A DNA stretch of 64,000 nt, taken from Hymenopellis radicata. Taxonomy: Eukaryota > Basidiomycota > Agaricomycetes > Agaricales > Physalacriaceae. The position numbers and the translations under genes were made by a program. Shown here in pieces: positions 1-64,000 of the stretch (position 1 is the stretch's first letter; every line of letters begins with the position of its first letter). The notes beneath the pieces were generated by a model, which saw only the letters and a list, made by a program, of their open reading frames with translations, searched no databases and was not told where the DNA came from. Location: the NCBI GenBank assembly GCA_015501595.1, contig JADNRX010000175.1, positions 45,391-109,390 of the forward strand. The letters are read 5' to 3'.

Positions 1-23
1 AAACCTGTGACAGGGAGTGGAAA

Positions 24-1321
24 ATGTCGCTTACATGGAGTCGCTCAAGAGAAAGCCGCATCAGAACACGTGTTGCGCACGTGTCAAGAGCCGGGATCAC
101 CCGGACCACTACAGCTGTCTACACGCTCTCCTCAATGCCTTTCCCCGAACAGCTCACAGCAAGCTCCTTACTTTCTCCAGAGACCGTCACTGAAAGCGTG
201 CGGACCTCGCGCGTTGTCTACACGTCTCATGCCGATTTTCTTAGCGACTGTCGGAAATGGCGCGAGGATTGTAAGAAGCAGAGCAGGGATCCAATAGGCG
301 AAGGAATCCGCTTACAAGCTTCATTCGACATTCCTCTCAAAAAGTGCCCTTCCCGCTGGAGCTTTCATCAGGATTCCGCCAACCGTTGCCGCTTTTAGGC
401 CTTGGCGCAGACCAGAGCGCGGGAACTTTCGTTGGAAGCTTGACCTTGCGCAAGTGCTTGAGAGTCAACGAAAGAGGAAAGCCTGATATGTGGATTGCCG
501 ACCTTGTCGAGGCTGACAACGAGGCGGGAAAGGGCTCTGCACAACGTGTTGTGCTCAAAATTGCGCAGCAGTCCTCCCAAGATATTCCCGAGTTCGAGGC
601 CACCCTTGATCCGTCCAAAGTGAAGGTCCTCCGCGCCATTAATCTTGTTGCTGGGGAGTTCTTCATTTACGAAAGACTTGCTCATCTACAAGGTTGGCTT
701 CTGCCCTACTCATTTGGTCTTCACAAGGTAAATGTCATGCTGGCTGGATGACGCTTCACGAGTTCTCACATCATATTGTAGATCACGATGTCAAACGACG
801 AGGACGCATACATATTTATTACGGAGTACATCGAAGGTCGCAACCTTCGTACATGGAAAGAGGACAATGCCCACCCCGAACACCCTGCACCCGTACCTCC
901 AATTCTCACAAACTATTTCGAGAAAGGCATAACAATGGTACGATCCGAATAATGTCGACTGTGAATGTGTAATCAGATCTTCTAGATTCCACTTTTTATG
1001 GACCTTCTCGCCGTGCTGCACGCCAATGGCATCGTTCACATGGGGCTTTATCACTCTCCGGAACATGTCATTCTCGTCGAGGACAGCGAGACGGCAGCGG
1101 TAACCGGGGTCGTATTCGTCGAATTCAAGATGGCAGCCACAAAGGATAGTATCTCGGGTGGGACTACGATGAGCAAGCTCATGGACTTTGAAACCATGAG
1201 CGTACTTTCCCACGTCACAGATTGCTGCCCTACGCATCGACGGATGTTCGGCAAGTGGATGCAGGCGGAGAAAATGGTTGCCCCACAGCATCTTTTTTCG
1301 GGCGTGGACCTCTCAGATTAG
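24..1321 (+). CDS. Degenerate protein-kinase-fold protein (probable pseudokinase)
   Basis: Four exons read as one frame: 24-270, 345-727, 782-937 and 986-1321, giving about 373 residues. All three introns are GT..AG and phase-consistent (74, 54 and 48 nt). The order of kinase-like elements is visible: a beta4-beta5 segment (IFITEYIEGRNL), an alphaE helix (DLLAVLHANGIVH), a catalytic-loop position reading HMGLYHSPEHVIL, and a beta8 position reading VVFVEFKMA. Active kinases have HRD/HGD..N and DFG there. Here the loop Asp, the Asn and the DFG triad are all altered, so phosphotransfer is unlikely. The fold assignment comes from pattern only. The ATG at 24 is the first one in frame, but the gene may begin further left, outside the window. 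No partner or pathway can be inferred. Confidence 0.55.
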
Positions 1322-1558
1322 CGCCCAGAATGCTGTTGTAATTGTCGTGACAAGGCTGAAGGAATTGGTTACATGAAATAATGTTTACTGAAAGTATCTT
1401 TGCGAGATCGCCGAATGAAAAGTTAACTGTGAAAAACGAGCCAATGGCTACGAAGGAGATACCGATCCATGCTCACTCGTAGCCGCGAAAGTATATCGGA
1501 AGCCCAGTCCATGGGGGAGCGCATCGCCACACCTCTTTCCTACGATTCAGTTCTAAGA

Positions 1559-3406
1559 TTAGTTGCCTAAGAGATGCGTCAACTCCGGCAAGTACGTCGC
1601 TGTTGGATTCCGAATCCACTCCGGTGTTAATAGAGCGCAGCACTCGAAATGCGGGTGCAGACCACCGTGAGGAAGCAACAGGAATACAATGATACCTCGG
1701 GAATTCATGACGTTTTGGTCTGTGGAAAAACGTTGACTGACGGAATCCTTCCAGGCATCGTCGGGAGGCCCGTACTTTACGTCGAGGACGAGCTGGGAAG
1801 CGTCAACGGTGAGAATCCACGCAGGCTGATGGATGAGGTAGTTCCCTGTCCGGACGAGGTCATGAACGGTGGCGCTTAGATACGCGGTTTCTTTCGGAGT
1901 CAAGAATCCAGTTTCGGTTTGGACGCCGCCTCGACTGTCTGATCTTCGATTAGCTGGGAAGCACCGACGAAAGACATCACACCCACCAATGCGATATTGC
2001 TGGAAAGAGCTGCACACAGCTCGATGACTGGCAATCCAATGCGTCCTCTGGCATGACCTCGAACAGTACTGGGATATGCTGCAGCCAGAACAACGCTCTG
2101 ACGTGGCCGTATTCTCGCGCTCAGGACACTGCAGCGGAATCAGATTAAGCGGGAGATGAAGCTGTGTGAGGTGCGCACCCCTACAGCGTCACAGATAGAA
2201 GGGACGGCTCCCATACTAGCGTAACGCGCGGTAATCTTCTGACATAACTCGCGCCAAATTGGTCGCGTCCAATCCAATTCTAATTCCAAAACGGACTTCC
2301 GCATGCGTTCGGCCTTTTTCAGAACAGAGGAATAGCACAGGTAAAGCGCCAGTGACTCGAAAACTTTATCCAAATACGAATAGAGGAGCTCGTATTTGTG
2401 CAGAGGAAGATGGGCGTCCTGGGCCAAGCCATGGAACTGGAGGACACTCGGAATGAAGCCAAGCCGTAGCATCAAAAGGACAGCCTCTTTCCCTACACAC
2501 ATGATAGCCCGGTAGAAGAAAGAGAGGAGAAGGATGTATAAAGGCCACGCCACCTCGCAAATCTCTAAACGAAGGGAATCGTCGACCACTGAGATATAAC
2601 AGCGAACAAGTCGCCATGCGACTTCGGTGGCGCGCCGCTGGCTCATAGGATCGAATATCGCGGACCAAAACCGCGGGTTGGGAGAACAATGAATCATGCA
2701 CGCATACGCAGGACCGAGATCGTGGATCGCGGACTGCAATGCGATCCCATCCTGCGCAGCGCGTAGCCTTTGCAATGCGTCCTGAGCCACTCTATTAAAG
2801 CAGTACACGGCCACCGCGGGAGATACGGCGAGTCGTTTAACGATCGCATCCAGGTGCCCATGCTGTTCGATAAGTCTGACTAGTAGGTCACATAATTCCA
2901 CTAAGACGTCGATGGAGTCGGGGCGGGAGATGGACGAGGCGTGGTGGAAGAGTAAGTCGGGGATGACGTGAACAACAAACAGGAGGTTTCCCGGAGGTAT
3001 ACAGTTGGAGTTGAAGCAGCGGATAACGTCGGGCCGATACCTATCGTGAATCACGTCTGTAAAAGTCGTGGGTATATTCGGACGCCTTGTTGGTGACGAT
3101 GATATCGCTGGTGAAGGCTGTGATCCACGCAAGAAGTGTAGGCAGAAGAGCAACGATGAGAGCCATAGAATCAGCCAACATCTCTGGCGTCACGGGTCTC
3201 GTGTCTGTCTCGAAAATATGAAAGGCGTTAAAGAGAGCGCAGACACGATCCAGGATCCCGTCAGGATCAGATGGCGGAGGGAGGACATCGGGAAGATCGG
3301 GGAGCACGCGGCCTACTGCATGCTTGAACTTTTGGAAGCTCGCGCCATCCCGCAGAGCGTTCTTGGCAAGAATGCCTAGATCGGCAGTCAGCCTCGATGT
3401 CGACAT
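1559..3406 (-). CDS. MYND-type zinc-finger protein
   Basis: Reads leftward from ATG at 3406 to a stop at 1559. The N-terminal 400 or so residues are helical and hydrophobic with no recognised domain. The MYND finger follows at about 2040-2190. Removing an intron at 2129-2184 (donor GTAGGG, acceptor CTGCAG, 56 nt, phase 0) joins CDA to CPEREN and completes the ligand set C-x2-C-x11-C-x2-C-x5-C-x3-C-x8-H-x3-C, which is the MYND arrangement. Without splicing the frame stops at 2140. A further junction near 3041-3130 is needed to join the first exon (ending ...ASEYTHDFY) to the second, and I could not fix its exact sites. A C-terminal tail of about 130 residues follows the finger. MYND fingers usually bind proline-rich partner proteins; no specific role is visible here. 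The MYND call is secure, the exon edges less so. Confidence 0.75.
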
Positions 3407-4078
3407 TGGTCACTACAGAAAAAAGATCATCGTTAACACAGTCTGCGACAGGACAGGGGATGGTGCTACTTACAGGAAGAGGAGGCAGAAAGAGTACCAG
3501 CAAAACTTTGAATCCGAACCGTGACGTTAGGCGTTCTTCTGTCCCGTCATGAACGTCAGGAAAACCAGAGAATGTAGAGAATTTATGACCCACCTGAAAA
3601 CTACGAGTTACTGGCGATGATGCGAGCTGTCTCCGACTGGTGATGGCGAAAGGCAACCAAGATCACCTGACGTTACCGGCATGATGGTCGCGTCCTACCA
3701 AATAGCCAGCTAACCCTGTCAAACATATTCACAGTAGGCCCCAGTCACAGTAACTCTTTTCAGTGATTGGTTCATTCGCGTAAAGCACAAGTATTATACT
3801 TCGCTTACACCTGCAGAGAAACATCAGGATGCAAGTTGAACTTCTCAAACCACTGGTCATCGCGCCTGCTATTGACCATGCCCCTTCTCCGCCAGATGCA
3901 GACCCTCCACCTAGTCAGAACATTTGTAGTCAGCCTGGATTTCTCCCAGCTGAATGTGCAGTGTACATTATTCACGTCTACAAACATGAATACAATTCTA
4001 CATAGGAGCCTGTAACTCCTGCGCGCGCCACCGTTCTCATTCAGAATATCAAGAACCGCAGGAATATCTGCCTTCATG

Positions 4079-5380
4079 TTAATTCATCTCAAGAACGAGT
4101 GTATCCGTCCCAGCCCTGCGAATGTGCGTTCAGTAACCAGAGAGGCGGTACGCGGAAAGACTCACCAACGATGATTGAACAGTGCACCACCGTGCGGTTC
4201 AATGACCACGGCGCACGTTGTCGTGAAACCACTCCATCAGAGCTTGCTGAGAGCCGAAAGACGCCCCATGCGCGACTAGCGTGAACGGTCTACGTACGGC
4301 AAGCGAGTCAGGTGCTATCCAAGAGGATACGAGAGATTCACCTTCTTATGGTGCCCACATTGGCTTTGACTGCCCAAAGCCAAACATCTCGACCGTCTTC
4401 AGAGACAGCCAGGGGTGCACGAGAGGCGCACGACAAGAGAAAGTATGTCTTTGCTCCCAGGCCGTGCTGCTTGTGATGCATCCGCTTGCCCTCGTAGCCC
4501 AGCATCTTCCGCATCTCCAAGACAGGGCCGCTAGGTTTGCTTCCGGGCCCTTCTAACCGTGGAGGAGGTGGGAGCCTTGACTAACGATATGGCTGAGTCG
4601 ATGTGAGTAGTGAGTATGAGAAGGCGGCCGTACACGTTCGCGACGCGGTCGAGGAAGTGCTGGAACGACCAAGAGTCAGAGGACGTGGCGATGAGGAGGT
4701 TGTCGGTGGGATAGCCGTCGTCCGTGATCTTCATCCTGTTCGGAAGAATCTCCAAGCCAGCCGTGGAGACACCGTCGCTCATGCATGCGAGGTCACTCCA
4801 GGAATCGGCGGCGGGTTTCCCTTATACGTCGCGTTCACGACGATCTGGGAGCGTAATCAGTAATGGCCGCCAGAAAGGAGGCGTCACGGCGTACAATATT
4901 CTGTCTGGCCTGGCCGCTGTAGCAGACAAAGCCGTCCTGTTTGCAGAGTGCTGCGCGTTCACGGATGGCGTCTATGAGACCATTCCACTGCTTCTTGTCG
5001 TCTCCCCGCGAAGGAAATACGTAGGCGGAATTCGGGGTAAAGGATGCATAGTACTGAGGCGTTGTTGGATGGCACTCTGACGGCAAAGGCGGAAAGTAGG
5101 TGGGCTGTTATGCGCGAGAGATGCGGTCTGCTTCCGCCAAGCCTGTATCGGAGTTGAATTTTTTGATTGCCACGTCTCGGCAGGCGGCGCCGTTTAAACG
5201 CCCAGGCATTCGACTTGAATCGCAACCAGTTGGCTCTACAGTGGTCGAGGACGTCCCGTACCTGGTGTATCAGGCCATAAAAGGTCATAGCTTGCGGGTT
5301 CGAGTCGCTTTCATCAGAGGTCTTGGGTATCAGTTGTATGCCTTCCTCCTCAAGTACTATCAGCAGTGCGTCGTCGTCGT
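4079..5380 (-). CDS. GT61-family glycosyltransferase (DUF563-type)
   Basis: A leftward multi-exon gene recognised from three separated motifs: LLIATSSDSWSFQHFLDRV (about 4640-4700), SCRAPLVHPWLSLKTVEMFG (about 4383-4440), and the family hallmark VVIEPHGGALFNHRW (about 4167-4210), which matches the HGAGL/HGGAL loop of GT61 enzymes. One intron is clear at 4116-4165 (GTGAGT..GCAG, 50 nt) and restores AGTDTLVLEMN before a stop at 4079. A 43-nt intron near 4800-4845 would join DYAPRSS to DLACMSDG in phase. The 5' end is uncertain: the frame is open through an ATG at 5288 up to about 5380. Another open frame at 3805-4077 may be a last exon. GT61 enzymes transfer xylose, GlcNAc or related sugars in the secretory pathway. 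The substrate cannot be told here. Several junctions remain unresolved, so decay cannot be excluded. Confidence 0.68.
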
Positions 5381-7801
5381 TCTTTGTGTGATTTCAGTGT
5401 ATATTTAGGTAGCTTGTTAGAGAGTATTAGCACAGGAAGAGACTACTTAGCGTTGTTTTGCTGCCACTGTCCGCCATGTCGCCGACTCGAGACATATCAT
5501 GATAGGAATGCACAGCGCTAAAGCTTCGATTCTCTTTGATTGTTGCCAAGCCCTCGTCAATGAGGAGTTGAAGATGTTTCCGGCTCGCTGTTCAACGCGT
5601 AATTAGAACTTGGCTATACGATAAGCGTCCTCCTCCTTCCTTCCATACACTCACGCAGTTTCAGCATACTCGGCGGCGGTACACTGTACGCAAGATCGGG
5701 TCAACTGCCGAATGCCGAAACAATGCATTCTCGTAGCTATCTAGCGTCAAATCTGTGTCGCTTTGGTTGCATCGCAATCGAGGACATGCATCACACATTT
5801 GTGTGTTGCCCTCAATTCTCGACATACGCGCGGATGCGCTGAAGGATGTTGAGCGGGTAACGAGAATGCAATCAAGACCGGCGACAAGGACTCCAAAGTG
5901 TCCAACTTTCCCTTGCTTAAACATGCGGCTGAGTCCCTCTTCCTTGACAATCCTGTCATCTGGCCTCTTGCATTGACCCAGTTTTATTTAGGCCATGTTC
6001 CTCCTCTTGATGGGCTCATACCTCGTGATGCTTTTTCCAGTGGCATCCTACGGGACAGGGTCCTTCGAAATATTTCCTCTTCTTGGCACATTACCTTTGT
6101 TCGACTTGCCGGACGCATCTGGGGCGATTACACGCGTCGGGTTGCCACATCCAAGGGCATATCCGCACGTCGTTTCCGTGCAAGCAACTGACTTTTCATG
6201 TTTACCGTTCTCACCGATAACCCGGTAGCTTTCCCTGACGTGGGTTTTGTCCTCACAGAGGTTTTCCCCGCAGGGTTTTGAGGCACCCGTGGTCTGCGTC
6301 GCCATTCACTGTCATGACATATACGGTCCGTCGGGACTATGTCCTTAGCTATTTATTTAGCGTAGCGGAATCTATGCAAAGGGCACAGCAAACGACTCCG
6401 ATCACGATCACAAATCTCATCCCAAATCCGACGACATCACGTGTCCAAAATTTGTTGATAAGCGACGGTCAAGGCAATCCTCGCTAACTCTGGCGGTTCT
6501 TTCAGCTGTCGTCGACTGAATGGTATTTGAAAAATTCTTTATGACTACTATTGAATACCGGTATGTGAAAACCTTGGATCATAAAATGCGGCATGGACCG
6601 CCGACTAGGTCTCATGCCCGTCGCCATTCTTGTCTTATCTTAACCCAACTACATGGGTACTCAACACCGAAGCATTATTTGACCTGGTGAGTCGCGTCAT
6701 TCACTCTGCGATTCTCTTCGTCTTGATGTGTAGTCTTAACGTCGTCTGGCAGGATGGCATACTACACGGTGGAACACCCACAATCGCTACAGACCCGAGT
6801 ATACACACACATCACTATGCAACTTCTTCACGTGTGTCTTTGACCGAATGTGAAGTACAAGCCACATGCACGTCGACCTAATTGTCCAAGTTGATCCAAA
6901 TCGACCTGATACGCAGGCTCGCGATGCGGCGTGCTTACCGCACCGTTCATCCCGAAGCCCCTCCCGTCGGAGTCTTCCGCTAACATGCGGCATGAAGTAT
7001 GGAAGCACGGTCCCTCATTGTATCGGTAACTACCAACAGTGGACTCGATGGTTGGGCGACGTCCTGGGCGTAGTATCCATACATGGCACCGGTCGACACA
7101 GCTTGACACGAATACCATATTCGGCCTCGGCTTTCATGAACCCAACTTCCAAAGGCGTTACTATTCGATAATATCTCCATTCGTAGCATCCTTACGGCGG
7201 TCAGAACCCTGTTGGTATATCACACCCCCCCGCGACGTGATAAAAGGAAGAGGCAATCAACCCCGATCGGGAACGACACAAAGCAAGCAATAACACGTGT
7301 TGGAAAAGTTATGCACACGCGATCACTGGGTCGAAAATCGACTTTCCAGGACGCTTTGACCAGCGACGTTCAATGCGTTAGGGAACGCGCAGTCGTCTCG
7401 AAGAGGTCCTACATCCAGTTGTCGCGTGAGTCGCTCGCTGCTCTATTAGACTGTCATTAATGCTGATATTTTTTAAAGCTCTTTCTGTCAGGATCAATCA
7501 GGCGCCGTACAAAGAAATTCTTTGGGGTTATTGGGTCTTTCATTCTAGAACCGTATTTTAGGACCACCCGTCTGATGCTTAGGGTTCGTTGTCGGTGTGC
7601 ACCTACCGCGCTTTCAACCATTTCCTAAAACCCTTTCGTTATAAAGTCGTGTGCTCGAACAGGGCGCGACGACTCCTCTTCGTTCTCATATTAGACATCC
7701 GTGTCATTGATTTGTGAGTTGTCTTCCAACGTCTGGCTTTCGCCTCTGACGCCTCTCATTCCAGCCACAGATCTTCGTTCGGTGTACATTCTTCTTTCAT
7801 A
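5381..7801. other. No recognised gene (2.4 kb)
   Basis: Only short, mutually inconsistent open frames are present. The most protein-like is a hydrophobic plus-strand frame at 5995-6228 (FLLLMGSYLVMLFPVASYG). The nearest downstream frame (6278-6487) could be joined only by a 34-nt intron, which is shorter than any other intron here. Frames at 6630-7171 on both strands show no family signature. The last 300 bases precede the HMG-box gene and may hold its promoter and leader. Confidence 0.4.
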
Positions 7802-9436
7802 ATGAAAATGACGACAATAACGAGGCGACAACGACCACTCAAGCCTGCACCGGTAACTCCTCCGGAATCTCCTACATTACCAGACACACTCCTACCCATT
7901 GTCAATGTCCGCTCAGACGACTGTCCAGTCAAACCCGCCACGCTCATCGGCCCCATCCGCATCAAGGAGACCGAGACCATGAGATCGGGACGGGACCCCC
8001 ACGCTCGCACAAAGCTCGTACTGCCGCGGCGGCTCCGATTATGCTACCAGGCGGCGGCGCCCCCCGTCTCCCAACCCCCACCGCGCTTTCCCTCACTCCA
8101 ACTGTCCCCGACCCGACCAAGAAATCCCATGCGCGCAAGCGCCCACCCGGCCACGTTCCTCGTCCTCGTAACGCGTTCATCCTCTTTCGCTGCGACTTTG
8201 TTCGCCAGCAGACCATCCCGCATTCCGTGGAGCGCGACCACCGTAATCTAAGCCGTATCGCAGGTATGATGTGGAGGGGAATGACTGAGGAGATGCGCAA
8301 GCCCTGGATGGCTATGGCGGAACGAGAGAAACGGGAGCATGCAGAGAGATGGCCGGAGTATAGGTATAAGCCTGAGGGGCTGGTGGGACCGAAGAGGAAG
8401 GTTAAATTGACGGGCGCTGGTGAGGAGACGGATGGTGACGAGGAGTTCGAGGTAGGAGGTGACGATGACGAGTATGATGATAGGCGGGTACGGGGCGGGA
8501 GAGGCAGAGAAAGAGAGACGCTGGCGCTGCAGTCGACGTGCCGCATTCGCAGTTGACGTACACCCTCCCTCATCGCCGTTCCTCATCATGCCCGCCTCCC
8601 GGTTCACAGGTCTCTCAGTCGAGTATCTGTGGGCTTGGTACGAGTGATCTTGAGCCACCCTTTACATTCAGCTCGCTACCGCTAGGCGACGAGCAGGTCT
8701 ATGACCCGGCGAGGAAATCCAGCGGTGCGATGGCGCAGGACGACATTACCACCTCTCGCCGCCCTAGTCGCGTTCCCACCTTCCACTCCGTCCAACCCAT
8801 AGGCTCCGTATTCGATTCCGGCATCCACCAATCCCAATTGGGAAACCCTTTCTCTTTCAACGGGAGCCACGACGACCTCGGAGCCGCGTGGAACGACACT
8901 TTGACTTTTCCTTGGGGTGCTTCTGTCTCCCCAGATTCCCCCATGCCCCCGCAAGGGAACGCATATACAAACCACTTCATGGCGCCTACCTCGACCTGGG
9001 GTACAGCGTTTGACTATATGCCGCCATCTATGACGCAGGGGGTTCTCTGAACACGCCCTGGGTGTCGCAGCATCATCATTTGGAGAGCGGGCCGTATAGA
9101 TATATGCTCTACACGCCTGCCATTGAAGGGAACGCGAATGGCTTGATGCACAAGGTATGGTTCCTCTTCTCCTTATTGCTCCAGGGTGTTTACTGGTTCC
9201 TTCAGGCGATGATGAATGGCATACCTTACCCTGAGGCGTGGATCGCTGTGGATTACTCAAATCCATCAACCCCAGTTCTGTCAGCGATGAATGATGGCGA
9301 TGAACACCGCGCCTTGACGGGGCGTCCACTTTTCAACGATCCTTTCTCTCCACAGTCTGCGTCCAGTCGTGCGCCGAGTCCGCGACTCCCGCCCATTTCT
9401 CCTTTGGAGAGCGTACCGCTTGGTTTCGTCTTGTAG
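7802..9436 (+). CDS. HMG-box transcription factor (MATA-HMG type)
   Basis: The diagnostic part is an HMG box at about 8150-8375. It opens with HVPRPRNAFILFRCDFVRQQ and continues through LSRIAGMMWRGMTEEMRKPW and KREHAERWPEYRYKP. The RPRNAFILFR start is typical of fungal MATA-type HMG boxes, which bind and bend DNA. An acidic stretch follows, then an intron at 8488-8552 (GTACGG..CGCAG, 65 nt, phase 0) leading into a Ser/Pro-rich tail. A 51-nt intron near 9154-9204 joins LMHK to AMMNGIPY. Two junctions are unresolved: from the N-terminal frame (7802 to about 8040) into the HMG frame, and near 9050-9071. Relatives act in sexual development, mating or stress responses; which applies here is not visible. 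No mating-type homeodomain or pheromone-receptor genes lie nearby. Confidence 0.85.
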
Positions 9437-12400
9437 GCGAAATGTATGTGGAGCTCCATCATTCATGTTTCGATGTTATTTCGTCTCTACGTTCTGTAAT
9501 CATTAGACCACGTCGCCTGGAAGCGGCCTACATACACGTTCCCTATCACTTTCAGTTCCTATGTATACTATATTCTGTCTTCTGTCCTCCCCTGTCTTCT
9601 CTATTCAAGAATTTCGAATATGCAGTGTAGCCGTCTGTGAGTGGCGTAATTATCCCCGAGAGTTTTGGGTGCATGAATAAGCGATGAAGTACACTCAGGG
9701 ACAGTGATTTCCGCTCGCGCTGAGCTTTCCAATTTGTACGTACCGAGTCAACTAACGTCGGCCTTATCTATGGGCCGAGATTTGCTTCTTTTTCGATCAA
9801 GCAGTCTCGTAGACGTGGAGGCGCCTAATAATCCCATTAGCTGTGCGAGTACCGTAACTGAATCGAACTTCATCTCGCGGTTCCCGGATTTCTGCGCGTC
9901 TATATGATGATAATCATCCTCCCATGGAAGACGCAACTTAAGAAGCTGCACGGTCACCGATATCTAGTTCCCGAATCACTACTAGTACAATCCCGCGAAA
10001 TACATCGTAGTTGTTCCTAAAATATGAGTCAGTTATTCTCTGTGAGTATTTGAAGGTGTCAGTAATTGTTACTGGCAGGGAATTGGGCCGGAGCTGCGCC
10101 GCTGAGATTAAAAACTTCACGTCACTCGCATTGTCCGGGTCAGGATGAACTGAAACGAAGTAGCTAGCGCCGGCGGTTCGAGAAACGTAGGACAGTGTGT
10201 AAGGAACTTCGCACAAAATGCACTGCGCTAGATATATGCTGAATAGTTATCATAGCGCCAGTGCATTTTGTGCGAAGAAGCCGTAGACTCAGCATGGCGA
10301 CGACCATCAAAGGTCGCGATGAACATATTGCACTCAAACAAACCATGCACTGTTTAGGAGGGTTGTGTTGACATTGGCAGACGTCGATCTGTCATGCACT
10401 CTGTCTCACGTCTTGGACAACGACATATAGCGCGGGCCCTTGAAGGTGGTCAACGGAGAACAGAAAAGTGAAAGAACCATAACTGCACATCAAATTAGTG
10501 AATGACGACCAATACATTGCCACAACGAGTACCCGGAATCTGGTAAGGCCCAGGACAGGAACGAAAGCAGAGCCTCCTTCCTCATCAATGTCGCAGAGTA
10601 TATCGCTAGATAGATCGACGTCTCCACCATCACGTCGGTAAAACCCAAGCTGTGTTTCTCCAGAGTTCGAGGCTGAGCTTAGATGCCCATCATACTACCC
10701 CGCAAACACAACAATTAAAGCGAACTTGTCAAACTCTCAACCCGTCTTCGACGCGGCCCCACATAGCGAGAAACTTACGAGTCCTTCCGCCACTGCAAAT
10801 ATGGTAATATGAAACACGATTTAGCCTTGGATTTAGCAGGTATACAGAGTGAGTGACTCTTGGCGTTCTGCAGCTGAGGACAGACGAAGGTCATCAAAGC
10901 AAAACTATAACAAGTCGTATACCTTCAAAAGACCGTTAGGCTCGTGTAGGAGGGATGAATAAGTGTATAGAGACTTACGCATGTATCAATTCAAAAGCCA
11001 CTTGACCAGATGATTCCAAAAGGCCAAGTTTAGAGTCCGCGAATATGTATATATATGAGAATCGCTTCCGGACGTATCTGAAGCAGCGATTCAACGGAAA
11101 AAGAACCGACAATTTGGAAACAACTGAACGAGAGTACGAATGATCAATGCAATTCCCAAGGCAATTCCAGAAAATATGCTTCATAGATGAAGGTAAGCAG
11201 CGACCGGAAAGCGATAGCAAAGCTCATGGCGGTTCGAGGTGACATTCGCAACCCTAACCCTTGGTTGGCTTTAAAGCGATCACCTGACCTAAGCGCGCGC
11301 CAAGTAATTTACGGTAAACAACCTTCCCTTACCATCGAAGTATGACTCATTCCCGATACTTCGCGGCCGTTGGGAACGCTTGGAGTCATATCTGCTTAGC
11401 TTCTGAACGCGGTCCACTACCATAAGGATGGCCCTTACCAAACTCATACTGTGCCAAGACGAAGTTATGCAACGTCGCTCGATTTCACTGACCGATGATT
11501 TAGCAATTTAGAGTACCACTAGTCTCCCGTACTACTGATGAACAGGGAGTGGGGAGGCACCGCATACAATCTTTTCATCAGTTACTACGAGGCTAATTGA
11601 CACGTCCACTGATCCTTTGAGTGATGATCACACAAAGTGAAAGCGAGTGTTTCATAAGCTTCATTCTTGCGCGCCTGTTTTTGTGGCCATAAAAGGAATA
11701 CGATGCGCTCAGAGGGTGAGATTGACCTCTGGCATCAAGACGGGTAACGGCGCATATTATCTACCGACGTCTAAATCCGAGCCGTCTCCACTCGCTGTCA
11801 GAAATGGCAAGCGGTAAATCCTGTTTCCCACGAAATGTTCAAGACCCTAGGCGTAGTACTACCCCGCTTCGAACTCTGACAGAACCCTCGTTCTCTCACA
11901 CACAAAGTTGCTGCGCCGCATGAAGCAATTGCATGCGGTAGAACCAAATCGGATCCAAGAACTGGCCTAAATGTCCCATTCTCTATAGCCACCTTCGGCA
12001 CGTCGATCGACTCATGTGTTGTGGCGCCTTCATGGGCAGATCCGTACGAGGCGGGGACGAGTCAATCAGTTTAAAATGCGGATCTCCAACTTGAAGAGCG
12101 TACTATTGCCACTTTCCGGGCGCTAGAACAATAATATGAATGGCTGCGCAACGAGAGACACGTTCTCATGAAACGAAAGGCTACGTAGGTCTGCGGCGCC
12201 CCAGTCGGTACTTACCTCTTCACTTTGTAGTCGGAGAGCCTAGGATCTCTCGGCCCTGTGCCTCATGTTCCAAATGGTGTAGGCAAACATAACCCAATAT
12301 CCGTCTCGGAAACAGAGCCGCATCCAGCAATGAAACCAACATTGCCTGATGGCCGATAATTCCCTCCGTGCGCAGGTAGTTCAAAGCGGTGGATACCTAG

Positions 12401-12741
12401 GGCTCCACTGGATAGAGGCGGGCAGAAAGTCCGCCCCAATGTCTGTCAATCCTCCTATCAAAAAATAGCGATTGCAGTGCGACTTTTTTTGATATTCGCT
12501 TTCAGATTCCTCCTATTGCGGAAACGATGACAATCCCCCTGATCCTAGGCAGGCCGCGGGGCGGTGCCCATTTCGTGTTCTGTCCTTTTCGCACACGTTC
12601 TTGTTCTAGAGGCTGTGGTCCTCATGACTCGGTCTCACCCTCCACGGCAACGATTCCCAATTATCCGACCACGTCGGCTTAACGATTGGAGGCACTGGCC
12701 ATTTACGTATATCGACCCTACATCCATCAATCCGAAACCTG
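9437..12741. other. Gene-poor intergenic region (3.3 kb)
   Basis: No open frame over about 100 codons and no recognisable domain on either strand. The most structured item is the inverted repeat at 10207-10277 (listed separately). Scattered GT..AG-like sites occur, so an untranslated spliced transcript is possible but not supported. It may hold regulatory DNA for the flanking HMG-box and GATA-factor genes. Confidence 0.4.
10207..10277. repeat. Inverted repeat / hairpin
   Basis: The arm CTTCGCACAAAATGCACTG at 10207-10225 is repeated exactly in reverse complement at 10259-10277. After a one-base bulge five more pairs (CGCTA/TAGCG) follow, leaving a loop of about 22 bases. The stem is roughly 24 pairs long. 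It could be a small transposon remnant or a small-RNA hairpin. Confidence 0.75.
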
Positions 12742-13032
12742 ATGGTCTTCAGCTCTTCGGAATTAGATCACGACACTCCTTATAAGTCGCAGGCCAAGGT
12801 CGTTGGCCTCCCTTCTCGTTTAACGTTCCCCGCCTCCCCCGCGGCTACCTACAGCTTCGTCGCTTCTTTTTGTGAGTTCCCGCTCTCGGCTGCGTGTATT
12901 CACCGTGACTCATGTTTCTTAAGCGCGACTGCGATCGATTTAGACGCCCAATCCACAAAACTCGCGCACGCGTCTACCCCCAAAGCCGTTGCCCACCACG
13001 CCTTACCCACTGCTTTTCGCTCAATCCTATGA
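12742..13032 (+). promoter_or_regulatory. Possible upstream ORF in the GATA-factor leader
   Basis: A 96-codon frame starts with ATG at 12742 and stops at 13032, only 7 bases before the GATA factor ATG at 13040. A second short ATG frame at 13029 overlaps the main start. If this stretch is in the mRNA leader, these frames would reduce or regulate initiation at 13040. The peptide (MVFSSSELDH...) matches no family I know. Part of it could instead be removed by a 5'-leader intron. Confidence 0.35.
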
Positions 13033-13039
13033 GTCTGAT

Positions 13040-14039
13040 ATGTACCCCAACATGACTCATTCTATGTTGTTTCAATCCGGCGATGATGAGTTCGATTTCG
13101 ACATTCGTCCATCCCCAAACACGTACCCAGGCTCGACAATGTCTACTGAAGGATCGATTTACGCGCATAACGCATCTTCAGAGCAATGGGCTTTTGGTGA
13201 GTCGCCATTGTAACCTACTCTAGGTAGGCGCTGATGCTGTGTCCTCAACAGCTCCAAACTCCACCCCGCCACTCAGCACTATTCCCTCCTCATACCAGCG
13301 TCGCGCGTCTAATGGGATGGAGATGACTCTCCCCTCGGTTCCGTGGCCATCTGGGAGCGGCTACCGGTCTGGTGACTCCTTGGACACCGATTTCCCACTC
13401 TACCCCCGCAGGTACTCGTCCGTGAGGACCAACTCTGCGACTCACTGGACCTCGACGAGTCCCGCTACTGTCAGTCCTTCACAGTGGTCATCCGTGCCCG
13501 ATCAATCATCCTACTGGGATCCTGCTAGCGCGTTCACACTCTCGGACCTGGTGGAAGAATCGAAGCCAGACATTTCCCAGCTGAGCGGCTCGAGAAGCCC
13601 GTCCACGACGTCCGCTTCAGAAACGTCTACTACCTCGCGTACTCCCGCCTCCCCTTCCGCTTCCAGCACCGACGCCCCCAAAAAGTCGTGCTCACACTGT
13701 CACGCTACCTCCACGCCATTGTGGCGCCGGGAACCTGGCACGTTGAAACCTCTATGTAACGCGTGCGGTCTATATCTCCAGCAGCGTAACAAGCTGCGAC
13801 CACAAGAGCTTATCGATGCAGATCAGGATAACGACCAGGATGAGGGCGAGCGTCCTGAGGGAGGGCCGGAATGCAGTCATTGCCACACGCGCAACACCAG
13901 TGTTTGGCGACGGAGCAAGACTGGTGCTCAGCTCTGTAACGCATGTGGTGTTTACGCGCGGCTACGCGGCAGGGATAGGCCATTGAGCTTGAAGAGGAAC
14001 AAAATCAAGCCAAGATCGAAACACGCAGCGAAGCAGTAG
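13040..14039 (+). CDS. Dual GATA-type zinc-finger transcription factor
   Basis: Two exons, 13040-13196 and 13252-14039, are joined over a 55-nt intron (GTGAGT..AACAG, phase 1), giving about 314 residues. The C-terminal third holds two GATA fingers. The first is C-x2-C-x18-C-x2-C (CSHCHATSTPLWRREPG..., ending LCNACGLYLQQRNKLRP). The second is C-x2-C-x17-C-x2-C (CSHCHTRNTSVWRR..., ending LCNACGVYARLRGRDRP). About 35 acidic residues separate them. A basic tail (LKRNKIKPRSKHAAKQ) follows and could be a nuclear signal. The N-terminal 200 residues are Ser/Thr/Pro-rich. Fungal siderophore repressors also have two fingers but with a Cys-rich linker, which is missing here. The target pathway is therefore open. 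Confidence 0.9.
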
Positions 14040-15875
14040 TGTCGCCTCAGACACGAGCATCATGTGGTGAACGGAACGGAAGGAACGCAAAGAACATATC
14101 GTCTACGCTTACTTGGATATTGACCCAAGGACACGGCCGCTCTGAATTATCTATATGCTCCATTAAAGATATTTACTCTATGTTATTCTGTAGACGTGCG
14201 CCAGTAGGACTACGGTGGACTTCATTCCCCGGTGTTTGGGGCCCTCGGTAGCCTTACGACGACGATTACTCTCATACCGCTCATACCAACGCCTACTCGG
14301 CTCTCTGTACAATACATTTCTTCGCTCGTCGATCAAACCCTCTCGTGACTGCACCCCAGCGTCAGGGCATCCAAAGCACTGCCTGTCAGAGTCAAAGGAG
14401 CGCCTTTAGGCTCATCCGCCCGGATAAACTCGTGCTTTCGACACTTGACCTTTACTACCTCACACGATTTCAGCGGGGGCGATGCCTTCTATTTACTCAC
14501 TGCATAATTATGCCTTCGATTTCATCGTGCTCTCTCCATAAGGGTAGATTGTTTAAACCTTCCCTGCTAATCCAGGCACATACGGCGTCGACGGTATAGA
14601 GTCAGACACAGCCTCCTGGCATGATGAAATGATGATGATCGGTTTGATGGGATTTGCACCAGTAATGTGGTTCCGGAGTTTCGGTTATGGGATTGCCTTA
14701 ATAGCTCACCGTCTTATCCTCGTAGTGGTGTATACATCATGACGTGGGGCGGCCACGACGAGGAAGATCAACGTGCGGTGCGCCGTTATTTCACACTAGG
14801 TCAGGGAAACGGAAAACTGGAAACGGCGCTGGTATGATTATCGTAGAATTATGCTTGAATTATGCACGAACTAATACACTTATTGAAGTCCAGATCCAGA
14901 TAAAGACGGAGAAAAGCCTCAATGGTATCCTCTGCTTGTGCGCCACATTTGATGCCGGCGTTCGCATATCAAAATCCAGTGCGCGCTTGTGTCGGTCTAA
15001 GTGTAAATCTCCGATATGGAGGTAAGTAATACTTCCAGACTGATATCACAAACTGACGATTAAAGCCATAGGTGGAGCACTAGAGTAACTGATCAGCCAC
15101 AATCTCGCGAACGCTTACACTGAGACCGACTCTATGTTGTAGGCGGATGTCCGAGGTATAGATAGCGGCGTCATGCAGCGTTGTACTCTCCGGATAAACA
15201 TTCGTTCTTATCCGGAGGATAGACGTGGAAGGAAATAACAACGGATGAGATCAAGAAGGACCGGCGGTACAGTCGCTACTAACGCCACTTCGAATGAGCC
15301 TGTCAGATGCCGAGTTATATTTCCGTTTAGCCGAGATTCTTACCAACTCAACCGTGGTCAGCAAAGAGTAGCGAGAATCCGCTACGTTTTGGTCGGTTGC
15401 CTTTCAATGCGGCTCTCAGGAAAGCACAAGGGTACGCGATGCGTAAGTAAGTATCCGACATGGAGATGTTTTGAAATCTGTGTCTCTTCTGGCTTTTATC
15501 GTCATTCCCTGAATCCTATTCATACAGAGATGAACAGTCCCTCATATTCTGCCCATCGAGCTCCGTAGTGATTCCCGAATCCCACTACGCACCACTTTTC
15601 GTGGTTGCATTGAAGCCAGACGATCTCGGTAGCGGAGCGACGTACATTGAAACGGTAATTTGTAACGAAAGTAGTATTGGACGTGAGCTGAGGGATAGTC
15701 AGGCTCTCCAGACGTCCCCACGGACACCCCCGTATGCAGCGATATGCACGACAGACTCAGTATTACAGTGTTTCATATACATCTAGTTTGGCGCCTACAC
15801 CGTTCTTAGAATCCTGCACATATCTATAACGGAATCATTAGAACGGTAATGAAGTAAACAAAATCCGCGAAGAGC
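14040..15875. other. Intergenic region, no recognised gene (1.8 kb)
   Basis: Short open frames only, none with a known signature. A perfect 10-bp inverted repeat with a 10-base loop (CTCCGGATAA ... TTATCCGGAG) lies at 15188-15217. Its left part holds the 3' flank of the GATA factor. Its right part lies downstream of the leftward membrane-protein gene. Confidence 0.4.
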
Positions 15876-18199
15876 TTACCTTATGCGCGTCATCTCAAAG
15901 CGTGGTGTTCCAGCGGCAATGGTATCTGGGATCCACGAGTCATTCAAGAGTCCAGCTGTTGCCAAAAACCTCGATTCGAGGAGAGGTTCGTCGGGTGTCC
16001 TTCGAGTTGGCCCAAGCAGAATGTAAGTGAAAAGAGAAAGAAGAAGGCTACAGACAAGTGTAACGACAGCCTTCCACACGACAATTTCTAAACGCGCTTC
16101 AATCCGTGCCGTCTTGAACTCCGCGGCATTCAGACGCATGGAATCGTCTAACGTGGTTTTGACGCATTGGGGGTGCGGTGTCCCGAATTCGAATAGGGAG
16201 TCGCAGAGCTGCCACGTGTTCCACAAATAGCTCGCGGTCATGTTTTCTAGTCGACTTTCAAAGACATTCAGCCTTTGATCGTCTCGAACCATCCTCATCA
16301 GGACATCGCCCATCAGTTGCCGGTCCTGCCATGGATGTCCTTGGCTGTCCTCACAAGGTGCGGATACGAACATTTCAAGGAACTCTCGGGCTAAGAAGTC
16401 TGTGTTGTTCGTCGGATTGGAGTCCGTCCATGAGAACTGACTCCATTGATGGGGAGGTGCGGAATGGACGGTGAAATTAGCTTGGGGTTGGCTCGTCTGG
16501 CTGAGAGGAACAGTGGCCTCAGACGTGGTTAGAGTGCATCCAATCGTCTGAAAGTAGGTCTGGACTTCGTGATCAACGACCGCCGGATTATCCTTGAGCA
16601 TACTGCGGCAATCGGCGTCGCTACTTCCATCCTGATGACACCAAGCCCAGTGCTCCAGGCCAATTTCTCCAACCGTCACCGTACTGATGTTGCCGACGAG
16701 ACCCGTCGAGTCGTGCAGGAGCCGCACAGGATCACGGGCTGCAAGCATGAACACAAAATCGCTGGAGACTCCACGTTCGATAGAGTCCCAGCGATCAGCG
16801 AAATTCCAAGACTGGACGTAGAGCTTCATGCTCCCGCTGGGATTCTGGATGTCAGGCTGTTCGATGGCCCAATCGAAGCTCAGAGACAACGGCGGCTTCG
16901 TGCTATTCCCGTAGGAGTACTTCCGTGTCGGTTGAAGAGATCCGCTAAGATTATAGCCGACTGTTTTGTTGATGATATGTTCGACGTAGTAGTTCCAATT
17001 GGAGCCTCCATTGTCCGCTGCCGAGAAAGCCGCATAGTTCGGATCGGGATAGAAGGTAAGTTGCTCAGTGTCTATCAATCCGCACTGAACGTTCATTTTC
17101 GTCGCGTTCACTTCAACTATGGGATCGTTCAGCAATCGGCGAAGAGCGACATGAACAAAGTTAGTACCAGCGTTGAACGTTCCGAATTTCTTTGCATTCC
17201 ACGCTGGCAAGTCGTGCAGTAAGCTGAAGCGTCCAGCGGATGAGTTTAAGTAGAAGAGCAAAGAATGTCAGACGTACTTTCCCAAAAGACCAGGTTGAGT
17301 AGTTCCAGATGCGTAAGTCACCCTCACGTCGTGCCTAGCACTCTGTATAAAAGACATCAGAGGCGCTGCACGAGCCATCACGATGAGACCCTGCTCACCC
17401 GCCACATATCCTGCATTCCATAAAACTCGGAACCAAGTGTTGTGAAATCTTGACATTTGTTGTACTTCTGGTCTCGGTGAGCAAGAGTTGGATACGTGAA
17501 CGGGGTGACATGATTTCGGACGGGTGCCGAGAAATTGTAAACCGAGTCGTAGACATTGATACCTATCGTATCGAATGAGCAAAGATTGAATATTGATTAG
17601 AACCCTGCGTACCTAACACGCTCGAAGAGGAAATTTTTAACACTTCGCCAGCACCAAAGTAGACAGGGATGGCCAATAAGACCATGCGAGATACATCCTT
17701 GAAGCGACGTGGGCTGAAAAGACCGTTAGCGACCGATGATCCAAGACCAGTCCACGCCTGAAGGCGAAAGTCCAGGTCGATGATCGTTTTGGCTAACGGA
17801 TGTGCGTAAGCACGTCGCCAGAAAGTAAAGGAATTTGAACACACGATTCCTAATAGCCGCATCTACAGCTAGGCTGCTCGTTATCAGGTATAGGCCAGAT
17901 ACGCTGCCTGTCCAGAACACTTGTGATACGACGGAGATAGCGCTGGTAACGTAGCTGACCTGGAGCAGTTCTAAGCTGGAAAACAAACACCACCAGAATG
18001 AGGGACGTACATTATCGAGCGGAATCTTTATGTGGTGTTCCAGCCTCAAGAGCGACGCGACGAGGAAGGTGAGGCTGACGAGACACAGTAGACCATGTAG
18101 GAGGTGTGCACCGATAAGCCCCGGGGAGTGACGAAGCGGTGAAGGCTCAAACTCTTCGTATTGGCACTTCTTGAAGTCGGGGGAGGGAGAACCAGTCAA
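15876..18199 (-). CDS. Multi-pass membrane protein with large glycosylated ectodomain
   Basis: A leftward gene with at least four exons. The likely ATG is at 18199 (MTGSPSPDFKKC), followed by a hydrophobic helix (LLHGLLCLVSLTFLVASLL). A short intron near 17945-18010 joins KIPLDN to VSYVTSAISVVSQVFW. The next exons carry W-x-GLGSS and GVLxxxxYF-type membrane segments (about 17600-17830). The last exon (15876-17261) encodes about 450 residues with many N-x-S/T sites and paired cysteines, then one membrane helix (AVVTLVCSLLLSLFTYILL) close to the C-terminus. The same layout recurs in uncharacterised Agaricomycete membrane proteins; no biochemical role is known to me. A surface or secretory-membrane location is inferred. 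Exon edges between 17260 and 17870 are approximate. Confidence 0.6.
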
Positions 18200-19379
18200 G
18201 GTTTCTGTGTCGTTGTACTGTCCGTCTCCCCACTCTCCAACGGAGCTGGTCCGTCTGGACGGCCTGACATTCGTACCGCATGAGCAACTTTACTAGCAGG
18301 AGGAAAGGTGAGGTAGCGTACATCAGTGGCTCAGCCACGAAGCTCATTTCGACGTCGGGTGGGGCGGAGAAAAGACGCACTAGCAGGTGGGGTAAAAGAA
18401 GGGAAGTGGGTGGTTAGTAGACGCTGACTCGTCGACATGGAAGGGCCCTATTTGATGCCTCCATGACTCTCGCGTTTGTCAATCATCAGAGCCATGTGGA
18501 CGACAAGATCACGGTGATGGCGTAGTATCCTGGAGAGGGAACCATGAGAATGCAACTTGTAGGAATCAAAACAGTGACTTTTACCTTGGACACGAAGTCT
18601 TTCCTGCTACATAACGCGAACAGACAGCCAGTTTAAAGGACAATTTATCGACAAATGAGCAGATGGGAGGATGAGACGAAAACGCCGGCCCTATAACCAA
18701 GAAGGCAGTTCCATCGTTTTGTGGGTCCCCGACCTGATGGTCTCACATTTAGCGGCTTCCAATCAGGAATTCTGAAACATATCATTAGGCGCTAGTCTGA
18801 GAGCCAATTGAAAGCACACCGACGAAGGTTGGAACGTTGACGCGAATTTTACGAGATGATATGTCGCAGCATTGTCGCTATCCTATCATGCCGTCAATTT
18901 CTTCGTATCTAAGTCGAGACATCCAAAGTCAAAATAGGGCGCTCAAAGTTAGGGCGCGAGTCGTCAAGGGCATCCAGACTTTTCATGGATGTGATGGTTC
19001 ACAAGAAAGAAAAAAAGAGTCGCGTGACGTCATGCGCAGCGCGATGGACCGTATCCATAGCGCGTTGATAGCGCGTGTACTGATCGACCACCACTACATG
19101 GACCCCAGCTAAGAAGCATTATCAATCCTCGAGTTCGCTCTGTCGATGTGCACATGATATAATAATCTCCCTGAATTGGAACTCGACTTCGAGCAAATCA
19201 TTCAAAACAACGCGCATAACGTGCAATGTGCATCACACAGCAAAAACGGGAAGAAAGTCTACAGTGCATATTGTATCGTGCCAATAGAGTCCCTGAGCCC
19301 ACCAATAAAGAAATAAGAACACCCCTCAAATGACGGGTCCGTGAATAGTAATACTTGATAGACGTTCAACGTCCAAGGT
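18200..19379. other. Intergenic region (1.2 kb)
   Basis: Holds the presumed promoter of the leftward membrane-protein gene and the 5' flank beyond the GH16 stop codon. An open frame at 18147-18380 on the minus strand is probably leader sequence. The plus frame at 18837-19112 has no known signature. Confidence 0.4.
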
Positions 19380-21897
19380 CTAACATTGCTGCCACATCTT
19401 CACAGAGTCACTGGGACAAGGAATATCAGTCTCTACCATCGACGGTGGCGGATAAGACATACATAACAAAAGCCCGATCTTGGGGGTTCTCCGGCCACGA
19501 AGGCAGCCATTTGTCTTTGGCCAAGTAAAAGTCTTTCATAGCCGCTGTCATTAACCGCGTCAGACGAGGGTATCACGAGAAAGGACAAGGAAGAAACGAA
19601 CACTGCGACCCATCCAACCACGGCTTCTCTGTCCCGTCTGGGAACCATCCATTCGTGCCGCCGACGCCAACGTCAAGAATCAGGTAGAATCCTAACGAGA
19701 AGGAAGGATGTCAGTAAAGTGATATGATTACGGAGCTTGAACTTAGACGTCTGGGGAAGCGGGGCATGAAGTGTATGTAGTGGAGCGGGAAGACGAAGGA
19801 GGTGAAGAGGAAGAGAAGACTCACGCTGATCGAACGGCGCCGCTTTCGTTCCGTTGACCCACGGATCCTCGAGCACGATGGATTCGGACCCGTTTAGGAT
19901 GACGGGAGGGAACTCGCCCCGATCCCAGAAACTCTGCTTGATCTTCGTCTCGAACATATGGTGCAAGCGCGTGTCGACATATATACGACTGTTCAACAGA
20001 TGACTATTAGGCCCCAGACCAAAAGACAGTTGGAGAGAGAACGGCGACGTACACGAAATCCTCCGTCCACTCGATCGAGTACGTATGAAACTCGTCATTG
20101 TAGCCGCCACGCCGAAGTTTCCACCAGCCGTACGTTTTTGCAACGGCATTCAGCCAGATCATCGGGCCCCAGTTCAGCGACCCGCGCACGTAGTTTGAAC
20201 CCCTGGAAGCAGAGAATTTCAGTAAGTAAAGTAACGTGAAGAGAGGGCGAGTTAATAGGCTACTTACTGCTTGGGATAGGACGGGCCATTCCCACGCGCC
20301 TCCATGATGTCAATCTCGCCTGAAGAGGCAGTCAGCACTCAAGAAGAGAGATACAGCAATCAAGAAGGACATGAAGCAGGTATATGAAAGTCAAACGAGA
20401 GTGGAAGCGTCACAGGTGAGGTTGAGCTTCCACGATACGAAGCCCTCGGATATAATAGATTGAAAGGATGCCTCTCAAAATGGTACTCACCACTCATAGG
20501 CCAAGATCCGTAAGTGTTGTCGACTGGTAACATCCAGATCGCGGGCCACATCTATGACAAGGTAAGTTTACCTTCAGATCATATGAAGGGGGAGTTGAAA
20601 CGCACCCAGTCGCTAGACGAAATAGACGGACATCAGTCAAAAGGTTAAGAAGACTTGATCGACACGACATACCCAGTTGGCAGTTTTGCCCTGACCTCGA
20701 CCTTGCCATATCGTATACTCGCTGTCTTGCGGGTGCTGAGACGTGCGCTCTGCACGGGATTGATGATGCTGTTCACCGACGAGTTGCTGACGGCGGAGCA
20801 CGCTCTGTAGTAGTCCTTTGCGTCAAATTCAGTATCCGACCCGATGGCGGTGGTATTGAGCGTGAAAGGATCGTGTGTCGAGGACTGCGTATACGATATT
20901 CCGCGCGTGATGTTAAAGGTACAGTCCGTAATGTTGAAAACGTGCCCGTCAAGGATGGCGTCGCTACCGATGCTGTCCTCGGTGAGGGTAGGAAGAATGT
21001 AGAGCGCTCCGTCGTGCACGAACGAGTTGTTGGGCGAGTTGGTGGTCATCTCGAATTCGCCGTTACTAATGAAGAAGCGCTCAGACGGATATTAGCAGCA
21101 TAACAGACGACTTACCCAAACCCGCTCATGTCCACTTCGCGAAAGAATATCCCGTCGTCGCCAAAGACGCCCTCGTCCGTGTCAAAGTTGGCGTCAAGGA
21201 CGGAACATAGGTTACCAGACATCATTGACACGGACTTCCAGTCAAAGTAGCACTTGACCGCGGCAGCAGCAATGCCGAGGAAGGCGAAGGAATACGTGAG
21301 AAGATAGGCAAGGCGGGAGTGCTTGTCCTTCTTCTCCAGCCACGGTTTATGCAGGGTTTCCGCGTCGACAAGCATGGTCGACTTGGGCCGCTCACGCGTG
21401 ACTTTGGTATCCGGTGGCGCATTGTATATGGTCATTGGGCGGGGCGGCGGCGACATGAAAGGCTCGCGCGCCCGAACGGACGACCCACGGCCCGCCGTGG
21501 TCTCAGCTGTGTGAGGACGACTGGCTGTGTACTGAGACGCTCGGCCACTGAGATCGCCAAAGCTAGCAACCGAAGTAATTCCGCTCCGAGGCGTGTTGGG
21601 ATCAGGGAACGGGTAGTGAGAAGTAGCCGGTAAGAATGCCGGAGTCACTAGTGGGGAGTCGGTGGGTGTGCTGAAGCTGCGTACGCTTGCGGGTGGAGAG
21701 AAGGGATTCATGGTAGGCGTGAAGGAGAGCGAGCGTGGCGTAGGCGGAGGAAAGTCGACCGACGTCCGCGACATTCCAGCGCGATGTCCAGGCGTGTGAG
21801 AGACATCAGACTCGGCGTCATAGTCGTTGTAGAACTTGGGCTGCGGGGGAGAGAGGTCCTCGCTGGTAGCGATAGGCGCCGTGGATGAGGACGACAT
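19380..21897 (-). CDS. GH16 beta-glucan synthesis-associated protein (SKN1/KRE6 type)
   Basis: A leftward gene with about nine exons. The start is ATG at 21897. Residues 1-190 are a Ser/Pro-rich cytoplasmic tail, followed by one membrane anchor (LAYLLTYSFAFLGIAAAA), as in type II SKN1/KRE6 proteins. The GH16 domain follows: RYGKVEVRAKLPTG, WPAIWMLP, GEIDIMEARGNGPSYP (holding the E-x-D-x-x-E catalytic pair), RGSLNWGP, EFHTYSIEWTED, PFDQRFYLILDVGVGGTNG, and a C-terminal WPENPQDRAF..DSVKMWQQC. Two introns are exact: 21066-21115 (50 nt) and 19411-19462 (52 nt). The others lie near 20570-20680, 20300-20490, 20200-20270, 19990-20050, 19690-19825 and 19560-19610. KRE6/SKN1 proteins act in the secretory pathway and are needed for beta-1,6-glucan in the wall. 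All key residues look intact. Confidence 0.92.
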
Positions 21898-24800
21898 TTT
21901 CAAGGAGTGTCTATGACCGTAGGAGCAAGAGGTCAAGTCGAGTCCCCGACAGTGGAAATCCTGGGAAGGGTGATTCTCGCTCGGCCTTCGTTTTAAAAGG
22001 TAAGAAAAGGGCGCATTCAGTTATCGCTTCCACGACTTTGCCGAATTGGTGGCAAGTCTCTGGTGTGTGTACCTAAACGCTGTCAACTCCGTGTTGATCT
22101 GTTCCTCGAGGGCCAGATCGCTGTACGTACATGCTATTCTAGTCCGTTTTTGGACATGACCTGCCCATGCGCCGCGTCTTCTTGGTCTTCTGCTCGGTTG
22201 AGCCAGCCACCGAACGCGCAAATAGCGCTGCCCAGCATCGCGAAGAGACAGGATTCGCCAGACAAGGTAGTGCTGCTCTACGAGGGAATCTCCGAGGAAT
22301 CAATGCGCCGGCATCAAGCACATAAGGAGGTACCAACGCCGAAGGCCCTGCATAGAATACGTCGATCAGCATTTAGGATGTAGAGACGATACGGATATAT
22401 CTGCAATTGTTGGCGATGGGGTTAGTGCCGGTCTATCTCAGCGAACCAGCCAGGCGTCGCGTACACAGCCTCCCGCTATAATCGCGCCCCCGATCCTCGC
22501 CTTACGTCTCCTCGTCGTTCAGCGCAGAAGATCTTGGCGAGGGACCAGGACCAGGACCAGGCCCCGGAGGCGTAGCTGGCGTTTACTGGCAATACGCACG
22601 TTCTCACCATGTCCTCCGTCGGACACATGCCCAACAATCAACTCCATCCTATAATGGAATCGCACGGAACATGACCAGCCCCATTTCGCGACAGAATTCC
22701 CATGACTCCACAATCTGTTCTAGACTTTGCTTTCTGCGTCAGTCTTGACGAGCGCAGAGGAGCGCGGAGTTGAGAGAAACGGATTCATCATGATAGATGG
22801 AACGGAGCGGGTAAGCTACCTTGGCACGAGGCGGTGTATTGAATTTTCCCCGGCGCTTTCCGCGCGATTAGGGGCATATTCTCACGATGCGCGAGCACAC
22901 AGTCCTCCTTCGCACAGATCCGCCACAGAACAGGGAAGCAGAGGTGAATCGACGCGGAAGCCGTACCGCTCATCTGGTTTCAGTGATTCGTTAAATTTCT
23001 CCGAGGCGGGCATCATATCACCTTCCTGGACGGGACGGAGAACAGAGCCTGAGAGCTTCTTTTTGCGCCGGTGGTTACTACGAGTTCGTTACGGCCCGGG
23101 ATTAATTTCAACTTGAGGTGGTGCCCGCAGGACGTTTTGGCAGCCAATTCCGACCGCCACACTACGCGATGGAGCGCACGAGAAGATGTTCAAGTTCTTG
23201 CGTGTATGTATGCGCCTAATTTAGACTGGAGACGCTCTGCTCCGAGTTTCATTTTCTATGCGTGGCGTGATAACAGCAGGAACAGCATCTGCTAGTGATG
23301 GTTAGTTCAAATTTTGGGGGGACAGTTTATTAGGTCGTTCGTTCTCAATTGAGATAACGAGGAAGAAGAGCGGTTGTTCAAGTATCTCGGCTCCTTAAGC
23401 ACCCCGACACATGGCGTCGATAGACCGGTGTGGCAAGGATTTCATTATACAGGGGAGTGGGAGACGAGGATAGAACACAGCGATTACGGCTTAACTGAAA
23501 GATAAGGCTGACGCGTCTTGTTCCATGTTCTACTGCTATGAACTTCAAAAACCGTTTAAATCGCTCAGCAACATGAGGCGACGGATATAGACGTTCTTTC
23601 TTGGATTCATCCTATATTCTAGCAACGAACGACTTTGATAACGCTCCTGGAATCACCAAAGCTCTTACAAGAACTTCCAGTCGACCGGAACAGTCCTTTG
23701 ATAGTATCGATACCATCTTTGTTCAACTGTTATCTATTGCCCGGTCCCCAACGAAATAATCTACTCGCGCCCTTGTAACTTGTCCCAAAATGACCTGCAC
23801 TCCATTACGGTTTCTTCTTTCTTGAGATGTATCCCCCGAATCGCACGACACTTCGTGTCACGCAGTCCGCCCACATCGAATGGATCTCTCTCACAGGCTC
23901 GGCGTATCGAAGCTACGCGTCCCATATGCTCTCAGGCTTCGGAATCGCCGTCGGTTATTCCTACAACCGACAAGTCAATCTCGCACATGCGTCGGTCAAA
24001 AGTAAGCTTCGTCGGTGACGCTTGAGACGCGCTGGCTGCCACGTTCCTCGAGTCAAGTTGAGGTGTTGGGAGAAGGAAGCGTAGATGGCGTGCTGCGTCG
24101 TACGCTCACCCTGTCGAGAGCGACACCCGCGTATCTGTGTTCTTTACACGAGGTGTGCGTATCAGAGGAGGTAGATAGAAACGCATCAGAGGAGTGAGAT
24201 GGAAAACGGAACAAGGGAGTTTGGAGATTGATTCCACGTTTCTGCCCTGGTTGAACACCGGTGGAACAATGGCGGGTAGCTAATAATACTTGAAGGTGCG
24301 GAAAGTTGCATTAAATTTACTACTATCCTTTGGAGTTTTTTGATGGTCTAGTAACTGTTGCGCCAGAGCTTTTGATAATGATGAGATACGGGTCGCGAGG
24401 TGAACGTCAACAATAGTAATTCGATTGGCGCCTTTCAGCATCGCATTTATCGTCTTGCCACGACTAGACTAGTAAAATAGCTTGAACACTCTTGGGCGTA
24501 AAATTTGGATCGGTATCTCCGAGTTCTGAGAATATCTGTGCCTGATATAGCCGTAGAATTGAACGAGAGATCGTGTTATCGCCGGTGCTTAGAGTTGAGA
24601 TACTTGCGTATTCAGAAGAGACAATGGATTTCACAGAAACCCAGGAGCGTGTGAATATAGAGGTGAGAGATGGAAGGTATCATTCGCAGCCGAGTTCCGG
24701 GGGAAGTTTGAGGCGAAAGCGTGAAGAGCCAAGGTCACCAGGTTGTGATAAGAACTCCCGCGAAGTCTGGAAAGAGCCACAAACACCGAACTTGGAATAC

Positions 24801-25996
24801 AGTTCGTATAGGCGCTCGCCCTTCATGAGACTAGAACGTTCGTTCAACATCACTTGATAACGTCGTCTCGTACACTGTACAGACTAGAGCCCTCGCGACT
24901 TGCCGTATACCGACCGCGTATACATCATCAACCCCGAGCAGAGTATGAATTACAGCACGTCGATCTCGTACATGTACACACCTGTGGGAACACATTGACG
25001 AGTCCAAGGATATAGGCACCGATTCGACATTGCAGGGCCAGGCAGGTACAGGGACCGTGCAGTACGTTCGAATTCTCTGTTTTGCCGACAGCTTGAACTT
25101 TAGCTGCAGAGGAAGCCAAGGGCGGGGAGCGTGGGCTTGAGTCAGATAGATGATATGATGATGCGAAGGCGTAGGGATGAAGTAAACGTGTTATGTTGTC
25201 CGTGTTCGCCGCAGACTGAGACTAGAACAGAGAGATAAGAGAGAGTGACGAGTGTACTGAATGGGGGCGTGGAGCGCCCAGCAACGTTATTGAGATGATG
25301 ATGCAGCGTGGCAGATGAGCAATTCTAGACGGACATGGTGGCGCGCCGGCTCTGAGGCGGAGACTCGTCGCTAACCACAGACAGTGCGTATCCGTAACGG
25401 ATATGCATCAACACAATCAGATTGTCAAAATGAAGCCTCGATCGTGATCAGACAAATCGCTCGGAGATTCAGGACGCCCAGTCGGATATGGCTAAAGCAA
25501 GTCGTTAATTCCGAGTCGTCTTAATTAAGTGGTATCCGTTACGCCACCGTCAGTGCAGCGCTAGCCAGCTCCACCCAGCTGTCCTTGTTGAAGCGAAGAA
25601 AGCGTCGCAGGAGGGAAGAAGGTGCAGGACAACAAACACATACATACAAAGCCAGATTGGGACCGGGCGAAAAGGTCCGTCCAACATTCAATCAGTCGAA
25701 GACGTCCATCACATCTGCAGATGGGTGGGCTCCGATGACACTGGGCCGGGTGCATGCAGGCAGTCATGGCACGATCGACCGGTGGCAGGCCGGGCACGAA
25801 CCTTTGCACACGCCCGAATGTGGAATCGCCTACGGAAGCTAAACAAGCTTCGCGCGTGCCTTGCGCGGTCTTTTATTTACTTATACCTCTCCTGTCACCC
25901 CGCCTGCTCTCGTCTTCTCACCCGCCCGCCACATACCCTGCTCACCCAGCCAGTCCTTCACGTTCATTACTCCCCCAGCTTTGAACGTTGTTGACC
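21898..25996. other. Divergent intergenic region between GH16 and GT2 genes (4.1 kb)
   Basis: Both flanking genes are transcribed away from this stretch. It holds many short open frames (for example 22727-23116 and 24573-24857), none with a domain signature or plausible intron joins. Small features include a GGACCA/CCAGGA-rich run near 22540-22565 and a TATCCGT-A-ACGGATA inverted repeat near 25388-25402. The last 200 bases before 25997 are pyrimidine-rich and look like a promoter/leader of the GT2 gene. No transposon ends were recognised. Confidence 0.4.
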
Positions 25997-28900
25997 ATGG
26001 ACTACGACAACTACGACGCTGTGCTGCATTATGTCTGGGGAAAGGTATACTCGCAGGGTTATTCGCTTCATGAGAAAGCTAACCCTCGCTTCGAATAGAC
26101 GCAGGGCGATGCGTGGTTCAAGCCCTCCGAGGAGAACATTGCTGCAGGTGTCTGTCTGCGCGTTGCTCCCACCCAGTTCCGGGTCTTTCCCTACGAGAAC
26201 CCGTATCTGGCCCCGTTCGAGGCGGCGGTTCGGTCGTTGAACCCTCTCGTCGCCGTCAAGATACGCAGTGCGGCGGTCCATGCTGCACTTGCTACTGTGT
26301 ACGTACATGTCATCTTTACACAGCCGTTTCACTTACCACCGATCTATCAGCACTGACGATGCTACTGCCATCTACATTGACGCTGACACGCGCATTCAAA
26401 TATTGGACACCATGTCTCATCTTGTCCGTGCCGACAAGGAACAGTGCGGTGCTTTTCTCGTACGTTGATCTATTGATCTGTCTTCCGTTTATCTAATCTT
26501 TTCAACAGCGAGACGAGCGCGTCCTTGTAGCGTGGTCGGATGACCTGGACACTATCATTCCCCTCTGCGCCGACTTTGAAGAGAAGCTCATGAAACTCGT
26601 ATGGCGCGTTCGTGCAAAGTCCGCCTCTGCCGCCGCCTCCGTCATCACTTCCACCCATACCACCACCACGTCAACTACTGCCTCCGACGTCAATCTCAAT
26701 GAAAAAGACAAAGAAGCCGCCCTCACTGCTGCCGATGCTGCTGCTGCCGCGGTTCTTGCCGAACGAGAAAAGACTGCACCGAAGACTGGCGACGGGTGGG
26801 GTTTTAGCTGGAAGCTGTCTAGCAAGGCGAAACAGGGCGCTGAGCGCGACCCAGAGAAGCAGCAAGGCGAACAGCGTCCTATTCGGATGTTCGCGCCTGT
26901 GTATGGTGGTCTGGGGGCTGCGCTGTCGTTGTGTGAGGATCTCTCTCCCTTGACGTCTGCTCTTGCACTGACCTGTCTATAGTTTTTATCGGGAGCGGAG
27001 TATCGACGCTATTATCGGAATGGCGTTTGGACAACGACTACAAGCGGTTTGCGCTGCTCGCTACAGCTCCGTTTTTGATTTGTGTGTCGTTGGTATGCCT
27101 GCGTCTTCATCTCTGTGTACGGAACTTTTATTGATGACACCATAGTTCTTCGCTCTGCAAATTATCACCAACGTCTCTTTTGTGTACGTGGCGTTCCTGA
27201 CCTTCCTTCCTTCCCTTCCATCGGTCTCTCTTCTTTTCATTTAATCGTTCCGACGTTCCCATCAGTCCTTCACTCCTACTATTCTCATTCCGATTCTCTG
27301 TTCCCGTTCCGAAATGACTCATCTGCTTTTAAGCTCCATCATTTAATTTTTTTCTGATGCTGATCCTTGTCCAGCCTCGGTCCAGTCGCTCAGTATCACG
27401 AGAACTCGCGCTACTATTCTGCCATCCCCGCTGCACCGATTCCCGAACTGGATGCGCGCCTCCCACACGTCACCGTCGAACTGCCTGTGTACAAGGAAAG
27501 TCTCGAAGAGACGATGTACGTATCCCAATCGCATATCATCAATATACTGCTCATAATGATTGACAGCGCGCCTTCGGTAATATCTCTCAAGAAGGCTATG
27601 CAGACGTACGCACGGCAAGGTGGCACTTCCGCCATCTTCGTACACGACGACGGACTACAGCTACTCCCCGACGCAGAGCGCGAGAAACGAATCAATTTCT
27701 ACGCCGACCACAACCTCGGATGGGTCGCTCGCCCGCCTCATTCAAATCAGGCGGATGGGTTTAAACGCGCTGGTCGCTTCAAGAAGGCCAGCAATATGAA
27801 CTACGGGCTGGCGCTTAGCTTGCGGATGGAGAGGATTTTAAGCGGACTGGAAGAACGTGAGAGGCGTGGGGAGGGTGGAGATGATCCGGATTTGGAAGAG
27901 CGTGCGCTGCAGATGGCGTGCGAGGAGGTCTACGAGGAGAATGGGCAGAAGTGGAGGCCTTGGGCCGCTGGTGGGAAGAGTATACGTGTCGGAGACATCA
28001 TCTTGATCGTTGATTCGGACACCGTTGTTCCTGAGGTATGTTGGCTTATTGTTGTTGGTCTCTTCATTGTTGACCACGACCATGTAGGACTGTTTCCGTG
28101 ACGCTGCCCGCGAGCTCGCCGAATGTCCCGAGGTGGCCATCATCCAACACGAGTCGGACGTAATGCAGGTCGCGCACCATTATTTCGAAAACGGCATCAC
28201 GCACTTTACACGGAGGATAAACAAATGCATATCGATGGCATGCGCGAACGGCGAGGTGGCTCCCTTTGTCGGACACAACGCGTTCTTGCGCTGGAGCGCG
28301 ATCCAGGATGCTGCCTTCATCGACGAGGCGGACGGTGTGAAGAAGATTTGGAGTGAAAGCAATGTCAGCGAGGACTTTGACATGGCACTGCGACTCCAGT
28401 TGAAGGGGTATATCATCCGTTGGGCGACTTATTCCAATGGCGGCTTCAAGGAAGGTGTCAGTCTTACCGTGGACGATGAGCTGAATCGGTGGCAGAAGTA
28501 TTCGTATGGTGAGGTCGTTCTTTATTTTCATGAGTCTTATCTGACGATGATTATAGGTTGTAACGAACTTATATTCAATCCGCTCATCACATGGTGGCGC
28601 CTCGGTCCAATCACCAAGCAGCTACGTACGTTCGCATGGTCGGCCGCCCCGGTTCATTACAAGATATCGATGATGTCGTACATGTTCTCCTACTACGGTA
28701 TCGCTGGCGCAGCGCTTCTCTCCCTCCTCAACTATCTCCTTCTCGGCTGGGCACTCGAGGTTGACGGTTTCTACATGCACTCCTTCGAGATCTGGCTCGC
28801 CTGTACAGTCGTCTTCCCCGGTGCAGGTAATTTGGGATACACGCTCCTCGAGTATCGCTTAGGAAGAAGAAGCATTCTCAGCTCGTTAATCGAGAACGTG

Positions 28901-29360
28901 ACATGGATACCGTTCTTGTGAGTTCCTTTTCCTATTCTTCCTTTCGTAGACTGATGTACGATCAAAGCTTCTTCTTCTTCGGCGGTTTATCGATTCATTT
29001 GTCGGTCGCACTGTTGGCGCATTTGTTTTCGTTATAACATTACGTGGGGCGCGACAGCGAAGGAGGTTGAAACGGTCCAACTTCTTTTTGGAGGTGCCGA
29101 AGATCTGGAAGCGGTATTGGCCAGTGCTGGTACTGTGTATGCTCACCGTCGCTGGGATGGTCGTACTGAGTCTGCCGCTGGTGCCCGATGCCTGGAGGAT
29201 TCCCGGCGCGTACTGGGGTGTTATTTTCCCGCTTGCGTGAGTGCTTGCCTTCGTCGTTCCCTTATCCTTATGCTGACGAGGGCGCTTTAGAATCGTCACC
29301 GCGAGTCATATACTGTTCCCAATCGTCCTGAACCCGTGGCTGATGATATTCTCTTACTAA
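25997..29360 (+). CDS. Membrane GT2-family glycosyltransferase, with apparent C-terminal frameshifts
   Basis: A rightward multi-exon gene from ATG at 25997 to a stop at 29360. Clear introns: 26045-26098, 26299-26350 and 26460-26508; more lie near 26930-26982, 27092-27145, 27190-27372, 28035-28088, 28507-28556, 28918-28967 and 29236-29290. After an N-terminal domain of about 290 residues comes a membrane pair (FALLATAPFLICVSLFFALQ). The GT2 core carries VDSDTVV (metal-binding DxD position), PFVGHNAFLRW, SEDFDMALRLQLKG and RWQKYSYG. Several C-terminal helices follow, ending ILFPIVLNPWLMIFSY. Such enzymes polymerise or extend surface polysaccharide; the product is unknown. Between 29025 and 29080 the expected protein jumps frame twice: one extra T near 29032 and one extra A near 29071. 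This implies assembly error or recent damage. Confidence 0.82.
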
Positions 29361-30103
29361 ACCACGCGCTCGTTTATTTTATCTTGCTGTCGGGCTTCTC
29401 GTGTTGTGTCTATAGACTTGTTTACTTACTAGTGATACCTCTCTATTATCTACCATTTCTACGCTACCTTAAACGCATGTGCAAAAACGAAGACTTACGG
29501 ACGTCTTTTAGCTAATTTATTGCTGTCGTTTACACGATTTCAATGTGATTGTTTGTAGACTTGAAAAGCACGCGAAGAGTGGCGGTGTGCTAATTGCAAA
29601 AGATATGACTATGGTGAGCAAATCATCTAGATGACTGCTTGTTTGGCGACTACAGCGAGTGGCGAACGAATCATGGAACGGGAGTGTCCCGTGTCCTTGA
29701 TGAGCCTCTTCATCTCACGCTAGATCACGCAAATGCAGTTGTCCGTCCGTGCCCCGAATCAGAAACATCCCGACATTGTTCTCCACGTCGGGAACAGGAG
29801 ATGCTGGGAGATGGTGCTAATACACACGAGCGGCGCCGATACTCCTTCAGAAGATTCTACGTGCGCCTGTCGAATGTCATTGCCTACAAAAGGGGCGTTT
29901 ATTGAGCGGAGAGCCCACGACGCAGAGTGTGGCAGACATGCCCGATTATCGCAATCTGTAGATTACCTACTGTTACTTTACGGCTCATGGACATGGATTA
30001 TTCTGAGTGCCTGGCCGTATCGGGCGCGAGCTCGTGGACAAGACCGCGTCAGAACTCAGAAGGCAGGGTGCATAGGAACAAGACTATGCACTGGTACGAA
30101 CAA
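29361..30103. other. Intergenic region (0.7 kb)
   Basis: The 3' flank of the GT2 gene up to the first satellite fragment. No recognisable coding or RNA feature is seen. Confidence 0.4.
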
Positions 30104-30476
30104 AAAATCCGCAGACGTGTCCGAATGAGGTGTTTGAACTGCGACTGTGTTGTGTATTCGAATGAAGGTGTTTCCGCAAGCGTTTCAAGATGGATGAGTC
30201 GATGACGGGTCCAAGTGTCAAAGTGTGATGTGAGTGTGCGCGCCGTACTTGCATCCGTCTCAAGAGTACGTCGAGACAGATCGTGAGTCGAGATGAGTCG
30301 CACGTGTTGAGTCGAGAGGCGACGGGTGAAGACGGGAGGAGGGTGACGTCGAGGGTATGCTTCGCAGTGTGCTCTTATCTCGAATAGACGGTACCGGCCC
30401 CGAGATGGTTAGGATTAGGTGGTGATGGTGAGGGTTAGTAGGATTGGGGAAGAGATACAGTATAGCGTATAATATA
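30104..30476. repeat. 656-bp satellite, truncated first copy
   Basis: Matches the second part of the 656-bp unit, starting at AAAATCCGCAGACG. It ends where the RecQ/DUF6589 element interrupts it, just after CGTATAATATA at 30466-30476. Its left edge is abrupt against unrelated sequence. Confidence 0.9.
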
Positions 30477-30527
30477 GTCTCTTATAAACAGACAGACGAT
30501 ACAATGACGAACGAGTAAGTATTGTAT

Positions 30528-30594
30528 GTAGTCTGTCAGTGATCGCGCCCCCCTTGGGTGGGAACCCACCGATTATGTAAATCGCCCAATTAGG
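30528..30594. repeat. Left terminal inverted repeat of the RecQ/DUF6589 element
   Basis: Runs from GTAGTCTGTCAGTGATCGCG to CAATTAGG. It is reverse-complementary to 36507-36573 except for a short variable patch after GATCGCG and a few single changes. It contains the palindrome GGTGGG-AA-CCCACC. Confidence 0.85.
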
Positions 30595-30677
30595 AACACG
30601 CGTCTTGTAGGCGTACCACCACGATCAACTCAATTTAACCGCTTTTTCATGTTCATCCTCGCGTTTATTCACCCAGA

Positions 30678-32998
30678 ATGCCGACGTACGAGTCCTGGAA
30701 CACTCCTGTAGGCAAGGCTACCGTGTACCGCATCGTAACCAAGAGGATACCCGAGTGGAAGGATGGTTTGCACGAGAGGCAAGAGGAACCGACACTGCTT
30801 ATCTTGGATGGGAAGGAATTGGTGCTCTGTGCAGCAACGGGTGATGGAAAATCGGCGCTCTTCATCGTTCCCATCATGTGCCATCAAGAAGTCAGCAAAC
30901 ACGCGGACGAATATTCCAATTTTCGTGTTCGAAGCCAACCAGTTGGGCTGATCATCACGCCGACTAAAGGACTAGCTAGCAGCATTGTATGCATCCAACT
31001 CTACATTCTCGCTATGGCCTCTGATGACAGCTTACAGGTCAAGGGTCTTGCTGAATATGGCATTTCTGGACTCGCGTACGACCGCGAAACCATCCTACGT
31101 GCTGGAAAGGAACGTCGAAATCTTATCAATGAGATTACTGCCTGCACTCTGTATCAAGTCATCTGCATCGACCCCGAACATTTACATGCCCCAGCCTGGC
31201 GAAAAATCCTTGACGCGCCTCTGTTCCGTTCCAACCTTATCTATGCCTGTCTCGAAGAAGGTCACGTCGCCGTCGAATGGGGACAAACATTCCGAGAAGC
31301 ATACAACAACATCGGCACATTCCTGCGCGGTCGTCTCCCTTCCCAGGTTCCTGTCTTCAGCATCTCAGCGACTCTTGAGCCCGGCGCTCCAACGACTGCT
31401 TTATGCAAGATTCTTGGATTTCGAGCAAATAACTTTACTCTCTTTCGGTTCAGCAACGAACGTCAAGATCTTCAGTTCATTATCGAGCCACTAGAGCATG
31501 GCATCACGAGTCGTTCATACCCGCAGCTTCTTCCTTATCTCAACACCGGACGCAAAGTTATCATATACGCGCCTTCACTCGAAATCGTGACCCGCATCTA
31601 TCTTTACCTCTTTCGACTTGAGCCACCTGGTGTCGACCACGGAAAGCGAGTGCGCCAATACTCTGCCCTCTGCGAAGCCGACTTCAATAAGGAAACCTTA
31701 TCGCTTGCAGAAACTGATCCACGGCTTCAAGTAATTATTTCGACGGTAGCACTCGCAAACGGTGTGCATATTCGTATGCTAGATGATAGTCTTTCCGTCG
31801 GTTTCCCTGCCACCCTTTCGCAGACGGAACAGCAGGCTGGCCGAGCGTCGCGTCCTCCCGAGGCCACTGGTAAAGCCGTTATCTTTGTTCAGAAGAGCGA
31901 CATCAAGAATGCGAAGAAGTTTCTCGCAGGTACGTTATTCATTTAGGAATCAATACAGATACTAATACTCGGACAGATCTCGGAAACACCGCGGCTACTA
32001 CAGCCTTAGCCTCGACCTCAAACCCGCGCAAGAAAGGCAAGAAGCAGAAGAAGACTTTACTCGTCGATCCGGCTAAGGCGGAGATTCTAACGGAAACGAT
32101 CTGCTTGAATGCAGCAAGAAATCGACGTTGGCAAAACTCTCCCATCTCAGAGACAATGAAGGACTGTATTGAAGCGAAGCGACCTTTCCCTTGCTCACTC
32201 TGCTGCGCCCGCGAAGACATTGCAATTACATTCCCATCAGTACCTGAACCTCTCTATCCGCCATTTGTCCTGCCGATCCCAAAGTCGAAACGGCCATCTC
32301 TGCCACGCGCTCTGACACTGAAGAAGAAGGAGCGCCCACTTGTACAAGAGAGGCTTGCTGCATTCGGAACAAAAGTCTTCGAAGACGAGCTATACGAACC
32401 TGGGAACGAATATCGGCCAGAATCATCCTTCTTTCCACCTTCCTTGCGTACTCGGCTGACAGACGACATCCTTCGAATACATACAGCTGATCTTCTTGAT
32501 GCCATCCTCATTGCTGCTGATTGGTCGTTTCGCATCGCCTGGAAATCAAGACTTTTTGCAGAGATTGTCGACATTCAATATACTATTGGTACTGCTCGTC
32601 CCAAGAATACGAAGACGCAGTCGACACGACGAGCAACTGGACAAGCCCAAGGACACGGCAAAGGCAAAGGGAAGGCTCGGGAAACAAGACGACGGCCTTG
32701 GGAAGAATCATCCGATGAAGATCAAGAGGACTTTGAAGAAGAGGAACATACCGAAGACGAGGAAGAAGAGAACAATGCTCAGGATGATGTCGAAGATGAG
32801 GAAGAAGGACCTGAGAAAGAGCCGTCACCTCCAGCTGTCATCGACGACACACCTCCAGCTTCCCGTCCGTCCAAACGTGTTCTCGAGGATGTCAGCAATC
32901 GGCCACGACGATCTGTTCGACCTCGACAGCAGGATACATCCGGAGTGAAGACATTAATGGCTGCGATGGGTCCTCAACGAACAAGACGTAGATGGTAG
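30678..32998 (+). CDS. RecQ-like superfamily 2 helicase, transposon-borne
   Basis: Exons 30678-31929 and 31977-32998 join over a 47-nt intron (GTACGT..GGACAG, phase 1), giving about 757 residues. Helicase motifs in order: Walker A CAATGDGKSALF (about residue 57), a motif II position LEEGHVAVEWGQTFREAY (RecQ members read DEAH..QWG..FR..Y), motif III FSISATLEPG, and a C-terminal RecA lobe with VIISTVALANGVHI and motif VI QTEQQAGRASRPP. Motif II is altered from DEAH to EEGH, which may weaken metal binding. After residue 430 come a CSLCC cysteine patch, then a long acidic run and a basic tail. The gene lies tail to tail with the DUF6589 gene, stops 23 bases apart. A role in unwinding element ends or repair of transposition intermediates is inferred only. 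Confidence 0.85.
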
Positions 32999-33021
32999 GC
33001 AAAGATTAGTCAAATTCTTCT

Positions 33022-36000
33022 CTACTCATCATTTTCGATAGACCAACTCCTTACATCAACATCAACATCACCATCACCGACGCCATCATCGTCGTCGTCG
33101 CCATCAGCCTCATCATCTGCTTCTTCCCATCCAGAGCTCCCGTTACCTGCTTCCAGATCTAAATGGAATACCCAGCCTGATTCCACACCGTCGCGACTAT
33201 TATTCTCTTCCTGCATTCCATCCATATCGAATTCATCATCATCCACCACGGAGGACTCGGCGTCAGAGCCGGAGGCGTCGGAGGAGTCCTTCTCGACTGG
33301 CATCTCATTCTCAGAGGAAGCGCCGGCGCGTATGTTTCGTATGGCACCTAGGAGCTTAGCAGTATCAGTTGAATTAAAGAGAAACTCTGTCATTTTGCTC
33401 CCATCCAACGTCTGATAACCGTCGTCAATAAGCTCAACGGCTGCGTGTCCCATGGATCGTGTGGATCGGAAGTAGCGAAGGTTGTCCTCGCGGTATATCG
33501 TCATGAGCATGCGGAGTTCATCACGAAGATGTGTCGACGTGTGAGTCTTTCCACGACCACTAAGCTCGAACGCGGCCTCCAGCTCTTCCTTCAGACGAAG
33601 AAAGAAGTTGACGTTGGGTGAAATCGTGTCGCGAAAGAATGGATCGCTAAAGGCGCCTCCGTGCTTTGCAACCATATCCTCCAACCACTTATTGTAGTGC
33701 TCCTGTAATAAATCGTCCTCGATCCATTTCCCCAGTTCGCCCGTAATATTGACTAGCCAGTTATTCCAAATCGCGTCCTTCAGGTTCTTCGACGCCTCAT
33801 AGCGAAAGAGGCAGTACAGCTCGAGAAGTATTGTCGTATAGTTCTGTCGTGATGCGCCGGCAAACATGAATATCCAGACCTTGGATGTGTAAGTTTTTAG
33901 AAGGAGACAGTGGCACGAACGCTTACCTTGAGAACCTCCATAACACGGCCAATATCACCATCTGACACAGCGTACGAGAGCTCTAACCACCAAAGGAAAT
34001 CGCGGCAAAACAGGATAGAATTTGCCAGAACACGATCGCCTGTAAAACCCTTCGCCTCAACGTGCACCTTTACGCCTGGCTCATTAACTTCGTTCGTCTT
34101 GTCTGGTTCCTTCTCCGCAGGTTCATCTCTAGCAGCAGCAGAAGATGAACCATTATTGGAAGGAGAGTCGTCGACAATGGGCACGACCGGCGTTGTAGAA
34201 GGGTTCCAAGCGGGGCCGACAGGAAACTTATATGTGGAGGAGGCGCGTTCGGCACGGGTAGACGATAATGCCGTGTGGAAAGCTCGAGTTGACATGTAGC
34301 GGTGTACAAGAATATCGGCGTGTACCATCAGACCATCAAGACTTGGCGTGGCATCTTGAGAAGCGAGACGCTCGAAGTACGGTAGTAATCCCGTATGATC
34401 TGTTAAAAAAAGATCCCAACAGTCAAGAACCTGAGCTTCGCAGATGGTACGCATGGTCCTAACAGTAGGATAAAAGTCACAGCTGTTGAGCTTGCTCGGG
34501 ATGTACATATTCGTCGCTGAGGCGGAGCGTGATAAGGCAGATGGATCCTTCGTCGTTCTTGGGCCGTAGTGGTTTTCTGCGATAACGTTGAGCATGTTAG
34601 ACTCGTTGTGCCAGATTCCTGGAGTCCAGATCCTCGACTCGAACGAGTGGTAAATGTCCAGGCTCACCGCCTGAGGAAGAAGATGCCGCTTGACGCGACC
34701 ACCAGACAGAACAGAACCGCCATCTCCTCCATCCCAAAGAAGTACCCGCGCCTTTGCGACAGCCTCTGGTGTATGTCCTGCTGAGGCGTCGAAGTCCTTC
34801 TCTGCCTCCTTCATGCCGTGAACCTCCATCTCCGCATGACTGTTCGCCTTCAATGGCACCACGAACGATTTACGTCCTGAACGCATCCGATGCTTGGCAA
34901 TAGGCTCTGTACGAAAGCGCTCGGAGATACGTGGACGTAAAGGATCTAGAGAAGGCACGTATTCGCAAAGCATGCGAACAACGTGGAGACATTGGACCTG
35001 GTGAAGGTGCGCAAAGTCGACGTCGTCGAGGAGAGCCTGTGTGGTGAGGGAAGCTCGTTCGTTGTTGACAACGCGCTGTTGATAGTCATCCAGATCGAAG
35101 GACCCTGGTTCGCAATCATCGAGGCGAATGGCTGTAGCAGCTGTACCAGTGATCAGCTTGTTCTGCTTGCCGAGGCCCGGTTCATGAACAAGCTGATACT
35201 GCTGGATGTTGTCGAGGACTTTCCGACAGAACGGCTCCTTCTTCTCAAGTGCCTCGCCCGTCGACTTCTGTAAATCAGCCAACCGCTCCGTGCCCATTGC
35301 CGTTAGCGCTTTTCGGACCGTGGAATCGTGGACCGCCTGTCCAAGTCGCGACATGGCACGCTTGATGTCCGTGTGTGCTTTACATGCGAAAAGCCAAGTC
35401 CCAATGGGAAGAGCAAGATATCCATTTGCAGATTTATTTCGACCTATAGCGAACGAACTAATAGCAGCAGCTTGTATCTAAAGGTCGGGTTAGAATAATA
35501 CAACACTTAATAAATAAAAACTTACAAAAGGGTGAGGTCGCTTGTCGCGAATAATAATCTCGCCGTTCTTTCGCGTTGCGGCCATACACTCCGTCATGTA
35601 CCACGTCGTCCTTGCCCGGGCCTTCAGAACGTCGGCAGTACGCTGCATACTGAAGGCGAAGACATCTTCTTGGTTGACGGTGCGGCGTTTACCCTTCTGA
35701 CGTTCGTTGACAGATGCCTGTAAATTGACACGGAAGTCTGGATGGTCTGGGTCGTCCTTGCCCAGACTTCCCACCTCCATCGCGCATCTCTTTCCCACCA
35801 GTGTCGTCGCCCATATCGAGAGGGCAATGCGCGCATGGTGGATGTCGGAAACTTCCTGCTCGGCGTCGAAGGCGTGGTTGAGCTCGTCGGCGTGCACAGA
35901 ATTGTAGTGAGGAACACTGAATCGGTTGCGATAGACCGATTGAATGAAGTCGGCTGGTCGGAAGCGGTTACGGCCACCGAGCCATGCGGACAGCATGTTG

Positions 36001-36458
36001 ATATGCTGTGAGGAACGTGGATCAACATCGTCGCGTGGAATATCTTCCGAAAATGCGTCTGCGAAGTCACCGAAAGAGGAGAAGTGGTGGGAGATAGAGG
36101 TGAGAACAGCGTCGACGTGCTCCCATTTAGATAGACGCTTGGCCGCGGGAACGAGCTCGGGGGAATCTTCAACCTCCAGGTGAAGTTGTCGCAACGAGGT
36201 GCTAAGAGACGACGTTGAGGGAGAGTATGGAGACCCGAGCGGTTCGGGAAAATCACTGAGGGGTAAAGGATCGTCGAATTGAAGGGGAGAAAGCGTGCTG
36301 GAAGCAGGAGAAGCACGATATTGAGCAGCATCAGCGGGCACAGAAGGAAGTTGAGGAATGGCAGGGGGTGGAATTGTGTATTTTTTTCGCTTTTTACTGC
36401 CATTAGGGTTACTCGGGTCATATTGAACGAAGTTTGACGCGTCGTTCGGCGCTGACAT
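33022..36458 (-). CDS. DUF6589 protein, candidate transposase
   Basis: Three exons, 36458-35526, 35477-33927 and 33879-33022, with 48- and 47-nt introns, both phase 0, give about 1113 residues. Landmarks shared with Agaricomycete DUF6589 proteins: ISSFAIGRNKSANGYLALPI and HTDIKRAMSRLG, AFDLDDYQQ-like and LTTQALLDDVDF segments, LLWDGGDGG, IWHNESNMLNVIAENHYGP, DPSALSRSASATNMYIPSK, AQVLDCWDLF, and WIFMFAGASRQNYT followed by LLQEHYNKWLEDMVAKHGG. The tail is strongly acidic (DDDDDG repeats). The upstream GTG at 36503 is not used; ATG at 36458 is the first good start. The family has no assigned function. Its place inside an inverted-repeat element with intact ends, beside a helicase, makes it the only transposase candidate. 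Which acidic residues would be catalytic is not known. Confidence 0.85.
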
Positions 36459-36506
36459 AGGCCAGACGCGCTCGCGTTGTCGTGGTAGGAGGGAAAATTG
36501 CACCTG

Positions 36507-36572
36507 CCTAATTGAGCGATTTACATAATCGGTGGGTTCCCACCCAAGACCCCCGCGATCACTAAAGGACTA
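36507..36572. repeat. Right terminal inverted repeat of the RecQ/DUF6589 element
   Basis: Reverse complement of the left end: starts CCTAATTGAGCGATTTACAT and ends GCGATCACTAAAGGACTA, directly against the satellite sequence CGTATAATATATAATAAATG. The DUF6589 start codon lies only 49 bases inside it, so the repeat may also carry that gene's promoter. Confidence 0.85.
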
Positions 36573-37966
36573 CGTATAATATATAATAAATGATAATGAT
36601 TATAACTCAATGAACGGCAGGCGGCCAACGGCCGCCGTTCAACACACGTCTCAATCGAAACGCGCTTCTCGAGTGGGCGACGGCGGGCGGGGCGAGGCGT
36701 TGAAGCAGACGAAGATCCGAGTCAAGTCGAACTGAACGCGGTGTTGAGAGGCAAGTCAAGATGGCGTTCAACTGTTCAAAGCGAGTCTGATCTCAATCAG
36801 CGTCTTCGCAGTGAAGTCAAGGTGAAGGCAAACTCCAGACTGAGTACTGACTGAAGTGTTGAGTTGAAAATCCGCAGACGTGTCCGAATGAGGTGTTTGA
36901 ACTGCGACTGTGTTGTGTATTCGAATGAAGGTGTTTCCGCAAGCGTTTCAAGATGGATGAGTCGATGACGGGTCCAAGTGTCAAAGTGTGATGTGAGTGT
37001 GCGCGCCGTACTTGCATCCGTCTCAAGAGTACGTCGAGACAGATCGTGAGTCGAGATGAGTCGCACGTGTTGAGTCGAGAGGCGACGGGTGAAGACGGGA
37101 GGAGGGTGACGTCGAGGGTATGCTTCGCAGTGTGCTCTTATCTCGAATAGACGGTACCGGCCCCGAGATGGTTAGGATTAGGTGGTGATGGTGAGGGTTA
37201 GTAGGATTGGGGAAGAGATACAGTATAGCGTATAATATATAATAAATGATAATGATTATAACTCAATGAACGGCAGGCGGCCAACGGCCGCCGTTCAACA
37301 CACGTCTCAATCGAAACGCGCTTCTCGAGTGGGCGACGGCGGGCGGGGCGAGGCGTTGAAGCAGACGAAGATCCGAGTCAAGTCGAACTGAACGCGGTGT
37401 TGAGAGGCAAGTCAAGATGGCGTTCAACTGTTCAAAGCGAGTCTGATCTCAATCAGCGTCTTCGCAGTGAAGTCAAGGTGAAGGCAAACTCCAGACTGAG
37501 TACTGACTGAAGTGTTGAGTTGAAAATCCGCAGACGTGTCCGAATGAGGTGTTTGAACTGCGACTGTGTTGTGTATTCGAATGAAGGTGTTTCCGCAAGC
37601 GTTTCAAGATGGATGAGTCGATGACGGGTCCAAGTGTCAAAGTGTGATGTGAGTGTGCACGCCGTACTTGCATCCGTCTCAAGAGTACGTCGAGACAGAT
37701 CGTGAGTCGAGATGAGTCGCACGTGTTGAGTCGAGAGGCGACGGGTGAAGACGGGAGGAGGGTGACGTCGAGGGTATGCTTCACAGTGTGCTCTTATCTC
37801 GAATAGACGGTACCGGCCCCGAGATGGTTAGGATTAGGTGGTGATGGTGAGGGTTAGTAGGATTGGGGAAGAGATACAGTATAGCGTATAATATATAATA
37901 AATGATAATGATTATAACTCAATGAACGGCAGGCGGCCAACGGCCGCCGTTCAACACACGTCTCAA
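36573..37966. repeat. 656-bp satellite, copies 2-3 of the array
   Basis: Tail of the interrupted copy (36573-36646) and two complete units starting at CGTCTCAATCG (36647-37302 and 37303-37958), then 8 bases of the next unit (37959-37966), which are the left target duplication of the hAT element. The units are nearly identical, with single changes such as GTGTGCGCGCC to GTGTGCACGCC. Each holds a TTAGGATTAGG..GGGTTAG run and the palindromic patch CGGCCAACGGCCG. Confidence 0.95.
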
Positions 37967-40900
37967 TAGTGAATAGCGCGGGTCGGGTTCGGGTATGCGG
38001 ACCGGTGCCCGAACCCGACCCGCCGAGCAACCCTCACCCGACATGTCGGGTGCGGGTTTCGCATCGGGTAACCCGCGGGTTCGGCTAGGGTAACGGGTGA
38101 CCCGATACCCGCCTCAAGATCTAGTTCAAACGACGTAAAAACAATGTATTTAGGATCACTAACAGTATCTAACATGTACGGTAAATGTACACAACGGCAA
38201 TCATGAATATAATAGTCCATAGCAGTATGAAAAGGATCATTTACTCTCTCGAAATAGTATCAAAGCCATCCGGCATCAAGATATCACCTTCCTCGTTCCC
38301 ATCCTCTTCACGCGGGGCAGGCATCTTGGTGACTTCTCCAATATCACGAAGATCAATCATGTCTGCGCGACTCCAAGCGCCGAGGCACATGAGGGCGCGA
38401 GCAGTCTGCGCAGAGAGTCGATTCCGAATATGAGACAGTAGAATACGGCCTTGACTAAAGAGTCGCTCGACCCCAACCGACGTGGCTGTCAAAGGAATCA
38501 GAAGGGTCGAAGACATATAACATATCACTCACGAGGGATGGACAAGTAGTCCATGGCCATCCGCGAGAGAACGGGAAACTCGTCGCGGCGCTTGTGCCAC
38601 CAACCCATAACATCCTTGACGTTCTCTCGCGGGGCATCCAGGTAACGGTCCAGTTCGCCAGCGGGGTCGTTGATCTGCTTGGCGGGCTGGGGCTCATCAT
38701 CGTCGTCGTCGGAGAACATGTTGGATTTTGATTTTTTGACAGTCGTCGCCTATTCATGAATCATGATGAGTGTATTGTACGCAGCATGAAGAAGACAGTC
38801 AGCATACCTGTGTAGAAGAAGGAGCCTCTGCAGGAGCCGGCATACCAGCCCTATAAGCCGTGAGATACTCGTCGAAGACGCGTCGAATAAGGGCGTTTGC
38901 GTCGGACTTCCAGTCAATGGGCCAGTTTTGTTCATCGAAATAGCCGGTCTTGTATTTGGGGTGCATAACTAAGCAATAGTTAATGCACATAGCACAAGGA
39001 ATGAAAGAATACGACATACCTAAAGCGATACGGTAGACCTCAGACTCGTCTGATAGACTGTAATATTTGTTGAGCGTGTCTTTGGCCACGAGGACGGCCG
39101 CTTTCATGGGCGAAGCAAGGATCACATCCGGCTCATCACCGCGCTTTCGAACGACGGCCGTGGCGAGCATTGCATCGAGTTTGTCCATGGCTGGAATGAC
39201 CGTCGCAAGGTTGGCGTCCTCGCGAGAGAAGTACGTAGTAGCGTCCTTAAAAGCCTGCAAGACTTTCAGACGACAGGATAAAAGAAATGCAAGAAGTAAA
39301 TAGCTTACCCCCAGAACCTCGCAAAGGTTCTCAAGTGCTGTCCACTCTCCAGATATCATCGAGTAGTCAAGCAGCGCATCCTCGCCGGTAATGTCCCGAA
39401 TCACTTTCTTGTATTGGATGGCTGTCGTAAGCATATCATAAGTCGAGTTCCAACGTGTTGAGACGTCGCGGGGTAGGACTTTCGCGGGGAGGCGGTGCTC
39501 CTCAACGAGCTTCTTCCAACGAGGCAGGAGGATAGTCGTCGAGTTAATGATTTTGAAAGAGATCGTACGAATCTAAGAAGACGTAAGTACGGCGCTTAGC
39601 AAAACAAAAACTGAATACGCCGATGACAGCGTGGGATGAAAGAACCCACCTTCCGTAACGCAGAAGCAACGAGCTTTGTCTCTGCCCGGAACTTCTCTTT
39701 TTGCGCCTCCGTCATGTTGGAAAAGGCATCGTAGACGTCGTCGGGATCGTCTTTGTCGGCAGTGCCACCTTCCTCGATCTCGCGGAGCCGTACCAAGATG
39801 TCCTCCGTCTCGAATGTATCCTCCTTCCCGACAGCAGCTGCAGTAGCCGCTGCCTCGTCGTCGTCCTCTTTCCCACCTTTGCCCTTGGACTTCTTCGCTG
39901 GCGCGTTGAATAACCGCAGCATACTCTTCGCAACCAAGTTCACAACATGCGCGAAGCAGCGAGTCCGGGCTCGTGGACCTCCGAAGTTGGGTAGCCCGTC
40001 GACAAGACACTCCATCATGACATCGTTGGGGGCGGCGTTGTCGCAGGTAACGCTGAGAATCTTCGACGTTTCATGAGTTAACACAACTATAGATATGACG
40101 AAGCGAACCCACCTTCTCCTCAAGACCGAATTCTTCCAGGATCGTTTTCGTGAGCACAGCAAGAGCCTCGCCCGTGTGCGACTGTAAGAGCAATTATCAG
40201 TATAGGTCAATAAGAACCTTGGTAAGTCATACCACAGGCAATTCGCGGAAGTCGAGTACTGTGCTCACACATTGCCCATCTTCTTCCCAGTGCGCCTTAT
40301 AGGCGACGAACGCCTTGTGATTCGGTGAAGTCCATGCATCCAAGACAATATGAACCCGACTTTTGAGGCCCTACAACCTAGTGAGTCCTCACTACCTTTC
40401 TAAATGTGGTGATAACTTACCTTAAATTTCTTTGCGAGCCGACGACGCGTTTTAGCAAACAGAATCTTCGTATCGCGTGAGACAGTAGTCGGATGAGGGA
40501 TGTAGGTTCCAGGACGGCCGGTCTTCATGAGCTTCTTGAAGGCACGATCCGCAACGACGTTGAATGGTCGGAAGTTCTCCGCGCACCATCGCGCACATTC
40601 GGCTCTATCGCAGTATCGGTGAGTAGCTGCTGTATCAAGGCTATCCATTACTTACCTCGTTTCAGCATTACTCAAAGGCATCGTCGCGTATATCTCCTTC
40701 CCTTTCGCAATGATACCCTGCAGCATCGAGGTAAGAACACCTTGCTTCTTCTTCCCGGCCTTCTTAACCATTTCGCGTGTTGCCTGTAGGTCGGCACCTT
40801 CGAACGCCGCCTTCACCGCCTCAACACCAAAGCATTTTTCAGCATGGAGACGCAAACCGTGTCCCGAAGACTTATCCTTGGACGTCAAGTTCCGATAAAC

Positions 40901-42438
40901 GTTCTTTCCGCACAGTTCGCACTTCCATGCCTCGTGCGGGACGTCCTTCGCTGTCTGCGTATCCCTGTCAACGATTTTGACATCGGCGGCGTAGAATCCA
41001 TAAACGGGAGATCGTAAGTTTCGAGTTTTCGGAGGTGCTGGAATATACATTAACGGACAACAGGTATGAAGGATAGAAGTCGACGTACGCGGGTTATCGC
41101 TTTCGTCGTCGGCGATGTTGGTGGCCTTGGGGAGCTCGGACATATTAATGGTGCGTGAAGCCTTTCCCTTCTTTGTTGCCTTGGTGTTCTTCTTCTTCTT
41201 GGGCTTGGCGGCGGCGCGTTCTTTGCCTGGTGAGATTGTGAGCCTGTTACTGACAACATACTTTTAGGGTCTTCACCTTTTGCTGTCGGCTTGGATGTCC
41301 GGCCAGAGCGACGCGGTTCAGGTTCAACAGAAGAAGCCGATGGGGTGCGTGCCTTGTCTGTACTCAGGTCGTTAGTACGATGGCTAACTTTTCGCTAGAC
41401 GACTTACCTTTGCCTTTGCCTTTGTACTTGGGACTGGAACGACGTGCGCCGCCGCGCTTCTCAGCCACGACGGGCCTACCAGTGCGGCCGCGCTCCTCAA
41501 GACCATCACCGTCCTCCTCCTCCTCGTCTGACGATGGCGAGTCGGAACTCTTATTAGCATCATGAATGTACACATCGGAGTCGTCGTCGGAAGACACCTC
41601 AATAACAGAGGCTTTGTTAGAGCCGCGGGAGGGACGAGAGGTGGTGGGCTGAGGCTGATGTTCATCCTCTTCGTCGACATCCATAAACCTGGAGTCGTCG
41701 AAGTGAAACGAACCTATATCATGGTTCAATCGATAAACTTGAGAGGTAAGCGTAAAACAACGTACTCGCGCCCTCAGATGATACTGAATGCAGACTAGGT
41801 GCATAGTCCTGCGGGTCTTGGTCGATGGATGGGTTAGGGGAAGCATGGGGTGACGAGGAGCGGTTGCGGGGGGAAAGAGACCGGCGGATGAAGTTGGCAG
41901 TACGACTGACTGCCTTCTTGACCGGCTGGTAAATTATACCCGCCGTCCGGGAGATCTTGGAGGCCGTAGAGCCTGTAGGAGACTTAGAGGCGCGCCGCTT
42001 GCGCGACCGCTCATCGTCCGAGGCCATATAAGTAGTAGCAGTAGATTTATGAGATGGATGTGAGCGGGGGGGTAAGTGGGATAGTAAAATTCATGTACAA
42101 GTCGAGTATTTATTCCAGTAATTTCACAATGTTCGAGTCAGATGGTTGTTTCGTGTTGACAGAGTCTGTCTCGGGTGTAGCACTGAGCAGTTGGGAGTAT
42201 CGAAGGCCCAAGAGTGTAACATGGTAACAGATTTGGTGTCATAGTTAAAGTAAATTTATTTCAGTGTTTCTAAGGTGATTCTAAGTGACGGGAGTAGCGC
42301 CACAAGCACTTAGGAGGATCGGGTGCTCAAAAGGGTATCGGGTAGGGGCCGGGTCACGGACCGCCAACCCGAGCCCGACCCGACCATTGTACCCGGTGAC
42401 GACCCGGTCCGGGTGACCCGTACCCGCGCTATTCACTA
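37967..42438. mobile_element. Autonomous hAT transposon
   Basis: 4,472 bp bounded by TIRs TAGTGAATAGCGCGGGT and its reverse complement. It is flanked by a perfect 8-bp duplication CGTCTCAA (37959-37966 and 42439-42446). Removing the element and one duplicate restores the 656-bp satellite exactly. Subterminal regions of about 150-200 bp on each side are dense in CGGGT/ACCCG motifs, as in hAT transposase-binding zones. One multi-exon transposase gene fills the interior. Confidence 0.95.
38241..42027 (-). CDS. hAT-family transposase
   Basis: A leftward gene of about ten or more exons from ATG at 42027 (MASDDERSRKRR) to the stop at 38241. In order: a basic/acidic disordered head; a BED-like zinc finger (WKCELCGKNVYRN ... 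HGLRLHAEKC, about 40840-40930); the first catalytic Asp in VLDAWTSPNHKAF (about 40330); the second in VTCDNAAPND (about 40035); RCFAHVVNLVAKS (about 39930); STRWNSTYDML; WWHKRRDEFPVLSRMA; and the C-terminal dimerisation motif VGVERLFSQGRILLSHIRNR with the third acidic residue. The intron after SSEGA (GTACGT..ATATAG near 41710-41765) joins in phase. No stop codons were found inside exons and the TIRs are intact, so the element may be active. Confidence 0.9.
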
Positions 42439-44205
42439 CGTCTCAATCGAAACGCGCTTCTCGAGTGGGCGACGGCGGGCGGGGCGAGGCGTTGAAGCAG
42501 ACGAAGATCCGAGTCAAGTCGAACTGAACGCGGTGTTGAGAGGCAAGTCAAGATGGCGTTCAACTGTTCAAAGCGAGTCTGATCTCAATCAGCGTCTTCG
42601 CAGTGAAGTCAAGGTGAAGGCAAACTCCAGACTGAGTACTGACTGAAGTGTTGAGTTGAAAATCCGCAGACGTGTCCGAATGAGGTGTTTGAACTGCGAC
42701 TGTGTTGTGTATTCGAATGAAGGTGTTTCCGCAAGCGTTTCAAGATGGATGAGTCGATGACGGGTCCAAGTGTCAAAGTGTGATGTGAGTGTGCGCGCCG
42801 TACTTGCATCCGTCTCAAGAGTACGTCGAGACAGATCGTGAGTCGAGATGAGTCGCACGTGTTGAGTCGAGAGGCGACGGGTGAAGACGGGAGGAGGGTG
42901 ACGTCGAGGGTATGCTTCACAGTGTGCTCTTATCTCGAATAGACGGTACCGGCCCCGAGATGGTTAGGATTAGGTGGTGATGGTGAGGGTTAGTAGGATT
43001 GGGGAAGAGATACAGTATAGCGTATAATATATAATAAATGATAATGATTATAACTCAATGAACGGCAGGCGGCCAACGGCCGCCGTTCAACACACGTCTC
43101 AATCGAAACGCGCTTCTCGAGTGGGCGACGGCGGGCGGGGCGAGGCGTTGAAGCAGACGAAGATCCGAGTCAAGTCGAACTGAACGCGGTGTTGAGAGGC
43201 AAGTCAAGATGGCGTTCAACTGTTCAAAGCGAGTCTGATCTCAATCAGCGTCTTCGCAGTGAAGTCAAGGTGAAGGCAAACTCCAGACTGAGTACTGACT
43301 GAAGTGTTGAGTTGAAAATCCGCAGACGTGTCCGAATGAGGTGTTTGAACTGCGACTGTGTTGTGTATTCGAATGAAGGTGTTTCCGCAAGCGTTTCAAG
43401 ATGGATGAGTCGATGACGGGTCCAAGTGTCAAAGTGTGATGTGAGTGTGCGCGCCGTACTTGCATCCGTCTCAAGAGTACGTCGAGACAGATCGTGAGTC
43501 GAGATGAGTCGCACGTGTTGAGTCGAGAGGCGACGGGTGAAGACGGGAGGAGGGTGACGTCGAGGGTATGCTTCGCAGTGTGCTCTTATCTCGAATAGAC
43601 GGTACCGGCCCCGAGATGGTTAGGATTAGGTGGTGATGGTGAGGGTTAGTAGGATTGGGGAAGAGATACAGTATAGCGTATAATATATAATAAATGATAA
43701 TGATTATAACTCAATGAACGGCAGGCGGCCAACGGCCGCCGTTCAACACACGTCTCAATCGAAACGCGCTTCTCGAGTGGGCGACGGCGGGCGGGGCGAG
43801 GCGTTGAAGCAGACGAAGATCCGAGTCAAGTCGAACTGAACGCGGTGTTGAGAGGCAAGTCAAGATGGCGTTCAACTGTTCAAAGCGAGTCTGATCTCAA
43901 TCAGCGTCTTCGCAGTGAAGTCAAGGTGAAGGCAAACTCCAGACTGAGTACTGACTGAAGTGTTGAGTTGAAAATCCGCAGACGTGTCCGAATGAGGTGT
44001 TTGAACTGCGACTGTGTTGTGTATTCGAATGAAGGTGTTTCCGCAAGCGTTTCAAGATGGATGAGTCGATGACGGGTCCAAGTGTCAAAGTGTGATGTGA
44101 GTGTGCGCGCCGTACTTGCATCCGTCTCAAGAGTACGTCGAGACAGATCGTGAGTCGAGATGAGTCGCACGTGTTGAGTCGAGAGGCGACGGGTGAAGAC
44201 GGGCA
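42439..44205. repeat. 656-bp satellite, copies 4-6 (last truncated)
   Basis: Complete units at 42439-43094 and 43095-43750, then a partial one (43751 to about 44205). The last breaks off after GGGTGAAGACGGG, where the 3.4-kb element begins. The first 8 bases are the right target duplication of the hAT element. Confidence 0.95.
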
Positions 44206-47200
44206 GGCCATGCTGTAATTTGAGGGGTAATCAGGTGGTTATAATCACTGATGGCTTTTCCATAATCTGTGGTTAGAACCACTCAAATCCTGACCCTAGC
44301 TCAGCCTGAATGGAACCCTAAGGGTTCCCCTCATTTAATATATTAATGGTAATACTGGTCTCCCAATCACGACCCAAAACCGCGCTGCTCAAAAAAAGAT
44401 CGGTAATTCCCGGCCACATTCCCACGCTCTGCGCAGGCTACTGCTGGGCAGCCCATGCGCTGGCTGCACGGGTCCGTATGGGGGCTATGCATACATGTAC
44501 CTTATACACTTGCTTTATGTACATCTGTTCCACATATGTATCTAATTTTCTGCTTCCAATACGCCCGGGAATCGCTGGATGGCGCGCCGCTGGCTTGGAT
44601 GCGCTTTTTCGGCGTTTTCCGGCAATATTCCCACGCTCAAACGGTGCGGTGCTACGGGCGCGTCGCGCTGGTGGGACAGACCTCTTAGTATAGATTGATT
44701 CCAATGAATATACTTGCTTTAAGTAGGTCTATTCTATTACTGTAGCTAATTTCCCGCTTGAAATCCAACGAACAATCGCTGGATGCCGCGCCGCTGGCTT
44801 GGATGCAGCTTTCGGCGATTTCCGAACTTCATTCCCACGCCCAGCTCCTTCGCTGAGACAGCTGACAGCGCAAATCAGGGCAGTACCGGTAATCAACCGG
44901 GGTACTGAATTTGCAATTCACTCTGGTGTGCTGGAAATATTTTGGCGTGGGCTGTGTGCGGGGAGACGGGGTATGAAGGGCTTAGAAAAAGTCCGTAAAA
45001 TGAGGATTAATCTTCATCATCAAGTATCCTGAATCAGGGATTTTTGAGTCCTTTCCCTGGCTCGTGCTTTCAGGTATTGTTTTGGTCTAATGAATTGTGC
45101 TTATTTGAAGTGTTCAGTGTGCGGGACGGCGGGCACTGAGCGCTCCGGATTTCATCGGCATATCTAGGTTGAAAGTCATTCTACAGGTGGCAACCAACTC
45201 CAAGGTTGTCTCCTTAGGTGACGAGACGATATTGAATCGGTCTCATTAAAGTCCAATAAAGTCTCATGAACTGCGAATATCCGATCGGACGTCGGGCGGG
45301 CAGCATTCGGGACGTCGGGCTTCCGAGGCCTTAAAAATGTCTCGTAAAATCGGATTTTAATAGGCTCTATATATGGACACAAGCTCGGGCTGGTACCTAT
45401 CGTAGGGGAGTAAAAGTATCATTAAAGTCTGATGAACTGAAAGGCCAAGGCAGTTGTATTAACGCGTACTGCATCTCACCTCCACCTCCACAACTCTGTT
45501 CACCTCCAATACCCTGGACTGTCGTTCGTTTTGGATTATCATATATAGTACGTGGCACTCATATACTGCCAAAATTTAATTTAATTGAACCGTTCTAGCA
45601 TCTGTACATGCCCGACGCTGTTGCAAACACCCCGCCGGATTGAAATCATTATTTCTACGAACCACATCCTCCGCCCACTCTGCGCTCACTCGCCTGCCTT
45701 ATCCCGACGCCCACCCAGTATTACGCCTGTTTCTAGGCTGTTCGACGCAAAGCGCCGCCGTCGACATCATCAACGAACAGGCTATCCTGATCGGGCAACG
45801 CATCTTTCCCTCTCACCACGACCACGGCTTTTGGATCTCGCTCTCCCGCGACTCTCAAGTGCATCAGCGTCTGCCACCTGTCTCTACAACCACTCTCTCA
45901 TGTCCTCTCCATGTCCTCTCAGGCCTCACTCATGTCCTCTCAGGCCCGAGATGCCAGTACGATCGGACAGCGCATATGGCCGACACACGATGGAAAAATG
46001 TTTTTGGATAGGATTATCATCAGCAGCGAAGGAGCGACAGGGGTGGAAACTGCGGTGGGACGATTGTTGGACATCGTCGGGCCATTGGAGACCGTCGTCG
46101 TCGTCTGCTCGCGACGACGACACGCCAGGTGCGTTGTCGCTGTCTCTTGGGCTCGTTCCTAAATTTTTTGTTCCCAGCAACTACTCTCAACACGACACTA
46201 ACGCCTCCTCTCAGCGTAAGCCCTGGTCGGCAGGCGGCTCCATTGTCTCACGGGCGGCGCCACGAAAAAATCCAATCCACTTCTGACGTGGACCGCGCCA
46301 CCAAAAATCCGAACCCACGTCTGAACGAAAGACGGACTCGCCAGCAAACGCAACGGCGGCGCCGTCGATTTTATCACCGAGTCCCGTAGCTGTCAACCCT
46401 CCTCCCATCCACCTTCAAATCCCCCCCCCCGCTAAAGGGTAGCCTCGGGAGGTTCGAATCCTCCGAGGGGAATAATTTATTGCTACGTCAATATGTACCG
46501 GCCATCGTAACGCAGCTCAGATGCAGTCTCTGCCCTAGCGAACATCGTGCACGGACCATGGTCCGTGCGTCGATGACGTAGGGCCGCGCGTCGTCCAATA
46601 CCAACATGAGCCCGCGTCTCCGTCGTACTGTCTCCAACCTCATACCCTCCTCGCAGTCATCAGCCTCCGTCACCTCAGATTCAGAGGTCGATTCGCTTCC
46701 CAGAATATCGTCGTGTACACGTCATCGGACTGCCGACGCCCACATCCGCTTCCTCGTTCATCACCACCTCCTTTCCATCCGAGGACGACAAAAACGCAGT
46801 ACATCACCAGCATAAGCCGTTCGACAACGATGACGGGACCAACCGTTTCCTCAACCCCAATCAGCGACGGCGTCAGCCTTTCTCGCGAGCGGACAGTGTT
46901 AAAGTCATCTTCCGGATATTAACGACTAAGGACGACGATTTTTAAGTGGGTCGCTTTGCAATAGGGCCGAATCTCTGGCGGGGCTCCAAGGTGCGTCTGT
47001 TTCCGCTGCGTTCGCGCGATCAGGATGAGATTGACGCGTTTACTAGGCTATCATAACTCGACCCTCTCGTCAACTTCTCCGATTTGTGCACGACGACATG
47101 CCCTGCTCGCTACGCCATTTCCGTGTTTCCGGACCCTGCGCTGCGTTTTTTTGAGCCTGGTATGCGAGGCGCACAATTGTGCCTCTCGCGCCAGTCCAAA

Positions 47201-47569
47201 ATATAGTGCCATGCCTCTGATACCCATACACTCCTTCAATTCCGCCACCTTCGCTGCCGTACGCAGCGTTCTAGGCGCGTCGTATATGCTAGCTTGTCCG
47301 GATTTGGGCAATTTTTTAATTACCCCATGCATCTCGCTACTTAATCAAGGTCACCGACCGCATTAGGATAATTAGCATAACGAATATGGGTGTTTTGGCT
47401 CGGGCTACTGCCGGGAACCTCCCAAATGTAGGCGGGCCTGTGGCTGTGATTATAAGCACTAATTTGCACTAATGCATGGCTACTCGATGGGTGGTTATAA
47501 GCACAGGATATGGAAAATGCCTTTGTGATTATAACCAGGGATTTATGGTAATGCTTGCTGCAATGGTTG
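44206..47569. mobile_element. 3.4-kb inverted-end element, copy 1
   Basis: Nearly identical to 51374-54752. Its ends are imperfect inverted repeats of about 90 bp: the left has GGTTATAATCAC, TTTTCCATA and ACCAC, and the right end reads the same blocks in reverse complement. This copy has no matching target duplication: the left flank is satellite, the right flank is unrelated, so a rearrangement followed insertion. No transposase domain is visible. Open frames inside differ by frameshifting indels between the two copies, so they are not under coding constraint. Confidence 0.75.
46437..46472 (+). ncRNA. tRNA-like T-arm / Pol III box B remnant
   Basis: GGTTCGAATCC at 46451-46461 matches the box B consensus. 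It sits in a hairpin CCTCGGGAGG-TTCGAAT-CCTCCGAGG that resembles a T arm with part of the acceptor stem. No box A, anticodon arm or full cloverleaf is present upstream; a C-run replaces it. A tRNA-derived remnant inside the element is the simplest reading. Confidence 0.4.
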
Positions 47570-50500
47570 GCAAGTCCGCAGTCCGTCCTGGAGGGCAGAT
47601 ATGCTTATGTGCGGGTGATGGAGGGCGGAACGAGGCGAGCAAACCCTAGACAAGGAAAACTCATAACGAAAAATGGGGAAACACGTACTGCCTTGGGCTG
47701 CATGCGTCCGCGACGCCATGCCGCCCGTATCCTGACTTCTCTCCGCGTCTTGAGGCCCATCGTCGTCGTTCCAAAGAAATGCGAGAGAGCGCAATCAGAT
47801 TTCGTTATTGTTGTTGTCGTCCGGGGTGCTGTACAGCGGGACGGCGGCCTCATCGAGGACTTACGCGTCGCGGAGGGTCGTCGAATCAGTGCCGTCGCGT
47901 AAACGAGCACTGAGATGCACCCCGGAACATATCCGAGGGCGCAGCGGCCAGCGCACAGCCGTACCACACAGAAAAAGCGTAGCAGAACAAAGAGAATAAG
48001 GTGGAAAAGCCCCAGAAGCAGTTCCAGAGCCGACGAGCACGACGTTAACGTCGTGCTGTGGTGGTAAGACGCAAGAGATCGTGACCGGAGCTACCGGATA
48101 ACGAGCGTCGTAAGTACTCACGCAGAACATCTGCTGAGTATTTCTCGGAGTAATGGCCCGTGGGATTGCTCATCGCGATGTCAAGGCTCGTCCAAAGCGG
48201 TCGCAATCGTCCAGTGCTGGGCAAGGAGAACGACTGCTTTAGCGTCGCGCACTGTCTGCAGGGCTAATCAAAGTGCGAACTGTGCCGAGTAGTACTGACG
48301 CAACATACCTCGGTAGGGTTCCCGCATTTGCGAGTCGATACGACTTATATAGACTACGCCAAAATAGTTACAGGTCGGGTGTTCAGAACCGACTGTAAGC
48401 ATTGTATGAGAATTGTGGTTACATAAATTAAGTGCTGAATGGACTCACCGGCAACACACTCTCCACGATGCGCCTCGAGGATGCAGTGGCCTGTATATCG
48501 AAGGGTAGCTTCGAGAAGAGCGTGTCAGGACCGTCGGGGATAGAGACGGAGGCTTATCCGGCCATGACGCAAACAATGTGCATGCTAGCGGTGACGATGA
48601 GTCCCGCGCAGCGGGTACGGTGGTACCTCCCGAGCAGCAGTTCGCTGGCTAGGCCTAAGAGGAATGAAGAACGCGGCCACTACCTCGAATGAAAGAAGGT
48701 GGTTTTCGTGGCGATGATGTATGCGGAGAGGTGAAGACCGGGGATGGCAGTGGCGCTGATGGTCGCAGCCGTCCAAGTCGCGTTGATATGCTCCTGCCAA
48801 TCTCGCTCGTCTTCAACGAACCTGGCATATTGCGCCATCCAACGGCATCCGTCCGAGCTAACATGAGGCGGTTGAGGGGCGGCGGGGTGGGATGCTGGAG
48901 GATAGCAGAGTTTGAGCGCGATTCTGAGGCAGTTGAGAACGAACCATGCCAAAATGCTGGTATACCGAAGAATAGTGCCGCGACGAAGTGATAGTAGTGG
49001 CCGAGAAATTGAGGCGGCTCGGACGGGAACCTGAATGGGAATTAGAACAATGGCGATGGCCTGGGAATTGAACAACGTACAGTGTTCCCTTCGACAGTGT
49101 GTACCCTATCACTCCTACGGTATATATCGTCCAAGCGAAGCGTGCCGACAGTGGGTAAGCCGGGTGTGTAGACGCGCTTGGTCGGACGCGTTGATCAAAG
49201 GAAGGTGGGCAATGAACCTGGGTGAAACTCCACCGATTCCTGCGTCGTGCCGGTTCCGAAAGCCACGGAACGAATCCAATGGCTGCGCGAGTCGTCCGAA
49301 ATCGAGCGCCGTTGCGAAAACCAACGCTGAGTGCTGAGCCCCAGAACGTATCCAAAGGCGGAGAGAGAGCAAGGAAAGGAATCACGCGCCAGTCACACGA
49401 TGAGTAATTACTAGATATTATTGGAATATAATTAGACATTGTTAAATATTCAACAAATCGAATGTGTCTTTTAAGGCAAGCCTTCGCCGCGTGTCAGGCG
49501 AGTTGCTGCAGGAGTTGCCTCTACGGCAACTCGATCGAGTTGCCGCGACATTGCCACCTGTGTCAGGCGATCGACGACGTGACTACATTCTATGGCGAGG
49601 ATGCCGTGCTTGACGATCCCAATCTGACGCGAAGTACGGCCTCTGCACCTTTCGACCCCGGGTATGGCTAGCATATTCTTATATGCACTGCCGCCTCGGC
49701 GAAATGCATGCTTGATCATTCCCGGCTTTGCATTGTTGAAGTCTACTTGAGTGAAGTGGAGCAAGTGACTGCAATGCTGTTACCTTTGAGTATGCCAGAG
49801 TTGTCGGGAGTAAGCGACTGTCAGACTGTATGCCTTGGAGTATACCAGAGTTATCGGGAGTTGAGGGCTATCAAACTTCATGCTTTGAGTGGTCTCAAAG
49901 TCAGCTCAACATCCTCAAGGTAACCCAAGTTTGGAATTGCTGTAAGATAAGCCTTGAGACAACTCTAGATTCCTTAGGACACCTCAGTGCCCTCTGGTTT
50001 GGCATTGTGGCAGTAAGTAACTCAGGCAGCCTCTGGCCCACAGGCTGTTTCCTGATGCAATAGTGCCCATAGTACTTATAGATTACCCCCCGTTATATAG
50101 CACTCCATAGAAAGGCATGTTCTACAGTAGATCACTGTGCCTGGTTCTACATTTCTATGATGCTATCGTTCTACGGAAGTATCGTACTACCAACCGCAAG
50201 TAGCAGCATTCATTCCGTCGGCGGACCGTCGCATTCTAGTCGCTGTACACAGCTACAGATGTTGATTCTTCTTGATGCCCGCCGCAGCGAACACTCGCAT
50301 GACTCATGCGGTTTTCAGGTTCCATTGTACTCAGGATGAACATTGTCAAATTCGCGAACGAGGAAGCATAAGATTGTGAAAACAAATGTCATTGGGATAG
50401 TACATATGTGTAGATAAGTAAGTAACATATATTCCGAGCTAGCGAAACGGTGCACTTGCGACATGAGCGGGTACCGGTAGCACTGGCGCTGACTTGCGCA

Positions 50501-50672
50501 GATTACCGTACAGTCGACGTCGTCGTTGATCCATGGACACCACCACGAGCGACTCGAAAGCCAAGGAGAGACGATGGCGACGAAAGAGTGGGTAATGGGA
50601 ATGAAGATTTAGTGTCCGGACTACAGAGGACAGCGGTGCGTAGAGGTGCAGGTCCTTTGGCAAGGTCAGTAG
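47570..50672. other. Intergenic / repeat-derived region (3.1 kb)
   Basis: No complete gene. A minus-strand frame at 48680-49075 has hydrophobic stretches (RYTSILAWFVLNCLRIALKL; ATISATAIPGLHLSAYIIAT) and may be part of a decayed membrane-protein gene. Perfect 22-bp palindromes occur at 48036-48057 and 49524-49545. An imperfect duplicated module (GAGTATGCCAGAGTTGTCGG / GAGTATACCAGAGTTATCGG) lies near 49790-49860. The AT-richer part 49680-50400 looks like old repeat DNA. Confidence 0.4.
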
Positions 50673-50939
50673 GTTAGGAATAGAGACCTCAACGAGTCCA
50701 ACGCGAGTCACACTCGCGACTCGTGACGCGGGTACCCACGCAAAAAGAAGTCCAGTTCAGACTCGCGTCGGACTCGACTCGCGATGACTCGTGAGTCATC
50801 GCGAGTCCACTCGCGAGTACTCACCATGAGTCCGAGTCATCTCGGATACTCACGAGTACTCGCGAGTCAATACACCCCCAAGTATTCATGCGCAGCGAGC
50901 ATCCCCGGGCAATGGCACGGGGACAGTCAGCTGGGCATG

Positions 50940-51045
50940 AGGGTATGGTGGGGGTGATGGTGGAAGGATGGTGGGGGTGGGGGTGGAAGGATAGTGGTGG
51001 TGGTGGAGGATGGTGGTGGTGGTGGTGGTGGTGGTGGTCGACTCC
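50940..51045. repeat. GGT/GGA microsatellite
   Basis: An uneven run of GGT, GGTGG and GGA triplets within the left arm of the GACTCG element, followed to about 51150 by TCG/TCA-rich triplets. Confidence 0.9.
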
Positions 51046-51373
51046 GAACGACTCGTCGTCGCGTCCATCTCGCGTCATCCGCCTCATCGCATCACATCCC
51101 CCTCCTCATCGCATCATCATCGTGTCGTCGTCGTCGTCATCCTCATCCTCATCCATCGTCGGCACCGCAATCCAGTTGGTGTCGGCAATCCAGTGATTGG
51201 ATCGTGTGCTGCCCGTTTGCGGGGCTTACGCGTCCTATCGACGCCGACTCAAAGTCGAGCGTCGGTCATGTCGGCGCCGACTTGAAGTCGAGCGCCGATA
51301 GCGTCGTCGCCGACCTGAAGTCGAGCAACGAGTGTCCGAGTCGTGCTCCAGCTCTGCTGCTAGCGCAGAGCCA

Positions 51374-54300
51374 GGCCATGCTGTAATTTGAGGGGTAATC
51401 AGGTGGTTATAATCACTGATGGCTTTTCCATAATCTGTGGTTACAACCACTCAAATCCTGACCCTAGCTCAGCCTGAATGGAACCCTAAGGGTTCCCCTC
51501 ATTTAATATATTAATGGTAATACTGGTCTCCCAATCACGACCCAAAACCGCGCTGCTCAAAAAAAGATCGGTAATTCCCGGCCACATTCCCACGCTCTGC
51601 GCAGGCTACTGCTGGGCGGGCATGCGCTGGCTGCACGGGTCCGTATGGGGGCTATGCATACATGCACCTTATACACTTGCTTTATGTACATCTGTTCCAC
51701 ATATGTATCTAATTTTCTGCTTCCAATACGCCCGGGAATCGCTGGATGGCGCGCCGCTGGCTTGGATGCGCTTTTTCGGCGTTTTCCGGCCATATTCCCA
51801 CGCTCAAACGGGGCGGTGCTACGGGCGCGTCGCGCTGGTGGGACAGACCTCTTGGTATAGATTGATTCCAATGAATATACTTGCTTTAAGTAGGTCTATT
51901 CTATTACTGTAGCTAATTTCCCGCTTGAAATCCAACCAACAATCGCTGGATGCCGTGCCGCTGGCTTGGATGCAGCTTTCGGCGATTTCCGAACTTCATT
52001 CCCACGCCCAGCTCCTTCACTGAGACCGGGCTGAGACAGCTGACTGCGCAAATCAGGGCAGTACCGGTAATCAACCGGGGTACTGAATTTGCAATTCACT
52101 CTGGTGTGCTGGAAATATTTTGGCGTGGGCTGTGTGCGGGGAGACGGGGTATGAAGGGCTTAGAAAAAGTCCGTAAAATGAGGATTAATCTTCATCATCA
52201 AGTATCCTGAATCAGGGATTTTTGAGTCCTTTCCCTGGCTTGTGCTTTCAGGTATTGTTTTGGTCTAATGAATTGTGCTTATTTGAAGTGTTCAGTGTGC
52301 GGGACGGCGGGCACTGAGCGCTCCGGATTGCATCGGCATATCTAGGTTGAAAGTCATTCTACAGGAGGCAACAAACTCCAAGGTTGTCTCCTTAGGTGAC
52401 GAGACGATATTGAATCGGTCTCATTAAAGTCCAATAAAGTCTCATGAACTGCGAATATCCGATCGGACGTCGGGCGGGCAGCATTCGGGACGTCGGGCTT
52501 CCGAGGCCTTAAAAATGTCTTGTAAAATCAGATTTTAATAGGCTCTGTATATGGACACAAGGTCGGGCTGGTACCTGTAGTAGGTAAGTAAAAGTCTCAT
52601 TAAAGTCCTATGAACTCAAAGCCCAAGGCAGTTGTATTAACGCGTACTGGCATCTCACCTCCTACCTCCACAACTCTGTTCACCTCCAATACCCTGGACT
52701 GTCGTTCGTTTTGGGATTATCATATATAGTACGTGGCACTCATATACTGCCAAAATTTAATTTAATTGAACCGTTCTAGCATCTGTACATGCCCGACGCT
52801 GTTGCAAACACCCCGCCGGATTGAAATCATTATTTCTACGAACCACATCCTCCGCCCACTCTGCGCTCACTCGCCTGCCTTATCCCGACGCCCACCCCAG
52901 TATTACGCCTGTTTCTAGGCTGTTCGACGCAAAGCGCCGCCGTCGACATCATCAACGAACAGGCTATCCTGATCGGGCAACGCATCTTTCCCTCTCACCA
53001 CGACCACGGCTTTTGGATCTCGCTCTCCCGCGACTCTCAAGTGCATCAGCGTCTGCACCTGTCTCTACAACCACTCTCTCATGTCCTCTCCATGTCCTCT
53101 CAGGCCTCACTCATGTCCTCTCAGGCCCGAGATGCCAGTACGATCGGACAGCGCATATGGCCGACACACGATGGAAAAATGTTTTTGGATAGGATTATCA
53201 TCAGCAGCGAAGGAGCGACAGGGGTGGAAACTGCGGTGGGACGATTGTTGGACATCGTCGGGCCATTGGAGACCGTCGTCGTCGTCTGCTCGCGACGACG
53301 ACACGCCAGGTGCGTTGTCGCTGTCTCTTGGGCTCGTTCCTAAATTTTTTGTTCCCAGCAACTACTCTCAACACGACACTAACGCCTCCTCTCAGCGTAA
53401 GCCCTGGTCGGCAGGCGGCTCCATTGTCTCACGGGCGGCGCCACGAAAAAATCCAATCCACTTCTGACGTGGACCGCGCCACCAAAAATCCGAACCCACG
53501 TCTGAACGAAAGACGGACTCGCCAGCAAACGCAACGGCGGCGCCGTCGATTTTATCACCGAGTCCCGTAGCTGTCAACCCTCCTCCCATCCACCTTCAAA
53601 TCCCCCCCCCCGCTAAAGGGTAGCCTCGGGAGGTTCGAATCCTCCGAGGGGGAATAATTTATTGCTACGTCAATATGTACCGGCCATCGTAACGCAGCTC
53701 AGATGCAGTCTCTGCCCTAGCGAACATCGTGCACGGACCATGGTCCGTGCGTCGATGACGTAGGGCCGCGCGTCGTCCAATACCAACATGAGCCCGCGTC
53801 TCCGTCGTACTGTCTCCAACCTCATACCCTCCTCGCAGTCATCAGCCTCCGTCACCTCAGATTCAGAGGTCGATTCGCTTCCCAGAATATCGTCGTGTAC
53901 ACGTCATCGGACTGCCGACGCCCACATCCGCTTCCTCGTTCATCACCACCTCCTTTCCATCCGAGGACGACAAAAACGCAGTACATCACCAGCATAAGCC
54001 GTTCGACAACGATGACGGGACCAACCGTTTCCTCAACCCCAATCAGCGACGGCGTCAGCCTTTCTCGCGAGCGGACAGTGTTAAAGTCATCTTCCGGATA
54101 TTAACGACTAAGGACGACGATTTTTAAGTGGGTCGCTTTGCAATAGGGCCGAATCTCTGGCGGGGCTCCAAGGTGCGTCTGTTTCCGCTGCGTTCGCGCG
54201 ATCAGGATGAGATTGACGCGTTTACTAGGCTATCATAACTCGACCCTCTCGTCAACTTCTCCGATTTGTGCACGACGACATGCCCTGCTCGCTACGCCAT

Positions 54301-54752
54301 TTCCGTGTTTCCGGACCCTGCGCTGCGTTTTTTTGAGCCTGGTATGCGAGGCGCACAATTGTGCCTCTCGCGCCAGTCCAAAATATAGTGCCATGCCTCT
54401 GATACCCATACACTCCTTCAATTCCGCCACCTTCGCTGCCGTACGCAGCGTTCTAGGCGCGTCGTATATGCTAGCTTGTCCGGATTTGGGCAATTTTTTT
54501 AATTACCCCATGCATCTCGCTACTTAATCAAGGTCACCGACCGCATTAGGATAATTAGCATAACGAATATGGGTGTTTTGGCTCGGGCTACTGCCGGGAA
54601 CCTCCCAAATGTAGGCGGGCCTGTGGCTGTGATTATAAGCACTAATTTGCACTAATGCATGGCTACTCGATGGGTGGTTATAAGCACAGGATATGGAAAA
54701 TGCCTTTGTGATTATAACCAGGGATTTATGGTAATGCTTGCTGCAATGGTTG
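51374..54752. mobile_element. 3.4-kb inverted-end element, copy 2 (nested)
   Basis: 3,379 bp, nearly identical to copy 1. It is flanked by the 9-bp direct repeat GCAGAGCCA (51365-51373 and 54753-54761). A 9-bp duplication with long imperfect inverted ends suggests a Mutator-like (MULE) non-autonomous element, although the outermost 30 bp of the two ends pair poorly. Differences from copy 1 are single-base indels in homopolymers and scattered substitutions. It contains a second T-arm/box B hairpin near 53619-53656. Confidence 0.75.
53619..53656 (+). ncRNA. tRNA-like T-arm / box B remnant, second copy
   Basis: Same hairpin and GGTTCGAATCC core as in copy 1, with one extra G after the stem. Confidence 0.4.
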
Positions 54753-55218
54753 GCAGAGCCAGCAGCAGCAGGCCCGGCACAAAGCCGAGGCCAAAGACAC
54801 ACCCCACAGGCTGCCTGACAATCGTCAGAGCAGCGGGGGCGACAATCGTCGCTCCCCAGGTGGTCGTGGTGGTGGTAAGAGGTACAGAGATATCACCCGA
54901 TCAGACGCTTACGCGTCGCTTCGGGACTCGGCCCGAGTCGCCGGATCTGGCGAAATTGTTGCGTATAGCTCGTTTGAGCCACGCAAGGGTCCGTTTGAGT
55001 TGGCAAAAATTTGTAAATTAAGATAAATTACATAGCTAAATATTTGCGAGTCATCATATGATGACTCGCAGTCAGCAGAGCCATACTCAGACTCGCGACC
55101 AGACTCGTGACTACGTGACTCGCGAGTCACGCGAGTCCGAACGCCGACGTGCCCGAGGCGAGTCGAGTCACCAGATGACTCGGTGACTCGGTGACTCGTT
55201 GAGGTCTCTAGTTAGGAA

Positions 55219-56330
55219 TGGTGAAAAAGAGATGACAGAGCTCACCCGGCATGGTGTTAGAACACATAGAGCTGTGACGCAAGTATTAGAAGAAACCGAT
55301 GGTTGGTGGAAGATGGCGGGAGGTTCGCATGGGTATGGCGGGTCTCGAAATTTGAAGTTATACTTATAGGCAAGCAGTAGGACGAACTTGGAAAGAAAAA
55401 AAAAGATCGTTGTGAGCCTGCTATCCGGTCAGTACACACGCGAAGATGATGGTGGGAGGGAAACACGTTATGGCTCTACGGGTGCTATAGGTCTATGCTG
55501 GGTATCCCACGGCTTCAATGCTGATATCACCGCATTGTCTCCGACCCCCATCATTTTCGTGTGTGTCTCCGATTCCAGTAGCACCTCATATCACCTGGTA
55601 GAGCATATAGGAAATGGGACCTACCATAGAACTGCCCTCCTCCTGGAGGTCTATGTAGCCCGAAGGCATTTCCAGATGTTGAGCCTAGGTCCACTATGGT
55701 TAACCAGAGAGAATCTGGTTAACCTAGAGCTTACAAGTCTCTGATTCAGTCAGTTTAACTCAGGACACAGTCTACACCTGCATGCATTCCCAAGTCAACT
55801 TCAAGTCAACTTCGGTTAACCTGAACAGCATAGGATTCAATCTAAGCTAACTCCAACTCATCTCCGGTATGCCTTCAAGTTTGCTTCAAGTGGACTTAGG
55901 TTATTTCGTTGAGTTTCAGAAGGAACTCAGGCTATGCAGTTAGCTTAGTCAAGCAGGCCATACTCCAAGAACAGGGCATACAAGAGAAGCATAACAACAG
56001 TATCTGAGCCTCTTTATATTGAATATATAATAACAGAAATAACAACAGAAATAGTCTACAGCTCAAGAAACTCCAACAGTAATCTACAGAATGTCAACCT
56101 AGACCACAGCCGGTAATGCTGTCCGCCTGCATGAGTCGACGTGTAGAAAACAGAGAGAAGACATACCTATGCTATACGCCCCATTATCCTCATGGTCGCC
56201 GTACGGTGTGCCCGGTTCAAGTCGTCATCGTGTTCGGTTTGTGGTCTTCTCGTCGTCGTACTTAGTCCATGTCCTGTACTCGGTCCTTGTCGTCGCTTGT
56301 CATGGTTGTTTTTGTCATATGGTCATGGTT
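55219..56330. other. Repeat-derived, no recognised gene
   Basis: Continues the sequence that flanked the GACTCG element before insertion. Contains GGTTAACC-rich stretches (55698-55735) resembling ones near 60773. The stretch 55740-56110 is AT-rich and looks like old retroelement DNA. Confidence 0.35.
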
Positions 56331-56382
56331 CTCGTATAGTCGTAGTCCTCACGGTCCTCGTATAGTCGTAGTCCTCACGGTC
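56331..56382. repeat. 26-bp minisatellite
   Basis: Two exact tandem copies of CTCGTATAGTCGTAGTCCTC plus ACGGTC. Diverged versions of the GTCGTAGTCCT / GTCATAGTCCTT core continue on both sides from about 56240 to 56600. Confidence 0.85.
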
Positions 56383-56599
56383 CTCATGTGGTCATAGTCC
56401 TTATATGGTTGTGGTCCTCGTCGTGTAGTCATAGTCCTTCAATGGAAGCGTCGTGGTAAGGTCGTCGTCGTCATGGTGTGGTCGTGGCCCTCATATGTTC
56501 GTAGCCCTTGTATGTTCGTAGTCCTCATACAGTGTGGTCCTCGTCGTGTGCACTGTGGTCATAGTCCTTGTATAGGTGTCGCCGTCGTACGGTCGTAGT

Positions 56600-58560
56600 G
56601 GTGGTGGTGGTAGTTGAAACGTCGTCGCGGTTGAAGCGGTGTCGTCATGGTTGAAGCGCCGTCGTCATCGTAGGTGGGGTGTTGTATTGGTTGAGGCGTC
56701 ATTGTCCTTGTGGTAGTGGGAACAGCGGCTTTGGGGAGTGTCCTTGTTATGGACGTTGAAGCGTGGTTGTGGTCATCCTTAAAGCGGCGTTGGCGGCGGC
56801 GTCGTTTGAGCAGCATACTCGGTGTTCAGCGTCGTGGTGGAGGTCGCAGGGCATCATCGTAGTTGAAGCGGCGGGGGCGGCACTGTTGAGTGTCGTTGCT
56901 GTGGTGATTGTCCTAGAGAAATACAGTTAGTAGTCACAGTGAAATAAAAGAGCGCACTCGCACCAGTTTTCCGCTAAGTATCTTGCAGAACATGGTGGTA
57001 GGAGGCAAGTGGATTGATTGGACTTGAAAGCCCGCGATCGACGAAAACCCAACATGCACGTGACGTCAACGTGGCTTCTTGGCGGGACCGACAACGTCGG
57101 CAGGCGTCGACAATAAAATCTGTGGGCTGAGAAAAATAATAATAAGTAGAAAGAACAGACACAAAGCTGACAGCCGGCCTACAAAGCCCTGCTCAAGGTC
57201 GGCCTGGCTCTCCATAGGCCCGCTGTCAAATTGTGTCTGCTCTTAACGCGGATGGGTGTGAGCAGCCAGACGTCGAAGATGGTGGTGGTGGAGGATAACT
57301 GGATGATGGTGGTATGAGATGAAGTAACACTGTTGATCGAACTTGGTCAGCAAAGCGTTCGCAATGCTGTTACATGGGGAGTTTCCCATAATTGAGAACT
57401 CACTCTGCAGCCCATCAACAGCTCAATATTATTCCAGACTAGGATACATAGTAGGGTAACGGGTGGTGGGGAAGTCGGGAGAATGTTCCAAGCGGTACTG
57501 AGCCATACTAGTCGAAGGTCGTGAATTTGCAGGTGACGGTTTAATCTTCCTCGTCCTCTGTAGACTACCTCGATCTCGGCTGTCGTCAACGCCGCCGCCG
57601 CACTAGATAGCATTTAATTAAGATGTCTTCAAAGATGAGGTAGTTATCTTGCGACGCTGATCAGTTTGTGATCCCGCCAATTGTCATCGATCACGAGAGC
57701 ATACCTCGAGTTCAAGGCATCCGCGTTGGAGTGCGGTCTGAAGCCTCAGTACTGCAATTCACGCCGAATATGCTCGACTAACTCGTCGCGTTCGTCCTGA
57801 TTGCCCTCAGAAATGTTGGGCAAGGTGAGGCGGCGAGACAAGGGAGTGCAGATCGAAGGATTTGTAGCAGGGTAATGGGTGGTGGGTAAGTCCTCGTATG
57901 CATGATATATACGGATCGAAGAATGAGGACGTGTCGGCGAGCTGGGCTCTAAAAGCCGTGGTGGCCGGCTGAGGCACGATTCGGACTTTACTGGTGAGGT
58001 AGATACAGCTGAATGGCCACGTCGGCGACATCTCGTTCGTGGGCAATTTGCAAATATTCCGGCGAGCCCTCAGAAGTGAGACTGAGAGGCAGTTGCGACG
58101 ACTAGAAGGATAATTGTCGTCCATCTAGTCGTCAAGTTCAAGCTGCTCAGAGGAGGGTACAACAGCACGGGAAGAGGAGAAGAGTGGGCACTGCAGCCAG
58201 AGGTGACAGCACGGATCTGGCAAGCGGAAGAAACACAAGAAACTGGAAGAGGCAGAACAGTGAAGGAAGGTCCCCAGAAGATATCCAGAGACACGTCGTC
58301 GTTGACGTGCTGTTGAAGCAATGTTGAAGTCAGAGGCAGAGATATACATATCTGATCGCACCTCGAAGAGTGCGATGACCGAGATCGTACTCGATCATCT
58401 CTCTCTGCTTCTTACCACCAGCACCTCAACGAGGTGCTGCCATTCGTCGTCGACGTGAAACCCTGCTCTTCGGCCTTGTTATTTCTTTTTCATTGCTCTT
58501 CCAGACTGCGGGACCTTTGAGCTTCCAACAGCTCATGCGCAGCAAGGCGGCGGCACGACT
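56600..58560. other. Low-complexity and unassigned sequence (2 kb)
   Basis: The first part is triplet-rich (GTC, GGT) and encodes only low-complexity frames. A module reading GGGTAACGGGTGGTGGGGAAGTC near 57452 recurs in diverged form near 57868. Several short hairpins (for example GCACCTC-AAC-GAGGTGC near 58420) occur. No domain was recognised in the minus-strand frames 57347-58361. Confidence 0.35.
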
Positions 58561-58589
58561 TTTATTAAATAAAGGACAACGAGAATTTA

Positions 58590-60020
58590 TGTCGTGTGTC
58601 GCGATAGAAGACTGAGAGTCTGGCGCTTTCGTCCGGAGAAAACTTGCGCAGAACGAGTTGCTGCTCGTCCTGCGCGTAAAGGTGCATCTGTCGCTTTGTC
58701 TTCCTGCCGTATCTCACGTCGCTGGGCCTCACAGAGAGGCAACGAGTTGGGAGTCGGGCTGGATGGCGTTGTGAACGTGTCCAGCCCAAAGCAGTGCGTC
58801 TTTCTTTTTGATTCTACTCCCCTTCTAAACTTTCCGAAGCCCGCAACGCAAAACAACAGACACACTCAGCATTCCCACTCCACGCTCTGCCCTGGCCTCG
58901 GACCCGTGCCATTGACCGTGCCCTGCGACGTTGTCGCGCAAGCCTCCAGGACGGAGCAGCAACGCTTCGAGAAGACGGCGACGGGCTTCAAGAGGCTAGA
59001 TTAGCCCCGCGCTGTCGATTTTGAGCCCGATGAGGCTGGCTGGCGTCGCGGAATTTATGCGTATTTCTTCCTGCTCCTTTTCCTTTCCATCTAACTGGCC
59101 TGGGACAGTATCCTACTCTGCCACAATGACTTCGTCAACGACGACTGTCCCAAGGCGTCCAGAGTCTGCTCTTACGACGAGCACGGCGCCGACGCGTAAG
59201 CCTCTGGGACAGAGCATCGACGCCCCTCGGCCATGGCGCTGGCTTCGGAGGGTTAGACTAGTTCCTGTGCCGTCTTTTTTCAGCTGCAAGGAGGACAGAG
59301 CTGGCATCTTGGCTGGATGGCGTCGTGGACGCGTTGGGCCGAAAACAGTGCGTATTTCTCGGTTTTCTATTTTTGTTTGCTGATGATTTCAGGCTCTATC
59401 GTCGCCCGGTTTCCGGTGTCTGCACAACGATTAGCTTAAGCCCCGGCGAGGCGGCACTCGCAATCAGTAGGATACATTCTGTTTCGTTGCCGTCACCCTT
59501 TGAAGACTCCCAGTCCCGTTCAGAGCGGGTATTCGACGCTGTTCAAGAACTTTCATTTGTACTGCTCCTGGGACGGAGAAGAAACATTTGGACAACACCG
59601 CCAGCTTTAAGGAGAGGAATCAGTCTGCGCGCCGTCGTGTTCGCGCCCTTGCCGCAGGCTAGGAGTCCGGATTCGGGCTGGATGGCGTCGTGGAGGCGTC
59701 CAGCCAGAATGGTGCGTATTTCTTCATGTCACTGTCTTGAACTTACGCCATGTAGACTTCCATCGGCTGGTTTTATTGGCAACGAGCACAGGGACATTTG
59801 GCCACCATGGACTGCCGCGACAGCGACGGGCATCTGTCGATGTACCCTCAAGACCGACACCAGTCCTAATTCGAAGGAAAACACAGGATCTTGACAGCGC
59901 TCAGCCAGATCCTCACGATGAGATGTATTGCCCGACAAATGACGACCTCGTTACCTCCGCGGACCATAGCCACAACGAGTACATGCTAACAGGTGAGTGG
60001 CATCGACGCTGATGCGACAA
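58590..60020 (+). other. Tandemly repeated exon-like cassettes
   Basis: Three cassettes at about 58755-58800, 59309-59358 and 59674-59722 share CTGGATGGCGT.GTG.A.GCGT and encode the same short frame: GLDGVVNVSSPKQ, WLDGVVDALGRKQ and GLDGVVEASSQNG. Each is followed at once by a donor-like GTGCGTATTT or GTGCGTCTTT. A weaker fourth copy lies near 59030-59075. Whether they form one gene with duplicated exons or a repeat family cannot be told. Confidence 0.4.
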
Positions 60021-60405
60021 ACTATCACTGACTGGGTCGATGTCCAGGATACTTTCCTGACAGGGCCGGCAGGCCAATGCTTGAACTGTCGATCCAGATG
60101 TGCTGTCGTTGGCGGCGACGACGGCGGTAAGGATTGACTAGATGCTTTACATGTACTCTCCATCACGAAGTCAGTCGTCTGTACAGCCAGACCGCCAGAC
60201 ATAATTCAAATTGCCTTTCTTCTCTCGCATCACCATGTTCTAATAGTCTATAGCTATGAAATATATTTTATGGCAATGTATAGCATCACCCTTGCACATT
60301 CTGGAATGATTTATCGTGTATATAGTTAACCCAAGTTATTTTAATCAGATCATGTAAGCTTCAGTCAACTGGTTCAACTCTTGAAGACTTGCGGCAAGTG
60401 TGATA

Positions 60406-60660
60406 CTGTACTATTACACGCAAGTCTTCGCATAACGGGTAACGGGGACCTGTGAAATGAAGAGTTCGTGCTACCATAACGCGTAACGGCCAAAATTGGG
60501 CCCCAGGTAAGGCCCAAAAAGGAAATTTTTTAAGGTGGCGGCTGTCGCCACCGCTCCCGCCTGCCCATATAAGGAAATTGGACCCTGAATGAAGAGCAAT
60601 GTCTGTGAAGAGTATGCGTAACGGGTAACGCCCCATGAAGACTAGGTTGTAATAGTACAG
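60406..60660. mobile_element. 255-bp TA-flanked MITE, copy 1
   Basis: Begins CTGTACTATTACA next to TA (60404-60405) and ends with TGTAATAGTACAG next to TA at about 60661-60662. The interior is homologous in reverse orientation to 61180-61434, sharing AGGTAAGGCCCAAAA, the GGCGGCTGTCGCC palindrome and GGAAATTGGACCCTGAATGA. Size and TA flanks fit a Tc1/mariner-type MITE. Confidence 0.75.
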
Positions 60661-60837
60661 TAGAGGGATAATCCCTAAGTCAACTCTTGGGAACTTGTAA
60701 CAACTGCAATAGAAGTCTCATCCCCCCAAGTTGTGCCAAGTTACTTTTAGTTGTCTCTGGCAACTTAGGCCTCTTGGGTTAACCAGAGAGTACAGTCTAA
60801 ACTTAAGTCAACCAGATGCCAAAGTGCTTTTCCTGAT

Positions 60838-60915
60838 GTTGGCGTCTATGCACCAAACAGCAGTCCAGCTGTGAATGCAGAATTCTGCGCCCCTTCCTTT
60901 TTCACTAATAAGGGC
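60838..60915 (+). pseudogene. LINE endonuclease fragment
   Basis: GVYAPNSSPAVNAEFC matches the YAPN motif of the AP-type endonuclease found in non-LTR retrotransposons. The frame then loses similarity. Probably the detached 5' part of the LINE whose remainder begins near 61630. Confidence 0.45.
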
Positions 60916-61179
60916 GCGCTAGAGTCTCCGGGCCACTCCATTATCACACTCCAGTGTTATCATGCTCTAACATCGTCATGTGTCAAGCGGTCCGGGTCCC
61001 GGTCCGGAAGTGCCGAGATGCCGGTTAGTGAGTCGTCTGGATTTTGGCCCATGGGCCAAAATCTATCCACTGCTAAGTCATGTGACCACCTCATGACTCC
61101 AGATGATCTGATTGGTATTCCCACTGTCTATTGTTCCATCCTAGGTCTTCCCATTGTTCGTACAGCCACAGACTCTATA

Positions 61180-61434
61180 CTGTATAATTTCGACCTTATC
61201 TTCATGGGGTGTGATGCGTGATGCATGATCTTCACTAGACTACATCTTCATTCAGGGTCCAATTTCCATATATGGGCAGGCGGGAGCGGCGGCGACAGCC
61301 GCCGCGCCAAAAAATTTCCATTTTGGGCCTTACCTCAGTCCAAATTTTGGCCGTGATGCATTATGATTGACTTAGATCTTCGTTTCACAGGCGCCCGTGA
61401 CGCGTTATGTGAAGATAAGGTCGAAATTATACAG
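61180..61434. mobile_element. 255-bp TA-flanked MITE, copy 2 (inverted)
   Basis: The ends pair perfectly for about 25-29 bp (CTGTATAATTTCGACC...), with TA on each side (61178-61179 and 61435-61436). It has the same length as copy 1 but the opposite orientation, with about 520 bp between them. Confidence 0.8.
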
Positions 61435-61629
61435 TATACATATACGCAGCCCTTGTAGATAGTTCCCCACTCTGTCCTCCTTTGTCTCCGTACTACACAG
61501 TCCCCTCTGTACTACGTCGAGCTAGCACAGCGTCCTCTACGCTTTATCATCTATCATTCTTATCGCATCTCTATTCTCCCGCTCCTCTAGTCGCGGCCCG
61601 AGCGGTCTTGTGCTCACGTGGTCACTGTT

Positions 61630-63936
61630 CTTGACAGAAGAAGCTGCTAACCTTCTACGAAACACACCCGAATGTACCAAGGCCAGACCTGATGGGGGAG
61701 ACACAAACCTGGTTGAAGAGGGAATAGACCGGCTACCAGTCAAAGAAGACAACGAAGCAGCAGTCATGGCCTTCGACACACTGAAAATAAAGCTGAAACT
61801 CAGTGATGGATGGCGAAGAACCTTTCCGGATGAAAAGAACTATACCTACCAGCACACAAATCTGAAAATGGCAAGACTAGACCGAATATATGTTACGGAA
61901 GAGCTCTTTGAGTAGAGATCACCACGAGTCCTGACTCGAGTCGATTCGTGACTCATCAGGCGAGTACTCATGGGGGTCAAAGGCTGTTCATGACTCTTGC
62001 CTGACTCGAGTCCCCCTGACTCACGAGTCGAGTCGAGTCGAGTATTTGACCCTGCGAGTCCGAGTTGATTCGTGAGTACTCTCCAGACTCATCTAGTATA
62101 TTGCTGTAGTTAAACCTTATTTAAGCTATTTAGCAGGTATTTTCATTGATTCATGTGTTTATGCACGAGTCAACACGAGTCAGGACACGAGTCAGATATT
62201 AGCCTTAGGCTGTTCATGACTCTTGCCTGACTCGAGTCCCCCTGACTCACGAGTCGAGTCGAGTCGAGTATTTGACCCTGCGAGTCCGAGTTGATTCACG
62301 AGTACTCTCCAGACTCATGCGACTCGTGGTGATCTCTATCTTTGAGAAGTCGAGAGAATGGGATATAGAAGAACCAGCGATAAAGACGGACCACCAGATG
62401 GTATCCGTTCAGCTGACCTGCGACGAAGCGCCAGACACGGGAACCGGCCGGTGGTCAATACCGGAAATCGTGATAAAAGACAAGGAATTTGTGAAGTACG
62501 CACTAAAGGAGACACATGAGACCTCAAAGAAAATGGAAGGGGTACAGAACCACCGACGTACAGAAGAATGCAACCCGCAGACTCTCTTCGAAGAGTTCAA
62601 AGAGAAAATAAGATGGAAGGCAAGACAGAGACAGAAAGCCCTGCTGCCAAAAATCAACAAGCAGATCGCTGAACTAGAGGCAGGTCGAGAGGACGTGCTG
62701 AATGATGTGTCGATGAATGACCAGACCAAGATGTTCGAGGCAGAACTGATCACAGAACGACTGTGCGAACCAAACCGACGAAGACATGGAAGGAAGAGAA
62801 AGAATATCAAAATGCTCAACAAAATCGAGAACGAGTCGATGTCAAAGACGTGGACAGCTAACGACAAGCAAAAGAAGACCAGGGACCTAATCAGATCACT
62901 GAAAACGAATACGCTGAATGAAGATGGAGATGCCATATACTAGAAGGACCCAAAACGGATGGCATCCATGATGAGGAGCCATCACAACAACCTGCAGAAT
63001 GAGGGACAACCGAGAACAGTGCAGGAGAAAGAGGACAGAAAGAACGCGATCACGGAAGCGCTGAACGTGATTGACATCACGGCACCAGAAGAGCCGAACG
63101 ACGAGCTGACAGAGGAAATCCTCGATGCCGAAATAGAAGATGTGATCAAGCTAGTGGAGACGGCAATGGCAGCTGGAGTAAACAGACTTACATACGAATT
63201 CTGGAAGATGCTGAAAAATAACATCAAGAAGAAAGAAGCTGCTGGTGAAGAACACAAGTGCACAGTCATCAACATGCTTAGACTGGTGTATAACGACATC
63301 CTGAACAGTGGGGTGTCGCTAAAGACAAATTTCACGGAGGGATGGATGTGCCCGATATATAAAAAGAATGAGCGAACAGACCCGGCAAACTACAGGCCTA
63401 TCACCCTGCTTAATTCGGACTATAAAATGTTTACGAAAATACTAACTATGCGCCTCTCAAAGGTAGCCCCAGACTTGATACATAAAAACCAGGCTGGTTT
63501 TGTACCCGGACGAAAGATATACAACCAGGTAAAACTGGCACAAATCATCGCGAAGTACGCCAAGGCAACAGAAACGAATGGTGTCATTGTGGCACTCGAC
63601 CAGGAGAAAGCCTACGACAAGATCGATCACGAATACCTATGGAAAACACTCGACGTGTATGGGATAAACCCCAAATTCACAGCCACTGTGCAATCACTAT
63701 ACCAAAATGTGCATACATCAGTAATGGTTAACGGATACCTAAGCAAAACTTACAAAGTCACACGGGGAGTCCGCCAAGGAGATCCACTGTCATGCCTACT
63801 CTTCGACATAGCAATCGAACCACTTGCCACCGCGCTACGAAAGTCAACGGGTACGAAATCCCAGGACACCCAGAGCTCGACAGGCTCATTGCCATACTAT
63901 TTACCAATGACACTACTGTACCGTTTCGACCGGTAA
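61630..63936 (+). pseudogene. Decayed LINE (non-LTR retrotransposon): endonuclease end and reverse transcriptase
   Basis: The endonuclease C-terminal part includes DTNLVEEGIDRLP (usual GDFN altered), LSDGWRRTFPDEKNYTY and RLDRIYVTEELFE. A 426-bp MITE (61913-62338) interrupts it; the same frame resumes at EKSREWDIEEP, then TDHQMVSV. A stop codon at 62941 breaks the linker. The reverse transcriptase includes NYRPITLLNSDYKMFTKIL, AGFVPGRKIYNQ, VALDQEKAYDKIDHEYLW and GVRQGDPLSCLLFDIAIEP. A frameshift near 63846 precedes the catalytic box, which reads LFTND where FADD is usual. The copy is therefore inactive. The element type resembles fungal Tad1-like LINEs. Sequence after about 63925 is unrelated and may be another insertion. 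Confidence 0.85.
61913..62338. mobile_element. hAT-like GACTCG MITE inserted in the LINE
   Basis: 426 bp with 18-bp TIRs TAGAGATCACCACGAGTC, flanked by the 8-bp duplication TCTTTGAG (61905-61912 and 62339-62346). The TIR differs from that of 50681-55210 at about four of 18 positions, so both belong to one family. A 114-bp block (61981-62094) is repeated at 62213-62326. Confidence 0.93.
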
Positions 63937-64000
63937 TTCGCATACCGGATCACGGACCGTCGCGAAGCGAAGCTATAGATAGCCCATATCGCGTCACGGT

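Follow-up and report, generated by a model that had tools for sequence, protein, structure and literature searches.

What kind of genetic element is formed by two intact genes, one for a RecQ-like helicase and one for a DUF6589 protein, that lie between inverted repeats in the fungus Hymenopellis radicata? A sequence-only reading of this locus had proposed an undescribed class of transposon with DUF6589 as its transposase. We examined the locus in the window (the whole stretch of 64,000 nucleotides, part of contig C491) and across the 75.5-Mb genome. Positions 30475-36572 are a real and complete DNA transposon with intact reading frames (Table 1). In our judgment there is good reason for confidence that the element is apparently autonomous and of the AcademH type, an assignment made from published features and not from sequence comparison with an Academ transposase.

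Table 1. Features of the transposon and its insertion site, in coordinates of the window.
Feature	Position	Strand	Details
Whole element	30475..36572	.	6098 bp, TAGTC...GACTA
Left target-site duplication	30466..30474	.	CGTATAATA; four further 656-bp units show the site empty
Right target-site duplication	36573..36581	.	CGTATAATA
Left-end module	30475..30528	.	TAGTCTC and covarying hairpin; missing at right end
Left terminal inverted repeat	30529..30594	+	Starts TAGTCTG; 57/66 positions agree with right end
Right terminal inverted repeat	36507..36572	-	Starts TAGTCC read inward
RecQ-like superfamily II helicase gene	30678..32998	+	740 aa, three exons; introns 30987-31037, 31930-31976
DUF6589 gene (PF20231), predicted DDE/D transposase	33022..36458	-	1113 aa, three exons; introns 35525-35478, 33926-33880
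Candidate catalytic codons of DUF6589 gene	35213-35211 (D), 34724-34722 (D), 33702-33700 (E)	-	

The inverted ends of about 67 bp that had first drawn attention to the locus are present, with 57 of the first 66 positions identical when 30529 and 36572 are both read inward. A repeat search returned inverted arms of 75 nt (85%), with a few arm bases outside the element. The two ends are unlike in that the right one runs from TAGTCC straight into the inverted repeat, and the left one has 54 extra bases first. Because of this extra hairpin module, the true left terminus is at 30475, 54 bp outside the start of the inverted repeat at 30529; of the borders originally drawn at 30477 and 36572, the right one was exact and the left one was off by 2 bp. 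The direct repeat previously noticed at the junctions exists at two levels, as a 9-bp target duplication (CGTATAATA) on both sides of the element and as the 656-bp tandem repeat that forms the flanks. At 37229, 37885, 43021 and 43677, 31 bases upstream, the site once and 40 bases downstream are identical to the joined flanks of the element. Since uninterrupted units match the two flanks when joined, they display the empty site directly.

Relatives of the element were sought through its left end. The search of the genome gave 40 scored matches, 30 of which were taken as loci, and the TAGTC left end was placed in 29; these include the window's own and one copy on two contigs (L019, L020), and the thirtieth locus (L035) repeats L012. 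An exact 9-bp duplication follows CTA in 18 of the 29 left ends and an exact 10-bp duplication is found in 3 of the 29, whereas swapping flanks between copies produced an exact 9-mer after CTA in 1 of 812 combinations. The shared ends and target duplications that the sequence-only reading proposed to look for recur across the genome, and the duplications are 9-10 bp without a fixed sequence. The 11 left ends lacking an exact 9-mer comprise the three with 10-mers, one whose 9-bp duplication has a single mismatch (L022), six that lie on long gene-bearing copies (L009, L017, L019, L020, L021 and L025) and L018, which lies near a contig end. The duplication search reached only 1.6 kb, so that long copies were scored as misses. 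Nineteen of the 21 copies with an exact duplication are 494-512 bp in length, too short to hold the genes. Six of eight long copies examined have a duplication, of 9 bp in the window element, C471 (6091 bp), C796 (5941 bp), C851 (6004 bp) and C391, and of 10 bp in C627; no target duplication was found in the other two, C763 and C963. The divergent DUF6589/helicase copy on C963 (L072) has nested inverted repeats at 311-351/7884-7924 and 466-536/7717-7788. The copy that occurs on both C1342 and C1295 (L019/L020 and L042/L043), with an identical left-end flank, perhaps represents two haplotypes or an assembly duplicate.

Both genes of the window element do have the intact frames first ascribed to them. 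Their introns, earlier called clean and 47-48 nt long, are all bordered by GT-AG; those of the DUF6589 gene (48 and 47 nt) and one in the helicase gene (47 nt) are of that size, and the remaining helicase intron is 51 nt. The helicase matches PF00270 (E 4.8e-15), with PF00271 slightly under its cut-off. Its best NCBIfam model is TIGR00614 recQ_fam, a match (E 2.1e-19) that falls below the curated cut-off, and its best PDB match is 1oyw, a bacterial RecQ. Among 20 aligned sequences from at least 54 helicase proteins, four cysteines past the helicase core are invariant and resemble the RecQ zinc site. Its Walker B motif is LEEGH, in which the second E and the H do not vary across the same alignment. 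No PIF1 or Helitron model was matched in the Pfam, NCBIfam and PDB comparisons.

The DUF6589 protein is very probably the transposase of the element. Its predicted structure (pLDDT 89.5) was compared by VIA-align, on which the fold claim is based; Hermes, the P element and RAG1 were the best matches, and the first 18 rows were all DDE/D transposases or RAG1. No argument is drawn from families missing from that list. The acidic residues conserved without exception, the only such acidic residues in the alignment, include a plausible D-D-E triad, D275-D438-E742 in the numbering of P0001, which corresponds to residues 400, 563 and 888 of the gene model. These fold matches and acidic residues make a transposase function very probable, in line with both the role first proposed for DUF6589 and the RNase H-like fold and acidic triad that were to be looked for in a predicted model. 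Foldseek found no match for the model at E ≤ 0.001 in the PDB or in viral libraries, and a DUF6589 profile had a single match among PDB sequences, at E 1.9. At E ≤ 1, the NCBIfam scan of DUF6589 gave no match and the Pfam scan of the exons gave no family besides DUF6589. A profile built from 40 DUF6589 proteins and aimed at animal relatives retrieved 35 proteins, all of them fungal where the organism was named.

The two genes, which are convergent in the element, are regularly found together. DUF6589 gave at least 88 exon-level matches in the genome, grouped into at least 45 loci, and the helicase gave at least 47 matches, grouped into at least 34. A DUF6589 locus lies within 8 kb of 30 of these 34 helicase loci, and each of the 30 pairs is convergent; by chance, a locus would be expected to pair within 10 kb in about 1% of cases. 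The idea that a RecQ-like helicase accompanies DUF6589, which was to be checked by looking for such genes within 10 kb, is therefore upheld, and the helicase is a regular partner. Counted from the other side, a helicase match lies within 8 kb of 30 of the 45 DUF6589 loci, and the remaining 15 have none in that range. The pairing persists in copies with only 28-30% helicase identity (C851 and C963). At least 14 of 54 listed helicase proteins apparently share a contig with one of 97 listed DUF6589 proteins from the same species, five in Hymenopellis (the genome of the element) and nine in Mycena, where contigs of equal size served only as a proxy for linkage outside this genome. In one Mycena sanguinolenta pair the gene tags, C8R45DRAFT_1107948 and 1107949, are consecutive. 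The other 40 helicase proteins are no evidence against linkage, as both sets cover only the matches listed. Some DUF6589 matches (L001-L008 and other loci) have in-frame stops and others are open, which suggests that intact copies and decaying ones coexist in the family, although the stops may derive in part from intron read-through.

The left-end hairpin was compared in an alignment of 23 of 26 left ends, from which L012, L036 and L038 were omitted as close duplicates; L071 was handled apart from the stem test because its inner stem differs. For the 22 sequences whose arms could be compared, which have 17 distinct arm pairs, uninterrupted stems average 6.24 bp, compared with 4.56 bp when the 3' arms were shuffled among the sequences. 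None of 5000 shuffles reached the observed value, a result that is not to be read as a probability, since shuffling leaves the relatedness among the sequences in place. Stems of only 3-4 bp occur in three of the 17 arm pairs. Compensatory arm pairs, evident on inspection, include ATACAAT/ATTGTAT, ATACCAGT/ACTGGTAT and ATACAACAT/ATGTTGTAT, and the divergent C851 copy has another inner stem that folds at the same place. In single-stranded DNA folding of hand-picked ends, z-scores ranged from -1.41 to -2.91 for seven left ends and from +0.08 to -1.01 for six right ends. The individual folds are modest, and more weight falls on the compensatory changes.

Across its copies the element has target duplications of 9 or 10 bp, terminal inverted repeats, a superfamily II helicase of the RecQ type by its PF00270, recQ_fam and 1oyw matches, and a transposase predicted to be of the DDD/E type with an RNase H-like fold. 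These are the features of AcademH, Academ elements of animals and fungi that encode a helicase and were reportedly described by Kojima in 2020 (Mobile DNA 11:15). Duplications are 9 or 10 bp in AcademH and 3 or 4 bp in AcademX, which belongs to the same superfamily and has a nuclease in place of the helicase, and these lengths have been related to the encoded helicase or nuclease (PMC10045372, excerpt). AcademH is present in Basidiomycota, Ascomycota and Mucoromycota (PMC10799480, excerpt), a mention of 'RecQ Helicase in Academ' dates from 2013 (PMC3627910, excerpt), and putative non-autonomous Academ elements have been noted in Marasmius (PMC8290104, excerpt); nothing decisive came from PMC12210899, PMC10294476 and PMC9970103. 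Element and AcademH are likened here by description only, from these excerpts: both encode a RecQ helicase, make 9- or 10-bp duplications and occur in Basidiomycota. Because a RecQ helicase together with such duplications in a fungus matches what has been published as AcademH, the class is probably not new, and the proposal of an undescribed one is not supported. The covarying hairpin at one end was not found mentioned for AcademH in excerpts of the Academ literature, and PMC10045372 is without any mention of 'hairpin'. The name DUF6589 was not found in the literature searched, so a link of the family, under this name, to a transposon with a helicase may have gone unrecorded; the same literature gave no account of a RecQ-carrying transposon with terminal inverted repeats in Agaricomycetes. 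The DUF6589 link and the one-sided hairpin do not make a new class.

The most durable alternative is a superfamily distinct from Academ that gained its RecQ helicase independently and arrived at 9-10 bp duplications by coincidence. This would suit the absence of the name DUF6589 from the literature searched and the existence of a second group, KolobokH, which like the element combines a DDD/E transposase with a RecQ helicase and is known only from fungi (PMC9587614, excerpt), but we consider it improbable, as helicase type, duplication lengths of both 9 and 10 and fungal host are all those of AcademH in the published excerpts. By duplication length and Pfam scan the element also stands apart from hAT, MULE, KDZ/Plavaka, Helitron and Crypton, as had been held from the start. 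Kolobok elements make TTAA duplications, and KolobokH was itself rejected on the 9-10 bp length and varying sequence of the duplications found here. Cryptons use a tyrosine recombinase, and no recombinase model was matched. Elements of the hAT group, to which Hermes belongs, are not known to carry a helicase. Their duplications are usually 8 bp (5-7 in variants), with 8 bp in Zisupton and Dileera and 2-3 bp in Plavaka (PMC12730594, excerpt); hAT was rejected on this difference and for want of a hAT Pfam match. KDZ (Zisupton, Dileera, Kyakuja) and Plavaka are, like the element, DNA transposons of Agaricomycetes and account for roughly half of all DNA elements of Marasmius oreades (PMC8290104, excerpt), but they differ in duplication length and their Pfam models were unmatched.

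A Mutator-like element (MULE) with 9-bp duplications, long inverted ends and an accessory helicase is very unlikely, given that the DUF6589-gene exons match no Pfam family but DUF6589 at E ≤ 1, the MULE transposase model PF10551 being among those unmatched, and that Hermes and the P element rank higher in the structural comparison. Helitrons have a hairpin near one terminus and are not known to have target duplications or inverted repeats. A rolling-circle element with incidental inverted repeats would account for a helicase and for a hairpin near one terminus only, but is extremely improbable in view of the 9-10 bp duplications, which rule out a Helitron, the inverted repeats at both ends, a helicase that is RecQ-like and matched no PIF1 or Helitron model, and a DUF6589 model resembling DDE/D transposases; Helitrons have an HUH nuclease (PMC12730594, excerpt). 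Two host genes lying between inverted repeats by chance, favored by the intact frames only, are ruled out by the target duplications and empty sites and have next to no probability beside the multi-copy convergent pairs and the short relatives with the same ends.

In its anatomy the element agrees with a DDE transposon of the cut-and-paste kind that staggers its cuts by 9 bp. DUF6589 would bind the element ends, cut with the D275-D438-E742 triad and join the element to target DNA whose strands are offset by 9 bp. The hairpin at the left end may be part of a recognition site for the transposase or the helicase, and the helicase could open the ends or help to process joined or gapped DNA. It is possible, although we think it unlikely, that the ends are functionally unlike and that the RecQ-like helicase acts on the covarying left foldback hairpin, or on single strands arising at it, and that transposition depends on this step. 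If true, this would amount to a helicase-driven DDE pathway, with DUF6589 as a separate superfamily or as an Academ branch with a mechanism new to description.

With a probable function for DUF6589, which occurs in many mushroom genomes, the label 'transposase' could replace 'hypothetical' or 'DUF6589 domain-containing' in gene annotations, and RecQ-like neighbors could be marked as transposase partners. Why a cut-and-paste transposon should have a helicase becomes a testable question, with the conserved hairpin at one end as a concrete candidate substrate.

The 656-bp tandem repeat occupies 30104-30474, 36573-37966 and 42439 to about 44270, and two transposons have inserted in it. Most compared 300-nt segments of the repeat are 99-100% identical, and those that the second insertion interrupts or that lie at the edge of the array are 81-86% identical. 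This second element (37967-42438) has three minus-strand reading frames without a Pfam match at E ≤ 0.1. Its ends are TAGTGAATAGCG...CGCTATTCACTA, and an apparent 8-bp duplication (CGTCTCAA) suggests a hAT-like transposon.
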